Below are positions 1-64,000 of a stretch of DNA of 64,000 nucleotides, one piece after another (positions within the stretch are counted from its first letter, which is position 1; each line of letters opens with the position of its first letter). The DNA lies in assembly GCF_017301635.1 (NCBI RefSeq), contig NZ_CP071091.1, positions 2,492,001 to 2,556,000 on the forward strand, read 5' to 3'. This DNA is from Myxococcus landrumus. Its GTDB lineage: Bacteria; Myxococcota; Myxococcia; Myxococcales; Myxococcaceae. Under the pieces are notes generated by a model. It was not told the DNA's origin. It was given only the letters and a program-made list of their open reading frames with translations, and searched no databases. The position numbers and the translations under genes are program-made.

Positions 1-20
1 GCCTCTGATGCCGTCGCCAT
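1..20 (-). CDS. secE: SecE, N-terminal fragment (cut by window edge)
   Basis: Only the first six codons (MATASE) are visible on the minus strand, starting from ATG at 20-18 behind a GTGAGG ribosome site. SecE is the small tail-anchored subunit of the SecYEG translocon. The identification rests mainly on position: in many bacteria secE follows tRNA-Trp and rpmG/tuf directly and precedes nusG. The fragment is too short to prove identity from sequence. Confidence 0.5.
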
Positions 21-76
21 GGTGCCTCACGAGGTATTGCGGATGCGAAATTTCACGAACTGCGGAAACACAGGAA

Positions 77-102
77 CCCCCGGTACCTCCAGGTACCGGG
101 GG
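77..102. repeat. Perfect 12-bp inverted repeat between tRNA-Trp and secE
   Basis: Arms CCCCCGGTACCT (77-88) and AGGTACCGGGGG (91-102) are exact reverse complements separated by two bases. On the transcribed minus strand this makes a very stable hairpin just after the 3' end of tRNA-Trp. No T-run follows, so an intrinsic terminator is unlikely. A processing signal or attenuator between the tRNA and secE would fit. Confidence 0.6.
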
Positions 103-121
103 CCCCGCTCCTACTGAGACT

Positions 122-197
122 TGGCAGGCCAGGAGGGATTCGAACCCCCAACACGCGGATTTGGAGACCGCTGCTCTACCGTTGGAGCTACTGGCCT
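122..197 (-). tRNA. tRNA-Trp (CCA anticodon)
   Basis: The minus strand folds into a full cloverleaf with acceptor arm AGGCCAG/CTGGCCT, anticodon loop CTCCAAA with anticodon CCA, and T-loop TTCGAAT. The 3' CCA is encoded. It is the last tRNA of the tuf transcription unit and sits directly ahead of secE, the usual bacterial arrangement. Confidence 0.97.
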
Positions 198-220
198 AAG
201 AACTCTCAGGAACTACCGAC

Positions 221-385
221 CTAGACCTTACCTTCTTTGTGGTCCGTGTGCTTGCGGCAGCGCGAACAGAACTTGCTCAACTCAAGCTTGTCCTGGCTCT
301 TCCGCTTGTTCTTCGTGGTCGTGTAGTTCCGCTCTTTGCACACCGTGCACTCGAGCGAAATAATGGAACGATTGCCCTTCGGCAT
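221..385 (-). CDS. rpmG: 50S ribosomal protein L33
   Basis: A 54-residue basic protein beginning [21 protein letters not shown]33 is a small protein of the large ribosomal subunit near the E site. Two CxxC pairs (ECTVC near residues 13-16 and FCSRC near 41-45) mark the zinc-binding C+ form of L33, and the length is normal. It starts at ATG 385 behind a GATGAGG site and lies about 100 bp downstream of tuf in the same direction, before tRNA-Trp and secE. Identification is firm from length, charge, cysteine spacing and position. Confidence 0.95.
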
Positions 386-407
386 GGCCTACCTCATCAG
401 ACACGGA

Positions 408-438
408 AGGGGAAGGTTACCAGAAGGCACCTTCCCCT
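408..438. repeat. 10-bp hairpin in the tuf-rpmG spacer
   Basis: AGGGGAAGGT (408-417) and ACCTTCCCCT (429-438) are exact reverse complements around an 11-base loop. A second, weaker hairpin (GGAGGC 461-466 with GCCTCC 473-478) lies next to the tuf stop codon. Neither has a T-run on the minus strand. They may be RNA-processing or mRNA 3'-end stabilising structures within the operon. Confidence 0.45.
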
Positions 439-486
439 CGAAATCCGGTGTTTGGGGCCAGGAGGCTTGAGTGCCTCCCAGGCGAG

Positions 487-1677
<1,191 letters not shown>

Positions 1678-1694
1678 GACACTCCTCTAAAAAA

Positions 1695-1770
1695 TGGAGC
1701 CCTGAACCAGGATTGAACTGGTGACCTCATCCTTACCAAGGATGCGCTCTGCCAACTGAGCTATCAGGGC
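1695..1770 (-). tRNA. tRNA-Thr (GGT anticodon)
   Basis: Cloverleaf on the minus strand with acceptor GCCCTGA/TCAGGGC, anticodon loop TTGGTAA (anticodon GGT), T-loop TTCAATC, discriminator T and encoded CCA. It lies 17 bp upstream of the tuf start and corresponds in position to thrT of the enterobacterial tufB operon. Confidence 0.97.
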
Positions 1771-1796
1771 TTGGCGATACTATGAACTACAACGTT

Positions 1797-1874
<78 letters not shown>

Positions 1875-1881
1875 TGCCGAG

Positions 1882-1965
1882 TGGAGGGAGATGGATTCGA
1901 ACCATCGAAGGCGTAGAGCCGGCAGATTTACAGTCTGCTCCCTTTGGCCGCTTGGGTATCCCTCC
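1882..1965 (-). tRNA. tRNA-Tyr (GTA anticodon)
   Basis: An 84-nt class II tRNA on the minus strand with acceptor GGAGGGA, anticodon loop CTGTAAA (anticodon GTA), a long variable arm, T-loop TTCGAAT and encoded CCA. Second in the tRNA run ahead of tuf. Confidence 0.97.
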
Positions 1966-2044
1966 GGACTTTTCACAGCAACTGCTTACTACCCCACCCC
2001 GTTACTGCTTGTCTCGGGCCCTTGTCCGCGGCCCCGTCCTGCTT

Positions 2045-2117
2045 GGCCGGCGGCGGGACTTGAACCCGCGACCTACTGATTACAAATCAGTTGCTCTACC
2101 GACTGAGCTACACCGGC
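2045..2117 (-). tRNA. tRNA-Thr (TGT anticodon)
   Basis: Cloverleaf on the minus strand with acceptor GCCGGTG/CGCCGGC, anticodon stem ACTGA/TCAGT around TTTGTAA (anticodon TGT) and T-loop TTCAAGT. It is the first gene of the tRNA-tuf unit. Unlike its neighbours, the gene does not encode the terminal CCA: the acceptor stem is followed by C then AAG. The discriminator base would therefore be C73, which is rare outside tRNA-His. Confidence 0.95.
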
Positions 2118-2197
2118 ACTCATCCGGCCCCTACCCACCGCCCTACCCACCTCCACCGGAACCGTCAACCACCCGGCGCCGATGTGCGAGGCGCGCC

Positions 2198-2226
2198 CTT
2201 TTAGAAGTCCCCATCACCCAAGTCAA
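2198..2226 (-). promoter_or_regulatory. Sigma-70-type promoter of the tRNA-tuf operon
   Basis: On the minus strand TTGACT (2226-2221) is separated by 17 bases from TAAAAG (2203-2198), close to the consensus for a housekeeping promoter. The bases after the -10 box are GGGCGCGCC, a GC-rich discriminator of the type linked to stringent control of stable RNA genes. The first tRNA begins about 80 bases downstream. The assignment is by motif and position only. Confidence 0.65.
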
Positions 2227-2249
2227 GGAGATTGATCCCAGGTGCCGAC

Positions 2250-3056
2250 CTACGAACGGGAAGGGCTCCCGCGCTGCCGGGCGACCTCATATAGCAGAAC
2301 GCCGGCCGAAACGGACGCATTGAGTGAACCGACCTGACCCGTCATCGGAATCCGCAGGCGATGGTCACAGTGCTTGAGGACTCCCTCCCGCACACCCGGC
2401 CCCTCGGCGCCCACCACCAGGGCAAGGGGGCCGTCCAGCCGGGCATTCCACATGGGTTCCGTTGCCCCCACGTCCGCGGCCGCCACCCAAAGCCCCGCCT
2501 CCTTCAGCTGCTCCAGAGCACGGGAGATGTTCACGACGCGCGCGACCAGGCAGTGCTCCACCGCTCCGGCTGAAGCCTTGGCCACCGTGCCCGTCACTTG
2601 GACGGCTCGGTCCTTGGCGATGACGACCCCGTGGGCCCCCAGTGCATGGGCGGACCGGATGATGGCGCCCAGGTTGTGCGGGTCCTGGATTCCGTCGAGC
2701 ACCACCACGAGCGGGGGCCTCTTGCTCGCCTTGGCGGCGTCCAGGATGTCCTCCAGGTCCGCGTACTTGAAACCTCGGAGCTCCAGCACCACACCCTGGT
2801 GCACACCGCCGTCCGCCATCGCCGCCATGCGCTCGCGGGTCACCTTCTCCACACGGACGCCCGCCTCCCGGGCACGGCTGAGCAACTCGCCCGAAGCCCG
2901 GGCCGCCAGTTGCCCCTCCACGACGTACAACCTCTCCACCTCGTCCGGCCGAGCCCGCAGGGCCTCGAGGACCGGATTGACCCCATAGACGTGGCGCAAG
3001 GAGGAATCTCCACCTTCACGCTCGCCTCGACCACCTCGGGAGGAACGCTCACTCAT
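2250..3056 (-). CDS. rlmB: 23S rRNA (guanosine-2'-O-)-methyltransferase RlmB
   Basis: A 268-residue SpoU/TrmH-family (SPOUT) 2'-O-methyltransferase. An N-terminal substrate-binding domain begins at about residue 22 (HVYGVNPVLEAL) after a short basic extension. The catalytic knot carries motif 1 DGIQDPHNLG (121-130), motif 2 GAEGPG (216-221) and motif 3 GSLNASVSAG (243-252). RlmB methylates G2251 of 23S rRNA in E. coli using S-adenosylmethionine. The length matches the family. The gene runs toward the tRNA-tuf operon but that operon has its own promoter. Other TrmH paralogues cannot be fully excluded, but the N-terminal domain favours RlmB. Confidence 0.9.
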   Translation of the reverse strand: MSERSSRGGRGEREGGDSSLRHVYGVNPVLEALRARPDEVERLYVVEGQLAARASGELLSRAREAGVRVEKVTRERMAAMADGGVHQGVVLELRGFKYADLEDILDAAKASKRPPLVVVLDGIQDPHNLGAIIRSAHALGAHGVVIAKDRAVQVTGTVAKASAGAVEHCLVARVVNISRALEQLKEAGLWVAAADVGATEPMWNARLDGPLALVVGAEGPGVREGVLKHCDHRLRIPMTGQVGSLNASVSAGVLLYEVARQRGSPSRS

Positions 3057-3061
3057 GGGAA

Positions 3062-3511
3062 CTAGAGAACCTCGACGGGAACAGAGAGGGTCTTCTGCTG
3101 GCGGGCGCAGATCTTCTCCGTGCAGATGAAGAAGACGAGCTTGGCGTCCACCGAGCCCTTGCCAGCCGCCGCCGCGGAGAAAGCCACCTCGAAGCGAGGG
3201 TCCACGTACTGCTGCCCCGCGGCCTTCTTCGACACCGAGTCCTCGCGCCCCAGCTTCTCCTTCGCCACCGAGACGTGTGAGGCCTTCACGTCCAACTTCA
3301 ACGGGGCCTCCTCTGAGACGTGCGCGCCGGACTTCGTCTTGACGGACACCACGAACACGCCCTTCTCGCCCACCTTGACCTGCGTGGAGGAGCCGTCCGT
3401 GGACACGTCATAGAGGCTCGCCGGATCGACCTCATTGGCGAACGCCGGGGCCGCCCAGACACCGGCCACCATCAAGGCCGCAACGGAAGTGAGCTTTCGG
3501 AAGTGCGACAT
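3062..3511 (-). CDS. Small exported protein resembling the DsbD alpha domain
   Basis: A 149-residue protein with a clear signal peptide (MSHFRKLTSVAALMVAGVWA, cleavage near AFA-NEV). The start at ATG 3511 is chosen because a CAGGAG site precedes it and an upstream start would overlap the ligase gene. The mature part is beta-rich (repeated KVDVKA/VSVKTK strands) and ends with FFICTEKICARQQ, a spaced cysteine pair resembling that of the periplasmic alpha domain of DsbD. A role in thiol-disulfide handling is an inference. The gene lies 5 bp before rlmB in the same direction. Confidence 0.65.
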   Translation of the reverse strand: MSHFRKLTSVAALMVAGVWAAPAFANEVDPASLYDVSTDGSSTQVKVGEKGVFVVSVKTKSGAHVSEEAPLKLDVKASHVSVAKEKLGREDSVSKKAAGQQYVDPRFEVAFSAAAAGKGSVDAKLVFFICTEKICARQQKTLSVPVEVL

Positions 3512-3575
3512 GGGTGAAGTCTCCTGGAAACGGGTGGTGCGTATCACGCCTGCGACGTGCGAGCCGGCTTTCTCT

Positions 3576-4580
3576 TCATGCCCCCCCGCGCCCTCCGCTG
3601 GGCGTGCGGCTCGCACGCTTTCCACGAGGCGAGGGAGTCGGCGACAAATCAGGATCGGCAAGGGGCAGTGGTGGAATGAGGTCCGGAGTCGACACGGGCT
3701 CCGCCCCAGCGACCAGCTCCTCTGCCCGAAGGATGATGGGCGTGGCCAGGTCCAAGCCCGTCGCGGCTTCCATCTCCGGCAACGCGGGGGAGCTGTTCAC
3801 TTCGAACACCTTCGAGTGCCCCTCCACGTCCAGCAGGTCCACCGCCGCTACCTCCAACCCCACCAGCCGCGTGGCCTTCTCCGCGGTGGCTCGCTGGCCG
3901 GGCGACAGCTCCATCGCCTCCAAGCGCGCTCCCTTGATGAGCGTGTGAGCAAGCCTGCCTGGCCTCGGTCGGCGCCGCACCGCGGCCACCGCCTTGCCTC
4001 CCACGACGAGCACCCGCACATCCTGGCTCGTGCTCTTCACGTACTCCTGCATCACCAGGTTGTGCCCCAGGCCGAGGACCGCCTCGAGCGCGGCCTCCAG
4101 TGACTGGAGGCTCTCGCACACCATCACCCCGTGCTTCTCCTGCCCCTGAAGGAGCTTCACCAGCACGGGCACCCCGCCCACCAGCCCCACCATCTCCTTG
4201 AGGTGAGCAGCGTCCCGAGCCATCACCGTCGCGGGAATCGCGATGCCATGGGCCGACAACAACTGCAGCGAGCGCATCTTGCTGCGCGACTGGGCAATGG
4301 CCTGGGCGTGGTTGACGAGCGGAACCCCGCTCAGGACGAACTGGTTCACCACCGCCAGGCCGTAGGTGCTGATGGACTGCGCAATCCGCGGCAACACCAC
4401 GTCCGTGGGCGCCAGCTTCTTGCGGTCGTAGTAGAGCGTCGCGCGCCCACCACCATCCAAGTGCATCTGCACTCGGAGCGGGTTGAGTACCCGCATCCGG
4501 TGACCTCGAGCACGCCCCGCCTCGACAAGGCGTCGAGTGGACGGAATGGAAGCGGAGCGCGAGAGGAGCGTGACTTTCAT
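3576..4580 (-). CDS. RimK-type ATP-grasp ligase
   Basis: A 334-residue protein of the RimK/ATP-grasp family, whose members join an amino acid to a carboxylate of a peptide, protein or cofactor using ATP. The N-terminal RimK domain contains VVLPRI (61-66). The ATP-grasp core includes VKLLQGQ (141-147), the MQEYVK segment (178-182) and the metal-binding FEVNSSP (259-265). The C-terminal 45 residues are proline- and arginine-rich and look disordered. The substrate cannot be read from sequence: S6 glutamylation, coenzyme gamma-F420-like or peptide ligation are all possible. It lies upstream of the small exported protein with about 65 bp between them. Confidence 0.85.
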   Translation of the reverse strand: MKVTLLSRSASIPSTRRLVEAGRARGHRMRVLNPLRVQMHLDGGGRATLYYDRKKLAPTDVVLPRIAQSISTYGLAVVNQFVLSGVPLVNHAQAIAQSRSKMRSLQLLSAHGIAIPATVMARDAAHLKEMVGLVGGVPVLVKLLQGQEKHGVMVCESLQSLEAALEAVLGLGHNLVMQEYVKSTSQDVRVLVVGGKAVAAVRRRPRPGRLAHTLIKGARLEAMELSPGQRATAEKATRLVGLEVAAVDLLDVEGHSKVFEVNSSPALPEMEAATGLDLATPIILRAEELVAGAEPVSTPDLIPPLPLADPDLSPTPSPRGKRASRTPSGGRGGA

Positions 4581-4661
4581 GGGTGGGGACGGCGGCCGGA
4601 CCGCGGCGGGGGACCTATAATCCCCACACCCTCCCGGGTAAAGCCGCCCCCGCCCGCCTGC

Positions 4662-5945
4662 CTATCGCAGCCGGATGGCGCGAATCTCGATATTGACCGG
4701 CGCTTCCGGACGCGAGTTCTTGATCCGCTCGCACGTCGCGCCATTGAAGCGCACGCCGTCCGGCGTCAGCTCCCAGGTTCCATCGCTGGCCACGGTGCGC
4801 TGCCCCTCGACGTACACGACGATGAGCTTGGGGTCCGACGGAAGCTGCGGCCCCTTCAGGCGAATCAGGCACGGCTCCAAGTTGGTGACTTCCTTGCTGA
4901 TTCGCTCCAGCGCGTCGGCGAGCTCCGCCTGATTGCCCGCCTGGTAGAAGCTGCGGCCGCACAGGCCCGTCACCGCGTTGCAGGTGTCGTTGGCGCCGCA
5001 AGCGGTCGGGTCATCGGTGCACGAACGAGCAAAACCACCCGCCGCCGCCATCGCCTGGAGCACCGCAGGCCCTTCGCCCGAGGCCGTCTCCGCACCAAAG
5101 CCGATGACGATGGTCGTGATGTTCTTGGCCTTCAGCTCACTCACCGCCGCCACGGAGGCATTGGTGTCAAGGCAGCCGCGGCGCTCGTAGGTGGTGCTCG
5201 TCGCGCAAAGATTCCCCGCGATGGTGCACTTGCACTGCGCCGGGTTTTCCCGGCCCGAGTACTCGTTGCTCACGTTGCAGTTGGGCAGACCGTCCGTCAG
5301 CAGAATGAGGAACTGCTTGCGGTTCGCGTCCTGCAAGCTCGGCAGTTCGCCCACGAAGCGGAGACTGCCGCTCGTCGGAGTGCCGCCCACGGGCCGTCCG
5401 GTTCCCGCGTTGGGAATGCCCTGAACGATGTCCCTGATGGCATTGGCATGCGCCAGGAGCCCGGTGTCATCATCCGCGGTGGGCAGATCCTTGCGAATCG
5501 ACAGCGACGTGGAGGCATTGCACGCCTCGGCGCCGGAATCGCTCTTCGACTCAGGATAGGTCGTGAGACCGAAACGCACGTCCTTGCCCGTCTTCGTGAG
5601 GAAGCTGGGCACCGCGGCCTGAAGCTCCGTCCAACGCGTGGGGCACGTCGCCGTGGGGCACGGCAGCTCCCCACCACAAGTGGTCGTCCCGCCATTCGGG
5701 GACCCATCCGGAACCTTGCACGACGGATGCGAGGGGTTCACTGGAAGGGTCATCGAGCCCGAGACGTCCACCAACATCATGACGTTGGGCTTGCTCGCGA
5801 GGGCGGTGATGGTCTCCTCGACGGTCGTCTGCGCGATGGCGATCGGCTCCACCGGTTCGAAGTCGTAGGACTGACAACCCGTGGCGACGACACCCGAGAG
5901 GGCGCCGAGAACAAGAGCGCTCAGGAGGGGCAACTTGGCGCGCAT
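4662..5945 (-). CDS. Lipoprotein with a von Willebrand factor A domain
   Basis: A 427-residue lipoprotein from ATG 5945. The signal peptide ends at a lipobox VATGC with Cys24. The vWA domain begins near residue 53 and has a complete MIDAS motif DVSGS (D60, S62, S64) for metal-dependent ligand binding. The region is rich in cysteines (for example SCTDDPTACGANDTC), as is common in myxobacterial exported vWA proteins. The C-terminal 70 residues form a beta-rich domain. It is probably anchored in the outer or inner membrane and has a binding or adhesion role, but the ligand is unknown. A start ten codons earlier (MRSRRN) has no ribosome site. Confidence 0.85.
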   Translation of the reverse strand: MRAKLPLLSALVLGALSGVVATGCQSYDFEPVEPIAIAQTTVEETITALASKPNVMMLVDVSGSMTLPVNPSHPSCKVPDGSPNGGTTTCGGELPCPTATCPTRWTELQAAVPSFLTKTGKDVRFGLTTYPESKSDSGAEACNASTSLSIRKDLPTADDDTGLLAHANAIRDIVQGIPNAGTGRPVGGTPTSGSLRFVGELPSLQDANRKQFLILLTDGLPNCNVSNEYSGRENPAQCKCTIAGNLCATSTTYERRGCLDTNASVAAVSELKAKNITTIVIGFGAETASGEGPAVLQAMAAAGGFARSCTDDPTACGANDTCNAVTGLCGRSFYQAGNQAELADALERISKEVTNLEPCLIRLKGPQLPSDPKLIVVYVEGQRTVASDGTWELTPDGVRFNGATCERIKNSRPEAPVNIEIRAIRLR

Positions 5946-6191
5946 AGGCAATGAATTCCTTCTGCTTCTCATGGGGGGACGCGGAGCTCCGCGCGGCCGG
6001 AGTTCTACGGAGACGGCTCCGAGGCAGAGTAACGCGTGACTCCCCTCTGAGGCTACAGCCTCAACAAGGGGCCCCACCGGTTCGAATGGTACTGCGAGGT
6101 TACAGCATGGACCGATGCCGGCTCCCCTCCAGGCACACACCGCGTGTGGCGTACGCGACATCACCCCAGCCCCGGCATGTCCGTCAGCGAC

Positions 6192-6584
6192 CTACAGCGT
6201 CAACGTGCGGGCTCCCTGGGTGAGCCGCCACAGCGAGGCAAGGCCCATCACCTCATCCAGCGCCCCCTGAAGGGCCTCCGGCTCGAAGCCGCACAGACGC
6301 ACCGTCGTGTCACAGGCGATCAGCTTCGCTCCGAGTGCCCTCGCCTCCTCCAGCATCCGGGCTGGCGCGGGCAGTCCCATGGCCTCGCCTCGCGCGTGCT
6401 CCTCGCCCTCCCGCACGCCTTCGGGCTGACCCAAAGTCCCGCCTACCCAGGCACGCAACGCGTCGAAGGCCAGGACGACATAGACCTCGTCCCCCATCGC
6501 GGCAGCGGTGATGCCCATGGAGCTCGCCTGGAACGCAGGCTCATACGTCGCGTGCTGTAGAAAGAAGAAGACACGTCCGGCCAT
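6192..6584 (-). CDS. DsrE/DsrF-like family protein
   Basis: A 130-residue cytosolic protein with the DsrE/TusD alpha/beta fold pattern. It starts AGRVFFFLQHATYEPAFQA, continues with a hydrophobic strand (EVYVVLAFDALRAW) and has LIACDTTVRLCGF near residues 88-100, where sulfur-relay members keep a reactive cysteine. DsrE proteins move persulfide sulfur or act as small subunits in sulfur metabolism. Neither partner subunits nor a tus operon is nearby, so the function here is unassigned. It is divergent from the HEAT-repeat gene across about 80 bp. Confidence 0.75.
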   Translation of the reverse strand: MAGRVFFFLQHATYEPAFQASSMGITAAAMGDEVYVVLAFDALRAWVGGTLGQPEGVREGEEHARGEAMGLPAPARMLEEARALGAKLIACDTTVRLCGFEPEALQGALDEVMGLASLWRLTQGARTLTL

Positions 6585-6667
6585 CGACGGAGCACCATAC
6601 CGGGGTTCCTGTTCGCGCGGGCAACCGGCGTATAACCCGGCACATCCCCCAGCCAGAGGCGTTCCTC

Positions 6668-7315
6668 ATGTCGATGTCGACACCGCCGCCCACCTCTCGC
6701 GCCATCGGCCCCCGCACCTCGTCCCGGCGCGGATGGTGCCTCCTGGCCCTCGGAGCCGGGCTTGTCACGTCCACGGGGGGGAGCGCGCTCGCGCTCTCGC
6801 GTACCTCCAACGAGCCCCCGGCGGCGACACTCCCTGCCTCCCCCAGCGAGCTTCGGGCGCAGGTGCTGGCCCTGCTCGATGCCTCCCAGGGACCCGTCCG
6901 CGAGGAGCAGTGGCGGCGGCTCGGAACTCAAGCCGTGCCCGTCCTGAGCGCGCTCGCGATGGACAACTCCGTCGTTCCGTCGCGGCGCTCACGGGCCATC
7001 GCATCGCTGGCCCTGGTGGACCCGACTCAAGGCGCCCGCTCCATCCAGGAAGTCCTCGACGACACGCACGCGCCCGTCGACGTTCGCGTCAGCGCCGCGG
7101 AAGCACTCGCCCAGTGCATGGGAGTCGAGGCCATTGGACTCCTCGCCGCGCGGCTCGCGGACCGTGAAGCCCCGGTGCGCGAAGCCGTGGCCTTGACGCT
7201 CGGGAGGCTGGGAGGGCAGCAGGCTCGGCAGGTCCTCGAGGAGCGACTCCCCGTCGAGGAACGCCCCCTCGTGCGTGAGGCCCTCCAACGCGGACTCACG
7301 CTCGCCGAGCCTTGA
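6668..7315 (+). CDS. Membrane-anchored or exported HEAT-repeat protein
   Basis: A 215-residue protein. An N-terminal hydrophobic stretch after a basic segment (RRGWCLLALGAGLVTSTGG, about residues 20-38) is a signal anchor or signal peptide. The C-terminal two thirds contain three to four HEAT-like helical pairs (for example VRVSAAEALAQ and VREAVALTLGRLGG). HEAT repeats are protein-binding scaffolds and no catalytic motif is visible. The start ATG is preceded by GAGGCG. It runs toward the HAD phosphatase gene 48 bp downstream. Confidence 0.75.
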   Translation: MSMSTPPPTSRAIGPRTSSRRGWCLLALGAGLVTSTGGSALALSRTSNEPPAATLPASPSELRAQVLALLDASQGPVREEQWRRLGTQAVPVLSALAMDNSVVPSRRSRAIASLALVDPTQGARSIQEVLDDTHAPVDVRVSAAEALAQCMGVEAIGLLAARLADREAPVREAVALTLGRLGGQQARQVLEERLPVEERPLVREALQRGLTLAEP

Positions 7316-7363
7316 GCCCCTTGGCTCGACTCGGGACTCGCGTCGGCCGAAGGCTTCCGTTAG

Positions 7364-8068
7364 ATGGGGGCCATGCGCCCCACGGTCCTCCTGTTCGATA
7401 TCGACGGCACCCTCATCACCACCGGTGGCGCTGGCCGCCGCGCCATGGACCTTGCCTTCGAGCAGCTCCACGGACGCCGTGATGCCTGCGACTCATTCCA
7501 CATGTCCGGGATGACGGACCGGGCCATCGTCCGCAAGGCCCTCCGCATCATCGGCGTCGAGGACACGGAAGCGGCCATCGACGCCGGCATCGTCGCCTAC
7601 CTCGCGCACCTCACGGAAGAAGTCCGCAAGGTCGACGAGCAGCGCTACATCGTCTTCCCCGGCATCCGCGAGGCCGTCATCGAGGCTCGCAAACGCCCGG
7701 GCTTCGCCGTGGGACTCGGGACTGGCAACATCCGCGCTGGGGCGCGAGTGAAGCTGGAGCGCGTGGCCATTCATGACCAGTTCTCCTTTGGTGGCTTCGG
7801 CTGCGACCATGAGAACCGCGTGGAGCTGATTCGCCAAGGCGCCGAGGCCGGCGCGGCGACACTTGGAGTCCCTCGCGAGGACTGCCGGGTGGTCATCATC
7901 GGCGACACGCCCATGGATGTCGCCGCGGCCCTTGGCATTGGCGCCGAGTGCATCGGCGTGGGCACCGGCACCTATAAGGCCGAGGCCCTGCTGGAGGCCG
8001 GCGCACACGCCGCGTTCCCGGACTTCACGCACCCCGAGGCCCTTCCGACCTTGCTCGGCGGACGCTGA
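7364..8068 (+). CDS. HAD-superfamily hydrolase, phosphoglycolate-phosphatase-like
   Basis: A 234-residue haloacid dehalogenase-type phosphatase. Motif I LLFDIDGTL contains the two catalytic aspartates at residues 11 and 13. Motif II is GLGTGN near 127, and motif IV VVIIGDTPMDV near 178-188 supplies the Mg2+-binding acids. A helical cap lies between motifs I and II (about 20-85). The length and cap type resemble Gph/PGP-like enzymes, but the substrate cannot be assigned. ATG at 7373 is an alternative start three codons later. Confidence 0.85.
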   Translation: MGAMRPTVLLFDIDGTLITTGGAGRRAMDLAFEQLHGRRDACDSFHMSGMTDRAIVRKALRIIGVEDTEAAIDAGIVAYLAHLTEEVRKVDEQRYIVFPGIREAVIEARKRPGFAVGLGTGNIRAGARVKLERVAIHDQFSFGGFGCDHENRVELIRQGAEAGAATLGVPREDCRVVIIGDTPMDVAAALGIGAECIGVGTGTYKAEALLEAGAHAAFPDFTHPEALPTLLGGR

Positions 8069-8140
8069 GGCCTTCCGCCCGCGCTCGGACCCGAGCTCGG
8101 GCTTGTGGTATCTCCGCCGCCCTCTCGAGGAGCCCACCGC

Positions 8141-9625
8141 ATGTCATCCACGCTCGAGTCCTATGAGCTCATCCGCTTCGCAGAGGCCTTCGAAAGCCGG
8201 CTCGCGACAGCGGGAGAGATGCTCGCCGGCCGCCCCGGACTGGAGGCGGAGAAGAGCTGGCTGGCCACCGCACTGGAGCTGGTGCGCACCACCCGCTCCC
8301 CCGCCGCGGGCGTCGTCGACCGCGTAAAGGACCTGCCCGAACTGGAAGAAGCGCGTGAGGAGTACGCCTTCCAGCAGCAAGGCCTGTGGGTCGATGCCCT
8401 GGAGAAGCTGCACGCGGGCATCACGTTCACCGCCAGCAGCCGCGCGCCCGTCATCGAGGCCCTCTTCCCCCACATCAAGTTCGCCCAGCTCCGGCGCGCG
8501 CCTCGGGAAATCATCTTCGAGTACGCCACGTCCTATGAGCGGCGCACCCGCAGCGCCTACGTCTCGCGCATCTTCGCGCGCGAGGACTTCGCGCTCGTGC
8601 GGCCCGTGATGGAGACAGTGGCCACCGCGCATGCCGAGTGGCGCTCCAGCCATGAGCCCGCTCCGCTCTCCCCTGAAGTGGAAGTCGTCCTCCGCGAGGA
8701 GCTGGTGAACCTGGGTCGCAAGCTGGAGATTGCCCTTCGACAGGCTCGCCTGCTCTCGGAGGCCGCGCTTGTTCCCGTTCCCAGTGTCCATGAAGCCGCG
8801 GCGCTCGGACTCAAGCCGAAGCGGCGCGCGGGACGCGGCCTCGCCCCTTCTGATGACGGCATCGCGGGACTCGACCTGGATCCCGCTGACTCGATGGAGC
8901 CTACCGAGGCCGAGCTCGCCGAGGTCGCCGCGCTGGATTCGGGGGCTGCTCCGGCCTCCGAAGTGGACGCGCATGAGGGCTCGGCACCGGCTGAACCAGG
9001 TCACATCGATGAGGCCACGACCCAAGCGGACACGGACGACGCCTCCGCGATGTCGTCGGATTCCGCAGCGCCCTTGGGTGAAAACTCCGCGGACGAGGCC
9101 CTTCCCGATGACGCGGTGACGACCGAAGCGGGTTCATCCCTTTCAGACGAGGGGCACGACACCCCGGCTCCCCCTCCGTCGGGTGGGGCTCCTTCACGCA
9201 GCCACGAGCCTCGCGGACGCAAGCGCGAGGCACTGCATGGGGAGCCCCCTGCAGGCGAGCCTTCCGCGGACGCAAGCTCCGAGGCGACCCACGAGCCATC
9301 CGAGGACGTCTCGAGTCACGCCCCTGAAGCCGCTGCCGCATCGGATGGGCCAAGGCCTTCGGCATCTCGGGGCCGCAAACGCGAAGCCGTGGACGCGCCT
9401 GCCTCCGCGGATTCGGCTCCCGCTTCGGGTCGTGGACGCAAGCGCACCACGGAGGCGAGCCCGGCCTCCAGCACCGAGGCGCCTCGTCAGCGTTCCCCTT
9501 CCCGCGCAAACTCGACTCCCGCCGAGGAGACCTCTCCCGAGGTTTCTCGCGCCCAGGCTCCTTCCGTGAGGAAGAAGAAGGGTGCGGCACCGAGCTCCGG
9601 CGCCGCAGGAACCGAGTCCCCCTAA
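8141..9625 (+). CDS. Unassigned protein with helical N-terminus and acidic tail carrying GRKR repeats
   Basis: A 494-residue protein beginning MSSTLESYELIRFAEAFE with a GAGGAG site eight bases upstream. Residues 1-215 look globular and mostly helical and are conserved in character (charged, few repeats). From about residue 225 to the end the chain is low-complexity, rich in Ala, Ser, Pro, Glu and Asp. It holds a KPKRRAGRG patch near 226 and three spaced basic motifs, RGRKREA, RGRKREA and GRGRKRT, at about 362, 412 and 430, then KKKG near the end. These resemble nucleic-acid-binding basic patches within an acidic tail, as in CarD/HMGA-type proteins, but lack the proline of a true AT-hook. I do not recognise the N-terminal domain. 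It is 35 bp upstream of hrpB and may be cotranscribed. Confidence 0.7.
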   Translation: MSSTLESYELIRFAEAFESRLATAGEMLAGRPGLEAEKSWLATALELVRTTRSPAAGVVDRVKDLPELEEAREEYAFQQQGLWVDALEKLHAGITFTASSRAPVIEALFPHIKFAQLRRAPREIIFEYATSYERRTRSAYVSRIFAREDFALVRPVMETVATAHAEWRSSHEPAPLSPEVEVVLREELVNLGRKLEIALRQARLLSEAALVPVPSVHEAAALGLKPKRRAGRGLAPSDDGIAGLDLDPADSMEPTEAELAEVAALDSGAAPASEVDAHEGSAPAEPGHIDEATTQADTDDASAMSSDSAAPLGENSADEALPDDAVTTEAGSSLSDEGHDTPAPPPSGGAPSRSHEPRGRKREALHGEPPAGEPSADASSEATHEPSEDVSSHAPEAAAASDGPRPSASRGRKREAVDAPASADSAPASGRGRKRTTEASPASSTEAPRQRSPSRANSTPAEETSPEVSRAQAPSVRKKKGAAPSSGAAGTESP

Positions 9626-9661
9626 GCACTCACTGGCTCGCGCCGCTCGAGGATCCCGTTC

Positions 9662-12226
9662 ATGGCGGACGTCGCCCTTCCCATCGACCCTCTCCTCCCG
9701 GAAATCGTCTCCACCCTGCGCGGCTCCCGCTCGCTCGTGCTGGAGGCCCCTCCTGGTGCCGGAAAGACCACGCGCGTTCCTCGCGCGCTCCTCGAGGCGG
9801 GTCTCGGAGAGGGCAAGGAGATCGTCGTCCTCCAGCCCCGCCGACTCCCGACCCGGCTCGCCGCGCAGCGCGTCTCCGAGGAGATTGGCGAACACGTTGG
9901 CGAATCCGTCGGCTACCAGGTCCGCTTCGAGGACGTCCGCAGCGCGAAGACTCGCCTGTCCTTCGTCACCGAAGGTGTCCTCGGCCGCCGCCTCCTGTCC
10001 GACCCGACCTTGCGCGACGTGGGCATCGTGGTGCTCGACGAGTTCCACGAGCGCCACCTGTCCGCGGACATCTCGCTCGCGCTGCTGCGCCGGCTGCAAG
10101 AGACCCGGAGACCCGACCTCAAGCTCGTCGTCATGTCCGCGACCCTGGAGGCCGAACCTGTCCGTGCATACCTTGGAGGTTGTCCCTCCCTCCGCTCCCA
10201 GGGGCGCCGCTTCGACGTGAGCGTGGAGTACCTCCCCACTCCCGATGAACGGCACCTCGACCAACAGGTCCTCTCCGGCATCAAGCGCCTGTTCGCCCAG
10301 GGCGTGGATGGCGACGTGCTCGTCTTCCTTCCCGGCGCCGGTGAGATTCGACGCACCCGAGACGCCTGCGCCGAGTTCGCCGAGCGCCACGGCACCGACG
10401 TGCTTCCCCTCCACGGAGACCTCTCGCCCGCGGAACAGGACCGCGCCGTGCGCAGGAGCTCGCGCCGGAAGATCATCCTCTCCACCAACGTCGCCGAGAC
10501 CTCCGTCACCATCGACGGCGTCGCCGTGGTCATCGACACGGGTCTGGCTCGCGTGGCCAGCCACTCCCCCTGGTCCGGCCTCCCCACCCTCAAGCTGTCC
10601 AAGGTCAGCCGGGCCTCCGCCATCCAACGCGCGGGCCGCGCGGGCCGCACACGCGCGGGCCACTGCCTTCGCCTCTACACCCAACACGACTTCGACGGAC
10701 GCCCCGACCAGGAAGCTCCAGAAATCCGCCGCATGGACCTGGCGGAGACGGTGCTCTCACTGCGCGCATCCGGCATCACGGACCTCGGGGCCTTCCCGTT
10801 CTTCGAGCCCCCTCCCGCTGCCTCGCTCGACGCGGCGGAGACGCTGCTTCGCAGGCTCGGCGCCGTGGACTCCCAGGGCCGCGTCACCCAGGTAGGCCAG
10901 CGCCTCCTGCGCTTCCCCGTCCATCCTCGCCAGGCCCGCGTCATCGTCGAAGGTGAAAAGCGTGGCGTCGGCGCCGATGCGGCCACCCTCGCCGCGCTCA
11001 TGGGCGAGCGCGACATCCGCCGCGAAGCCCGAGCCAACCTGGGCAGCGGTGGTCGCGCGACCGCCGTGGTCAGTGGCCCCTCGGACCTGCTCGAATTGCT
11101 GGAGCGATTCCGTGAAGCCGAGCGCTCGGGGTTCTCCTCCGGACGGCTGCACTCCCTCTCTCTCGAACAAGGCGCCGTGCAGTCCGTGGACCGCGTGCAG
11201 AAACAACTGCGGCGCGCGGTCCGCAATCAAGGCGAACAACCCCAGCGCGCCGAGGACCGCGAGCAAGCCCTCATGCTCAGCGCCCTCGCGGGCTACCCGG
11301 ACCGCGTTGCTCGGCGACGCAGGCCTCGCGCTCCCGAGCTGCTCCTGTTCGGCGGCGGCACCGCCTCGCTCTCCGAGATGAGCGTGGTGCAGGACGCGGA
11401 CCTGATGGTCGCCGTCGACGCCGAGGAACGCCCTGGACGCGGCGCCGTGGTGCGACTGGCCAGCGCCGTGGAGCCCGAGTGGCTCCTGGACCTCTATCCC
11501 GAGACGCTCGAGGAAGTAGACACCCTCCAGTGGAACGCCGAGGCGCGCCGCGTGGAACGCCTCACGCGGCTCTCGTACGGAAACCTCGTGCTCGAGGAGA
11601 CGCGCACTCCCGCCCCTGCTTCGGAGCAGACCGCGCGGGTGCTCGTCGAGGCCGCGCTCGCCGCGGGCCCTGGCCGCTTCGCCGACCCCGATGCGCTCGA
11701 ACAGTGGCGCACTCGCGTGGCCCTGCTCTCCCAGGCCTTCCCCGAGGCGAAGTTTCCCACCGTGGATGACGCCTTCCTGCGAGATGCCCTCGCGTCCCTT
11801 TGCTCCGACGCGCGCAGCTTCAAGGACCTCGAGGGCGTGTCCCTCCTCGACGCGCTCTACGCACGGCTGACGTCCGAGCAACAGCGGTTGCTCGCGACCC
11901 ACGCCCCCGAGCGCGTCACGCTGCCAGGAGGCCGCGGCGTCAAGGTGAACTACGAGCCGGGCAAGCCCCCCTGGGTAGAGTCCCGCCTCCAGGATTTCTT
12001 CGGGATGGCCCAGGGCCCCAGCGTGTGCGCGGGACGGGTGCCGCTCGTGCTGCACCTGCTGGCGCCCAACATGCGCGCCGTTCAGGTGACAACAGACCTG
12101 GCCGGATTCTGGGAGCGCCACTACCCCGCGCTCCGCAAGGAACTGGGCCGCAAGTACCCGCGTCACTCCTGGCCGGAGGACCCCAGGCACGCTCAGCCGC
12201 CAGCACCGCGTCCACCGCGGCGCTGA
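9662..12226 (+). CDS. hrpB: ATP-dependent RNA helicase HrpB
   Basis: An 854-residue DEAH-type helicase. The order is Walker A GAGKTT (32-37), motif II DEFH (126-129), motif III SATLEA (near 160), a C-terminal RecA domain with STNVAETSVTIDGV and QRAGRAGR (near 325), helicase-associated HA2, then the family-specific C-terminal HrpB domain ending in the PRHSWPEDPR signature. The DEFH variant and the C-terminal domain separate HrpB from HrpA. The length matches E. coli HrpB (about 810-825). The physiological RNA substrate in bacteria is poorly defined. Confidence 0.95.
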   Translation: MADVALPIDPLLPEIVSTLRGSRSLVLEAPPGAGKTTRVPRALLEAGLGEGKEIVVLQPRRLPTRLAAQRVSEEIGEHVGESVGYQVRFEDVRSAKTRLSFVTEGVLGRRLLSDPTLRDVGIVVLDEFHERHLSADISLALLRRLQETRRPDLKLVVMSATLEAEPVRAYLGGCPSLRSQGRRFDVSVEYLPTPDERHLDQQVLSGIKRLFAQGVDGDVLVFLPGAGEIRRTRDACAEFAERHGTDVLPLHGDLSPAEQDRAVRRSSRRKIILSTNVAETSVTIDGVAVVIDTGLARVASHSPWSGLPTLKLSKVSRASAIQRAGRAGRTRAGHCLRLYTQHDFDGRPDQEAPEIRRMDLAETVLSLRASGITDLGAFPFFEPPPAASLDAAETLLRRLGAVDSQGRVTQVGQRLLRFPVHPRQARVIVEGEKRGVGADAATLAALMGERDIRREARANLGSGGRATAVVSGPSDLLELLERFREAERSGFSSGRLHSLSLEQGAVQSVDRVQKQLRRAVRNQGEQPQRAEDREQALMLSALAGYPDRVARRRRPRAPELLLFGGGTASLSEMSVVQDADLMVAVDAEERPGRGAVVRLASAVEPEWLLDLYPETLEEVDTLQWNAEARRVERLTRLSYGNLVLEETRTPAPASEQTARVLVEAALAAGPGRFADPDALEQWRTRVALLSQAFPEAKFPTVDDAFLRDALASLCSDARSFKDLEGVSLLDALYARLTSEQQRLLATHAPERVTLPGGRGVKVNYEPGKPPWVESRLQDFFGMAQGPSVCAGRVPLVLHLLAPNMRAVQVTTDLAGFWERHYPALRKELGRKYPRHSWPEDPRHAQPPAPRPPRR

Positions 12227-12238
12227 CCTCGACGACGG

Positions 12239-12715
12239 CTAGAAGCGCTTGCGCATCTCCAGGTGGTCAATCCCTCCCTCGAGGAAGACCGTGCCCATCT
12301 CGGAGTAGCCGTGCTTCTTGTAGAACTCGAGCGCGTACAACTGGGCATGCAGCATGATGCCCTTGACGCCACGGCGACGCGCTTCCTGCTCCAGCGACGT
12401 CAGCAGCAGCGAGCCCACGCGCGCCTTGCGATGCGCCTGAAGCACCGCCATGCGGCCCACCTGCCCCCACGGCCCCTCTTCTCCCGAGGGCGGCTGGGCC
12501 AGCATCACCAACCGGCCCGTGCCGATGGCGTGACCACTCTGATGCGCGATGACGTGGTAGGCGTTCGCGTCTTCCGCGTCACGCTCGATGCCCTCGGGGA
12601 CGTGCTGCTCCTCGATGAACACCACCTCGCGGATGGCGAGCGCCTGCATGAGCTCCGCCTCGTCCAGAATCTGGGTGACGGTAACGGGCGCGGTTGTTTC
12701 CGTGGGACTGGCCAT
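12239..12715 (-). CDS. GNAT-family N-acetyltransferase
   Basis: A 158-residue acetyltransferase of the Gcn5 superfamily. The N-terminus includes ALAIREVVFIEEQHVPEG, typical of the ElaA/YjcF-like branch. The acetyl-CoA site is the VGRMAVLQAHRKARVGSLLL segment, and LYALEFYKKHGYSEMG forms the last strands. The acceptor is unknown. I chose ATG 12715; a GTG at 12766 adds 17 hydrophobic residues but has no ribosome site and overlaps a TTGACC-like element. It is convergent with hrpB, with only about 12 bp between the stop codons. Confidence 0.85.
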   Translation of the reverse strand: MASPTETTAPVTVTQILDEAELMQALAIREVVFIEEQHVPEGIERDAEDANAYHVIAHQSGHAIGTGRLVMLAQPPSGEEGPWGQVGRMAVLQAHRKARVGSLLLTSLEQEARRRGVKGIMLHAQLYALEFYKKHGYSEMGTVFLEGGIDHLEMRKRF

Positions 12716-13174
12716 GTCGAGGGCAAGGTACACAAAAGGAAGCGAGGTCAACAGGCGGAAAAGCACCCGGACATGTCAAGCCGCCAACCGTCCACCCACC
12801 CCCGCCCTTTCGTCCCCTTCGCGCCCGCGACCACCCCTCACTTCCCTCTCCAATCGCACCCTTCCGACCCTACCTACCGGGTTCATCTCGCGCTCCACCA
12901 TCCAGGCCTGTCTCCTGCTGTGCCTCGGTCCCCTCGCCTCCCTGCTCGTTCCTCACCGCGCCGAGCCCATGCGCGGTGTGCCCCGCGCGGTGGCCCGCAT
13001 CGCGACGAGCCTCTCCAGCACACGCCGCCCTCCCGTTCGATGGACTCTTCGCGCGAGATGACACGCCCACGGCGGCCTCGTGGCCCAGGGCGCGCATCCA
13101 CGGATGGAAGGGCCGCGACTCTTCGCGGGCCAGGACTCTCCGCGAACGGCTCGGAGTGGTAGGCTTGTGCTCGT
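12716..13174. other. Intergenic region without a supported gene
   Basis: About 460 bp between the divergent acetyltransferase and the exported protein at 13175. A TTGACA sequence on the minus strand (12779-12774) could be a -35 box for the acetyltransferase, but no good -10 follows. A short plus-strand frame around 12888-13061 reads like a signal peptide (ACLLLCLGPLASLL) but has no start codon. Nothing else is evident. Confidence 0.4.
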
Positions 13175-14224
13175 ATGCGTACTGCCCCACTGCTCGCACT
13201 TGCCCTGGGCTTGCTGGCCAGCCCCGCCATCGCTCAGCCCGAGTTCTTCTTCGGCACCGGTGAAGCCCCCGTCTTCCGTGAAGAGGGCGTGGACAAGCGC
13301 TTCCTCCGCACGCGGCTGTACCAGGCCCTGGAGCAGGGCACGGCCGACGCGAACTGCGCGCAGGTCGTGGGCGCGTTCCTGACGCTGCTCGGCGAAGTGG
13401 GCACCCAGTTCCACAAGCGCGATGAGAACTTCATGCTGGACCCCGCGCTCATCCAGGCCCTGGGGACCCAGCTCGTCACCGAGCGCTTTCCCGGCAACAG
13501 CTACTTCGTCTCCATGGTCCGCCGGGTGCTCATCGACCAGAAGCTCCGCGCCGAGTGGCTCCAGACCGCCGAGTCGCTGCTCCCCTACTACCCCGCCATC
13601 GACGTGGACCGGTTGCGCTTCCTCGCCGACGGCGTGAAGCCCGTGGACAGCTTCCTCCTCACCCTCCCCGTGTTGCGCGAGCGCTACGCCGAGGAAGTCA
13701 AACGCGTCAACTCGGTCGCCGTCTCCACCGCCGAGGCCCTGTTCCGCGACAACTACCTGGACCACGAGGTGGCCTTCAGCGGGATGGAGCTGGTGGACGT
13801 CAAGCTGGAGAAGCCCAAGAAGAAGCGCCTCAAGAAGGGCGAGGAGCCTGAGCCCGAGCGCATGGTGGCTCGCCTCACCTGGATGGAGCCCGAGCTCGAG
13901 GCGACCGCGATGTACGAGTTCAAGTTCGGCAAGCCCCGCAAGCGCGAGCGCGTGGAGATCGTCGCCACGCTCCAGGACAAGCAGTACGCCGACCTCAACA
14001 AGCTGCTCAAGGGCAACCGGGTGCTCGTGCGAGGCCGCTTCTGGGAGTACAAGAAGGCCATGAGCACCATCGAGCTGCGAGACGCGCTCATCTTCCCCGA
14101 GCGCGACTGGGCTCGCGTCGGCACCCTCGTCGAACCCATGGCGCTGGCCTCGTGCCCGCTCGCCATCAACGACCTGACCGGCATCGCCCCCATCCAGCCC
14201 GGCGCCTTCGGCAAGAATCGCTGA
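13175..14224 (+). CDS. Exported protein of unknown function
   Basis: A 349-residue protein with a signal peptide (MRTAPLLALALGLLASPAIA, cleavage before QPEFFF). The mature part has a helical region (about 35-200) and then a highly charged insertion KKKRLKKGEEPEPERM near 218. The last 110 residues are beta-rich and include VLVRGRFWEYKKAMSTIEL, which has the look of an OB-fold-like strand set. A late cysteine (ASCPLAIND) and one near residue 67 could pair. I do not recognise the family. It probably works in the periplasm. Confidence 0.75.
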   Translation: MRTAPLLALALGLLASPAIAQPEFFFGTGEAPVFREEGVDKRFLRTRLYQALEQGTADANCAQVVGAFLTLLGEVGTQFHKRDENFMLDPALIQALGTQLVTERFPGNSYFVSMVRRVLIDQKLRAEWLQTAESLLPYYPAIDVDRLRFLADGVKPVDSFLLTLPVLRERYAEEVKRVNSVAVSTAEALFRDNYLDHEVAFSGMELVDVKLEKPKKKRLKKGEEPEPERMVARLTWMEPELEATAMYEFKFGKPRKRERVEIVATLQDKQYADLNKLLKGNRVLVRGRFWEYKKAMSTIELRDALIFPERDWARVGTLVEPMALASCPLAINDLTGIAPIQPGAFGKNR

Positions 14225-14348
14225 GCCTCACCTCCATCCCGCCCAGGAGCCTCGTTCCCGGCGGATGGACGGTTTCCGTCGCGCTTCACGGCGGTGGCGC
14301 CCTGGCATGTCGACTGCTTCGTCCCCCGCCCGAACCTGAGCGAGGGAC

Positions 14349-15146
14349 ATGATGAAGGTCGACACGGAATCCTCAGCCAACAGCCACGCCACGACGCGAG
14401 AGCGCCCGGAGGGGGACCGATTCCAGCGCTCCCTCCAGGAAGCCGCGGCCCGAAGCCCCCCGCAGCGCGTCGCTGAATCGCCACGCGCGGCCACCGCGAC
14501 CTCGCGCCTCCTGCTTCCACTCTCCACCGGAATGAACACCGCGCGAGCGACCACCGCCGTTGTCGCCACGTCTCGCGGTGCCCTGTCCAGTCCGGAGAAC
14601 CTCGCCACCACACGCAAGGCCATGCATGTGGAGTCACAGCGACTGGGCAGCGTGCGGGTGGAAGGCCAAACCTCCAGTCATGAGCGCACGGAGCAGCGGC
14701 TCACCGACCTGTTCCTCCGGGAGCTCTCCCTCAGGGAGCCCGGCTTGCGCCAGCCCCCACCGAGAGACGCCCGGCAGGAGCAGTCAGTCGCGCCTGCCGA
14801 CTCGTCCGCTCGGACGGCCGCGACAGGGGAGGTCTCGACCTCGGAGGCACGTGCAGTCGCCGCCGGCACTGGCGGGCCCTCTCGCGGCGAGGCCCCCACT
14901 CATGCCGAATCGGCCGTGGAGCTCATCGAACGCATCGAGGTCTTCGTGAAGTCGCAGCGCCCCGCGATGAGCATGAGCGTCCGGGGAACGCTGAACGCCA
15001 CCGTGGAGGTGGAGCGGACAGGTCCTCGGGAAGTGGTGCTGCGCATCCAGGGGCGGACGGGCCCCGTCCCCACCGAGGACATCGCTCGGCTGAGGGATGC
15101 ACTCGAAGCGCGTGGGCTGCGACTCCGTGCGCTGCATGCCGGGTGA
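14349..15146 (+). CDS. Unassigned protein with a FliK/YscP-like C-terminal segment
   Basis: A 265-residue protein. Residues 1-190 are low-complexity and rich in Ala, Ser, Arg, Gln and Glu with no signal peptide. The C-terminal 75 residues (AVELIERIEVFVKSQRPAMS onward) form an alpha-beta-beta-alpha pattern with TVEVERTGPREVVLRIQGR. This resembles the compact C-terminal domain of type III secretion needle-length regulators (YscP/HrpP) and flagellar FliK. No type III secretion genes are adjacent. ATG 14349 and ATG 14352 are both possible starts behind GAGGGAC. The assignment to a secretion role is inference. Confidence 0.6.
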   Translation: MMKVDTESSANSHATTRERPEGDRFQRSLQEAAARSPPQRVAESPRAATATSRLLLPLSTGMNTARATTAVVATSRGALSSPENLATTRKAMHVESQRLGSVRVEGQTSSHERTEQRLTDLFLRELSLREPGLRQPPPRDARQEQSVAPADSSARTAATGEVSTSEARAVAAGTGGPSRGEAPTHAESAVELIERIEVFVKSQRPAMSMSVRGTLNATVEVERTGPREVVLRIQGRTGPVPTEDIARLRDALEARGLRLRALHAG

Positions 15147-15165
15147 GACGGATGCCAGGAACGAC

Positions 15166-15203
15166 AAAGACCCTCGCGGCCATGGAGGGCGCGAGGGTCT
15201 TTT
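15166..15203. terminator. Bidirectional intrinsic terminator
   Basis: A perfect 13-bp stem, AAAGACCCTCGCG (15166-15178) with CGCGAGGGTCTTT (15190-15202), around an 11-base loop. The stem ends in T-runs on both strands. It lies between the convergent genes ending at 15146 and 15236, so it can stop transcription from both sides. Confidence 0.85.
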
Positions 15204-15235
15204 GGAGACTCACGAGCGCACCAGGCGCCGAGGGT

Positions 15236-15571
15236 CTACTTGCCGGGCGCGGTGTCCAGCAGCGCGCGCTTGTCTTCCTTGGGCTTGTACTCCTCTGCCT
15301 CGGGAAGCGACGCCTTCTTCTCCGCGATGTTCGGCCACTTGGTGGAGAAGTCCGCGTTCAGCGCCTTGTACTCCTTCCACTTCGCCGGCAGCTCCGTCTC
15401 CGGGAAGATGGCCTTGGTGGGGCACACGGGCTCACACGCGCCGCAGTCGATGCACTCGTCGGGGTGGATGACCAGGAAGTTCGCACCCTCGTAGAAACAA
15501 TTGACCGGGCAGACCTCCACACAGTCAGTGTACTTGCACTTGATGCAAGGGTCCGCGACGACGTAGGCCAT
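15236..15571 (-). CDS. fdxA: Seven-iron ferredoxin (FdxA type)
   Basis: A 111-residue ferredoxin. The N-terminal cluster motif is [17 protein letters not shown] from residue 8 and the second is [12 protein letters not shown] near 40-51. This spacing is that of 7Fe ferredoxins with one [3Fe-4S] and one [4Fe-4S] cluster, and the C-terminal extension of about 55 residues is also typical. It is a soluble low-potential electron carrier in the cytosol. Its redox partner is not evident from the neighbours. It ends against the strong bidirectional terminator. Confidence 0.93.
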
Positions 15572-15676
15572 GAAAGCTCTCCTCTAGAAATCTTCAGCGC
15601 GTCCGTGGGCGCGCAGACTAATGGTTCGTTCCAGGGATGGCACCCTGAATTTGTACGACTTGTACGGCGGATGTCG

Positions 15677-16768
15677 CTAACGGCCGAGCAACCCCTGGGC
15701 CCGAAGCTGCTCCGCCACAAGGATGGACCCGCGCGCGGCCCCCATCTTGGTGTTGTGGGAGACGAGCACGTACTTGAAGCCGTTCTCCAGGACACCATCC
15801 TCGCGCACGCGACCCACCGTGGTGGCCATGCCCCCATGGGTCTCCCGGTCCAGCCGGGGCTGGGGACGGAACGGGTCGTCCAGCACCTCAATCCAACGGG
15901 AGGGAGTGGACGGCAGGTCGCGCGCTACCTCGGCCCCGCGCCACTCGCGCATCGTCTGGATGACCTCGGCCACCGTGGCCTTGGTGCCCAACGAGACGAA
16001 AACGGACTCGGTGTGGCCCTCGAGGACCGCCACGCGGGTGCACGTGCAGGACACCCGGACGTCATGCGGCGTCAGGGCCGAGCCTCCGGCGTTGAGCGCG
16101 CCGAGGATCTTCTTCGTCTCGACCTCGACCTTCTGCTCTTCCTTGGGGATGTAGGGGATGACGTTGTCGAGGATGTCCATGCCGATGACCCCCGGCGAGC
16201 GCCCCGCACCGGACATCGCCTGGAGGCTGGTCATCAGCACCGCCTTCACGCCGAACCGCTCGGCCAGCGGAGCCAGCGTCACCGCCAGGCCCGTCGTCGT
16301 GCAGTTGGGGCTGGGGACGATGAAGCCCTTCCAGCCGCGCCGGCGCTGCTGCTCGCGCACGAGCGGCGCGTGCGAGGCATTCACCGGGGGGATGAGCAGC
16401 GGGACGTCGTCCTCGTAGCGGAAGGCACTGGCGGCGGAGAAGACGGGGATGTCCTTGGCCAGCCGAGGCTCCAGCTCACGCGCGACGTCCGCCTCCACAG
16501 CGGAGAAGACCAGGTCGTAGTCCTGGGCCTTGAGCGCGTCGCCGCTCACCACCGGCATGCGCGCGACTTCGGGCGCGAGCGGCTCGGGGACGAACCACGC
16601 GGTCATCCCGTTGGCGGTGCGCAGGGCGTCCCCGTAGGATTTGCCCGCCGAGCGAGGCGACGCGGCCAGGCCGGTCAGCTCGATGAACGGGTGATTCCTG
16701 AGGGCGGCGATGAACTGCTGGCCCGCGAGTCCAGTGGCGCCAATGAGGGCAGCACGAAGCTTTGCCAT
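15677..16768 (-). CDS. asd: Aspartate-semialdehyde dehydrogenase
   Basis: A 363-residue enzyme that reduces aspartyl phosphate to aspartate semialdehyde with NADPH, the branch point to lysine/diaminopimelate, threonine and methionine. The nucleotide-binding loop IGATGLAGQQ is at residues 8-17. The catalytic cysteine is in PSPNCTTTG near 150. The long insert QAMSGAGRSPGV and the KVEVETKKI region follow the archaeal/fungal-type ASADH rather than the E. coli type. The start ATG 16768 is favoured because it begins directly at the Rossmann strand. A longer frame upstream exists but adds unstructured sequence. Confidence 0.92.
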   Translation of the reverse strand: MAKLRAALIGATGLAGQQFIAALRNHPFIELTGLAASPRSAGKSYGDALRTANGMTAWFVPEPLAPEVARMPVVSGDALKAQDYDLVFSAVEADVARELEPRLAKDIPVFSAASAFRYEDDVPLLIPPVNASHAPLVREQQRRRGWKGFIVPSPNCTTTGLAVTLAPLAERFGVKAVLMTSLQAMSGAGRSPGVIGMDILDNVIPYIPKEEQKVEVETKKILGALNAGGSALTPHDVRVSCTCTRVAVLEGHTESVFVSLGTKATVAEVIQTMREWRGAEVARDLPSTPSRWIEVLDDPFRPQPRLDRETHGGMATTVGRVREDGVLENGFKYVLVSHNTKMGAARGSILVAEQLRAQGLLGR

Positions 16769-16840
16769 AGGGACGGTTCTCCAAGGGAGGAAGTCCGCCG
16801 CTCCATACACCCTTTGCCGACGCACCGCATCCACCGAACC

Positions 16841-17191
16841 TCAGCGGGGCAGCGCGAGCTGCGGACGGGCATGGCGCTCGGTGGGGTAGCCCCCTCGAAT
16901 CCAGGCCGGGAGTCCCCCCTCGAGGCAGACCGCCTCACGTCCGTGCATCCGCAGCAGGCGGCAGACGCGGCGGACGTCGGAGCCGTCCTGTGCGCCACCG
17001 CACAGGACGATGAGCTCGTCATCGGGGAGCATGCGGTGTTCCAGGGCGACCTCACCGGGACTCATCCTCAAGGCGCCAGGGATGTGCAGGGCATGGTGCT
17101 CCCATTCAGCGGGGGTGCGGCAGTCGATGACGAGCAGCTCGTCGTCGCCCAGGCGCAGGTAAAGCTCGGTACACAGGATGTTGGGCTCCAC
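16841..17191 (-). CDS. Single-domain rhodanese
   Basis: A 116-residue rhodanese homologue. It has VIDCRTPAEWEHHALHIPGA near residues 20-39 and the active-site cysteine loop LCGGAQDGSD near 63-72. Rhodaneses transfer sulfane sulfur from thiosulfate or a persulfide donor to an acceptor. The single-domain size is like GlpE/PspE, with no signal peptide, so it is cytosolic. It lies about 70 bp upstream of asd in the same direction. The acceptor is unknown. Confidence 0.9.
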   Translation of the reverse strand: MEPNILCTELYLRLGDDELLVIDCRTPAEWEHHALHIPGALRMSPGEVALEHRMLPDDELIVLCGGAQDGSDVRRVCRLLRMHGREAVCLEGGLPAWIRGGYPTERHARPQLALPR

Positions 17192-17296
17192 GAAGACCTC
17201 CGCGGGGGCTCTCGGGGCTCAACCCCAGCCATCGCGCGTCTCTTCCATCCCGCCTGGACGCCTGCCCCACCCCACCGCCCCCGTCGCTTAGGGCCG

Positions 17297-18448
17297 CTAC
17301 AAGCCCAGCTGCTTGGCGATGATTTCGTTCATCACCTCGCTGGCCCCGCCGCCGATGGGCCCCAGGCGAGCGTCCCGCCAGTGCCGCTGGATGTCGTACT
17401 CCATCATGTAGCCCGCGCCCCCGTGGAGCTGGAGGCACTCGTCGGCAATCCGGCAGGCCGTCTCCGTGGCCACCTTCTTGGCCATGGACGTCTGGGCCAC
17501 CGCCCACTCGCCCGCCGCGTGCAGGCGCAGCGCGTGGTAGGTGAGCTGGCGCGCGCACTCCCGGGCGGTGAACAGGTCCGCGAGCTTGTGCCGGACCACC
17601 TGGAGCTGGCTGAGCGATTGGCCGAAGGCGCGGCGCGACTTCACGTGCTCGACGACCCGCTCCAGCATGTCGTCCATGGAGCCCACGGCCCCGAGCGCGA
17701 GCGACAGCCGCTCCCACTGGAAGTTGCCCATGATTTGCGAGAAGCCCTGATTCTCCACGCCCAGCAGGTTCTCCGCGGGGACGCGGCAATCCTCCAGGAA
17801 GAGCTCCGCGGTGTCCGAGGCCCGCCACCCCAGCTTCTTCAGCTTGCGGCCGACGGTGAAGCCCGGGGTGCCCTTCTCCACCACCAACATGGACAAGCCC
17901 TTGTGGCCAGCGGAGGCATCCGTCTTCACCGCCAGCACCACGAAGTCCGCGCGAACGCCGTTGGTGATGTACGTCTTGGAGCCGTTGACGACGTAGTGCG
18001 CACCCTCGAGGCGCGCCGTGGTGCGCAGCCCCGCCACGTCCGAGCCCGCGTCGGGCTCGGTGATGCCGAGCGCGCCAATCTTCTCGCCTCGAATCGCGGG
18101 GGCCAACCAGCGGTGCTTCTGCTCATCCGTCCCGAACAGGTTCAGCGGCCCGGTGGAGATGGTGAACTGCGCCCCCAGACCCGCGGACACCCCACCTGAG
18201 CCACAGCGCCCCAGCTCCTCCAGCAGCACGGCCTCATAGAGCGAGCCCGCGTCGGTGCCGCCGTACTCCACGGGGTACTTCAAGCCCAGGAAGCCCAGTT
18301 CGCCAAAGCGCGTGAAGAGTTCCCGAGGAAACTCCTCCGCCTCCTCCCACCCGGACACGAAGGGGAGAATCTCCTTCTCCACCACCGCCCTCACCGTGTG
18401 GCGAAAGGACTCGTGCTCCTCCTGGTACAGCCCATGGCCATGCAGCAT
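17297..18448 (-). CDS. Acyl-CoA dehydrogenase
   Basis: A 383-residue FAD-dependent acyl-CoA dehydrogenase, from ATG 18448 behind GAGGGG. The order is an N-terminal helical domain, the middle beta-domain with ALGITEPDAGSDVAGLRTTA and YITNGVRADFVVLAV, and the C-terminal four-helix domain with SRRAFGQSLSQLQ and LHGGAGYMMEYDIQR. The end reads IGGGASEVMNEII: the position of the MCAD catalytic Glu (usual YEGT) is Gly, as in long-chain-type enzymes that keep the base on another helix. Chain-length preference cannot be read. It could act in fatty-acid or branched-chain amino-acid degradation. Confidence 0.92.
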   Translation of the reverse strand: MLHGHGLYQEEHESFRHTVRAVVEKEILPFVSGWEEAEEFPRELFTRFGELGFLGLKYPVEYGGTDAGSLYEAVLLEELGRCGSGGVSAGLGAQFTISTGPLNLFGTDEQKHRWLAPAIRGEKIGALGITEPDAGSDVAGLRTTARLEGAHYVVNGSKTYITNGVRADFVVLAVKTDASAGHKGLSMLVVEKGTPGFTVGRKLKKLGWRASDTAELFLEDCRVPAENLLGVENQGFSQIMGNFQWERLSLALGAVGSMDDMLERVVEHVKSRRAFGQSLSQLQVVRHKLADLFTARECARQLTYHALRLHAAGEWAVAQTSMAKKVATETACRIADECLQLHGGAGYMMEYDIQRHWRDARLGPIGGGASEVMNEIIAKQLGL

Positions 18449-18602
18449 CTGCGAACCCCTCGGTGCGAATCGGCACGCCAGGCCCCACGGGGCGGCGCGC
18501 GGCCTTCGCGCTGAATGGTAGCGGCATCCAGCGCGCTCCCGCTGCCGCTGAATCCTTGACCGGGCGGCGGGGGGCTGCGTATAAACCCGGCCCCAAGTCG
18601 TT

Positions 18603-18674
18603 GGCGCCATAGCCAAGTGGTAAGGCAAAGGTCTGCAAAACCTTCATTCCCCGGTTCGAATCCGGGTGGCGCCT
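18603..18674 (+). tRNA. tRNA-Cys (GCA anticodon)
   Basis: Cloverleaf on the plus strand with acceptor GGCGCCA/TGGCGCC, anticodon loop CTGCAAA (anticodon GCA), T-loop TTCGAAT and discriminator T73, the usual base for tRNA-Cys. The CCA end is not encoded (TCAT follows). It is a single gene followed directly by a strong terminator. Confidence 0.97.
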
Positions 18675-18678
18675 CATC

Positions 18679-18730
18679 AAAAAGAAAGGCCCGGTGCGGA
18701 AATCCACTCCGCACCGGGCCTTTTCTTTTT
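18679..18730. terminator. Strong intrinsic terminator after tRNA-Cys
   Basis: A perfect 13-bp stem GGCCCGGTGCGGA (18688-18700) with TCCGCACCGGGCC (18708-18720) and a 7-base loop. It is followed by TTTTCTTTTT on the plus strand and preceded by an A-rich run, so it should also stop leftward transcription from the beta-helix gene. Confidence 0.93.
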
Positions 18731-18798
18731 CGTCCGCGTGGGAGCGGAACCTGGGGCACGGAGGCGTTCACTCGCCCCCTCCCCCACGGCTCACCGGG

Positions 18799-20364
18799 TC
18801 AGCAGCCCAGTTCCACCGCGCCAATGTCCGGGGCCCCGCCACAGAAGGGCAGGCCCACGTCGACGCCCTTGTCCACGGCGTCCGAGCTGGGGCTGAAGGC
18901 CTCACCCAGGCCCGGGGGACCGCTGATGGAGGACGCATCCCCGGTGGTCGCCTTGAACTGGTCCGGGCTCACCACCACGCCGTTGCGCTTGAACTGGCCG
19001 CTGGGCGAGATGAGGTTGTTGCCCAGCTTCAGCCCCGGCGCCTGACCGCCCAGGTCCACGGCGACCGACCCTTCGATGATGTTGTTGCGCACCACCGGCG
19101 TCTGCGTGGGACCGCCGGTGCCGTGCCCGACGATGAGCGCCGTCGTCGTGGCGGCGATGGTGTTGTTCACCACCACCGTGCCCTTGGAGTTCTCCAGGCG
19201 GATACCGGTGCCCTCCCCGCCGCCCGCGTTGGAGATGTTGTACACGCGGTTGCGCCGCACGACGATGCCCGTGGGCATGGGCCCGGAGCGGTTGCCGCCC
19301 ACGGAGATGCCCTTGGCGCCGTCGTAGATTTCATTGTCCTCCACCAGCACGTTGCTCGCGGAGTAGTGCACCACCAGGACATCCCCCTTCGCCGTGCTCG
19401 TCGGGCGGAAGTTGTGCATCCGGTTGTTGCGGATGACCACGCCGTAGCAGGTCTTGATGTCCACCGCGTTCTCCCGGTTGCCGTAGAAGTGGTTGTTCTC
19501 CACGAGCAGCCCGTCCGCGGGGGGCAGCGAGCTGAAGCCCTCGGGCCCCAGGCACTGCACGGAGTCACCCGAGTTGTCGTGGATGTCGTTGTTGCGGACG
19601 GTGACGTCCTTGGACGTGGGCTGCACGACGACGCCGTGCGAGTCCTTGTTGCCCGTGTTCTTCACGAAGCCGTGGATGTGGTTGTTCTCGATGAGGGCGC
19701 CCGTGGCCTTGTTGAACGTCGTCACGGCCGCGCCACCCCCACCGTCGCGCAGCTCCGAGTTCACCAGCATGGAGCCCGTGACGTCGCCCTCGAAGGTGAC
19801 GCCGAAGAGCGGCTGGCGCTGCACGTCGATGTTGAACCCATCAATGACCCAGTGCGGACGGCGCACCTGCACCATGCCGCCGGTGCCGGGGCCCGGGACG
19901 ATGCGCGGACCGCCCTCGCCCTGGAGCGTGATTTTCGCCTCGGGGGTCCCCGCCTTCGCGTTGGAGCCGATGATGACGCGCTCCGCGTAGGTCCCCGCCT
20001 GGACGCGGATGACCTCGCCCGGGCCCGCCATGCTGACGGCCTTGTTGATGGTGCGCAGCGGCTTCGCGGCGCTGCCGTCGCCGCCGTCATTGCCCGAGGG
20101 GCTCACCACCCACTCGCGGGTGAAGTTCGTGTTGGCCGCGGCGGTCAGCGCGGTGGCCTGGACACCCGGCTGCGGTGAAGGCGTGGCGATGGCCGCGTGG
20201 TCCGCGTGCTCGGGCAATGCCGCCACGGGGGTGTTGGGGACAGGCTGCACGCCGATGGGCGGCAGGCTTGCTCCGTGGGCAGCCGAACCGAGCATGAAAA
20301 GGCTGGTGGCCAGAGCGGCCACGGGAGTCTTCAGCGTCAGGAAGTTGCCTTTGAAATTTCGCAT
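18799..20364 (-). CDS. Exported right-handed beta-helix repeat protein
   Basis: A 521-residue protein with a signal peptide ending at AAHGA (about residue 30). After a short linker, SPSGNDGGDGSAAKPLRTI opens a pectin-lyase-like fold. Repeated short coils such as VVVRNNIIEG, VLVEDNEIYDG and GIVVRRNRVYNIS form the parallel beta-helix (NosD/PbH1 type). Such proteins often bind or cleave polysaccharide outside the cell, but no lyase catalytic set can be assigned here. ATG 20364 is preferred to an upstream TTG. The gene is divergent from the SpoIID-like lipoprotein. Confidence 0.87.
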   Translation of the reverse strand: MRNFKGNFLTLKTPVAALATSLFMLGSAAHGASLPPIGVQPVPNTPVAALPEHADHAAIATPSPQPGVQATALTAAANTNFTREWVVSPSGNDGGDGSAAKPLRTINKAVSMAGPGEVIRVQAGTYAERVIIGSNAKAGTPEAKITLQGEGGPRIVPGPGTGGMVQVRRPHWVIDGFNIDVQRQPLFGVTFEGDVTGSMLVNSELRDGGGGAAVTTFNKATGALIENNHIHGFVKNTGNKDSHGVVVQPTSKDVTVRNNDIHDNSGDSVQCLGPEGFSSLPPADGLLVENNHFYGNRENAVDIKTCYGVVIRNNRMHNFRPTSTAKGDVLVVHYSASNVLVEDNEIYDGAKGISVGGNRSGPMPTGIVVRRNRVYNISNAGGGEGTGIRLENSKGTVVVNNTIAATTTALIVGHGTGGPTQTPVVRNNIIEGSVAVDLGGQAPGLKLGNNLISPSGQFKRNGVVVSPDQFKATTGDASSISGPPGLGEAFSPSSDAVDKGVDVGLPFCGGAPDIGAVELGC

Positions 20365-20484
20365 GAGCAGGTCCAACGCCAGGCCCGGCGCGGTCTATTC
20401 GCTTCACGACAAGTGCCGGCACACGAGCCGCCGGGCGTCCGGTCCGTGACAGGCCCCGGGCCGGCGGGTACGGTGCCGCCCCCT

Positions 20485-22278
20485 GTGCGCACCGCCGTCC
20501 CACTCCTGCTCTCCGCCCTGCTGCTCGCGACCTGCGCGAGCCCTCGGTCGTCCGGCCACCTGATTGAGCGTCCAGTGGCGCTGCCACCCGAGGAACCCCT
20601 GGATGCCGGGACGGATGCAGGCACGCCCCCGTCGAGCGAAGACGCTGGGGCGGTGGATGCGAGCAGCGAGGCCGTGACGTCTCCCGGGGCCCCGGGAGCA
20701 GACCTGCTGGCCCATGGGATTCCGGGGCCCGGTGAGCTCAAGCGGCTGGACTTCCGGGGCGGTGAGCCTCGGCTCCCCATCCGGCTGATGGAGGGGCGGC
20801 GCGAGGCGACGTTCTCCCCTCGAGGGCGCATGCGGATGCGCTTTGGCGGGACGGTGGAGAAGATGCTCGACGCCGCGGCCGGGACACGCTGGACGGTGCG
20901 CGTGACGCAAGGCGTGCCGGCGGTGCTCTCCGCGCGCGTGCAGCTCAGCGAGCACCGGTTCGCGGACCGTGAGGGCCTGGCGGCGGCACAAGAGGAGTGG
21001 CGGGCGCGGGGCATCGCCGTGCGCACCCACGTACTGGGCGCTGTCTACGGCATCGCCGGCAAGGTCATCGACAACCGGCGCTCGCTGCTGCTGGTGGACG
21101 AGACGCTCTCCCCCGAGGACGCGGCGAAGCGGCAAGCGGACCTGCTCCAGCAATTCGGCGTCCGGACGATTCTCTTCGAGGAGGCACATACCCCCGCGCG
21201 AGGCATCCTGGAGGTCCGCGACGAGTCCGGCGCCGTGGTGGGGCTGGCGCAGGACCGGCTCGACGCCGAGTCACCGGATGGCGCCGGCTTCGACGTGCGC
21301 CAGGTCGAGTACGGCGTGGGCTACGACTTCCACGGCTTCGAGGACCGCACGTTCCGCGGCGCGCTCCAGTTCTCGGTGGACCGCGCGGGCCTGCTCGCCG
21401 TGGTGAACGTGGTGCCCCTGGAGGACCTGCTCAAGGGCCTGGTCCCCGCCGAAATCTTCGCCCGGGCCCACCCGGAGGCTCTCAGGGCACAGGCCGTCAC
21501 CGCGCGCGGCGAGGTGCTCGCGAAGGTGGGCATCAAGCACCTGGCGGACCCCTACCTCCTGTGTTCGGAGCAGCACTGCGCCGTGTACCGCGGACGCACG
21601 GGCGAGGCGGCCAGCACCACCGCCGCGGTGGAAGCCACTCGGGGCGAGGCCCTCTTCAGCGCGGATGGCCGACTGGTGGACTCCGTCTACAGCGCGGTGT
21701 GCGGCGGCCACACGGAGGACAACGACATCGTCTGGGGCGGCCCGCCGGACCCGAGCCTGCGGGGACGTCCCGACATCCTGGAGCCCGCGACGGACGCTCC
21801 CTCTCCCTCCCGCCTGGCGAAGTGGCTGGCTGCGCCCGACTTGAGGGCCGCCTGCCGGCTCTCCAGCTTCGCCCAGCCCAGCAAGTTCCGCTGGGAGAAG
21901 CGCTTCACGGCGGCTCAGGTGGACGCGCTCGTCGCGCGGCTGGGCGTGGGCCGGGTCCAGGCCATGAGCCTGTCCGAGCGAGGCGTCTCCGGCCGGGCCC
22001 GGGTGCTCTCCCTGTCCGGGGAGCAGGGGGCCACCCAGGTGCGCGGTGAGCTCAACATCCGCAGGCTGCTGGGCATGCTCAACAGCAGCATGGCGGTGGT
22101 GGAAGCCGAACGGGACGCCGAGGGCCGGCCCACCCATTGGCTTTTCCGTGGCGGAGGTTGGGGCCACGGAGTAGGGATGTGTCAGACGGGCGCCATCGGC
22201 CGGGCGGAGGCCGGGCAGCGCTACCAGGAAATCCTGCGTCACTACTTCAATGGTGCTGAAGTCGCCCCCATCTACTGA
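20485..22278 (+). CDS. SpoIID/LytB-domain lipoprotein
   Basis: A 597-residue protein from GTG 20485. The signal peptide (VRTAVPLLLSALLLATC) ends in lipobox LATC, so it is a lipoprotein. A proline- and acid-rich linker follows, then a beta-domain (about 60-230). The SpoIID domain spans the C-terminal 300 residues and includes VNVVPLEDLLKGLVPAE, ALRAQAVTARGEVLAK and the terminal GWGHGVGMCQTGAIGRAEAG. SpoIID strips glycan from peptidoglycan that lacks stem peptides (a lytic transglycosylase). Here it could remodel the cell wall in growth or in sporulation. Confidence 0.85.
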   Translation: MRTAVPLLLSALLLATCASPRSSGHLIERPVALPPEEPLDAGTDAGTPPSSEDAGAVDASSEAVTSPGAPGADLLAHGIPGPGELKRLDFRGGEPRLPIRLMEGRREATFSPRGRMRMRFGGTVEKMLDAAAGTRWTVRVTQGVPAVLSARVQLSEHRFADREGLAAAQEEWRARGIAVRTHVLGAVYGIAGKVIDNRRSLLLVDETLSPEDAAKRQADLLQQFGVRTILFEEAHTPARGILEVRDESGAVVGLAQDRLDAESPDGAGFDVRQVEYGVGYDFHGFEDRTFRGALQFSVDRAGLLAVVNVVPLEDLLKGLVPAEIFARAHPEALRAQAVTARGEVLAKVGIKHLADPYLLCSEQHCAVYRGRTGEAASTTAAVEATRGEALFSADGRLVDSVYSAVCGGHTEDNDIVWGGPPDPSLRGRPDILEPATDAPSPSRLAKWLAAPDLRAACRLSSFAQPSKFRWEKRFTAAQVDALVARLGVGRVQAMSLSERGVSGRARVLSLSGEQGATQVRGELNIRRLLGMLNSSMAVVEAERDAEGRPTHWLFRGGGWGHGVGMCQTGAIGRAEAGQRYQEILRHYFNGAEVAPIY

Positions 22279-22399
22279 CGTCGAGACGGGGGCGCGCCCG
22301 TGGAACCGTGCACGCCTCGTGAATGTCCTTCCTCATCCCCCTGTTCTGCCGCGAACGGGACGGGACTAGGCAGCGGGCCCGGAGGTTTATCATCGCGCC

Positions 22400-23647
22400 G
22401 TGAGCACGGGTTCTTCTCCGACAGACTGGCGCCGCAAGCGGCGGCGAGACTCCCCCTGGCGACTGGTCGCCGCGGTGCTGCTCGCCCTGGTGGCGCATGT
22501 CGCCTACCTGGCCATCGTGCTCTTCACGGGCACCCTCTCCCCTGCTTCGCATGAGCGAAAGCCCGTCTCCCGCCCCCCCACGTCCGTGGCCGTGCGGCCC
22601 CTGACGCAGGACCAGTGGGCCAAGAACCGCGGCAAGACGGACCCGAAGTCGAAGACGCAGACGACCGAGCGGCCTCGCCTCCAGGAGAAGAAGCCCGAGG
22701 AGAAGAAGCCGGAGACCCGTCCCCAGGGGCAGGTGGTGGACCTGGCGCCTGGGAACAACCAGGAGGCTCCGGACGCCAAGTACCTGGCGGAGCACAACAA
22801 CCGCGTCAAGAAGGAGACGCGGGCCCGGGAGCAGACGCCCAACTATCGCAACGCCATGCCCCAGCGCACGGCGCCCGAGGCCCAGGAAGGCGCGGACACC
22901 GAGCCGACCGCGCCTCGCATCGCCGGCAACAACGGCATGGGCAACGACGACCGCCCCCTGGCGCAGGGCGGCGAGCAGTTCGCCTTCGAGGTTCCCGACA
23001 TCCACCGCCGCAACGAGATGAAGGTGAAGACGGACCCCACCACGCCCGGGGGGGTGTCCGTGAAGAACCAGAACGAGAGCGAAGAGATGACGGGCAACGG
23101 GAAGCGGCTGCGGATTCAATCGGGCACGGAGGGGCAGCAGGAGGAAGGCTCCTCGGGGCGCATGGGCTCGCCGGGAATCGCTTCGCTGATGCCGTCCCGC
23201 GCCGCCATGGACAAGGTGCTGGGGGCCGCGCCCAATGACCACCTGCGCGACGTGGAGGAGGGAGACGGCACCCTGCTCAACTCACGCGAGTGGAAGTACG
23301 CCAGCTTCTTCAACCGCGTGAAGCAGAGCGTGGGCATGCACTGGAATCCCAATGAGTCGCTGCGCCTCAGGGACCCCACGGGCCGGATGTACTCGGGGAA
23401 GGACCGGCACACGCTCCTGGAAATCACACTCGACGAGAAGGGGCGCGTCACGGACATCCAGGTGGAGAAGAGCAGCGGCCTGGACTTCCTGGACATGGAG
23501 GCCGTGTCCTCGTTCCAGCGCGCACAGCCCTTCCCCAACCCTCCTCCGGGGTTGCTGAGCGACGACTCGAAGGTGCGCTTCTCGTTCGGCTTCTTCCTGG
23601 AGATGGGCGGTGGCCCGCGCATGCGGCTGTTCCGCCAGCCCAACTGA
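22400..23647 (+). CDS. TonB-family energy-transducing protein
   Basis: A 415-residue protein starting at GTG 22400. It has a short basic N-terminus, one transmembrane helix (WRLVAAVLLALVAHVAYLAI, about residues 13-35), a long Pro/Lys/Glu-rich periplasmic linker (about 50-270) and a C-terminal TonB domain with TLLEITLDEKGRVTDIQVEK and SSFQRAQPFPNPP. TonB proteins couple the ExbBD proton channel to outer-membrane receptors. Myxobacterial relatives also work in gliding motility complexes. No exbBD genes are adjacent. Confidence 0.85.
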   Translation: MSTGSSPTDWRRKRRRDSPWRLVAAVLLALVAHVAYLAIVLFTGTLSPASHERKPVSRPPTSVAVRPLTQDQWAKNRGKTDPKSKTQTTERPRLQEKKPEEKKPETRPQGQVVDLAPGNNQEAPDAKYLAEHNNRVKKETRAREQTPNYRNAMPQRTAPEAQEGADTEPTAPRIAGNNGMGNDDRPLAQGGEQFAFEVPDIHRRNEMKVKTDPTTPGGVSVKNQNESEEMTGNGKRLRIQSGTEGQQEEGSSGRMGSPGIASLMPSRAAMDKVLGAAPNDHLRDVEEGDGTLLNSREWKYASFFNRVKQSVGMHWNPNESLRLRDPTGRMYSGKDRHTLLEITLDEKGRVTDIQVEKSSGLDFLDMEAVSSFQRAQPFPNPPPGLLSDDSKVRFSFGFFLEMGGGPRMRLFRQPN

Positions 23648-23717
23648 CGTTCGCTGGCCCACGCGCATCGCGTGAGGTCCTCGCGGACGGGCGCGGTTCC
23701 CACTACGGTGCCGCGCC

Positions 23718-24647
23718 GTGGACACCCCGCTCACCGACCGGAGCGCAGAGCTCCAGCAGCGCAGCAAGAACATCCGCTTCGTATTGTTCGCCATCCTCCT
23801 GGCCAACTGGGTCGTCGCGGGCGCGAAGCTCGTCTTCGGCCTCATGAGCCAGTCCGCGGCGGTGACGGCGGACGGACTGCACTCGTTCATCGACGGTGGC
23901 TCCAACGTGCTGGGCCTGGTGGCCATGGGCGTGGCCTCCCGTCCCGCGGACGAGGACCACCCCTACGGGCACGGCAAGTTCGAGGCGCTCGCCTCGCTGG
24001 GCATCGGCGCGATGATTGGCATCGGCATGCTGGAGCTGGGGCGCATGGCGCTCGACTCGCTGCTGCATGACCGGCACGCCGAGGTGACGCCCGCCATGGC
24101 CGTGGTCATGGTGCTCACCCTCGCCGTCAACCTGGCCGTGACACGCGTGGAGAGTCACTACGGGCGCAAGTACAAGAGCAGCCTGCTCCTGGCCGATGCC
24201 AGCCACACGCTCTCCGACGTGTTCGTGACGCTGGCGGTGCTCGCCTCACTGGGCCTGGTGGCGCTGGGCTACCCCAAGGCGGACGGCATCATCGCGCTGG
24301 GCGTCATGGTCTTCGTCGCGTGGGTGGCCTACGGCATCGTCCGGCAGGCGGTGAACATCCTCTCCGACACGGCGAGGTTGGACCCCGCGCAGGTGGCGCA
24401 GCACACCATGTCCGTGTCCGGCGTGCGCAGTTGCCGCGACGTGCGCAGCCGAGGCATGGAGGAGAGCGTCTACGTCGACCTCAAAATCGAGGTGGACCCC
24501 AACCTCACCACCGCGCAGGCCCACGAAGTCGCTGACCGGGTGGAGCGCACGCTCCATGCCGCCTACCCGCAGTTGGTGGACGTGGTGGTGCACGTGGAGC
24601 CCGAGCACGGCGGCGGTGCGTCTCGCCCGCATGGCCACCACGCCTGA
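23718..24647 (+). CDS. Cation diffusion facilitator (CDF) transporter
   Basis: A 309-residue CDF protein from GTG 23718. These proton antiporters export Zn2+, Fe2+, Mn2+ or related ions from the cytosol. There are about six transmembrane helices. Metal-site acids and histidines lie in TM2 (ADGLHSFIDGGSN, about 53-65) and TM5 (LLADASHTLSDVF, about 157-169). The cytosolic C-terminal dimer domain follows (DVRSRGMEESVYVDLKIEV). The C-terminus is His-rich (PHGHHA). Both helices show H/D pairs rather than an all-Asp site, which fits Zn or Fe/Zn transport, but the ion is not certain. Confidence 0.92.
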   Translation: MDTPLTDRSAELQQRSKNIRFVLFAILLANWVVAGAKLVFGLMSQSAAVTADGLHSFIDGGSNVLGLVAMGVASRPADEDHPYGHGKFEALASLGIGAMIGIGMLELGRMALDSLLHDRHAEVTPAMAVVMVLTLAVNLAVTRVESHYGRKYKSSLLLADASHTLSDVFVTLAVLASLGLVALGYPKADGIIALGVMVFVAWVAYGIVRQAVNILSDTARLDPAQVAQHTMSVSGVRSCRDVRSRGMEESVYVDLKIEVDPNLTTAQAHEVADRVERTLHAAYPQLVDVVVHVEPEHGGGASRPHGHHA

Positions 24648-24655
24648 ATGACAAA

Positions 24656-24683
24656 GGCCGCCTCCCCATGAAGGGAGACGGCC
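24656..24683. terminator. Hairpin between convergent CDF and gcvP genes
   Basis: GGCCGCCTCCC (24656-24666) pairs with GGGAGACGGCC (24673-24683) with one mismatch and a short loop. The T-tail is weak (TTC). Its place between two convergent stop codons supports a bidirectional terminator. Confidence 0.65.
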
Positions 24684-24710
24684 TTCGACTTCATCGGAGC
24701 ATCAACCCCG

Positions 24711-27617
<2,907 letters not shown>

Positions 27618-27704
27618 GGCGGTGGTAGCTCGCGTGCGACTCGCGACGGCGGAGTCGGAAAATTCGAGGACCGTCACTAACAACGGCACCCCGGCACTTC
27701 ACTC

Positions 27705-28097
27705 TCAGGAGTTCTGGAGCAGCTTGGCGTACGCGGCGGCGTCCAGGAGCTCGGCCAGCTCCTTGCTGTCCGAGAACTCGATCTCGATGATCCACCCGTC
27801 GCCGTACGGCTCGGTGTTCAGCGTCTCGGGCTCGGCGGTGAGCTCGTCGTTCACCTTGGTGATGGTGCCGCTGAGGGGCGAGAACAGCTCCGACACGGCC
27901 TTGACGGACTCGACGGTGCCGAACGCCTCACCCCTCGAAACCTTGCGACCCACCGCGGGCAGCTCCACGTAGACCACGTCACCCAGCGTCTGCTGGGCGT
28001 GGAAGGTGATGCCGACCACGGCCTTGTTGCCCTCGATTCGGGCCCACTCGTGATCGCTGGTGTACTTCAGGTTGCTGGGGATGTTCGCATCGGACAT
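27705..28097 (-). CDS. gcvH: Glycine cleavage system H protein
   Basis: A 130-residue lipoyl carrier protein. The lipoylation lysine is K66 in GTVESVKAVSEL (60-71), with the preceding YTSDHEWAR (12-20) and GDVVYVELPAVG (39-50) typical of GcvH. It shuttles the aminomethyl group between GcvP and GcvT and the dihydrolipoyl arm to lipoamide dehydrogenase. It is about 30 bp downstream of gcvT and 87 bp upstream of gcvP. Confidence 0.98.
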   Translation of the reverse strand: MSDANIPSNLKYTSDHEWARIEGNKAVVGITFHAQQTLGDVVYVELPAVGRKVSRGEAFGTVESVKAVSELFSPLSGTITKVNDELTAEPETLNTEPYGDGWIIEIEFSDSKELAELLDAAAYAKLLQNS

Positions 28098-28126
28098 GGA
28101 GTGCTCCTCGATGGGGGCTAAGGGGT

Positions 28127-29209
28127 TCAGGGCTTCTTGAGGAACGGCGTCTTCACGACGACGGCCGGCACGGCGCGGCCGCGAATCTCGACATCGAACG
28201 TGGAGCCTTCCGAGGCCAGCTCCGTGGGCACGTAGCCGATGCCAATGGGCTTCTTCACCGTGGGGCCCATCGTTCCGCTCGTCACTTCACCGACGCGGGC
28301 GCCCTCCTTGAGGATGGGATAGCCGTGGCGGGGGATGCCGGCGCCGGTCAGCTCGAAGCCCACCAGCTTGCGCTTCACGCCCGCGGCCTTCTGCGCCACC
28401 AGCGCGTCCTTGCCGATGAAGCCCGCCTTGTCCAGCTTGACGATCCACCCGAGCCCCGCCTCCAGCGCGGTGTGCGAGTCGTCGATGTCATTGCCGTAGA
28501 GCGCGTACTTCATCTCCGTGCGCAGGCTGTCCCGGCAGCCCAGGCCGCAGGGCTTCACGCCCTCCTGCTGCCCCGCGTCGAGCAGCGCGTTCCACAGCGC
28601 CACCGCGCCGTCCGGAGCGCAGTACAGCTCGAAGCCATCCTCGCCCGTGTAGCCGGTGCGCGAGATGATGGCGCGCACGCCCGCCACTTCGCCCTCGGCG
28701 AAGCGGTAGGTGCCAATCTTGGAGGTGTCCGTCTTCGTCAGCCGCTGCACCAGGCCCGCGGCCTTGGGGCCCTGCACGGCGATCTGCGCGTACTCGTCGC
28801 CACGGTCCACGGGCGCGACGCCGCGCGCGTGCTCCTTCATCCAGGCGAAGTCCTTGTCGCGATTGCTGGCATTGACGCAGATGAGGATCCGCTCGGGGCT
28901 GAAGCGGTAGGCGACCACGTCGTCGACGAAGCCTCCCTGCTCGTTGAGCAAGCCCGCATAGACAGCCTGCCCGTCGGAGATACGGGCAAGGTCATTGGAG
29001 ATGAGACCATTGACCGTCTCCAGCGCGCCCGGGCCCGCGAACTCCACCTCGCCCATGTGCGACACGTCGAAGAGTCCAACGGAGTTGCGAACCGCCTCGT
29101 GCTCGGCGATGACGGAAGAGTACTGCACGGGCATGTCCCAACCCGCGAAGTCAACCATCCGAGCGCCCAGCGCGCGGTGGGCCTCGTTGAGCGGCGTACG
29201 CCGGGCCAT
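28127..29209 (-). CDS. gcvT: Aminomethyltransferase, glycine cleavage T protein
   Basis: A 360-residue T protein that transfers the methylene carbon from aminomethyl-GcvH to tetrahydrofolate and releases ammonia. Visible features are [15 protein letters not shown] (18-32), [12 protein letters not shown] (about 45-56), the folate-site Asp region NASNRDKDF and [13 protein letters not shown]. The start at ATG 29209 is set by an AGGAG site six bases upstream. It is the first gene of gcvTHP and is divergent from metF over 94 bp, so folate-linked carbon flow is grouped here. Confidence 0.97.
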
Positions 29210-29303
29210 CGGCTTCTCCTGAAGGGGGTTGAAAGCGGCGCGGACTATAGCCATGCACCTTGGCCGATCAAGGCCGACGGGGAAGGTCTACACTGGGTCC
29301 GCC

Positions 29304-30176
29304 ATGAAGATTCGTAATCGGTTGAATCCGTCCAACCCTTGCTTCTCCTTCGAGTTCTTCCCGCCGAAGACCGACGAAGGTGTGGCCAACCTCCTCAAGA
29401 CGTTGGAGGACCTGGCACCTCTGGAGCCGGGGTTCGTCTCCGTGACGTATGGGGCCGGCGGCAGCACGCGCGACAGGACGCTGGAGCTGGTCACCCGCAT
29501 CAAGGCGGAGACCGGCATCGAGGCGATGGCGCACCTGACGTGTGTGGGGCACACGCGGGAGGAGCTGCGGGAGCTGCTCGCGCGTCTGGCGGAGGCGAAG
29601 CTGGACAACGTGCTCGTGCTGCGCGGGGACCCACCCCTCGGGCAGAAGACCTTCACGCCCGCCGAGGGCGGCTTCTCCTATGCGTCGGAGCTGGTGCGAT
29701 TCATCCGAGAAGAGGATTTCAACTTCTGCATGGGGGGCGCGTGCTATCCGGAGGGCCACGTGGAAACGGCCTCCCGCGACGACGACCTGCGTCATCTGAA
29801 GGCCAAGGTCGACGCGGGGCTGGACTTCGTGGTGACGCAGCTCTTCTTCGACAACGCGTTCTACTTCGACTTCGTGGAGCGGGCGCGCCGCGCGGGCATC
29901 AACGTCCCCATCGTCCCGGGCATCATGCCCATCACCAACTACGACCAGGTGCAGCGCTTCACGCGGATGTGCGGCGCCACGGTGCCCATGCGGCTGGGCC
30001 TGCAGCTGGAGCGGGTGAAGGACCAGCCCGACGCGGTGGTGCAGCTGGGCGTGGCGCACGCCACGGTGCAGTGCATGGAGCTGCTGTCGCGCGGCGTGCC
30101 TGGTATCCACTTCTACACACTCAACAAGTCCCCGGCCACGCGGATGATCGTGAGCGCCTTGAGAGCCCGTACATGA
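29304..30176 (+). CDS. metF: Methylenetetrahydrofolate reductase
   Basis: A 290-residue flavoenzyme that reduces 5,10-methylene- to 5-methyl-tetrahydrofolate, the methyl donor for methionine. It begins MKIRNRLNPSNPCFSFEFFPPKTDEG, with the catalytic Glu in FEFFPPK. It also has FVSVTYGAGGSTRDRT (about 45-60), HLTCVGHTREEL and NVLVLRGDPP, all characteristic of the TIM-barrel domain. The length equals bacterial MetF, without the eukaryotic regulatory domain. Its ATGA overlap with the next gene suggests translational coupling. Confidence 0.97.
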   Translation: MKIRNRLNPSNPCFSFEFFPPKTDEGVANLLKTLEDLAPLEPGFVSVTYGAGGSTRDRTLELVTRIKAETGIEAMAHLTCVGHTREELRELLARLAEAKLDNVLVLRGDPPLGQKTFTPAEGGFSYASELVRFIREEDFNFCMGGACYPEGHVETASRDDDLRHLKAKVDAGLDFVVTQLFFDNAFYFDFVERARRAGINVPIVPGIMPITNYDQVQRFTRMCGATVPMRLGLQLERVKDQPDAVVQLGVAHATVQCMELLSRGVPGIHFYTLNKSPATRMIVSALRART

Positions 30177-30595
30177 GCGGTCCTGGAATCCATCTCCCTG
30201 CCACCGACCCCCGCGCGAAGGTCGTCGAAATCATCCGCGCTCCGGCCTTCTTCCTGCTGTGCACCGGGGTGCTGAACGTCTTCTTCAACATCGCGGGCTT
30301 CGTGCTGGCCGCGCTGCATGTGACGTCGCCCCTGGCGCCCGCGGGGACTCCGGCCAACGCGCTGGAGCTGTCGCCCGCGCTGGCGCTGATGCTGCTGGTG
30401 GGCATCCTCTGCGGCGTGCTGTCGACGTGGGGCGCGCTGAGCGCGCTCAACCTCAAGGGCTACGGACTGGCGACGGTGGGCGGCATCACCGCGCTCTACA
30501 TCCTGTCCCCCGCCTGCGTCATCGGCGTGCCCGTGGCCATCTGGATGCTTTTCACGCTGCGCCGGGATGGCGTGCGCGAGGCCTTCAGGAGCTGA
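30173..30595 (+). CDS. Small membrane protein of unknown function
   Basis: A 140-residue protein whose ATG overlaps the metF stop (ATGA). It has three to four predicted transmembrane helices: APAFFLLCTGVLNVFFNIAG, LALMLLVGILCGVLSTWGAL, GLATVGGITALYIL and CVIGVPVAIWMLFTL, then a basic C-terminus. The pattern resembles small four-helix membrane proteins found widely in myxobacteria. No functional motif is visible. The overlap argues that it is translated with MetF, but a folate role is not implied. Confidence 0.8.
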   Translation: MSGPGIHLPATDPRAKVVEIIRAPAFFLLCTGVLNVFFNIAGFVLAALHVTSPLAPAGTPANALELSPALALMLLVGILCGVLSTWGALSALNLKGYGLATVGGITALYILSPACVIGVPVAIWMLFTLRRDGVREAFRS

Positions 30596-30784
30596 CGTCC
30601 AGGCCGCCGTCCCGTCGCGGGCGGCGGCACGGATTCAGACAGGCGCATGGCACCGGGGGTGGACTGGTTTCGCCCCACCACGCACCACACACATTCGGCT
30701 CCCACGCACCCACTGTCCCCGCACGCGGGGATGGACGGTCCGGCCATGAAGGCCGGCCATATGCGTGGCACATGGAGCCGTCAA

Positions 30785-31327
30785 ATGCCGCTGAACCTTC
30801 GCAAGTCCATCTCCCTGCTGTCCGTGGGCACCGCCCTCGTCCTCCAGGCCACGCCCGCCCTCGCGGAGTCCGTTCCGACGGAAGCCGCGAAGACGGAGGC
30901 GCGGTGCACGGGCGGCGCGTACCAGACCTGGGAGCCCGGCCTGCGACTGCTGCCCCGGAACTCCACCTACACGAACAAGTCGAGCTACGACTCGTGCACC
31001 ACGAGCGACCCGAACCTCGTGTCGGCGGAGCTGGACATCGCGACGGACGTGAAAGCGTCCTGCGCGCTCCAGAGCCGCTCCGATGGCACCCTCACCTGGA
31101 ATGACGGCAGCGTCTCCTCGCTGGCCATCATCCGCTCCGGCGTGGACGTGGTCCACGGCGGGCAGGCCTACGTCTCCGTCGGCGTGGTGAAGGACGGCCC
31201 CTTCCAGGGGAACGCCGTCGTCATCACGTACGACATCGCGCCGCACGACCTCACCCCGTGCCTGTCGTCGGATGGGCTCTCCGCGCTGTCGGGCCCCTCC
31301 ACCCTGCGCCTCATCCGCCTCTACTAG
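30785..31327 (+). CDS. Exported protein of unknown function
   Basis: A 180-residue protein with signal peptide MPLNLRKSISLLSVGTALVL and cleavage near ALA-ES. The mature part has four cysteines (about residues 38, 71, 91 and 160), enough for two disulfides, and a beta-rich pattern with SSLAIIRSGVDVVHGGQAYV and GNAVVITYDIA. I do not recognise the family. The start at 30785 is preferred because it opens directly with the signal peptide. Confidence 0.78.
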   Translation: MPLNLRKSISLLSVGTALVLQATPALAESVPTEAAKTEARCTGGAYQTWEPGLRLLPRNSTYTNKSSYDSCTTSDPNLVSAELDIATDVKASCALQSRSDGTLTWNDGSVSSLAIIRSGVDVVHGGQAYVSVGVVKDGPFQGNAVVITYDIAPHDLTPCLSSDGLSALSGPSTLRLIRLY

Positions 31328-31358
31328 GCCCCCATCCGTGACACCCACGCGCGAAGCC

Positions 31359-32888
31359 CTATGAGGGGCAGGCGACCTCCGCCGCGGCCCGCGCGTGGGG
31401 CAAGCAGATGGTGAAGACGCTGCCCTCGCCCTCGCGGCTCTCCACGCGCAAGGTGCCACCATGTTGCCGCACGGTGCTGGCCACCACTGTCAGACCCAGC
31501 CCCGTGCCGTGCTCCTTGGTGGTGAAGAGCGGCTCGAAGATGTGCTCCAACACCTGGGCGGGAATCCCTCCACCATTGTCGGTGACCCGAATGTGGAAGG
31601 CCCGCCCACCGCTCAGCTCCGCCGACACGGACACCACGCCTTCGCGCCCGGGCGGCATCGACTCCGCGGCGTTCTGCACCAGGTTGATGAGCACCTGGCG
31701 CAGCAGCTCCCGGTCCACCCACGGCGGCTCCAAACCCGTGGGCACCCGGTTCTCCACGCGCACACCCTCGCGGCGAGGCACCACGTCGACGGCCTCCTCC
31801 ACCAACCCATGCAATGAGCAGGCACGCAGCACCAGCGGGCGCTCGCGCACGAACTCCAACATCTCCGACGTGAGGCTGGCGCACACGGCCAGCTCCCGCT
31901 CGACGATGTCCAGGAAGCGCTGAAGGCGCGCGTCCTCCCGGGCCCCTTCCACGTTGCGCAGCCGGCGCACCACCGCGGCATTGGCGGTGCGCGCCGCGGC
32001 CAGCGGATTGCGCAGCTCATGACTCACCGTCGCCGTCAGCTTCCCCACCGCCGCGAGCTTCTCCATGCGGGCCACCAGCTCCCGCGAGTCCTTCAGCTCC
32101 CGACCGCTTCGCTCCAGCAGACGCTCCCGCTCCAGGAACTCCGTCTCGCGCGCTCGCGCCAGCAACACCTGCCGCTCCGCCACGCGCTTCATCTCCCGCG
32201 TCGCGCCCCGGCACGCCAGCACCAGCACGCCATCCACCAGCCCCACCCAGAACACCAGCTCCAGCACGCTGCCGCCCGGAGTCCCCGCGACGGTGACGCC
32301 CACCTGCGGCCAGCCAATCCCCCGCAACAGGTGCGCCACCACCGCCGCCACACCCGCGGTCAGCAGCACCTTCGCGTCCCGGTAGAAGGTCACCAGCGCC
32401 AAGGAGCCGAAGACATGGAAGTACGTCTCCAGCCGCGCGCCCGACAGGTGCACGAGCAGCACGGACCACAGCACCTGTGCCGCCGCCATCACATGACGGG
32501 TCCCCCCCGCACCGGGCCGCAGCAGCGCCAGCGTGGAGGGGATGATGCACAGCGGCCCGCCCCAGAGCAGCGCCACCCACAGCGGCGCGAGCCCCGGGCG
32601 CACCCGCCAATCCCAGGGATGCGCGGACATGGCCACCGCCAGGGCCAGGGCGAACATCCACTGCCCCACCATCAACCCCACGCCCAGCCGATCCACCCGG
32701 CGCCGCACCGCCGCCAAGTACTCCCACAACAACGCGCAGGCACGCGCCTCCACCGCCGCGTCCAGCGACTTCGCTTCCGGAAGCCCGGACTCCGCCACCG
32801 GCGTGGCGGAACGCATGACATCCAGCGGACCCGTCTGCCCCGCACGCGACTGCTCCGCGGGCGCATCCGCCTCGTATTGGTTCGACAT
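31359..32888 (-). CDS. Membrane sensor histidine kinase (orphan)
   Basis: A 509-residue kinase. After a 60-residue cytosolic N-terminus come five to six transmembrane helices (about 66-226) containing YFHVFGSLALVTFYRD, a signature-like segment (aromatic-His-Phe in the helix). A coiled coil (about 235-275) leads to HisKA with phospho-acceptor H290 in ATVSHELRNPLAAA. The HATPase_c domain has the N box LINLVQNAAESM, G1 VTDNGGGIP and G2 GTGLGLTVV. No response regulator lies beside it, so the partner is unknown. The ATG at 32888 follows directly from MSNQYEAD. Confidence 0.92.
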   Translation of the reverse strand: MSNQYEADAPAEQSRAGQTGPLDVMRSATPVAESGLPEAKSLDAAVEARACALLWEYLAAVRRRVDRLGVGLMVGQWMFALALAVAMSAHPWDWRVRPGLAPLWVALLWGGPLCIIPSTLALLRPGAGGTRHVMAAAQVLWSVLLVHLSGARLETYFHVFGSLALVTFYRDAKVLLTAGVAAVVAHLLRGIGWPQVGVTVAGTPGGSVLELVFWVGLVDGVLVLACRGATREMKRVAERQVLLARARETEFLERERLLERSGRELKDSRELVARMEKLAAVGKLTATVSHELRNPLAAARTANAAVVRRLRNVEGAREDARLQRFLDIVERELAVCASLTSEMLEFVRERPLVLRACSLHGLVEEAVDVVPRREGVRVENRVPTGLEPPWVDRELLRQVLINLVQNAAESMPPGREGVVSVSAELSGGRAFHIRVTDNGGGIPAQVLEHIFEPLFTTKEHGTGLGLTVVASTVRQHGGTLRVESREGEGSVFTICLPHARAAAEVACPS

Positions 32889-32940
32889 CCTCAGGCTCAC
32901 CCCGGCCACGCTGGCCCCTCAGGATCCGCCCCATTCTAAC

Positions 32941-33072
32941 GAGTCACGACTATCAGGCAATGCCGTTTTATCTGCTTATGCAGGTTGTGATATCGACAAC
33001 AACCACCCCTGCCCAGAACCGCAGCTGGCCCGCTGCTCCAATGACAGGCGCTGTACCTGGGTACAATGCTAA
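32941..33072 (+). pseudogene. Remnant of a cysteine-rich lipoprotein-like gene
   Basis: This plus-strand segment, in one frame ending at TAA 33070-33072, reads as a Cys-rich C-terminus with GCDIDNNHPCPEPQ, ARCSNDRRC and terminal WVQC. The cysteine spacing and ending resemble small secreted cysteine-rich myxobacterial proteins. No start codon exists in this frame before the kinase gene, and the preceding LSAYAGC is a poor lipobox. The stretch is less GC-rich than its surroundings. I read it as the 3' end of a decayed gene, but chance cannot be ruled out. Confidence 0.4.
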
Positions 33073-33290
33073 AGCCATACATCACGACATCCGGAAAATC
33101 CGGCTTTAAATCGAGTTGCAGGAAATCCACTTGGACATATCATCCGTGTCGTGGTGACGGCGGTGGACGCGGCCCGAATGGGTGGGAGCATGCTCCGGCC
33201 TGGGCTGGTGGACGCGCCGACGGCTGGCGTCGGATTGAGGGCTCCGCCCTGCCCCGGGGGGGTGGGTAGGGCGGAGCCTGCGGTTTCCCA
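33073..33290. other. Intergenic region with a hairpin at 33240-33278
   Basis: No supported gene. GGCTCCGCCCT (33240-33250) and AGGGCGGAGCC (33268-33278) form an 11-bp perfect stem just past the stop of the ADP-ribosylglycohydrolase gene. It has no T-run and may stabilise or end that transcript. Confidence 0.5.
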
Positions 33291-34232
33291 TCAGCGTGCC
33301 GAGTGCGCCACCAGCTTGCGCAGGAGCGGCTCCACGAGCTCGCGTCCGCGCAGGGCCCGGAGCCAGCGCTCCGGGATGCCCCGCACACCGTGAATCACGC
33401 CCGCGATGCCGCCGGCCACCGCCGCCGTCGTGTCGGTGTCATGCCCCAGGCGCACCGCGGAGCGGACCACGTCTTCATAGGAGACCTGGGCCCCGACACA
33501 GTCCCGGGCCGAGCGAAGACAGTCCACCACATAGCCCGTCCCTTGCCCCGGGGTGTCCTCGGCGCCCGTCGGAAGGATGCTGCTGTCCAACTCCGTGCGG
33601 GATTCGGTGCCCTCGGGATACAGCGCCCGCAGCGCCGTCAACGCCTCATCCCAGGGCCGGGCAGAGCCTTCCAATGCACGCCGAGCCCAAAGACAGTACA
33701 AAGCGCAACACACTTGAGACCGTGCATGGCCATGTGTCACCCGGGATTGAAGCATGGCATCCGCGGCGAGCTCCGCGTCGCTTCCCGGGTGCCACAGTGC
33801 CAGGGGCAACACCCGCATCAGGGCGCCATTGCCGTTGTCCTGCGGGCCAGAGGGCCCCGCGCTCACCGCGGGCACGCCCGCCCGCACCATGGCCAGGGCC
33901 CGGTCCGTCTGGATGCCCACGTCGAACACATTGCCATCCACCGCGAGGTAACCCCACTCGCGCCAGTTCACCAACCGGCGCCCCAGGTCCTCCACGTCCA
34001 GGCGGCCCTGGTAGAGCAGTGAGTCCAGCAGGCAGAGCGCATGCGCGCCGTCGTCGGACCAGGTGCCGGGCGGCACGTCCGCGTGGGCGCGGCTGAAGCC
34101 CGCGGGGGGCTCGAAGTCGAGCGCGTCCCGCGCGGGAATCCACTCCGGCGCGTGGAACTCATAGGGAACCCCCAGCGCATCCCCCACCAGCAGGCCGAGG
34201 ACCCCTCCCTCGATTCGCTCCTCGCGTGTCAC
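33291..34232 (-). CDS. ADP-ribosylglycohydrolase family protein
   Basis: A 313-residue protein of the ARH/DraG family, which removes ADP-ribose from proteins or nucleic acids using two Mg2+ ions. The helical core has GLLVGDALGVPYEF (about 11-24), GTWSDDGAHALCLLDSLL (about 50-67, the first metal motif) and GHDTDTTAAVAGGIAG near the C-terminus with the DTD metal ligands. The first motif is DDG where DDT is usual. The start is one of two tandem GTG codons (34235 or 34232) behind GGAAAGGAG. Target unknown. Confidence 0.88.
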   Translation of the reverse strand: MTREERIEGGVLGLLVGDALGVPYEFHAPEWIPARDALDFEPPAGFSRAHADVPPGTWSDDGAHALCLLDSLLYQGRLDVEDLGRRLVNWREWGYLAVDGNVFDVGIQTDRALAMVRAGVPAVSAGPSGPQDNGNGALMRVLPLALWHPGSDAELAADAMLQSRVTHGHARSQVCCALYCLWARRALEGSARPWDEALTALRALYPEGTESRTELDSSILPTGAEDTPGQGTGYVVDCLRSARDCVGAQVSYEDVVRSAVRLGHDTDTTAAVAGGIAGVIHGVRGIPERWLRALRGRELVEPLLRKLVAHSAR

Positions 34233-34522
34233 CACGACACTCCTTTCCAGGCCCCCGCCCGTGACGTTGAGCCGTGGACGCTCGCGCCGTCCGCTCGCCG
34301 CCGTCAAGGCCCCTCCCCTTTGCGGGCCCCCACGCGAGGAGGCATCCGGCGGCTCCGTCCTTCGAGCGGGCACGCCATGAGGGCGATGTGGACCTCCCCC
34401 TCCATCCGCACCCTCCTTCCCTGAAGAGTCGTTCGCATCGGAGCCCTCTGCTCCACGCAGGCGGTGAGCGACTCCCCTCACCGGGGGCGACAGGTGCCGC
34501 CCGAAACGCAGGAGGCATTCGC

Positions 34523-35758
34523 ATGGGATTCAACCTCATCGACATGGTCCGTGAGCGCTTCACCGGCAACGTGGTGCAACAGATGGGCTCCGCCCTGGGC
34601 GAGGACCCGGGCACGCTGACCAAGGCCCTGCCTGGCGCCATCGCGGCGGTGGGAGGAAGCGTGGTGGAGCGAGGCTCCACCGAAGCCGGCGCCCAGCGCC
34701 TGATGTCCCAGCTCAACGAGGGGGGTTACACGGGCCCCGACGCGGGCAGCGACGACGCGCTCTCGCCCGACACGGTGGAGCGGGGACAGGGCATGCTCAA
34801 TGGCCTGTTCGGCGACAAGCTGGGGATGCTCAGCAGCGTGCTCGGCCGCACGGGAGGCTTCAGCAACTCGAAGTCCGCGTCCGGCCTGCTCGCCGTGGTG
34901 GCGCCCATGGTCATGGGCGTGATTGGCAAACACGTGCGCGACAACCGGATGAGCGCATCGGGGTTGAGCCAGCTTCTCGGCAGCCAGCGCTCGCTGCTCT
35001 CCGCCGCCATGCCCGCGGGCCTGGGCAGCGTGCTGGGCATGGGCGGCTCGGGGCCGCGCGTCGTCGAGGAGGTCCACGAGACACGCACCGTCCCCTCCGT
35101 GGAGACGGTGCGACGCCAGCAGCCCATCGAACGTGCCCCCGTGCACGCCGAGCCCCGGAAGCAGAACCTGTCGTGGGTCATCCCCGTGGCGCTGCTTGCG
35201 CTGCTGGCGGGCTGGTTCCTCACGCGTGGCAAGCGCGAGGCGCCTCGGCGTGAACAGGCGGCCGCCACGCAGCCCGCGCAACCCCCGCCGCCGACCGAGC
35301 CCGCCCGGCCCGCTCCGGATGACACGGGCGTGGGTGGCGCCGGAAATACGGGCACCCGCGCGCCGACCGTCGTGCAGGACGCGCAGGGCATGCGCCAGGC
35401 CATCGACAGCGGCGCGAACAGCTTCATCCTGGGCGGCGTGAACTTCGACGAAGGCTCCGCGGCGCTGACGCCGCAGAGCGACGCCAGCGTGGGTCAGCTC
35501 GCGTCGGTGCTGCGCGAGAAGCCCGACGCGCGCGTGCGCATCGCCGGCCACACGGACTCCACGGGTGACCCGGCCGCCAACCGCCAGCTGGCGCAGCGCC
35601 GGGCGGAGGCCGTGCGGTCCGCGCTCGTCGAGGACGGCATCCCCGCCAGCCGCGTGGACGTCGCCGCCGTGGGTTCCGAAAAACCCGTGGCGAACAATGA
35701 CACCACGCAGGGCCGCGACATGAACCGCCGCATCGAAGTCCAGATGTTGAGCCGCTGA
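34523..35758 (+). CDS. DUF937 protein with C-terminal OmpA domain
   Basis: A 411-residue protein from ATG 34523 behind GGAGG. Residues 1-180 match the DUF937 pattern of Gly/Ala/Ser-rich helices (MGFNLIDMVRERFTGNVVQ, ALPGAIAAVGGSVV). One transmembrane helix follows (WVIPVALLALLAGWFL, about 215-232), then a Pro/Ala linker. The C-terminal 120 residues are an OmpA domain with IAGHTDSTGDPAANRQLAQR, which binds peptidoglycan. The topology puts DUF937 in the cytosol and OmpA in the periplasm. The cellular role is unknown. Confidence 0.87.
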   Translation: MGFNLIDMVRERFTGNVVQQMGSALGEDPGTLTKALPGAIAAVGGSVVERGSTEAGAQRLMSQLNEGGYTGPDAGSDDALSPDTVERGQGMLNGLFGDKLGMLSSVLGRTGGFSNSKSASGLLAVVAPMVMGVIGKHVRDNRMSASGLSQLLGSQRSLLSAAMPAGLGSVLGMGGSGPRVVEEVHETRTVPSVETVRRQQPIERAPVHAEPRKQNLSWVIPVALLALLAGWFLTRGKREAPRREQAAATQPAQPPPPTEPARPAPDDTGVGGAGNTGTRAPTVVQDAQGMRQAIDSGANSFILGGVNFDEGSAALTPQSDASVGQLASVLREKPDARVRIAGHTDSTGDPAANRQLAQRRAEAVRSALVEDGIPASRVDVAAVGSEKPVANNDTTQGRDMNRRIEVQMLSR

Positions 35759-35775
35759 GGTCGCGCGGTCTCCCA

Positions 35776-35805
35776 AGCCCCCGCGCGAGGACTCGCGCGG
35801 GGGCT
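35776..35805. terminator. GC-rich 13-bp hairpin after the DUF937-OmpA gene
   Basis: AGCCCCCGCGCGA (35776-35788) and TCGCGCGGGGGCT (35793-35805) are exact reverse complements around GGAC. It starts 18 bp past the stop codon. There is no T-run, so it may be a weak or factor-assisted terminator. Confidence 0.55.
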
Positions 35806-36146
35806 GCCGCATCGCGCCGTTCCCCCGAGAAACATTCACGTGCGACGGTTGCCTCCAGGAAACGTTCCTTCCTTTGAGTGGCCCGGAACGCACAGAAGAC
35901 GCCACATCGCGCCTTTCGGGCGCCCCGTGTTGTGCATTGGCCGCCACCCCGCCACCCGCCCGGATTCCGCGCCCGACCTCCCCTTTGTCTCTGGAGACAG
36001 TCCCCAACTGTCCCCGTCGAGACAGCGCACACCGACCCGCGTCCCACCCAGGCGGGCTTCTCAGCTCACCCGGATTGCCGCACTTTCATGGATGAGCCCG
36101 TTCACGGGCAGGTATCAGGTTCAACTTCTATGTCAGGGGGGCGTCC
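35806..36146. promoter_or_regulatory. Upstream region of the DUF2378 gene with short repeats
   Basis: No gene is supported in these 340 bp. It contains a palindrome TGTCTCTGGAGACA (35986-35999), a second GAGACAG at 36019-36025, and tandem-like CAGTCCCC/CTGTCCCC. Nearer the gene is GCCCGTTCACGGGC. These are candidate regulatory sites for the next gene. Confidence 0.35.
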
Positions 36147-36767
36147 ATGACTGTGATTGCGTTCCGGAGTCGGGAACGAGAAACTCTCGACCCAGGCTGC
36201 GAGCTGGAACGACGTCTGGGGTTGTCGGCGACCGAGGACCGGGCTCGCGGCATGTTCTTCCTGGGAGTGATGGACGTGGTGCGGAGGGAGTCCGGAGAGA
36301 CCGCGGCCGCCCGGTGCCTGGCGGCGTCCGGCGAGCGGCGCTTCGTCCCTTTCTTCCTCTATCCCGTCAGTGCCTTCCTGCGGATGTCCTTCGCCGCGGC
36401 GGAAATCCTCGCGCCCCGACTGGGTGGCTTCGAGACCGCCATGCGCATCATCGGCGCGCAGGCGACCCATGACTTCCTCGACTCGGTGGTGGGGCGCAGC
36501 TTCCTGATGCTCGCCGCGGGAGACCCCCGGCGGCTCATCAACAACCTGCCCTCCGGCTACCGAACGGCCGTGACCTACGGCGAGCGGCACGTGACGTGGA
36601 CGGGCAACCAGGACGCGTGCTTCAACGTGTTCCGGGACTTCATGCCCCACACGTATCACGAGGGGGTGTTGCAAGCGGTGCTGCAGGCCATTGGCACCCG
36701 CGTCGCGCGTGTGCGCGGGCGCCCCTTGAGCCTGCTGGACTGCGAATACGTCATGTCGTGGGCCTGA
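36147..36767 (+). CDS. DUF2378 (TIGR02265) family protein
   Basis: A 206-residue cytosolic protein of the myxobacteria-specific family TIGR02265/DUF2378. Recognisable segments are RARGMFFLGVMDVVR, FFLYPVSAFLRM, FLDSVVGRSFLMLAAGDPRRL, NNLPSGYRTAVTYGERHV and YHEGVLQAVLQAIG. The family has many paralogues per genome but no proven biochemical function. The start follows a GGGGGG purine run. Membership is recognised by pattern memory and could be tested with a profile search. Confidence 0.82.
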   Translation: MTVIAFRSRERETLDPGCELERRLGLSATEDRARGMFFLGVMDVVRRESGETAAARCLAASGERRFVPFFLYPVSAFLRMSFAAAEILAPRLGGFETAMRIIGAQATHDFLDSVVGRSFLMLAAGDPRRLINNLPSGYRTAVTYGERHVTWTGNQDACFNVFRDFMPHTYHEGVLQAVLQAIGTRVARVRGRPLSLLDCEYVMSWA

Positions 36768-36782
36768 GGCGCAAAGCCCGCG

Positions 36783-37898
36783 TCACTCGTGTTCGCGGAT
36801 GTATTGGATGATGGCGGCGTAGAACTTGGGCTCGTTGAACAGGTCGGGCCCGACACCCACGACGTCCAGGTGGTCCTGGTCCAGGACGCTGGATATCGAA
36901 GTCATCTGAACGACGTTGGGCGCGTTCAAATCCGTGACGGCGGGGATGGAGCGGTCCTCGGCGATGAGGCCCGGTCCCCACACCGACTCCGTGTAGCGCA
37001 GCCGCTTCCCCATCTGCTGGGAGTTGATACCCACCACGCCGTCATCATCGCGGTCCTGGCGGATGCCATCCCCCTGCCCCGCCGCGCCATCCCCATCGCA
37101 GTCATCGACGCAATACCCGTTCCCGTCGATGTCGAGGAACCCGAGCCGCAGCAGGTAGAACGCGGGATTCACCTGCGCGGCCGTCTGCGCCGTGAGCAGC
37201 GACGTGTACGAGGAGACATGGCGCGAGTCCATGGGGTAGGCCGTGTTGAAGGCCTTCATTCCCGTGACGACTCCGTCGTTGGATTGGATGTCGTCATAGA
37301 CGAGCTGTTTCATGGCGGCGATGGCGTCATTGCCCGGCGCGTAGACGCTGTTGCCGAAGATGTTCGCCAGCGCGGCGACCACCGACGACACCCCAGGCCC
37401 CATGTCCAGGATGTACTTCGCCACCGGCGAGCCCCGGTGCGGAGACGACACGCCGACCAGGACGTCCACCACCGCGCGATGCTGCTGCTCGAAGAGCACC
37501 TTGGCCGCCTTGCGCGCGTCGATGCCGCCCTGCGAGTGGCCGATGATGTTCACCCGCTTGGCGCCCGTCGTCGCCAGGAGGCCCTCGATGTCGGCGGCCA
37601 GGTCCAGTCCGCGGACCTCCGAGGAGTGGAACGCCAGCACCTGTGAGCCGAAGGTCCGCTGCCTCGGGTGGAGGCCGGCATTGCAATGCCATTCGAGCGG
37701 CTCGTCGCAGGCGTCGCCCACGAACAAGCCCATCTCGTCGCCGAAGTAGGCGAAGCCCAGCAGGTCTTCATAGCCCCCCATGCCGTGCGCGAAGACCACC
37801 GGATGGAGCGTGGCTTGTGGCGGCTGGGCTTGCGCGAGGCTCGCGGTCCCCAGGACCCCGCAGCAGGCCAGCATCCATCCGGTCTTGAACCCTCTCAT
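36783..37898 (-). CDS. Exported lipase/esterase of the alpha/beta-hydrolase fold
   Basis: A 371-residue protein with a signal peptide (MRGFKTGWMLACCGVLGTA, cleavage near AQAQ) behind GAGGAG. It has the oxyanion motif VVFAHGMGGYEDLLGF near residue 33, the nucleophile elbow INIIGHSQGG-like segment VNIIGHSQGGIDAR near 105, a calcium-site-like run DIDGNGYCVDDCDGDGAAG and a final catalytic His in LDQDHLDVVGV. The order matches Pseudomonas/Burkholderia-type extracellular triacylglycerol lipases. The calcium-rich loop is unusual in its density of Asp and Gly. Confidence 0.88.
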   Translation of the reverse strand: MRGFKTGWMLACCGVLGTASLAQAQPPQATLHPVVFAHGMGGYEDLLGFAYFGDEMGLFVGDACDEPLEWHCNAGLHPRQRTFGSQVLAFHSSEVRGLDLAADIEGLLATTGAKRVNIIGHSQGGIDARKAAKVLFEQQHRAVVDVLVGVSSPHRGSPVAKYILDMGPGVSSVVAALANIFGNSVYAPGNDAIAAMKQLVYDDIQSNDGVVTGMKAFNTAYPMDSRHVSSYTSLLTAQTAAQVNPAFYLLRLGFLDIDGNGYCVDDCDGDGAAGQGDGIRQDRDDDGVVGINSQQMGKRLRYTESVWGPGLIAEDRSIPAVTDLNAPNVVQMTSISSVLDQDHLDVVGVGPDLFNEPKFYAAIIQYIREHE

Positions 37899-38147
37899 GC
37901 GTCGACTCCTCGCCCACGTCCCGCGCGGGCCCTGACGCCGGGCGGGGCCACACCTCGGCCTCCAGCCCGGCTCGTGTCCGGCCATGGCGCGACCGGCACC
38001 CCTCGACGCGCCACCTGCCGCCCGTCGAAGGGTGTCTGGCTTCAATACCCAGGAGACCGCGCCGGGAGAGGACGGCGTGCGGGGGAGCGTCTGCAAGCCC
38101 ACACCGTCACGGGTGTCCCCTCGTGGGCAAGACCACTACCGCGTCTG

Positions 38148-39008
38148 TCAATGCGATGACGGGGTGACTCCGCGCATGGCGGCCTCGAGGGTGTTGCGGA
38201 TGAGCATGGCAATCGTCATCGGCCCCACACCTCCGGGGACGGGGGTGATGAAGGAGGCGCGCTCGGCGGCGGCGGCGAACTCCACGTCCCCCACCAGCTT
38301 CCCATCCTCCTTCCGGTTCATGCCCACGTCGATGACCACCGCGCCAGGCTTCACCCAGGCACCCTTGACCAGTTCGCGCACCCCCGCCGCGACGACGAGG
38401 ATGTCCGCGCGCGACACCTCCGCCGGCAGGTCGCTCTTGCTGTGGCAGAGCGTCACCGTGGCATTGCGCTGCAGGAGCATCAGCGCCATCGGCTTGCCCA
38501 CGATGTTGCTGCGCCCCACCACCACCGCGTTCTTGCTCGCGGGCTCACAGCCCACCTCTTCCAACAGCCGCATCACGCCCAGCGGTGTACAGGCCCGCGT
38601 CGCCGGACGCCCCAGCAGCAGGTTCCCCGCGTTGAGCGGATGGAAGCCATCCACGTCCTTCTCCGGCCGCACCGCGGAGATGATGGCCTCCGCGTCGAGG
38701 TGCCTGGGCAGCGGCAGCTGCACGAGGATGCCGTGCACGGCGGAGTCCTCGTTGAGCCGGTGCACCAATGCGAGCAGCTCGTCCTGGGAGATGGAGGAGT
38801 CCCGGTGGTGTTCCCAGGAACGGAAGCCCACTTCCTCCGCGGCCTTCTTCTTCCCCGCCACATACACCTGGGACGCGGGGTCGTCTCCCACCCGCACCAC
38901 CGCGAGCCCGGGGATGAGGCCCCGCTCCGCCTGGAGGCGGCTGACTTCCGACTTCACCTCCGCCCGGACGCGCGCGGCCACTGCCTTGCCATCAATCAAC
39001 TGGGCCAT
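38148..39008 (-). CDS. folD: Methylenetetrahydrofolate dehydrogenase/cyclohydrolase
   Basis: A 286-residue bifunctional FolD that interconverts 5,10-methylene-THF, methenyl-THF and 10-formyl-THF with NADP. Signatures are [15 protein letters not shown] (with catalytic Lys), [27 protein letters not shown] (Rossmann) and [12 protein letters not shown]. The length is typical. It is divergent from the J-domain gene. It complements gcvTHP and metF, 9 kb away, in one-carbon metabolism. Confidence 0.97.
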
Positions 39009-39063
39009 AGAGAGGCCCACTCTATGAGAGACTCCGCGGCCTGGCGGGAGGGAAACCGAAGGC

Positions 39064-39885
39064 ATGGGACAAGGAAAAGTGCTGGGGGTGATGCTGGGTC
39101 TCATGGTGGGGCTGCTCATCGGCAACCCCTGGGCCATCATCCTGCTCGGCGTGGTGGGTGGCATCGCCGGGTATCGCTTCGACGAGATGCACTCCCTGCC
39201 CTCCGAGTCCCCGGACGCCCTCGCGGACTTCCCGCCGCTGGAGCCCTCCGCCTTCGCCACGCGGGGTGGACCGCGCGACGCCGCGTCCGTGCAGGAGGAG
39301 TCCGACGCGCACCTCACCCGCAGCCTGTGCGCCCTCTTCGTGGAGGTGGCGCGCGCCGACGGCGAGGTGCGGCGGGAAGAGGTGCGGGAGATTCGCCGCT
39401 ACTTCGAGGAGGTCCTCAAGTACGGCCCGGATTCGCTCGAGTTCGTGCGCGGCCGGCTCAAGGACTTCATCTCCCATCCGCCCAACCTGGATGACGCCGC
39501 GGCCGCCTGTCAGGAGGCCCTCCCGGCGCTCGAGCGACGACGGCTGCTGGAGGCGCTCTTCGAACTGTCCCTCGTGGATGGCGCCCTCCAGCGCTCCGAG
39601 CGCGAGGTGCTGGGACGGGTGGGTGTGGCGCTGGGCCTCTCGGACGCGGAGCAGCGGGCCGTGGCATCGATTCACCTGGGGGACGCGTCGATGCACTACG
39701 AGGTGCTCGGGCTGACCGCCGCCGCCTCGGACTCCGACGTGAAGCGGGCCTTCCGCCGGCTCGCCGCCGAGCTGCACCCCGACAAGCACGCCCACCTGTC
39801 GGGCGAGGACGCCGACGAGGCCGCGCGCCAGTTCCAGGAGGTGCGCGACGCCTATGAGGAAATCCGGCGCCTGCGCGGGCTATAG
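39064..39885 (+). CDS. DjlA-like membrane J-domain protein with TerB domain
   Basis: A 273-residue protein. It has an N-terminal Gly-rich membrane helix ([23 protein letters not shown], about 6-35), a central TerB-like helical domain (about 80-200, with [15 protein letters not shown] and [16 protein letters not shown]) and a C-terminal J domain with HPD in [11 protein letters not shown] near 240. This layout equals E. coli DjlA, an Hsp70 co-chaperone of the inner membrane. It probably stimulates DnaK at the membrane. The next gene starts 52 bp downstream. Confidence 0.9.
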
Positions 39886-39937
39886 ACGGGGATTACAAAC
39901 AGCCACCGCCCCCGACGACGAGGACACGGGCCGCCCC

Positions 39938-40654
39938 ATGAGCCAGCAGCGCAAGCCACCGCCCAAGAAGAAGGAAGAGGCGTTTCACAACAACCCCTTC
40001 AAGTCCGCCATCAAGTCCATCCAGGACAAGGACAAGCAGGAGGCCCAGGCCCGCGCCGCCGCGGAGACCCAGAAGCGCAAGCCCCCGCCGGCCCCCGCCC
40101 GCGCGGCCAAGGCCCCCCGTGAGAGCGCGGACGACGAGGCCTCCCTCTTCTTCTCCGCCATGGACGGCGTGGCGCAAATCACCAATCGCGGGGAGGCCCC
40201 CAAGACGAACCCGCGCCTGCCGGAGCTCATCGACGACAACGCGGAGGCACTCGCGCAGCTCTCCGAGCTGGTCGAGAGCCAGGGCGACTTCGACATCTCC
40301 GACGCGGGGGAGCTCATCGAGGGCATCAGCCCCGGCGTCGACCGCAACCTGCTGCGCTCCCTGCGCCGGGGCGACTTCCCGCGCACGGGACAGCTGGACC
40401 TGCACGGCCTGACTCAGGCCGAGGCCCGGTCCGCCGCGGAGCGTTTCCTCTCCGACAGCCGCCGCGCCCGCAGACGGTGTGTCCTCATCGTCCATGGCCG
40501 GGGGTTGAACTCCAAGGACCAGGCCCCTGTCTTGAAGACGTGGGTCCGGGAGTGGCTGTCGCAGAAACGCATCAGCGCGATGGTGCTGGCGTTCTGCAGC
40601 GCACGTCCCGAGGACGGGGGAAGCGGAGCGGTGTACGTGCTGCTGAGACGGTAG
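39938..40654 (+). CDS. Smr-domain protein
   Basis: A 238-residue protein. A Lys/Pro/Ala-rich N-terminal 60 residues is followed by a helical stretch. The C-terminal Smr domain (about 150-238) has LDLHGLTQAEA and LIVHGRGLNSKD. Smr domains are nucleic-acid nicking or RNA endonuclease modules, as in the C-terminus of MutS2 and in E. coli SmrA/SmrB. There is no MutS domain here. A role in RNA or DNA quality control is the best inference. ATG 39938 is chosen since it follows the J gene directly. Confidence 0.87.
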   Translation: MSQQRKPPPKKKEEAFHNNPFKSAIKSIQDKDKQEAQARAAAETQKRKPPPAPARAAKAPRESADDEASLFFSAMDGVAQITNRGEAPKTNPRLPELIDDNAEALAQLSELVESQGDFDISDAGELIEGISPGVDRNLLRSLRRGDFPRTGQLDLHGLTQAEARSAAERFLSDSRRARRRCVLIVHGRGLNSKDQAPVLKTWVREWLSQKRISAMVLAFCSARPEDGGSGAVYVLLRR

Positions 40655-40700
40655 CGGCCACGACCTTTACGCGCGCCCGGCACTGTGCATACATGCCGCC

Positions 40701-41696
40701 ATGGCACGCGAATTGATTGACCTGCATATCCACGTGGGCGGCTCGGTGGCCCCCCACATCCTCTGGTCCATCGCTCACCAGCAGGGCTTCAAGCTCCCAG
40801 TCAAGACCTACTTCGACTTCGTGGAGCTCATCACCTCGCGTCCAGGCAAGGTGGGAAGCCTGGATGACTACCTCAAGATTCTCCACACGTGGACGGAGAA
40901 GATTCAGTCGTCGCCGAGCGCCATCGAGCGCTCCGTCTACGAAATCATCGGCAAGGAGTACCGGGGCAGCCGGGTGACGCAAATCGAGCTGCGCTTCAAT
41001 CCCATGAAGCGCAACCTCCACTCGGAGCTGGACCTGGACCACATCATCCACGCGGCGCTGCGAGGCATGGACCGCGCGGTGCTGGAGTACGGGGTGAAGG
41101 TGGGCTTCATCTTCTGCCTGGCCCGCGAGTTCGACCACCGGCTCAACAGCATCCTCGTGGACAAGGCCATCAAGTACCGCACGCGCGGCGTGTACGGCAT
41201 CGACCTGGCGGGCACCGAGACGAACGCCATGGAGCTCAAGCCGGAGGTCGTCGCGCAGTACGAGGACCTGTTCGCCCGGGCGAGGCGCGGCGGGCTCAAG
41301 TGCACGGTGCACACCGGCGAGACGGCGGGCACGGGCGCCGAGGGCGTCATGTCCGTGGTGGAGAAGCTCAAGCCGCACCGCATCGGCCACGGCATCCGCG
41401 CGGCGTATGACGAGAACGCGATGAAGGTGCTGCGCGAGAACGACATCGTCCTGGAGCTGTGCCCCACGTCCAACCTGCACACCAAGGCGGTGGAAGGCGT
41501 GGAGGAGCTGCGCCACATCATCCGCACCTTCTGGGACCGCAAGGTGAAGTTCACCATCAACACGGACGGCCCCTACCTGCTCGAGACGGACATGCGCCGC
41601 GAAATCGAGCTGGTGGAGAGCCACGGCATCCTCACCCCGGAGCAGGTGGATCAAACCCTGGCCTGGGCGCGGCAGTCGTCCTTCATCCCGGGCTGA
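40701..41696 (+). CDS. Adenosine deaminase-like amidohydrolase
   Basis: A 331-residue TIM-barrel deaminase of the adenosine/AMP-deaminase family. The N-terminal metal motif is HIHVGGS (9-15). There follow IELRFNP near 95, HTGETAG near 204 (active-site Glu), HRIGHG near 229, LCPTSNLHTKAV near 255 and NTDGP near 285 with the catalytic Asp. The metal motif has Val instead of Leu and GS instead of the ADA HxHLxG pattern, so the substrate may not be adenosine. It is followed 8 bp later by pyrD, so a nucleotide role is plausible. Confidence 0.85.
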   Translation: MARELIDLHIHVGGSVAPHILWSIAHQQGFKLPVKTYFDFVELITSRPGKVGSLDDYLKILHTWTEKIQSSPSAIERSVYEIIGKEYRGSRVTQIELRFNPMKRNLHSELDLDHIIHAALRGMDRAVLEYGVKVGFIFCLAREFDHRLNSILVDKAIKYRTRGVYGIDLAGTETNAMELKPEVVAQYEDLFARARRGGLKCTVHTGETAGTGAEGVMSVVEKLKPHRIGHGIRAAYDENAMKVLRENDIVLELCPTSNLHTKAVEGVEELRHIIRTFWDRKVKFTINTDGPYLLETDMRREIELVESHGILTPEQVDQTLAWARQSSFIPG

Positions 41697-41704
41697 GCGC
41701 ACGC

Positions 41705-42799
41705 ATGTACGGACTGACTCGCTCGCTCCTCTTCCAGTTCTCCGCGGAGCGAGCGCACCGGCTGGGCATCGCCGGCCTGCGCCAGCTGGGCCACTTCCGG
41801 GGCCTGTGCCAGTCGATGCGCGCGCGCACGCTGCAGGGCACCACCGACGCGATGGCCGTGGAGGTGGCGGGCCTGCGCTTCGCCCACCCGGTGGCCCTGG
41901 CGGCGGGCCTGGACAAGGACGCGGAGGCGGTGGACGGCCTGTTCGCCTGCGGTTTCTCCGCCGTGGAGATTGGGACGATTACGCCCCGCCCCCAGCCCGG
42001 CAACCCGCTGCCCCGGCTGTTCCGACTGCCGGAGCACCAGGCCATCATCAACCGCATGGGCTTCAACAACCACGGCGCCACCGTGGCCGCGGCCCACCTG
42101 CGTCAGCGCGACTGGCACCCGGGCCCCCTGGGCGTCAACGTGGGCAAGAACAAGGACACGCCGCTGGAGCAGGCGGTGGACGACTACGTGGCCTGCGTGG
42201 ACGCGCTCGCGCCCCTGGGCGACTACGTGGTGGTCAACGCCTCGTCTCCCAACACCCCGGGCCTGCGCAAGCTGCAGGAGCCAGAGCAGCTGTCCGCGCT
42301 CCTCGGCACCGTGCAGGAGCGGCTCTCCGCCGTGGCTCCGGGCAAGCCCCTCTTCCTCAAGATTGCCCCCGACCTGACGCCCGAGGCGGTGGATGAAGTG
42401 GTGGACGTCGCGCGCGCGCGGAAGCTCGCGGGACTCATCGCCACCAACACCACGGTGGCGCGTCCGTTCGAGCATCCGCTGGCGAAGGAGGCCGGAGGCC
42501 TGTCCGGCGCCCCCGTGCGGGAGCCCGCCAACGCCGTCATCCGGCGCGCATATCAGCGCTCGGGAGGCGCGCTGCCCATCATCGGCGTGGGGGGTGTCTT
42601 CTCCGCCCAGGACGTCTACGAGAAGCTGCGCGCGGGTGCGTCCGTGGTGCAGGTCTACACGGGATTCATCTACGAGGGGCCCGGCATGGTGCGCCGCATC
42701 CTCCCCGCACTGGCCCAGCTGCTGGCGAAGGACGGCTTCACCCGCGTCACGCAAGCCATTGGCGCGGACCATCCGGGGCTGAAGCCCCCCGCGAGCTGA
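41705..42799 (+). CDS. pyrD: Dihydroorotate dehydrogenase (quinone), class 2
   Basis: A 364-residue FMN enzyme that oxidises dihydroorotate to orotate and passes electrons to quinone. The N-terminal amphipathic helices (YGLTRSLLFQFSAERAHRLG) form the membrane/quinone tunnel of class 2. Core motifs are ALAAGLDKDAEAVDGL, GTITPRPQPGNPLPRLF, NRMGFNNHG and the catalytic serine in NASSPNTPGLR. It ends ahead of two hairpins at 42806-42841 and 42897-42933. Confidence 0.96.
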   Translation: MYGLTRSLLFQFSAERAHRLGIAGLRQLGHFRGLCQSMRARTLQGTTDAMAVEVAGLRFAHPVALAAGLDKDAEAVDGLFACGFSAVEIGTITPRPQPGNPLPRLFRLPEHQAIINRMGFNNHGATVAAAHLRQRDWHPGPLGVNVGKNKDTPLEQAVDDYVACVDALAPLGDYVVVNASSPNTPGLRKLQEPEQLSALLGTVQERLSAVAPGKPLFLKIAPDLTPEAVDEVVDVARARKLAGLIATNTTVARPFEHPLAKEAGGLSGAPVREPANAVIRRAYQRSGGALPIIGVGGVFSAQDVYEKLRAGASVVQVYTGFIYEGPGMVRRILPALAQLLAKDGFTRVTQAIGADHPGLKPPAS

Positions 42800-42805
42800 A
42801 AGAGA

Positions 42806-42841
42806 AACGCCGGGATGCGCCCTGGAGGACGTCCCGGCGTT
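42806..42841. terminator. Hairpin after pyrD
   Basis: AACGCCGGGA (42806-42815) pairs exactly with TCCCGGCGTT (42832-42841). It lies just after the pyrD stop. There is no U-run; it may be a stabilising or weak terminator structure. Confidence 0.55.
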
Positions 42842-42887
42842 CAGGGCCCCGCGCCTCTCACCACGGTTCGTGGGGGCAGCAGGGCTG

Positions 42888-42933
42888 AAAAAGTGAGCGC
42901 TCGCCGGCGCCTTGGAGTTTCACCGGCGAGCGC
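42888..42933 (-). terminator. Intrinsic terminator of the DUF4097-like gene
   Basis: GCGCTCGCCGG (42897-42907) and CCGGCGAGCGC (42923-42933) form an 11-bp stem. Read leftward, the hairpin is followed by CACTTTTT (42896-42888 region), the expected tail. It serves the minus-strand gene ending at 42973. Confidence 0.75.
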
Positions 42934-42972
42934 CCCGGGCCGTCTGACTAGGAGACGGGCCTCGAAAGCCAT

Positions 42973-43656
42973 TTATTCTTGAACCGTCAGCGAGCCGCCC
43001 ACGGTGCTGACTTCCACCTGATGGGTGCCCGCGCCGTAGGTCCGGGACTTGGAGCCCAGGGAGACGGACTTCCCGTTGAAACTCCCCCCAACGGAACTGA
43101 ATTCCACCGTGGCATCCGCTCGCTCCGGCAGCTTCAGCCGGACGTCACCCGACACCGTGCTGATTTCGACACCCTCGAGCTTCCGGGGAGCCAGTACCAC
43201 TTCCCCTTTAACGGTACTCACCGACAACCGTCGCTCCGAACCGTTCACTTCCACACGGCCGTCCACGGCGGACACGCGCTGCTCACCCTTCACGCCCTGC
43301 ACCGTCACCGCCGCGTTGACGACCGACACCTCCACCGCTGACTCGCGCGGCACCTTCACCACGAAACGCACCGGGCTGATGCCCTTGCACGACTGCCTCC
43401 GCTCCTCGCAGGGGCCGCAGCACACCCTCGCCCGGATGTCGTCACCCTCCTGGGTAACCTCCACCTCAGTCGCCTTCCGGCCACTGTCCGGATTTTCCGG
43501 AACCGCCTCGATTACCACGCTATTCCCGTCTACCGCATCTACGCGAACCGCGCCATCAACATTGGAGACGTGGACCTGAGGGGTCCCATCCGTGTCGAAT
43601 TTCCAAGACTGCGGAGCCGCGGTGGACGCCAACACGACCAGAAGTGGAAACAACAT
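42973..43656 (-). CDS. Exported DUF4097-like beta-repeat protein
   Basis: A 227-residue protein with a short signal peptide (MLFPLLVVLASTAAP). The mature chain repeats the pattern VSNVDGAVRVDAVDG, VSAVDGRVEVNG, VSTVKGEVVL, ISTVSGDVRL and FSSVGGSFNG, each a beta-turn of 15-20 residues. This is the layout of DUF4097/DUF4098 putative adhesins with a beta-solenoid. A cysteine pair CCGPCEERRQSC lies near residue 75. It is probably periplasmic or surface-exposed. Function is unknown in the family. Confidence 0.8.
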   Translation of the reverse strand: MLFPLLVVLASTAAPQSWKFDTDGTPQVHVSNVDGAVRVDAVDGNSVVIEAVPENPDSGRKATEVEVTQEGDDIRARVCCGPCEERRQSCKGISPVRFVVKVPRESAVEVSVVNAAVTVQGVKGEQRVSAVDGRVEVNGSERRLSVSTVKGEVVLAPRKLEGVEISTVSGDVRLKLPERADATVEFSSVGGSFNGKSVSLGSKSRTYGAGTHQVEVSTVGGSLTVQE

Positions 43657-43761
43657 GAGAGGTGCTCCGAGGTAGGGTGGGAACACCCCACCTTACGGAG
43701 AAGCCAGCGCTCCCATTGCTGGCGAGCGACGCGAAGTATCCACGGCGGTCTGACATGCCCT

Positions 43762-44910
43762 CTAAGGGCCGTGGACCACTCGTTGATACAGCGCGTCATG
43801 GAGGCGGACCAGGCGCTCCAGGGAGAGCTCCCGCGCGACGAACTCCCGGGCCTCCTTCCCCATGCGGCGGGCCTTCTCGGGCTGGGACAGGAGCTGGTTG
43901 AAGGCCTGGGCCAGCTGGGCGGGACGCTCGGGGGGAACCACGAGTCCCCGCTCGCCGTCGCGGACCAGGTCCGTGTTTCCCCCGACGCGGGTCACCACCA
44001 TGGGGAGTCCGGCCGCCATGCCCTCCATGACGGCGTTGGACATGCCCTCCGCGCTGGAGCAGAGGACACCCAGGGTCGCCCGGGCGCAGATGGCGGCGAC
44101 GTCCGTCCGGTGCCGGAGGAAGTGCACGGTCTCCGACACCCCCAGCTCCGCGGCCAGCTTCTCCAGCCCCTTGCGGCGGGGGCCGTCGCCCACGAGGAAC
44201 GCATGCAGGGGCGTGCCGCCGTGGTGGAGCATGGCCAGCGCGAGGAGCAGGTCCTCCTGGCGCTTCACCGGGTGGTTCATGTTCGCGACGTGGACGAGGA
44301 TGGGCGCGTCGCCGGTGTCCGGCAGGGGCGCCTTGAGGCCCTCGCGCATGCGAGCGTCGAAGCGCGCCAGGTCCAGCCCGTTGTGAATCACGGAGATGCG
44401 CGCGGCGGGCAGGCCCTCCTCGTCGACCAGTTGCCGGCGGATGGCCTCCGCGTTGACGACGACATGGTCCGCCATCGCCGTCAGCCTAGAGTGCACCGCG
44501 CGGCGGGCGGGGCCCTGCCAATGGGACAGGTCCAGGCGTCCGACGATGACCTTGGCGCCAGCGAGCTTCGCGGCCGGCACGGCGATGAGCGAGGAATAGA
44601 AGTCGTGCACGTGGACCAGGTCCACGCGGTGGGAGCGCAGCCAGCGGGCCATGCGCAGCACCTGGTACGCGGTGTTGGCCTGCGCGACGGAGCCCTTGAG
44701 CGGAAAGGTCTCCGCCGTGTAGCCCAGCTTCCACACCGCGCCCATCAGCGGCCCCGCGTCCTCCAGCACGGAGACCTGGAGCTGGTAGCTGGGGGGCAGG
44801 CCCCGGAGCAACTCCAGCACCTGCACCTCCGTCCCGCCGATGTGGAAGGAGCGAGTGAACTGCACCAGGCGCACGGGCCGGGCGCCCATGCTGGGATCTT
44901 CACGCCGCAT
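43762..44910 (-). CDS. Group 1 (GT4-type) glycosyltransferase
   Basis: A 382-residue GT-B glycosyltransferase. The start ATG 44910 (MRREDPSMGARPVRL) is preceded by GGGAGGGG and overlaps the end of the upstream gene by 11 bp. It has HIGGTEVQVLELL in the acceptor domain, VHVHDFYSSLI near 105, NAEAIRRQLVDEEG near 175 and the donor-site segments VLCSSAEGMSNAVMEGMAAG with the ExxE-like motif and VVTRVGGNTDLV. It should add a sugar from a nucleotide donor to a glycolipid or polysaccharide, with the O-antigen-ligase-like partner. Confidence 0.9.
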   Translation of the reverse strand: MRREDPSMGARPVRLVQFTRSFHIGGTEVQVLELLRGLPPSYQLQVSVLEDAGPLMGAVWKLGYTAETFPLKGSVAQANTAYQVLRMARWLRSHRVDLVHVHDFYSSLIAVPAAKLAGAKVIVGRLDLSHWQGPARRAVHSRLTAMADHVVVNAEAIRRQLVDEEGLPAARISVIHNGLDLARFDARMREGLKAPLPDTGDAPILVHVANMNHPVKRQEDLLLALAMLHHGGTPLHAFLVGDGPRRKGLEKLAAELGVSETVHFLRHRTDVAAICARATLGVLCSSAEGMSNAVMEGMAAGLPMVVTRVGGNTDLVRDGERGLVVPPERPAQLAQAFNQLLSQPEKARRMGKEAREFVARELSLERLVRLHDALYQRVVHGP

Positions 44911-46189
44911 GGCCGGTCCCCTCCCACGTCCCCGACGGACCGGCGGGTGCACGCCCTGCTTCCAGCGCGCCTTCCGCCTCCGTCGCCTGCTCCGCGCGAG
45001 CGATGCGCTCCGCCGCCGCGGCCAGTCCGAAGAGGATGTAGCAGTGCGCGGAGAGGATGTAGCCGGAGAACAAGTCACACGTCAGGTAGCCCGCGATGGA
45101 GGCCGACAGCGCTCGCGCGAGCCACCCCACATCCCGGCTGCGCGACGCGGCGAACGTGCCTCCGGCGGCGCCTCCCGTGAACACCATGAAGAGGGCCATC
45201 CCCACCCAGCCCAGCTCTCCAATCACATCCAGGAAGATGTTGTGCGCGACGTACGCACGGCGGGCCTCGGGGGGCGCGTACTCCGCCCACGCGAAGCGGA
45301 AGCTCCCCGCGCCCACGCCCAGGAGCGGGCGGTCCAGGCTCATGCGGCTGGCCACCTGCCACGCGTAGACGCGCCCCATCGCCGAGGCATCCTCGTGGAA
45401 GGCGGCCACCGTCTCGTTGCGCTGCCAGAAGCTGTCGGGCGCGAACACCACCAGGCCCACGACGAAGAGCGAGCCCACCACAATCGCCTGGATGCGGCGC
45501 TTCTCGCGGATGGCCCACAGGCCCATGGCCACGGACAAGCCGATGAAGCCACCGCGCGAGTGCGAGACGACGATGGCAATCACCGCCAGCACCGCCGCCA
45601 CCAGACACGCCAGCCGCCATGCCCACGGAGAGCCCTTGCGCGCCATGAAGGCCACCGCCAGGGGCACCACCAGCACCATGTTCATGGCCATGTGGTTCGG
45701 GTCCGCGTACACGCCCACCCAGCGCGCGCGGAAGCCCTCCACCAGGTCCTCCCCCACCCGATACCAGTCGATGACACCAATGGACGTCACCATCGAGGCG
45801 ACCACCATGGCCCCGCAGACGACGGCCAGTCTGCGCTGGTTCGTGATGACGTTGACGACGGTGAGGTAGATGGCCGTCAGCTTGATGAGCTCGATGCCGG
45901 TGTAGCTCGCGGCCTCCGGGTTCACCGCCCAGGAGACGGACATCAGCGCCAGGGTCGAGAAGCCGATGAGCGCCCAGCCCCGAGGACCATCCAAGGAGAG
46001 CGGCTCCGCCCGTCCCAACCTCCGCACCACCATCAACCCCGCGGCCATCCCCGATGTCACCAACGCCAGCCGCAGCGGCGCGAGCGCGGGAATCCACTCC
46101 CCGGGCACCGCGTACATCACCGCCGCGAACGCGGTCAGCGCATAGAAGGCCCACACGTCACGGCGCTGCCCCTGCTCTCCCGGCACCAT
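44900..46189 (-). CDS. O-antigen ligase/polymerase-family membrane protein
   Basis: A 429-residue membrane protein with about 10-12 transmembrane helices and a large periplasmic loop. The Wzy_C signature GVGAGSFRFAWAEY, followed by AHNIFLDVIGELGWVGMALF, carries the His and Glu residues typical of WaaL/Wzy enzymes. These join O-polysaccharide to lipid A-core or polymerise O-units. The ATG at 46189 has GAGGAGGG just upstream. It is translationally coupled to the downstream glycosyltransferase. Whether it ligates or polymerises cannot be told from sequence. Confidence 0.87.
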   Translation of the reverse strand: MVPGEQGQRRDVWAFYALTAFAAVMYAVPGEWIPALAPLRLALVTSGMAAGLMVVRRLGRAEPLSLDGPRGWALIGFSTLALMSVSWAVNPEAASYTGIELIKLTAIYLTVVNVITNQRRLAVVCGAMVVASMVTSIGVIDWYRVGEDLVEGFRARWVGVYADPNHMAMNMVLVVPLAVAFMARKGSPWAWRLACLVAAVLAVIAIVVSHSRGGFIGLSVAMGLWAIREKRRIQAIVVGSLFVVGLVVFAPDSFWQRNETVAAFHEDASAMGRVYAWQVASRMSLDRPLLGVGAGSFRFAWAEYAPPEARRAYVAHNIFLDVIGELGWVGMALFMVFTGGAAGGTFAASRSRDVGWLARALSASIAGYLTCDLFSGYILSAHCYILFGLAAAAERIARAEQATEAEGALEAGRAPAGPSGTWEGTGHAA

Positions 46190-46339
46190 GTCCCTCCTCC
46201 TCTGGCAGTCCCACGCCTCGAGCGTCGCGTGGGCCAGACAGAAGCAGACGACGTGCCAGTCTCCAGGCGCGCAAGGCCCCGGAACTTCACAGGATGGAGG
46301 GCCCCGACCACTCCCCGAGGCCCTCCGGGACTGAAAAAG

Positions 46340-48007
46340 CTACGGCACCGGGCTCGTCTCCATGGGGAGGACCTCGGAGGCGACGGGGCTCCACTGAAGG
46401 TCCGCCAGCCAACTGGCGCCCAGCTCCGACAGCAGCTTCGCGAGCGTCAAGCCGACCATGCGCCGCAGCTCCTCACGAGCCTCCGGCGCCACCGCGCCCT
46501 CCAGCCCCGACCCGGCCCGCTCGGACGCGGAGGCCAGCAGACGAGGCGCCTGCGGGGTGCCTTCGAAGAGGCGCTGGCCCAGCTCCGCCCCACGGCCCAG
46601 CGGCACCGGCCGCGCGTCCGCCCGGACCTCCAACACCGCCATGGCCACCACGGCGGCGAACAGACGCTCCACCCCCAGCGCCTCCATGGGCACGCCGAAG
46701 CGAGCCACCGCCGCGCGCGCCGCCTCGGGTGTTCCACCCAACACTCCGCGGAGGACCTCCACCTGCGCCTCCGCGCGGGCCAGCACGGCCTCGCTGGCGG
46801 CAATCTCGCGCAGGGAACGGAACGGCACCGGCTCCGCGCCCTCCACCCTCAGCGCGCGGCGAGGACGCTTGCGCCGCAAGGCCTCCACCGCGGCGGCCTC
46901 CTCGGGCAGCACCATCAACACGCCATCCACCACCGCGCCCGGCGCCTTGGCGAGCCGGTCCGCGCGGAACTTGAGCTGGAGCGTCAGCGAGAAGCCCGTC
47001 TGGAACACGCGCCGCAGCGGCGTGTCGCGCAACACCTCCGTGGCTTGAGTGGGGTCCCCGCCCGTCAGGTGCTCCAGGCCCAGCGAGAGATAGTCCCGCG
47101 TCATCTCTCCCACGCGGCGCACGGCGTCCAGGTCGCCCGGGTCCGCCAGCTCCGCCACGAGCACCGCGTTCGCCACGCCGGTCAGCTCGTCCTCGGCGTT
47201 CTGCCGCTCCACGTCGGTGAGGCCCCGGAAGGCGGCCTCGAGATAGTCCACGTGTCCCTGCGCCGAAGCCAGCGCCGTGCTCGCAGCGCGCCCACGCGGG
47301 GCGCCCACGTCCACGCGGCTGAAGAGCGACACGGCGTCCTCCAGCGAGGGGAAGCCCAGGTCCAGCAGGCGGCCCTTGCGGAACTGGAACGCGGTCTCCT
47401 CCAGCTCGCCCGGAATCTCCCAGCGCACGGCCTCCAGCAGCCGCACGGCCTCGAAGGGGTTCTCCGCGATGAGGTCGTTGACGAGCGCGCGCACGGCGGA
47501 CATCTCCACGCCCTCGGCGGTGATTTCGACGAGGTAGCGGCCCTCGGGCGTCTCCATCGTCACGCCCTGCGGATTGACGTCCGGGTTCTCCTCGCGGTCA
47601 TGCAGGACGACGAACTCGCGCAGCACCAGCTCCAGCACCTCCAGGTCCAGCGCGTGGAGCTTGCGCAGGAACTCCTCGGTGTCGTCGAAGCCGCCGCGCG
47701 AGGCGCGCAGCCACGTGAGCGCCTGATGCGCATCCAGTTTGTCGCGCGTCCACGCTCCCAGGTCCACGAAGGCGCGGAACTGCGCGGGGGACGCGAGCTG
47801 CACGAGCTCTGTCGCGTCCGCCAGGCCCACCTCCTGGATGGTGAGGTAGAGGCTCTCCGGCGGCAGCGCGCGCACCACGGCTTGCGCATCCGCGCCGTCC
47901 AGCAGCGCATCCACGCGCCGCTTGGGCGACAACCGCATCAACTGCTGCTGCAGCTCGCGCAAGGCGAGCTGCGAATCCCTGCCATTACCCTTGCCGTTTT
48001 CGGACAC
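46340..48007 (-). CDS. DUF6178 family protein
   Basis: A 555-residue cytosolic protein of unknown function that I match to DUF6178, a family of Deltaproteobacteria. It begins VSENGKGNGRDSQ at GTG 48007. Leu-rich helices dominate (LRELQQQLMRLSPKRRVDAL, FVDLGAWTRDKLDAHQALTWL, LHALDLEVLELVLREFVVLH). A YLVEI strand and an acidic patch HDREENPDVNPQG occur near residue 155. There is no signal peptide or membrane helix. It lies 75 bp downstream of engB. Confidence 0.75.
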   Translation of the reverse strand: MSENGKGNGRDSQLALRELQQQLMRLSPKRRVDALLDGADAQAVVRALPPESLYLTIQEVGLADATELVQLASPAQFRAFVDLGAWTRDKLDAHQALTWLRASRGGFDDTEEFLRKLHALDLEVLELVLREFVVLHDREENPDVNPQGVTMETPEGRYLVEITAEGVEMSAVRALVNDLIAENPFEAVRLLEAVRWEIPGELEETAFQFRKGRLLDLGFPSLEDAVSLFSRVDVGAPRGRAASTALASAQGHVDYLEAAFRGLTDVERQNAEDELTGVANAVLVAELADPGDLDAVRRVGEMTRDYLSLGLEHLTGGDPTQATEVLRDTPLRRVFQTGFSLTLQLKFRADRLAKAPGAVVDGVLMVLPEEAAAVEALRRKRPRRALRVEGAEPVPFRSLREIAASEAVLARAEAQVEVLRGVLGGTPEAARAAVARFGVPMEALGVERLFAAVVAMAVLEVRADARPVPLGRGAELGQRLFEGTPQAPRLLASASERAGSGLEGAVAPEAREELRRMVGLTLAKLLSELGASWLADLQWSPVASEVLPMETSPVP

Positions 48008-48082
48008 GGCGCCGTGCCTACCACAGCGCCCCGCGCGTCGGGAGGGGAACACCCACCGGAGCGGCGACTACCCGATGATGGC

Positions 48083-48724
48083 TCAGTCCTCGCCGGACTC
48101 GGGACGGACGCGACTGGACTTGCCGAACGTGTCGAGCAGCGCGTTCCAGACCTCGTCCACGCCCCGCGGCTCCGTCGAGGAGAACGGCAGGATGGCCTCC
48201 ATGGGCAGGTCCAGCTGCTTCGACAGCTCCACCATGCGGGGGCGCGTCTTGGCCTTGGTGAGGCGGTCGATCTTCGTGGCCACCACCATCACCTTGCGCT
48301 TGTGCGCCTGGAGATAGTCGAGCGTGGCGAGGTCATCCGGCGTGGGCCCCACCTCCGCGTCGATGATGCTCACCACCACCTCCAGGCGATGACGCTTCTC
48401 CAGGTAGGTGGTGATCATCTTCTCCCACTGGGCCTTGTCCGCCTTGCTCGCGCGGGCGAAGCCATACCCCGGCAAGTCACACAGGCGGACCTGGTGACGG
48501 ATGGAGCCTCGCTCCAGGTCCACGTCGAAGAAGTTGAGCGTGCGGGTGCGGCCCGGGGTGTTGGACACGCGCACCAGCTTCTTGCGGGCGGTGAGCGTGT
48601 TGATCATGGAGGACTTGCCCACGTTGGAGCGGCCCACGAAGGCCACTTCGGCGGTATGTCCCTGTGGATAGCCCTTGGGCTCCACGGCGGTGATGACAAA
48701 GCGTGCGTCGAGAATCTTGATCAC
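48083..48724 (-). CDS. engB: Ribosome-assembly GTPase EngB (YsxC/YihA)
   Basis: A 213-residue TRAFAC GTPase that assists assembly of the 50S subunit. It has G1 GRSNVGKSSMINTL (about 28-41), the G2 threonine in NTPGRTRTLNF, G3 DLPGYGFA (about 81-88), G4 TKIDRL (about 143-148) and the C-terminal FSSTEPRGVDEVW. The length is typical. Confidence 0.96.
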   Translation of the reverse strand: MIKILDARFVITAVEPKGYPQGHTAEVAFVGRSNVGKSSMINTLTARKKLVRVSNTPGRTRTLNFFDVDLERGSIRHQVRLCDLPGYGFARASKADKAQWEKMITTYLEKRHRLEVVVSIIDAEVGPTPDDLATLDYLQAHKRKVMVVATKIDRLTKAKTRPRMVELSKQLDLPMEAILPFSSTEPRGVDEVWNALLDTFGKSSRVRPESGED

Positions 48725-48728
48725 GCGG

Positions 48729-49241
48729 CTATTTCTTCGCGGTGGTGGTGGGAGGGGTTGTCACGGGAGCAGACGCCTCGGTGCGGGCCGCGCGACGGGC
48801 GCGCTCCGCGGACCAGTGGTCGATGGCCTTCAGGGACTCCTTGAAGTCGAACGGCCGCAAGGAGGGCGAGGAAGCGTCATGGCAGGAGCGGCACTGCTTT
48901 TCCGACGGGTCCACCAACCCCACCAGCCGCGCCAGCTCCGGGTCCTTCATCACGTACTCAGGCGAGTAGTACTGCCCCCCTCCGTGACATGTCTCACAGC
49001 TCACACTGGCCTGCTGCTGCGCCACCTGGTCCGGCGAGTGGCACGACAGGCACCGGCCGTCCTTCTGCTGCTGCTCGGACAGGGAGCTCACCGCACGGGC
49101 GTGCTTGGACTGCATCCACGCCTCGTAGGCCTCCGGGTGGCAGCCCTTGCAGCTGTCGGCGCCGACGAAATCCGCCGCTCCGGCCGCGCCACAAAGGGCC
49201 AGCAGGAGGACGGGCAGGACCCTGAAGCCAGATGCGCGCAT
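48729..49241 (-). CDS. Exported tetraheme cytochrome c
   Basis: A 170-residue protein with signal peptide MRASGFRVLPVLLLALCGAAGA. Four CxxCH heme-binding sites are present: CKGCH, CLSCH, CETCH and CRSCH. Spacing and the YEAWMQSKHARAV segment resemble cytochrome c554/NrfB-like small multiheme proteins that carry electrons in the periplasm. It is 4 bp upstream of engB, which is unlikely to be a functional link. The redox partner is not in the window. Confidence 0.9.
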   Translation of the reverse strand: MRASGFRVLPVLLLALCGAAGAADFVGADSCKGCHPEAYEAWMQSKHARAVSSLSEQQQKDGRCLSCHSPDQVAQQQASVSCETCHGGGQYYSPEYVMKDPELARLVGLVDPSEKQCRSCHDASSPSLRPFDFKESLKAIDHWSAERARRAARTEASAPVTTPPTTTAKK

Positions 49242-49372
49242 GGCTCGCGGAGTAGCAGACCCCCCCGGACGGGGCAAGGCGTCTCGTGGTTGAATGCCTG
49301 TCGGAATCGTCCGTTGAAAGAGAGGGCAGCGCTTGAGCCCCGCCCGCCCTTTCCATTAGGGAGGAAGTCGTG

Positions 49373-49840
49373 ATGAGGACTCTGACCGCGCTCGCCGTAT
49401 TCGCCCTGGCCTTCCCCGCTGCCGCCAAGCCCTGGCAGGGCGTGGAGCCTGGCGTCACCAAGAAGGACGAAGTCATCAAGAAGTTCGGCGAGCCCTCGCG
49501 AACCGTGAGCCAGGACGGCAAGGAGACCATCGCCTACCTGGGCAAGGAGGCCATCAAGGGCACCAGCCAGGCCCAGTTCAAGGTGGACCCCACCTCGCAG
49601 CTCATCGAGCGCATCGACGTCTTCCCCGGGCCGGTCATCGACAAGGAGACCATCGAGACCAGCTACGGCCCCGCCTGCCCCTCCGGCCCCGTGCCCGCGG
49701 CCCCGTGCTACCAGCGCAAGCTCACCGACGACTTCCGCACCTACTTCCTCTACCCCAAGCTGGGGCTGGCCATCTTCTTCAACGAGGACGGCAAGACGGT
49801 GCAGTCGTTCACGTTCACCACCCAGAAGGCCGCGAAGTAG
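49373..49840 (+). CDS. Exported protein of unknown function
   Basis: A 155-residue protein with signal peptide MRTLTALAVFALAFPAAA and AAKP cleavage region, behind a GGAGG site. It begins KPWQGVEPGVTKKDEVIKKF, which resembles the opening of SmpA/OmlA-like or BamE-like domains (a short helix after a GxxKxxVxxxxG motif). A cysteine pair lies near residue 107 (CPSGPVPAAPC). Family membership is tentative. It is divergent from the cytochrome gene and 10 bp upstream of coaE. Confidence 0.72.
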   Translation: MRTLTALAVFALAFPAAAKPWQGVEPGVTKKDEVIKKFGEPSRTVSQDGKETIAYLGKEAIKGTSQAQFKVDPTSQLIERIDVFPGPVIDKETIETSYGPACPSGPVPAAPCYQRKLTDDFRTYFLYPKLGLAIFFNEDGKTVQSFTFTTQKAAK

Positions 49841-49850
49841 GTCCCCCACC

Positions 49851-50447
49851 GTGCACGTCTTCGGGCTGACGGGGGGAATCGCATCCGGCAAGAGCACCGT
49901 CACGCGGATGCTCCGGGAGCTGGGCGCGGAGGTCATCGACGCGGACGTGCTGGCCCGGCAGGTGGTGGAGCCCGGCACGCCGGGCCTCGCCTCCATCGCG
50001 GAGCGCTTCCCGGGCGTGATTGGCCCGGACGGGCGGTTGGACCGGGCGAAGCTGGCGGCGCGCGTCTTCGGCAACGAGGCCGAGCGCACCGCGCTCAACG
50101 CCATCACTCACCCGCGCGTGCGCGAGGCCTTCCTTGAGAAGCTCCAGTTCCTGGAGGAGCGAGGCGTGGCGCGCGCCGTCTACGACGTGCCGCTGCTCAT
50201 CGAGGCGGGGATGCACCACTGGCTGGAAGGGGTGGCCCTGGTGTGGGTGCCCCGGGAGCAGCAGAAGGCGCGGCTGATGGCGCGTGACGGGCTGGACGAG
50301 GCGGCGGCCGAGGCCCGGCTGGCGTCCCAGCTCCCCCTGGATGACAAGCGGACACACGCGACGTGGGTCATCGACAACAGCGGGGACCTGGCGGCCACGC
50401 GAGCCCAGGTGGAAACAGTCTGGCGCGCCATGCTCGCGCGCGGCTGA
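49851..50447 (+). CDS. coaE: Dephospho-CoA kinase
   Basis: A 198-residue P-loop kinase that carries out the last step of coenzyme A synthesis, phosphorylating the 3'-OH of dephospho-CoA. It starts at GTG 49851 with VHVFGLTGGIASGKSTVTRM (P-loop 6-16). It then has ELGAEVIDADVLARQVVEPG (about 20-40) and YDVPLLIEAGM near 112. The length is typical. Confidence 0.96.
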   Translation: MHVFGLTGGIASGKSTVTRMLRELGAEVIDADVLARQVVEPGTPGLASIAERFPGVIGPDGRLDRAKLAARVFGNEAERTALNAITHPRVREAFLEKLQFLEERGVARAVYDVPLLIEAGMHHWLEGVALVWVPREQQKARLMARDGLDEAAAEARLASQLPLDDKRTHATWVIDNSGDLAATRAQVETVWRAMLARG

Positions 50448-50470
50448 CGGACGGGTATGCTGCGCGCGCA

Positions 50471-51601
50471 ATGAGCGAGACGCGCAAGAAGGCCGGCGCC
50501 GGGACGTACTTCGTCACGGGTTACCCAGGGTTCATCGGCAAGCGGCTGGTGGAGCACATCGCCCGGGAGGACCCGAAGGGCCACATCTACGCGCTGGTCC
50601 AGCCCAAGGCGCTCAAGGAGGCCCAGAAGCACGCGGCCCGCCTGAAGGGCGCCGCCGTGGAGCTGCTCACCGGCGACGTGGTGGACATGCACCTGGGCCT
50701 GTCCGGCGAAGAGTACCAGCGCCTGTGCGAGCGGGTGACGGACATCTTCCACCTGGCAGCCGTCGCGCAGCTGGGCGTGCCCAAGGACACCGCGTGGCGT
50801 GTCAACGTGGACGGCACGCGCAACATGCTGGAGCTGGCGCGCGACTGTGAGCACCTGGCGCGCTTCAACCACTTCTCCACCTGCTACGTGTCCGGAGACC
50901 GGCTGGGCGTCATCGCCGAGGACGAGCTGGACCGGGGCCAGGGCTTCCGCAACCCCTACGAGGAGACGAAGTTCCAGGCGGAGCGGCTCGTCACCCGCGC
51001 GGGCGCCACCCTGCCCGTCACCATCTACCGGCCGTCCAGCGTGGTGGGTGACTCGCGCACGGGCGAAATCGACAAGTTCGAGGGGCCCTACTACCTGGGC
51101 ATCCTGCTCGTCACCTCGCCGCTGGTGGTGCCGCTGCCCCTGCCCGGCAACGGCGTGGCGCCGCTCAACGTGGTGCCCGTGGACTTCGTGGTGGAGGCGG
51201 TGTGGCGGCTGTCGAAGGACCCGCGTGCCGTGGGCCGCACCTTCCACCTGGTGGACCCCAACCCCATGAGCGCGCGCCGCGTGTACGAGCTCATCGCGGA
51301 GAAGGCCAACAAGAAGCTGCCCCGCTTCAACCTGTCCGCGCGCGCCGCCGATGTCATGTTGCGGCTGCCGCTGCTGGAGAAGCTGGCCCGCCCCCAGCGG
51401 GCCGCCATCAGCTACGTCAACCACCTGGCCATCTACAACTGCCACAACACGCTGGAGCTGCTGGACGGCACGGGTGTCCGCTGCCCTCCCCTGTCCTCGT
51501 ATCTGGACCAGCTGGTGGCCTACGTGCGGGAGCAGTACCGCAAGCGCCGCGAGGGCTCCGAGGTGGAAGACCCGCTGGACCAGGGCACGGCCACCGGGTG
51601 A
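50471..51601 (+). CDS. Extended SDR oxidoreductase, fatty-acyl-reductase-like
   Basis: A 376-residue NAD(P)-dependent extended short-chain dehydrogenase. The dinucleotide motif TYFVTGYPGFIGKRLVEHI is at about residues 12-30. The catalytic pair is YxxxK in NPYEETKFQAERLV near 160. The C-terminal half has YRPSSVVGDSRTGEIDKFEG and hydrophobic helices. The pattern is closest to NAD-binding-4/fatty-acyl-CoA reductase-like or sterol-type SDRs. It lies 23 bp after coaE and 48 bp before two hot-dog genes, so a lipid substrate is plausible. Confidence 0.82.
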   Translation: MSETRKKAGAGTYFVTGYPGFIGKRLVEHIAREDPKGHIYALVQPKALKEAQKHAARLKGAAVELLTGDVVDMHLGLSGEEYQRLCERVTDIFHLAAVAQLGVPKDTAWRVNVDGTRNMLELARDCEHLARFNHFSTCYVSGDRLGVIAEDELDRGQGFRNPYEETKFQAERLVTRAGATLPVTIYRPSSVVGDSRTGEIDKFEGPYYLGILLVTSPLVVPLPLPGNGVAPLNVVPVDFVVEAVWRLSKDPRAVGRTFHLVDPNPMSARRVYELIAEKANKKLPRFNLSARAADVMLRLPLLEKLARPQRAAISYVNHLAIYNCHNTLELLDGTGVRCPPLSSYLDQLVAYVREQYRKRREGSEVEDPLDQGTATG

Positions 51602-51649
51602 GTTGTCGCGGGTGACGCGGGGCGAGGCCGTGATAGACCGGAAGGCCTC

Positions 51650-52045
51650 ATGGCACGCTCCTTTCAGGTAGGCGATACCTTCACGCACGTCCGCGAGTGC
51701 GACGTGTACCGGCCCATCTTCTACGCGGGCGCATCCGGCGACTTCAATCCCATCCACATCGACCCGGAGGTCGGCAAGGTGGCCGGCCTCGACGGCGTCA
51801 TCCTCCAGGGGCTCTGCACGCTGGGCTGGGCGGTGGAAGCCGTCGCCGTCTTCGTGGGCGACCCGGGCCGCATCCGCAAGGTGAAGGTCCGCTTCTCGCG
51901 CCCCGTTCGCCCCGAGGACACCGTCACCTTCGCGGGCCGCGTCACCGCCATCGAAGCAGGCCGGCTCACCACCGAAGTCACCGCCACCAACCAGCGCGGC
52001 GAGGCCGTCCTCAAGGGCGCCGTCGTCGAAGCCTCCATCGGATAA
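51650..52045 (+). CDS. MaoC-type hydratase (hot-dog fold), HadB-like
   Basis: A 131-residue R-specific hydratase. The catalytic motif is ASGDFNPIHIDPE near residues 28-40 with the Asp and His pair of hydratase 2. It continues with GLDGVILQGLCTLGWA and RFSRPVRPEDTVTFAG. Such proteins dehydrate (3R)-hydroxyacyl-CoA or -ACP. Together with the next gene it resembles the two-subunit HadAB dehydratase of mycobacterial fatty-acid synthesis. Whether it makes or breaks acyl chains is not known. Confidence 0.87.
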   Translation: MARSFQVGDTFTHVRECDVYRPIFYAGASGDFNPIHIDPEVGKVAGLDGVILQGLCTLGWAVEAVAVFVGDPGRIRKVKVRFSRPVRPEDTVTFAGRVTAIEAGRLTTEVTATNQRGEAVLKGAVVEASIG

Positions 52046-52050
52046 TCACC

Positions 52051-52530
52051 ATGGCCATCGACAAGCGCTTCATCGGCCGGGAGTACGGCCCCTTCACGTA
52101 TACGATTGGCGCGGAGAAGCTGCGCGAGTTCACCCTGGCCGTGGGCGGTGCGCACCCCGCCGCCGGAACTCCGGGCGAGCCGCCCGCTCACGTCAGCCCC
52201 CTCCTCTACGACGACCAGGCCGCCAAGGCGGGCCCCTATGGGGACTTGATTGCCTTCCCCAGCTTCGCCGTCGTCTTCGCCATCCGCCCGTTCGCCACCG
52301 CCGTCGCGGACCCGGAGCTCAACCTGAACCTGCTGATGCTCGTGCACGGTGAGCAGGAGCTGGAGTTCCTGGACGTCATGCGCCCGGGCGATGTGATGAC
52401 GACCACGGGCCGCATCTCGGACGCCTACGAGAAGGCGGGCAAGCAGTTCCTCATCGCCACCACTGAGTCGCGCAACCAGCGCGGCGACCTCGTGGTGAAG
52501 GGCACCTGGACCGCCGTCATCCGGGGGTAG
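52051..52530 (+). CDS. FAS1-type dehydratase subunit, HadA-like
   Basis: A 159-residue hot-dog protein beginning MAIDKRFIGREYGPFTYTIG at ATG 52051, five bp after the previous stop. It has the HadA/FAS1_DH features VSPLLYDDQAAKAGPYGDLIAFPSFAVV and MRPGDVMTTTGRISDAYEK. It lacks the D-F-N-P-I-H catalytic motif, as expected of the non-catalytic partner of a MaoC subunit. The two genes should be cotranslated as a heterodimer. Confidence 0.87.
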   Translation: MAIDKRFIGREYGPFTYTIGAEKLREFTLAVGGAHPAAGTPGEPPAHVSPLLYDDQAAKAGPYGDLIAFPSFAVVFAIRPFATAVADPELNLNLLMLVHGEQELEFLDVMRPGDVMTTTGRISDAYEKAGKQFLIATTESRNQRGDLVVKGTWTAVIRG

Positions 52531-52549
52531 TTGCCCGCCCGCGCCACGT

Positions 52550-52579
52550 GAGGCCAGGGGCTCGACGGCTCCTGGCCTC
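52550..52579. terminator. Hairpin between convergent hydratase and VOC genes
   Basis: GAGGCCAGGGGC (52550-52561) pairs with GCTCCTGGCCTC (52568-52579) with one mismatch around six bases. Its position between convergent genes suggests a bidirectional terminator, although no T-run is present. Confidence 0.55.
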
Positions 52580-52605
52580 CTCGCCCGGTCCGCGAGGTGT
52601 CGTGG

Positions 52606-53325
52606 CTACGTCTCGGCCTCGAGGAAACTCTGGACCGCGGCGTGTTCCTCCCGCAGCGAGGTCCGCTCCGAGGCGGAGAGCTCCAACGCCTCGAACTCGC
52701 GAAGCCACTCACGCGCACGGCTCGGGCCCGACAGCACCACGGCGAGCTCCGCGCTGGCCAGGAGCACCCGGGCCCGCTCCAGCATCGTCCCGCCGCCCGG
52801 CTTCTTCAGCGCGCCCTCGAGCACCTTCGCGGCCATCGCGTCATCCCCCTTGAAGTCACGCAAGCGGCGCGCGGTCTTGAGGGCCTTGCCCAACGCGGAG
52901 GCAGGCTGAGCCTCCGTGTCGACGTCATCGTCGCCATACCCGTCGGGCTCATCCTTCCGGATGAACATCACCGAGTTCCCATTCGGGTCGACGACCGTGA
53001 AGCGGGACTGCCCCTTCTTCATCCGGGTGATTCGCGGCACGCCGCGCAACGGAACCTTCCCGTAGCCCTGACGGAAGGCTTCGGAGAACTCCTCGTGCAG
53101 CTTCTCCACCTCGTTCACGATGATGAGACAGACGCTGTAGGCGGCCGCCGGGTCCAACCCCTTCACACCGAAGAAGTGGAGCTGCGCGCCACGGCGATTC
53201 GTGGCCGCATAGGGATTGGGCGCTCGCTGCTGATACGTCGTCTTGAAGCCCAGCCGGCCGTAGAACTCGAGGGTCGCCCCCAGCTCGACGCAAGGGAGGG
53301 CGGGGATGCTGGAATCACGGTGCAT
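52606..53325 (-). CDS. VOC-family (glyoxalase/bleomycin-resistance-like) protein with helical C-terminus
   Basis: A 239-residue protein. Residues 1-125 form a vicinal-oxygen-chelate module with ALPCVELGATLEFYGRLGF near 8, AQLHFFG and RFTVVDPNGNSVMFIRK. The remaining 110 residues are helical and charged (ALGKALKTARRLRDFKG, ARVLLASAELAVVLSGPSRA), possibly TPR-like. The family covers glyoxalases, dioxygenases and drug-binding proteins, so the substrate is open. The helical extension is not part of usual VOC resistance proteins. Confidence 0.8.
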   Translation of the reverse strand: MHRDSSIPALPCVELGATLEFYGRLGFKTTYQQRAPNPYAATNRRGAQLHFFGVKGLDPAAAYSVCLIIVNEVEKLHEEFSEAFRQGYGKVPLRGVPRITRMKKGQSRFTVVDPNGNSVMFIRKDEPDGYGDDDVDTEAQPASALGKALKTARRLRDFKGDDAMAAKVLEGALKKPGGGTMLERARVLLASAELAVVLSGPSRAREWLREFEALELSASERTSLREEHAAVQSFLEAET

Positions 53326-53435
53326 GGAGACACCTCACGCGGGCCGCGCGCGCGGACACACTTCCAAGGGCGTGCGACACGCCATCAAACTGTCATCATG
53401 ACAGGAGGCTGTCAATCCGACTTTCGAGCCCCGGC

Positions 53436-54245
53436 TCAGGCCGCGGCGATGACACCTTCGTCGAGGAGCTGCGCGAGGATGCGAGCGGTATCCAGTCGCG
53501 TCATCCCCGACAGAGAGAACACGTCCTCGAACGTCACCGCGCCATCAATCTGCGCGAGCACGAAGCCCGCGCGGTGGTCCAGGCTGAGCCAGATGATGTC
53601 ATCGGGCTGGAGTCGAACCCGAGGCACCCGGCCCAGGTCTCCAAGCTTCGACTCGAGCATGCTCATCAGCATCCGCTCGCTGCGAGCACGGAGCGCTTCG
53701 ACGCGAGGGTCTCCCGGTGCCAGCTCCTGCGCCTTGAAGAGCAGGTCCACCGCGCCCGAGTGGTCATCCAGCTCCAACAGGTCCGTCGCGCCCCGGAGCA
53801 GACGCTCCAGCTCGTTCTCCCCCAGGGGGACGCCGTACTCGTCGGTGTCGCCCTCGGGGACGCCGAACTCCTGGGTCGTGGGCCCGTCATCGCGGGCCAG
53901 CAGGGCCAGCACGTCGCTTCCGGGGACGGGCTCGTCGAACTCCGGTAACAACACGCTGGGAGAACGCTCCTCGTCTTCTTCCTCCAGCGGGCCACCCTCT
54001 CCCTCGGCCCACGCGCCCCAGTCGCCCTCCAGGGACGCCAACGGAGCGACGTCCGAGGAAGCACTCGTCAGCGAAGCGCCCCGCCCCACCGGCGAGTCCA
54101 GCGAGGCCAGGGCCTCACGCGCGCGGACGTTGCCTGAGTCCAACACGAGCGCCCGTTCGAACAGCTTGCGCGCCCCCTGCGGGTCGCCACTGAGGCGCAG
54201 CCACTGTCCCGCCTCGACGAGCTGGTTGGCGCGCTCCGTGGTCAT
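53436..54245 (-). CDS. TPR protein with C-terminal winged-helix-like domain
   Basis: A 269-residue protein that starts directly after the hsp70 stop codon (54246). The N-terminal TPR (about 1-48) has GQWLRLSGDPQGARKLFERA. An acidic low-complexity linker (55-130) and a second TPR-like segment (RGATDLLELDDHSGAVDLLF) follow. The last 65 residues (VRLQPDDIIWLSLDHRAGFV onward, with GAVTFEDVFSLSGMTRLD) form a small helix-strand domain of the kind seen in myxobacterial PATAN-related proteins. No signal peptide. Its place ties it to the Hsp70 and J-TPR protein. Confidence 0.8.
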   Translation of the reverse strand: MTTERANQLVEAGQWLRLSGDPQGARKLFERALVLDSGNVRAREALASLDSPVGRGASLTSASSDVAPLASLEGDWGAWAEGEGGPLEEEDEERSPSVLLPEFDEPVPGSDVLALLARDDGPTTQEFGVPEGDTDEYGVPLGENELERLLRGATDLLELDDHSGAVDLLFKAQELAPGDPRVEALRARSERMLMSMLESKLGDLGRVPRVRLQPDDIIWLSLDHRAGFVLAQIDGAVTFEDVFSLSGMTRLDTARILAQLLDEGVIAAA

Positions 54246-56087
54246 CTAGCTCCCCATGCCGCCTCGCGCGGCGCCCTTGAGGCTGGCCAGGCATCCCGCG
54301 AGCAGCTCGCAGGCGCGGCCCAGCGCTCCGGTGTCCTCTCCCGCGCGAACGCGCCGCGCATGCTCCAGCACCTGCTCCGCGCGAGGCACTACGTCGGGAG
54401 CCAACCCGCCGCCACCGGGCAGGAGTCTCGCGCGGGTCAACGCGTCCATGACGTCGCGCGCGAGCGTGTCCAGCTCCACGCGCTTGGACTTCAGCTCCTC
54501 GGAGATGCGCGCGGCCATCAGATAGCCCCGCTGCTCGTCCATGATGCGCTTGAGTTCCTCCTCGGTGAGGCCGCTGGAGGCGGTGACGGTGATGGACTGG
54601 CGCAGGCCCGTCTCACGGTCCCTCGCGGAGACGGACACGATGCCCTCCGCGTTGATGTCGAACGTCACCTCGATTTCCACCTGCCCCTTCGGCGCCTCGC
54701 GAAGGCCCGTGAGGACGAACTCCCCCAGCAGCTCGTTCTGGTGCGCCTGCTCGTGCTCGCCTTGGAGCACCATGATCTTCACCAGGCGCTGGAAGTCCTT
54801 CGACGTCGCGAACACCTCCGTGGCGGACGTGGGCACCGTCGTGTTCTTCGGGATGATGCGCCGCACGTAGCCACCGGCGATGGCCACCCCGAGGCTCTGC
54901 GGGGTGACATCCAGCAGCAGCAGCTCGCCCTCCTGCGCCACCAGCGCATGCGCTTGAATCGCCGCGCCCAGGGCCACCACTTCGTCGGGGTGCACGCCCT
55001 TGCATGGCTCGCGGCGGAAGTAGGTGCGCACGGCCTCGACGACCTTGGGCATGCGGGACATGCCGCCCACCAGGATGACTTCCTTCAACTCCGACGCGCG
55101 CACGCCCGCTTCACCGAGCACCTCCGTGGTGATGCCCACCACGCGCTCGGCCAGGTCCGAGGTCAGCTCCTCCAGCTTCTCCCGCGACAGCGCGGCCTGA
55201 AGGTGCAGCGCTGCGCCGGCACCGGGAGGAGTGCTGATGAACGGCAGGTTGAGCTGCGTCTCGCGCACGCTGGACAGCTCCACCTTGGCCTTCTCCGCCG
55301 CGTCCTTGAGCCGCTGCAAGGCCATCCGGTCCTTGCGCAAGTCGATGCCGTGCTCCTTCGCGAAGCCGAAGACGAGCCACTCGATGATGCGGTTGTCCCA
55401 GTCCTCGCCGCCCAGGTACGTGTCGCCGCCGGTGCCCACCACGTCGAAGACGCCCTGATTGATTTCCAGCACCGACACGTCGAAGGTGCCGCCGCCCAGG
55501 TCCAGCACCGCCACGCGGCCGTTCACCGTGCGGCTGAAGCCATACGCGAGCGCCGCCGCCGTGGGCTCGTTGATGATGCGCAGCACCTCCAGGCCCGCGA
55601 TGCGGCCCGCGTCCTTGGTGGCCTGCCGCTGGGCATCGTTGAAGTATGCCGGCACCGTGACGACGGCCTTGCTCACCGGACGGCCGAAGTGCGCCTCCGC
55701 GTCCGCCCTCAGCTCCTGGAGAATCATGGCGCTGAGCTCGGGAACGGCCAGGTCCTTGCCGCCCATGCGGATGCGCAGGTCGTCGTGCTGTCCCGCCACC
55801 ACTTCGTAGGGCAGCGTGCGAAGCGCGTCCTGCACCTCGTGCGAGGAGAACTTCCGGCCGATGAGCCGCTTCGCCGCGTACACCGTCTCCTGCGGGTTGG
55901 TGATGGCCTGGCGCTTGGCGATGCCGCCCACCAGGCGCTTGCCGTTCTTCGACACCGCCACCACCGAAGGCGTCAGCGTCTGGCCCGTGCGGTTCTTGAT
56001 GACGACCGGCTGCCCGTCCTGGACGGTGGCGACGATGCTGTTCGTCGTCCCCAGGTCGATGCCAATCAGAGGTTCGGACTCAGCCAT
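54246..56087 (-). CDS. Hsp70 chaperone (DnaK paralogue)
   Basis: A 613-residue Hsp70. The ATPase domain has [12 protein letters not shown] (9-20), the linker-side [12 protein letters not shown] and [12 protein letters not shown], and [13 protein letters not shown]. The substrate domain has the [18 protein letters not shown] linker (about 375-392) and [21 protein letters not shown]. The C-terminal lid is short and lacks the acidic EEVD-type tail of housekeeping DnaK. The gene context has J and TPR partners but no grpE. I infer a dedicated paralogue; housekeeping DnaK is normally in a grpE-dnaK-dnaJ locus. M. xanthus has such extra Hsp70s, for example one needed for social motility. Confidence 0.93.
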
Positions 56088-56104
56088 GGCAGAGCGTGTC
56101 CATC

Positions 56105-57448
56105 CTAGAACGTCCAGCGCAGCTTCTTGAGCGCCGCCTTGGCCTCGGCGTTGTCCGGCTCCAACTTCGCAGCATCTTCGAACACTCGCTTGGCCAGCTT
56201 CTTGGACCCGGCATCCATGAGAATCCGCCCCAACAACAGATGGTGCTCAATCCGAGCACCCTGAAGGTCCACGGCCCTCTGCGCCAGCGCGCGAATTTCA
56301 CCCACGTCCTGGCCCTGCTGAAGCCCCTGCTTCGCCGCGCGATACGCGGCCTCCGCGTTGGCCCCATCCAGCGAGTACGCCAGCCGGAACGCCGCCAGCG
56401 CCGCCACGTCGTCGCCGTGCTGCTCCAGCTCACGCCCTCGAGACACCTCGACGGCCGCGCGCTGCTCGTCATGCTTCTTGCGGGCCTCGAGGAGCAGCGT
56501 CGCCACCTCGCGGTTCTTCGGGTCCAGCGTCTGCACCTGGTGGAAGTCCTGGTACGCCCGCTCCCAGTCCCCCCGAGCCACCGCCGCCTTGCCCCGCGCC
56601 ACCAGCTCCGAGAGCTTCACGTTGCGCGCCATGTACGGATGGCGAGCAAGCCGGGCCTGACGCTCCGCGCGCCGGGCCTCCGACTCCGCGTCGTTCACCG
56701 GTGCGGGCGTGGGAGGAGGCGGCGCGGAGACCGGCGTGGGACGCGTCAACGAGCGCGGCACGGGGGTGAGCGGCGTCAGCTCCATTGCGGGGTACGACGC
56801 GGCGGAGGCCGGGGCGGGCGAAGCTGCGGGGGCAACGGGCGCGGGCGTGGAGGACTGCCCGAGCGCCGGGTGGGCCTTGAGGTACGCCTCGCGCTTGTCC
56901 TGCTGCGTGAGGACGTTGTGCGCGTCGGTCAGCCTCCGGAAGATGCGCTCCATGCGCGCGCGGAAGCTGCCCAGGTTCTTTCCGAAGTAGCGGTCCGGGT
57001 GAAAGCGGCGCGATGCGTTGTAGTACGCCTGCTTCGCCTCGGCCGCGGGCGCACCGGGTCGCAGCCCCAGGACGGCGAAGTGATCCATCCCGTCCAAGGC
57101 CCGCTCCAGGTCGATGATCTCCTTCTTCCGCTCCGGCTCCAGGTCCACTTCCTCGGCCAGGGCCGCGTCGACCGCGGGAGCGGGCTGGTTCCTGGGCACC
57201 ACGCGCGCGGGGACGATGGCGCCCTTCGCGCGCAGCGACAGCAGCACCGCGATGGTGCGGGCCTCACCCAGGGTGGAACGTGACAGCACCAGCTCGATAC
57301 GCTCCACGCGCCCGACGAGTGACAGCACCGCGCTCTCCTCCGGCGTGAGCTGGAGGCGAGCGGGGTCCACGTTGGGCACTGTGGCGATGTGGTCTGTCCG
57401 AGCCCCCAGGCCGACAATCGTGTTTGGCGCGCTCACAGGACGGTCCAC
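56105..57448 (-). CDS. J-domain and TPR protein with N-terminal winged-helix-like domain
   Basis: A 447-residue protein. Residues about 33-80 (LQLTPEESAVLSLVGRVERI, then LGEARTIAVLLSLRAKGAI) form a small domain similar to the C-terminus of the TPR protein at 53436. The J domain spans about 118-190 with HPD at 150-152 in RRFHPDRYF. A Pro/Ala linker follows, then a TPR array (about 285-440) with MARNVKLSELVARGKAAVA and AALAAFRLAYSLDGANAE. It should recruit clients and stimulate the Hsp70 encoded 17 bp downstream. The start is a GTG without a clear ribosome site, so the N-terminus may be a few residues different. Confidence 0.85.
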   Translation of the reverse strand: MDRPVSAPNTIVGLGARTDHIATVPNVDPARLQLTPEESAVLSLVGRVERIELVLSRSTLGEARTIAVLLSLRAKGAIVPARVVPRNQPAPAVDAALAEEVDLEPERKKEIIDLERALDGMDHFAVLGLRPGAPAAEAKQAYYNASRRFHPDRYFGKNLGSFRARMERIFRRLTDAHNVLTQQDKREAYLKAHPALGQSSTPAPVAPAASPAPASAASYPAMELTPLTPVPRSLTRPTPVSAPPPPTPAPVNDAESEARRAERQARLARHPYMARNVKLSELVARGKAAVARGDWERAYQDFHQVQTLDPKNREVATLLLEARKKHDEQRAAVEVSRGRELEQHGDDVAALAAFRLAYSLDGANAEAAYRAAKQGLQQGQDVGEIRALAQRAVDLQGARIEHHLLLGRILMDAGSKKLAKRVFEDAAKLEPDNAEAKAALKKLRWTF

Positions 57449-57550
57449 GAACGGGTTGCCGAAGGTGGAAAGCCTAGGTTTGGGGGGAGCGGGGCGTCAA
57501 ACACCCAGTTTGCCCCCCACCCGGGCTTCCCACCTCCAGGACACCCGACT

Positions 57551-58828
57551 CTAGAGGGCGGCGAGGACCCGCTCGATGATGGCCAGGCTCTCGTCCATCT
57601 CCTCGCGGGTGATGGTGAACGGTGGGGCGAAACGGACCGTCCGGTCTCCGGCGGCGTTGCCCAGCACCCCACCCTCGCGCAGCTTCGCGAGCACCTGGGG
57701 CGCCTCCCGGTCCATTTCCAGGCCCACGAGCAGCCCCTGGCCACGAATCTCCACGACCCGGCCGGCGGGCAGTCGCCCCTGGATTTCCCTGAGGCGGCCC
57801 AGGAACCAGGCCCCCTTGGCCGTCACGTCCTCCAGGAATCCCGGCCGACGAATCACGTCCAGGACGGCGTTCGCGGCAGCCGCGGCCACCAGGTTTCCAC
57901 CGAACGTGGAGCCGTGGCTGCCCGGAGACATGCTCGCACCCACCTCGTCGCGGCACAGCATGGCGCCAATCGGCAGGCCATTGCCCAGCGCCTTGGCCAT
58001 GCTGATGGCGTCCGGGAGGATGCCGTCGCGCATGAAGCCGAAGGGGATGCCCGTGCGGCCCATGCCGGTCTGGATCTCATCCACCAGCAGGAGCAGGCCC
58101 TTCTCGTCGCACAGCGCGCGCAGGCCCTTGAGGAACCCCGGCGGAGCCAGTCGCACCCCACCCTCGCCCTGGATGGGCTCGACGAGGATGGCGGCCGTGG
58201 TGGGCTTCACCGCGGCGCGAACCGCGTCCAGGTCGCCGTAGGGCACGTGCTGGAAGCCCGCGGGCAGCGGCTCGAAGCCCGCGTGGTACTTCGGCTGTCC
58301 CGTCGCCGTGACGGTGGCCAGGGTGCGGCCGTGGAAGCTGCGCTCGAAGGTGATGACCTCGAAGCGCTCCGGCATCCCGCGGTCCTTCATCACCTTGCGG
58401 GCCAGCTTCAGGAGCGCCTCGTTGGCCTCCGCGCCGGAGTTGCAGAAGAAGGCGCGCGGCAGCCCGCTCCACTCGGACAGCTTCGCCGCCAGGTCGATCT
58501 GCGGCTGCGAGTAGAACGCATTGGAGACGTGCCACAGCGAGTCGAGCTGCGCGTGCGCCGCCGCCACCACCTCCGGATGACAGTGGCCCAGCGCACACGT
58601 CGCCACGCCGCCGATGAGGTCCAGATACTCGCGCCCGTCCGCGTCCCAGACACGAGTCCCTCGCCCTTTGACCAGGACGATGGGCTGCTGCTTGTAGTTC
58701 TGCAGCAGGTGGCTCTTGGCCTTCTGGATGAGCGTGTCGTTGGAGGCCGGGGTGGCGATGGCGGGTACGGGCTGCGGCAAGGGGGTCACCTTCCTTGAGC
58801 GTGAGTGGGACGGCTGCGAGCGCGCCAT
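57551..58828 (-). CDS. Class III PLP aminotransferase, ArgD-like
   Basis: A 425-residue enzyme of the acetylornithine/GABA aminotransferase group. Features are LVKGRGTRVWDADGREYLDL, GALGHCHPEV-like CALGHCHPEVVAAA, FFCNSGAEANEALLKLARK (about 125-145), the PLP Asp segment LLLVDEIQTGMGRTG and the lysine in ISMAKALGNGLPIGA. The order and GRTG motif fit acetylornithine aminotransferase (ArgD), but GABA, ornithine or succinylornithine enzymes share them. ATG 58828 is used; a GTG at 58789 is possible. It lies just downstream of hslU. Confidence 0.85.
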   Translation of the reverse strand: MARSQPSHSRSRKVTPLPQPVPAIATPASNDTLIQKAKSHLLQNYKQQPIVLVKGRGTRVWDADGREYLDLIGGVATCALGHCHPEVVAAAHAQLDSLWHVSNAFYSQPQIDLAAKLSEWSGLPRAFFCNSGAEANEALLKLARKVMKDRGMPERFEVITFERSFHGRTLATVTATGQPKYHAGFEPLPAGFQHVPYGDLDAVRAAVKPTTAAILVEPIQGEGGVRLAPPGFLKGLRALCDEKGLLLLVDEIQTGMGRTGIPFGFMRDGILPDAISMAKALGNGLPIGAMLCRDEVGASMSPGSHGSTFGGNLVAAAAANAVLDVIRRPGFLEDVTAKGAWFLGRLREIQGRLPAGRVVEIRGQGLLVGLEMDREAPQVLAKLREGGVLGNAAGDRTVRFAPPFTITREEMDESLAIIERVLAAL

Positions 58829-58836
58829 ATAGCGCG

Positions 58837-60237
58837 CTACAGGATGTAGCGCGACAGGTCCTCGTCCTGGATGATGGCGCCCAGGCGCTCGCGCACATAA
58901 TTGCCGTCCACCTGAAAGTCCCGAGGCCCCAGCTCACTGGCGGAGAAGGACACCTCGTCGAGCAGGCGCTCCAGGACGGTGTGCAGGCGGCGAGCGCCGA
59001 TGTTCTGCGTGCGCTCGTTCGCCTGCTGGGCGATGCGCGCCAGCTCCGTCACCGCATCGTCCGTGAAGGACAGCCGCACGCCCTCGGTGTTGAGGAGCGC
59101 GGTGTACTGCCGCAGGAGGGAGTTCTTCGGCTCTCGCAGGATGCGGATGAGGTCGTCGCCGGAGAGCGGCTCCAGCTCCACGCGGATGGGGAAGCGGCCC
59201 TGGAGCTCCGGGATGAGGTCGCTGGGCTTGGAGACGTGGAAGGCGCCCGCCGCGATGAAGAGCATGTGGTCCGTCTTCACCATGCCGTACTTGGTGTTGA
59301 CGGTGGAGCCCTCGACGATGGGGAGGATGTCGCGCTGCACGCCCTCGCGCGAGATGTCCGTGCCCCCGCCGCCCTTGCCGCCCTCGCGGCTGGCAATCTT
59401 GTCGATTTCGTCGATGAACACGATGCCGCTCGACTCGGCGCGAGCCACGGCCTCGCGCTGGACGCGGTCCGGGTCCACCAGCTTCTGGGCTTCTTCCTGA
59501 CGCAGGAGCTGGAGCGCCTCGGGCACGCGCACGCGGCGGCGGCGCGTCTTGTTCATGCCCGGCATGTTCTTGAAGAGGTCCTGGAGGTTGACGCCAATCT
59601 CCTCCATCCCCTGCCCCGAGAAGCCGCGCATGAAGGTGGGCGCGCTGTCGCTCATCTCCACCTCGACGTACTGGTCATCCAGCGTGCCCGCGCGAAGCTG
59701 GGCGCGCAGCTTGTCTCGCTCGGAGTCCCCCAGGCGCTGAGGCGCGGGAGGCGGCGGTGGAGAGAATCCGAATGGCGGCGGCGAGGACGGCGTGCGCGGA
59801 GCGCCGTTGCCCGAGAGCAACTCCATCAGCCGGTCCTCGGCCATCTCCTCGGCGCGAGGACGGACCTTCTCCGTCTCCTCGTCGCGCACCAGCGAGATGG
59901 CGGCTTCGATGAGGTCGCGAATCATCGACTCCACGTCGCGCCCCACGTAGCCGACCTCGGTGAACTTGGAGGCCTCCACCTTGACGAAGGGCGCCTGGGC
60001 CAGCTTCGCCAGCCGGCGGGCAATCTCCGTCTTCCCCACGCCGGTGGGGCCAATCATGATGATGTTCTTCGGATGGATTTCGTCGCGCAGGTCGTCGGAG
60101 ACCTGCTGACGGCGCCACCGGTTGCGCAGCGCGATGGCCACCGCGCGCTTCGCGGCGTTCTGACCGACGATGTAGCGGTCCAGCTCTCCCACCACCTCGC
60201 GGGGCGTGAAGGTGGAGGTCTTTCGCGTCTCAGCCAA
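58837..60237 (-). CDS. hslU: ATP-dependent protease ATPase subunit HslU (ClpY)
   Basis: A 466-residue AAA+ unfoldase that feeds proteins into HslV. Walker [14 protein letters not shown] is at about 58-70, Walker [12 protein letters not shown] near 240, and the I-domain lies between. The C-terminus EDLSRYIL is the segment that inserts into HslV. The Pro-rich I-domain loop ([20 protein letters not shown]) is longer than in E. coli HslU. It is 8 bp downstream of hslV and is cotranscribed. Confidence 0.97.
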
Positions 60238-60245
60238 GGGGGCTC

Positions 60246-60773
60246 CTAGAGCTCTTCGAGAGAGATGTTGGAGTTGGTGTAGATGTCGATTTCACCAGCG
60301 ATGGTGAGCGACTGGTGCGCCACGTCGCGGGCGGACATCTGGGTGTGCGCCATCAGGGCCCGCGCGGCGGCGAACGCGTACGGACCTCCGCTGCCCACCG
60401 CGGCGATGCCGTAGTCCGGCTCAATCACGTCACCAGCGCCGGAGAGGATGAAGGTCTTCTCCCGGTCCGCGACGATGAGCAGGGCCTCCAGGCGCCGCAG
60501 GAAGCGGTCGGTCCGCCAGTCCTTGCCCAGCTCGACGCACGCGCGCGCCATGTTCTTCTGGTGCTCCTTGAGCTTGCCCTCGAAGCGCTCGAACAAGGTG
60601 AAGGCATCTGCGGTGCTGCCCGCGAAGCCGGCGAGGACCTGCCCCTCCCCCAGCTTGCGGACCTTCTTCGCCGTGTTCTTCATCACCGTCTTTTCGAGGG
60701 AGACCTGGCCGTCGCTCGCGATGGCGACCTTCCCGTCGCGCCGCACACAGAGAATGGTGGTGCCGTGGAACAT
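60246..60773 (-). CDS. hslV: ATP-dependent protease peptidase subunit HslV (ClpQ)
   Basis: A 175-residue threonine protease, [20 protein letters not shown]. The catalytic Thr is at residue 5 after removal of the MFHG propeptide, as in beta- and deltaproteobacterial HslV. Other features are [13 protein letters not shown]-like [40 protein letters not shown] and [16 protein letters not shown]. It forms the double-hexamer core of the HslUV protease. Confidence 0.98.
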
Positions 60774-60873
60774 GGAGCGGGTTTAACAAGCCGCGCGCCA
60801 CGTTTCCAAGGAACACCGCCTGCCTGTCCGCTCCCGCACCGTTTCCCGGCGCCAGGGCCCGTCGGCCCCCGCC

Positions 60874-61776
60874 TCACGCCCGGGGATGCGCGGCGTCGTA
60901 GACCTGCTGGAGCTGCTCCCAGGTGACGTGGGTATAGCGCTGCGTGGTGGACAGGCTCGAGTGGCCCAGCAGCTCCTGGATGCTGCGGATATCCGCGCCG
61001 CCGCCCAAGAGATGCGTGGCGAAGGAGTGGCGCAACGCGTGCGGACTCACCTTGCGCGCCAGCGCGCACTTCAGCACGTGCGCGTCCAGGTGGCGGCGGA
61101 TGCTGCGGGGCGTGAGCCGTCCGCCCCGGAAGTTGAGGAAGATGGCTTCTGGCGTCTGCGTGGGATGGGGCTCCGCGAGGAGCTCTCCCCGACGGGCCAG
61201 GTACGCCTCGAGCGAGCGGATGGCCTGCGCGTTGACGGGCACGAGCCGCTCCTTGCTGCCCTTGCCCATGACGCGAATGATGCGCCCGCTCCGGTCCACG
61301 TCGAGCAGGTCGAGTGAGCACAGCTCGCTGATGCGCAGCCCGCCGCCGTAGAGCAGCTCCAGGATGGCCTTGTCCCGGAGGCCCAGCACCGACTTCAGGT
61401 CATGCACGTCCAGGAGCGCGAACACCTCCTCCACGGGCAGGACCTTGGGCAGCGCCTTGGGAAGCTTCGGGCTCTTCACCAGCTTCGCGGGACTGGCGGA
61501 GAGCAGCTTCTGCCGCACCAGGTACTTGTAGAAGGACTTGATGGACGCAAGTCGCCGGGCCCGGCTCGCGGGGGCATGGTCCACGCTGAGCGTGCCCAGG
61601 TAGCCGCGAATCGCGGCGTGGGTGCCGGCCAGCAGCGACAGCTTCATCCGCTCGGTGAGGTAGCGCTCGAAGTCCACCAGGTCGATGAGGTAGTTGCGCA
61701 CCGTGTGCGGTGACGAACCCTTCTCGTCCTCGAGGTGGACTCGGAACTTCTCCAAGAGCGGCGACAGGTTCGTCAT
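60874..61776 (-). CDS. xerC: Tyrosine recombinase XerC
   Basis: A 300-residue tyrosine recombinase for dimer resolution at dif. It has the N-terminal SAM-like domain (LLEKFRVHLEDEKGSSPHTVRNYL), then catalytic residues Arg in LLYGGGLRISELCSL (about 150), Lys in MGKGSKERLVPV, HxxR in ALRHSFATHLL (about 245), His in LGHSSLSTTQ and Tyr in RYTHV. The order xerC-hslV-hslU is seen in Bacillus and other phyla, a conserved chromosomal context that supports XerC rather than a mobile integrase. Confidence 0.95.
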   Translation of the reverse strand: MTNLSPLLEKFRVHLEDEKGSSPHTVRNYLIDLVDFERYLTERMKLSLLAGTHAAIRGYLGTLSVDHAPASRARRLASIKSFYKYLVRQKLLSASPAKLVKSPKLPKALPKVLPVEEVFALLDVHDLKSVLGLRDKAILELLYGGGLRISELCSLDLLDVDRSGRIIRVMGKGSKERLVPVNAQAIRSLEAYLARRGELLAEPHPTQTPEAIFLNFRGGRLTPRSIRRHLDAHVLKCALARKVSPHALRHSFATHLLGGGADIRSIQELLGHSSLSTTQRYTHVTWEQLQQVYDAAHPRA

Positions 61777-61836
61777 GGCGAGGAAGAGCGTAGAGGGCCC
61801 GGAGAGCCTCGCAAGATTCCGGGCCCCGCGAAACAG

Positions 61837-64000
61837 CTACTCCGCTTGAGCCGGTGCGGCCGTGGCCGCGGCGGGTGGAACGGCCGGCGTGCTGGGCGCG
61901 TGCGAGGGAAGCAGCGCGACACACGTGGCCTCGGACAGCCAGGCCTTCTCGCACATCCACAGGAGGATGGGATTTCGCACCTGCCAGAGCAGGACGAACG
62001 CGATGAGGACACCCAGTCCCAGGCGCGCCCAGCCGGACAGGCCCTCCGTCTCGCCGTCGTCCTCCATCTGCGCGAGCAGCGCGGGGCGGACCATGTCGCG
62101 GTGGTCCACACGTGCGCCCTGCGGGAGCCGCGGGCGACGCGTCACCAGGGTGGAGAGTCCCCGCGTGAGCATCAGCCGGTCATTGAGCGCCCAGCCCGAG
62201 CCCTCCAGCAACAGCGCCAGGTTGCGCCTGCGCAGCTTCAGCCAGCCCATCAACCCGGCGGGCGCCATCACCACGATGGCGATGATGGACGCGGCGGTGA
62301 TGACATCCGCCATCGACAGCGACTTCACCTGCGAGACGATGAAGGCGAAGGACGAACCCAGCGCCGCGGCCGCGATGCTGCCCGCGGCGAGCACTCCCGC
62401 GAGACCGCCCGGTGCCGCCTGGGCCGGAGCATTCGCCGCGGGAGCCGCCGGCGCCGGGGGCTTGGCCGTCGCCGCGTGCGTGTAACCCTTCTCCAACGCA
62501 TCGTCGAAGGTCTTCTCACCCGCGGTCGCCATGCCCTCCACCTTGCTGGTGACGAACGAGGCGATGCGCGTGAAGGGCATGGTCATCGACTCCCACAGCG
62601 ACACGGGCTGGCGGATGACATGCGTCACGGTGGCGTCGTGCTCCACGCCGTCCACGTTGTAGAAGACGCCTCGCTTGCCCACGACCAGGTCCGTGCTCCG
62701 GCCACGCGTCACGGGCACCGCCACCTCGTAGCCCGGCGTGCCGTCCTTCGGCGCGACCTGCACGTAGAGGACACACGTGGTGCCCTGGCTCGTCAGCGAG
62801 GTGTGCTCGGCGCGGTTCTTCACCAGCACCGACAACGTGTACTTGCGGCCGCCCAGGATGAGCGTCCCCTTCTCCATCAGCGCGGGCGCCTTGGGGAGGT
62901 ACAGGTTGGGCATGCTGATGAAGTTGTTGGCGAAGACCAGCAGCCAGCGCTGGTAGAGCACCAACCGCTCCACCTCGACGATGGCGGCCAACGTGGGCGC
63001 CAGCGCGAGGTCCGCCTTGCACGCGGCGTCCATCGCATCCAAGTCCGCGAGCGACACCGAGGCCAGTGAGCCCACCAGCTTGTGCAGCGGATTCGCGTCG
63101 CGCTGCGCGAACCACGCGAGCACCGCGTCGGCCTTCGCCACCAGGTCCCTCCACGACGCGTCCGACAGTCGCTCCAGGTCGCCCGTCACCGGGCCGGCCA
63201 CGTCGCGGCGGAACGCCTGCAATTGCTCGTACGCGGGACCGCGCAGGAGCCGGGACCACTCGAGAACACCGGAGGCCTCGGGCGCCGCGATGGGCAAGTC
63301 GCCCACGGCCTTGCCCAGCGCCGCCGCGTCTCCCAACGCACCTTCGACGCGCTCGGCCCGCAGCCGCAGGCTCGCCGCGGCTTCCGGCTGCGCGGCCACC
63401 AGGCGGCACTGGAGGAAGTACGTGTCCAGCAGGGACGCCACTTCGCGGATGCGCCGCGCTCGCGCCTCGCTGTCCTCACCCCAGACAAAGACGGCGCCAC
63501 GCGCGTCCAGGTGCTTGAGCAGCGCCTCGCGCTCCTCGCGGAAGCGCTTCAGCATCGCCGCGTCGACGCCCGCCTCGCCCGAGCGGTTCTTCACCTCGGG
63601 GAAGCTCGCCATGACGTCCTTCGCGAGCGGGCGCAACGACTCCGGCAGCAGCGCGGGGGCAACGATTCCGTCCCCGTTCTGCCCTGACTGGCGCAGCGCC
63701 TTGTCGCTCTCGCGAACCTGCGCCAGCGAGATGCGCCCCAGGTCCTGCGCGCCCAACGTGCGCAGAATCATCTCCGCCGCGCCGCGCAGGTGTGCCGCAT
63801 CGGTGGACAGCGAAGCCAGCTCCAGCACGTCACTGCCCGCATCGGCGCCGCGCCGGTCCTTCAGCAGCTTTGCCGCCCAGGCCACGGCGGCGCGAACCTC
63901 CGCCACGCGGACGCGCCCATTGCCATCCGAGTCCATGAAGGCGAGGAAGGCCGGGTCGCAGCTCAACCCTTCCAGAGGACAGGCCGTGGCAATCCACTGA
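61837..64000 (-). CDS. Large membrane protein of unknown function (5' end outside window)
   Basis: The frame is open to the right edge (IATACPLEGLSCDPAFLAF precedes residue 1 of the visible core), so the true start is beyond 64000; 721 codons are visible. Near the start FMDSDGNGRVRVAEV resembles an EF-hand calcium loop. A long helical, Ala-rich region (about 15-400) follows, then a beta-rich section (KGTLILGGRKYTLSVL, TCVLYVQVAPKDGTP). The C-terminal 210 residues have Pro/Ala linkers and three to four hydrophobic helices (GVLAAGSIAAAALGSSFAFI, ADVITAASIIAIVVMAPAGLM, LGLGVLIAFVLLW). I do not recognise the family. Confidence 0.75.
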   Translation of the reverse strand, partial: QWIATACPLEGLSCDPAFLAFMDSDGNGRVRVAEVRAAVAWAAKLLKDRRGADAGSDVLELASLSTDAAHLRGAAEMILRTLGAQDLGRISLAQVRESDKALRQSGQNGDGIVAPALLPESLRPLAKDVMASFPEVKNRSGEAGVDAAMLKRFREEREALLKHLDARGAVFVWGEDSEARARRIREVASLLDTYFLQCRLVAAQPEAAASLRLRAERVEGALGDAAALGKAVGDLPIAAPEASGVLEWSRLLRGPAYEQLQAFRRDVAGPVTGDLERLSDASWRDLVAKADAVLAWFAQRDANPLHKLVGSLASVSLADLDAMDAACKADLALAPTLAAIVEVERLVLYQRWLLVFANNFISMPNLYLPKAPALMEKGTLILGGRKYTLSVLVKNRAEHTSLTSQGTTCVLYVQVAPKDGTPGYEVAVPVTRGRSTDLVVGKRGVFYNVDGVEHDATVTHVIRQPVSLWESMTMPFTRIASFVTSKVEGMATAGEKTFDDALEKGYTHAATAKPPAPAAPAANAPAQAAPGGLAGVLAAGSIAAAALGSSFAFIVSQVKSLSMADVITAASIIAIVVMAPAGLMGWLKLRRRNLALLLEGSGWALNDRLMLTRGLSTLVTRRPRLPQGARVDHRDMVRPALLAQMEDDGETEGLSGWARLGLGVLIAFVLLWQVRNPILLWMCEKAWLSEATCVALLPSHAPSTPAVPPAAATAAPAQAE

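What the first reader, a model, noticed from the sequence alone, without database searches (positions are those of the whole stretch)
50471..52530. Acyl-reductase-like SDR followed by a HadA/HadB-like dehydratase pair
Three genes read rightward after coaE: an extended SDR (50471), a MaoC-type hydratase (51650) with the catalytic DFNPIH motif and a FAS1-type partner (52051) without it. The 5-bp gap between the two hot-dog genes argues for a heterodimer, as in the mycobacterial HadAB dehydratase. A reductase plus dehydratase module could make or modify long or unusual acyl chains, for example for myxobacterial lipids. The function is not known to me.
Basis: partly seen in the sequence, partly recalled or inferred. 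Interest (0 to 1): 0.5.

Follow-up and report, generated by a model that had tools for sequence, protein, structure and literature searches.

The report
Myxobacterial reductase and split dehydratase genes
Three neighbouring genes encode a probable acyl or aldehyde reductase and a two-part enzyme that adds or removes water on fatty-acid-like chains; all are recognisable variants of known enzymes, and they look like two separate units rather than one pathway.

Summary
The three genes are real and at the stated coordinates. The hot-dog genes encode a HadB-like catalytic subunit (Asp, Asn and His kept in 99 of 99 aligned rows) and a dead HadA-like partner (model matches HadA best, Z 15.7), so the heterodimer reading is well supported. 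The pair is not curated HadAB: both subunits score far below NCBIfam cut-offs. Its nearest kin outside the window's order are uncharacterised pairs, 28 of 46 with an acyl-CoA dehydrogenase gene upstream, which suggests a CoA-linked enoyl hydratase. The myxobacterial pair is a distinct variant: reversed gene order, and a 24-27-residue loop where other partners have a 12-residue vestigial active site. The SDR is thioester-reductase/FAR-like, not a sugar epimerase. "One module" is not supported: the SDR is widespread in Myxococcota (104 of 146 genomes at E<=1.5e-103) and sits behind coaE (28 of 32 chosen ortholog loci); 40 of those 104 genomes lack the dehydratase; in 27 of 64 genomes with both, the usual 0.4-0.6 kb between SDR and partner is 0.9-7.2 kb. 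Best reading: two neighbouring units, coaE-SDR and an (R)-specific enoyl-thioester hydratase/dehydratase, substrates unknown. Modest interest.

The parts
49851..50447 (+). coaE, dephospho-CoA kinase; usual upstream neighbour of the SDR (gap 23 bp here)
   Evidence: Pfam CoaE 5.2e-58; same strand within 131 bp of the SDR in 28 of 32 ortholog loci chosen (five more distant SDR loci without coaE left out, see full report)
50471..51601 (+). single-domain extended SDR of the thioester-reductase / fatty-acyl-reductase type (resembles the N-terminal half of PRK07201)
   Evidence: Pfam NAD_binding_4 5e-50; NCBIfam NF005539 261 bits, cut-off 549, residues 12-360; PDB best MxaA 2.6e-27; 104 of 146 Myxococcota genomes at E<=1.5e-103
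50957..50971 (+). SDR catalytic Y163-x3-K167
   Evidence: invariant in the 11 sequences of A1; of the window plus 16 coaE-type orthologs Lys in 17 of 17, Tyr in 16 of 17 (L184 has Val)
51650..52045 (+). HadB-like catalytic MaoC hot-dog subunit
   Evidence: Pfam MaoC_dehydratas 3.8e-23; NCBIfam HadB 69 bits, below cut-off 203; PDB best hits HadB, 4.4e-16
51740..51757 (+). catalytic D31-F-N33-P-I-H36
   Evidence: D, N and H in 99 of 99 aligned rows
52051..52530 (+). HadA-like non-catalytic hot-dog partner
   Evidence: Pfam FAS1_DH_region 1.1e-22; NCBIfam HadA 49 bits, below cut-off 180; model pLDDT 89, best match HadA 8y21_D Z 15.7, rmsd 2.5 over 140 residues
52138..52215 (+). residues 30-55 of the partner: 26-residue Gly/Pro-rich stretch in place of the 12-residue vestigial active-site segment of other partners
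   Evidence: 24-27 residues in 26 of 27 myxobacterial rows (17 in L175); 12 in 68 of 72 other rows, the other 4 are gapped there

Best explanation
Two neighbouring units. Unit 1 is coaE plus the SDR: the SDR binds a nicotinamide cofactor and uses Ser/Thr-Tyr-Lys to reduce an acyl thioester to aldehyde and/or an aldehyde to alcohol, whether or not the dehydratase is there. Unit 2 is a heterodimeric (R)-specific 2-enoyl-thioester hydratase / (3R)-hydroxyacyl-thioester dehydratase: the 131-aa subunit supplies Asp31 and His36, the 159-aa partner the acyl-binding groove, one active site per dimer as in HadAB or ChsH1-ChsH2. Its kinship suggests CoA esters rather than ACP thioesters. In the window's order the partner's vestigial second site was replaced by a longer loop. 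Shown here: gene content, motifs, predicted fold of the partner, phylogeny, linkage. Inferred: heterodimer formation, stereochemistry, CoA preference, direction of reaction, reductase activity. Substrates are unknown.
For: Family and PDB matches; HadA-like fold of the partner; catalytic residues in 99 of 99 catalytic subunits, motif in 0 of 99 partners; the two subunits adjacent in 27 of 27 myxobacterial rows; outside the order, acyl-CoA dehydrogenase upstream in 28 of 46 loci, thiolase in 22 and OB-fold gene in 22 of 46 held stretches (families checked on representatives); the tree places the myxobacterial pairs with these and apart from curated HadAB; a FabA/FabZ-family gene elsewhere in the genome; SDR without dehydratase in 40 of 104 genomes and coaE-SDR linkage; two haloarchaeal SDR relatives directly follow a gene annotated as succinic semialdehyde dehydrogenase.
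Against: In 63 of 64 genomes with both, SDR and partner are on one contig within 7.2 kb, so a functional tie is not excluded; conserved gene order around them could explain it. In L166, one of three sister rows that lie outside the order, a distant SDR relative (32%) stands beside the pair on the other strand. The nearest characterised structures are ACP-type HadAB, not ChsH. No acyl-CoA dehydrogenase, thiolase or OB-fold gene was found in the 29 myxobacterial and sister loci; the window has one acyl-CoA dehydrogenase, 33 kb away. The SDR model failed (pLDDT 44). L184 lacks the catalytic Tyr and the distant relatives L166 and L185 lack Tyr and Lys.
Confidence: 0.6

Rival explanations
1. First reader's module: the SDR and the HadAB-like dehydratase act in series to build or modify long or unusual acyl chains for myxobacterial lipids.
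For: SDR and partner 0.4-0.6 kb apart in 36 of 64 genomes with both, and on one contig in 63 of 64; nearest solved structures are the chain-elongating HadAB; a distant SDR relative also lies beside the pair in L166.
Against: SDR without the dehydratase in 40 of 104 genomes, dehydratase without SDR in 4 of 68 (in L021 the pair follows coaE directly); SDR-partner distance 0.9-7.2 kb in 27 of 64, one scanned insert being an M36 metallopeptidase; no SDR relative in the held stretch of the 46 outside loci.
Confidence: 0.2
2. Catabolic: the pair is a beta-oxidation hydratase for bulky or branched acyl-CoAs, like ChsH1-ChsH2, and the SDR is unrelated.
For: Outside the order, acyl-CoA dehydrogenase upstream in 28 of 46 loci, thiolase and OB-fold genes in 22 of 46 each.
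Against: No such gene in the 29 myxobacterial and sister loci; ChsH subunits score far below HadA and HadB against the same profiles; that the outside clusters are catabolic is itself inferred.
Confidence: 0.3
3. True HadAB ortholog making long chains in a FAS-II elongation system.
For: Best solved-structure matches.
Against: 69 bits against HadB cut-off 203 and 49 against HadA cut-off 180; the four curated HadAB rows form their own set (100) outside the 67-row set (99) that holds the myxobacterial pairs; reversed gene order.
Confidence: 0.08
4. The SDR is a fatty-acyl reductase of ether-lipid (plasmalogen) synthesis.
For: FAR-like family; the review PMC9131029 (passages) says that M. xanthus makes ether lipids and an iso-15:0 aldehyde and that most steps are uncharacterised.
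Against: The same review assigns FAR-like domains to ElbD and MXAN_1675; the window SDR groups apart from most of the genome's other NAD_binding_4 matches, in a tree with many long branches.
Confidence: 0.1

Closest known systems
Mycobacterial HadAB (3R)-hydroxyacyl-ACP dehydratase (PDB 4rlj, 8y21)
   Same: one catalytic MaoC subunit plus one dead hot-dog partner in adjacent genes; partner model matches HadA best, Z 15.7
   Different: catalytic gene first; below curated cut-offs; separate in the tree; 26-residue stretch in the partner where curated HadA rows have 12
ChsH1-ChsH2 steroid side-chain hydratase and its ACAD/thiolase/OB setting
   Same: heteromeric MaoC hydratase; many outside kin of the window pair lie near ACAD, thiolase and ChsH2-type OB-fold genes
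   Different: weak sequence match, about 1e-10 and 5e-4; no such genes near the pair in 29 myxobacterial and sister loci
Uncharacterised FAS1DH-MaoC pairs of Syntrophaceae, Spirochaetota, Actinomycetota and other MAGs (L024-L069)
   Same: nearest relatives outside the order: 34-49% (partner) and 37-58% (MaoC) identity, L067 lower with 26% and 37%
   Different: FAS1DH gene first in 44 of 46; short vestigial active-site segment
PRK07201 two-domain SDR (NCBIfam NF005539; that mycobacterial FCR1/Rv3391 belongs here is recalled)
   Same: window SDR aligns with the N-terminal half, 261 bits
   Different: no C-terminal domain, the part of FCR1 annotated as acyl-CoA reductase (PMC3522743, passages); LVQ where L220 has LVR
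Thioester reductase domains (MxaA, PDB 4u7w)
   Same: best PDB match, 2.6e-27
   Different: stand-alone gene; TIGR01746 126 bits against cut-off 213

Membership tests
HadAB (NCBIfam NF010246 HadB / NF040624 HadA) | score above curated cut-off | tested here: not met
   69.4 of 203 bits and 49.3 of 180 bits
HadAB (NCBIfam NF010246 HadB / NF040624 HadA) | groups with curated HadAB in a tree | tested here: not met
   concatenated tree of 99 rows, quick method, SH-aLRT only; outside rows were found by similarity to the window partner, which favours their grouping with it
HadAB (NCBIfam NF010246 HadB / NF040624 HadA) | dehydrates (3R)-hydroxyacyl-ACP as a heterodimer | not testable with these tools
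   needs biochemistry
MaoC / hydratase 2 superfamily, two-subunit type | catalytic D-x-N-x-x-H in one subunit, absent from the adjacent hot-dog partner | tested here: met
   99 of 99 catalytic subunits, 0 of 99 partners; Pfam; partner fold
ChsH1-ChsH2 / ACAD-linked hydratases | gene cluster with acyl-CoA dehydrogenase, thiolase and OB-fold genes | tested here: not met
   no tblastn match to representatives in 29 myxobacterial and sister loci; in the window one ACAD, 33 kb away
Thioester reductase / fatty-acyl reductase SDR (Pfam NAD_binding_4) | NAD_binding_4 above gathering score, glycine motif, S/T-Y-K | tested here: met
   170.5 bits, cut-off 20.1; motifs
PRK07201 (NF005539) | full-length two-domain match above cut-off | tested here: not met
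   261 of 549 bits, N-terminal half only; Tsukamurella protein in L220 scores 941
Sugar epimerase / dehydratase SDRs | score above curated cut-off of a named sugar family | tested here: not met
   HpnA 49 of 368, GalE 23 of 262 bits

The most novel reading that the evidence does not exclude
A hydratase/dehydratase peculiar to the window's order, in which the dead partner's vestigial active site was rebuilt into a long loop that sets a new substrate range (for example iso-branched acyl-CoAs), recruited next to a phylum-wide coaE-linked acyl or aldehyde reductase so that the two together make a reduced, hydroxylated or unsaturated acyl product not known from other bacteria.
Probability: 0.12. 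Interest if true: 0.6.

Novelty: new variant of a known kind. Interest (0 to 1): 0.33.

Why it matters
It separates two questions that were mixed: a widely conserved Myxococcota reductase of unknown substrate beside coaE, and a HadAB-like dehydratase with a remodelled dead subunit. Both can be tested by gene removal in Myxococcus xanthus, and the loop offers a test of how the inert partner of two-subunit MaoC enzymes sets substrate choice.

Tried and rejected
SDR structure prediction from 11 close sequences gave pLDDT 44 and was not used for a fold search. Profile A3 gave HadB as best PDB match, but it held two actinobacterial HadB-type rows (L195, L197), so it was repeated without them as A4; HadB stayed first at 2.8e-25. 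The idea that the pair is the genome's only FAS-II-type dehydratase was dropped because a FabA/FabZ-family gene scores 1.2e-36 at C1:190723. A role in ether lipids was put low after passages of PMC9131029. The promoter and terminator scan found none (shuffle means 0.1 and 1.3) and tells nothing. The proteins of 304, 313 and 308 aa that follow the SDR in L017, L157 and L019 have no Pfam match at 0.001. Locus tags of the M. xanthus orthologs were not established; a search for six guessed tags, MXAN_3011 to MXAN_3016, listed two papers on DnaK, of which passages were read. Searches pairing Myxococcus xanthus with fatty acyl-CoA reductase (5 papers), with MaoC and dehydratase (2), and myxobacteria with dephospho-CoA kinase and reductase (0) listed no paper whose title or shown abstract concerns these genes; no wider claim about the literature is made. 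Relatives were found by similarity to the window's partner subunit, which biases the tree. Rows left out of the tree: L063 (no MaoC in the stretch) and duplicates L172, L173, L174, L216, L217. Left out of the coaE count: L166 and L185 (SDR 32% identical) and second copies L189, L190, L191, all without coaE in the stretch.

Full report
Observation. The window holds coaE (49851-50447), then three + strand genes: an extended SDR (50471-51601, 376 aa), a MaoC hot-dog protein (51650-52045, 131 aa) and a FAS1-type hot-dog protein (52051-52530, 159 aa). Pfam assigns NAD_binding_4 (5e-50), MaoC_dehydratas (3.8e-23) and FAS1_DH_region (1.1e-22). Codon scoring chose the same three genes.

Hot-dog pair. 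The 131-aa protein carries SGDFNPIH; Asp, Asn and His of the motif are present in 99 of 99 aligned catalytic subunits and the motif D.N..H in 0 of 99 partners. In single-sequence searches of solved structures the catalytic subunit matches mycobacterial HadB best (4.4e-16), ChsH at 4.5e-8; the partner's matches are weak, MFE-2 3e-4 and HadA 0.004. With profiles HadA leads for the partner (7.8e-21) and HadB for the catalytic subunit (2.8e-25, profile without HadB rows). An AlphaFold model of the partner (24 sequences, pLDDT 89) matches HadA best (8y21_D Z 15.7; then 1q6w_C 14.2, PhaJ 1iq6_A 13.8, ChsH 4wnb_B 13.3). So it probably works like a HadAB-type heterodimer. PMC11321319 (passages) describes the logic: in ChsH1-ChsH2 one subunit supplies the active-site housing and the other the binding pocket, and HadA or HadC bind the acyl chain for HadB.

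It is not a curated HadAB: 69 of 203 bits (HadB) and 49 of 180 bits (HadA). One search fetched 63 genome loci with relatives of the partner: L007-L023 (17) hold the window-type block (L013 is labelled Comamonas; L021 lacks the SDR) and L024-L069 (46) lie outside it; several of the 46 are labelled Deltaproteobacteria, which the tree tool prints as Myxococcota. I added four HadAB loci above the curated cut-off, found in 4 of 119 genomes of an actinobacterial phylum, and lower-scoring ones, stretches and the own second pair, and built a concatenated tree of 99 rows (quick method, SH-aLRT only, midpoint root). The 27 myxobacterial rows are one side of a branch (87). With three rows of another Myxococcota family (92) they lie in a 67-row set (99) with 24 rows that I had labelled as acyl-CoA-dehydrogenase neighbours and 13 further outside rows; the four HadAB rows lie outside it. 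By tblastn, the 46 outside loci have an acyl-CoA dehydrogenase gene upstream within 3.5 kb in 28 (two or more in 23), and in the held stretch a thiolase in 22, an OB-fold gene in 22 and an SDR relative in 0 (Pfam check on L044 and L034 representatives). Several stretches are cut by contig ends, so these are lower bounds. In one of ten such genomes an SDR relative was found elsewhere. In the 29 myxobacterial and sister loci no ACAD, thiolase or OB-fold match was found; the window has one ACAD at 17306-18427. This suggests an ancestral CoA-linked enoyl hydratase; that the outside clusters are catabolic is inferred.

What is special here. The catalytic gene comes first in 27 of 27 myxobacterial rows and in the three sister rows (L166, L187, L188), while the partner comes first in 44 of 46 outside loci; of the other two, L042 has the genes apart and L063 has no MaoC in the stretch. 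In the partner, the segment that corresponds to the vestigial active site (12 residues in 68 of 72 other rows, 4 gapped) is 24-27 residues long in 26 of 27 myxobacterial rows and 17 in L175. The sister rows have the reversed order but the short segment, so the order change came first if the tree is right.

SDR. It scores 261 bits with the N-terminal half of NF005539 (cut-off 549), 126 with the thioester-reductase model (cut-off 213), 49 with HpnA and 23 with GalE. The best solved structure is the MxaA thioester reductase (2.6e-27), then a polyketide-synthase chain (5.2e-16); a fatty acyl-CoA reductase and carboxylic acid reductases score lower. Of the window and 16 coaE-type orthologs, Lys167 is kept in 17 of 17 and Tyr163 in 16 of 17; the position after LV (LA in L183) is Gln or Glu in 17 of 17, while L074, L079, L220, L221 and L191 have Arg, which may shift cofactor preference (inference). 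In a tree of 35 rows the coaE-type SDRs group together (92, with L166 and L185 on long branches), next to two haloarchaeal SDRs and L189 (91); most of the genome's other NAD_binding_4 matches fall elsewhere (90), with many long branches. The two haloarchaeal relatives directly follow a gene annotated as succinic semialdehyde dehydrogenase, and one from Granulicella precedes an adenylate-forming enzyme gene. In the two-domain FCR1/Rv3391, which reduces acyl-CoA to aldehyde and alcohol, the C-terminal part is the one annotated as acyl-CoA reductase (PMC3522743, passages); that Rv3391 is a PRK07201 protein is recalled. The window protein resembles the other half, so aldehyde reduction is as likely as acyl-CoA reduction.

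Is it a module? In a sample of 146 Myxococcota genomes the SDR matches at E<=1e-40 in 116 and at E<=1.5e-103 in 104; the partner matches at E<1e-20 in 68 (both stricter cut-offs were mine). Both are found in 64, SDR alone in 40, partner alone in 4 (these 4 have no SDR match at 1e-40 either, though G009, which holds L166, has a distant SDR relative beside the pair). Of the 64, the SDR and the partner are 0.4-0.6 kb apart in 36 (room for MaoC only), 0.9-1.8 kb in 9, 5.9-7.2 kb in 18 and on different contigs in 1. Three of the 18 were opened (L152-L154): each has a gene of 1523-1705 aa in the gap; the one scanned is an M36 metallopeptidase. coaE lies on the same strand within 131 bp of the SDR in 28 of 32 ortholog loci that I chose, three of which repeat L018-L020; the exceptions are L160, L183 and L186 (1.0-2.7 kb) and L168 (contig edge). 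Left out are L166 and L185 (32% identical) and second copies L189-L191, none with coaE. In L007-L023 it holds for 16 of the 16 with an SDR. In L159, L170, L178, L181 and L182, which lack the dehydratase, the SDR is followed directly by relatives of the gene at 53436-54245 and of dnaK, which lie beyond the dehydratase here. So the dehydratase is best seen as an addition to a conserved block, absent from or lost in other lineages.

Judgement. The remaining novelty is moderate: a loop-remodelled, reordered HadAB-like variant, and a widely conserved coaE-linked reductase of unknown substrate.

Noticed in passing
L154 4925-9496; L152 4094-9211; L153 5311-10170: A gene of 1523-1705 aa lies between the SDR and the dehydratase in the 3 loci opened of 18 genomes with a 6-7 kb gap; the L154 one is an M36 fungalysin-type metallopeptidase with PA and PKD domains.
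   Followed up: partly
L017 3659-4573, L157 4676-5617, L019 3603-4529: Proteins of 304, 313 and 308 aa with no Pfam match follow the SDR in these three loci, two with and one (L157) without the dehydratase.
   Followed up: partly
window 48083-57448: engB, a cytochrome-like gene, coaE, SDR, a conserved gene (53436-54245), an Hsp70 (54246-56087) and the gene at 56105-57448 keep their order in many of the Myxococcota loci.
   Followed up: partly
L013: A record labelled Comamonas sp. KCTC 72670 carries a complete Myxococcus-type block and is probably mislabelled or contaminated.
   Followed up: no
G000 C1:258460-259178 (L002): The own genome has a second FAS1DH-MaoC pair, partner first, 26% and 37% identical to the window pair.
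   Followed up: no
L026-L068, upstream of many outside pairs: A recurrent cluster of thiolase, OB-fold protein, TetR-type regulator and acyl-CoA dehydrogenases beside FAS1DH-MaoC in Syntrophaceae, Spirochaetota and other MAGs; its substrate is unknown to me.
   Followed up: partly
L166 4642-6609: In another Myxococcota family a MaoC-first pair has a distant SDR relative (32%, catalytic Tyr and Lys not conserved) beside it on the opposite strand.
   Followed up: partly
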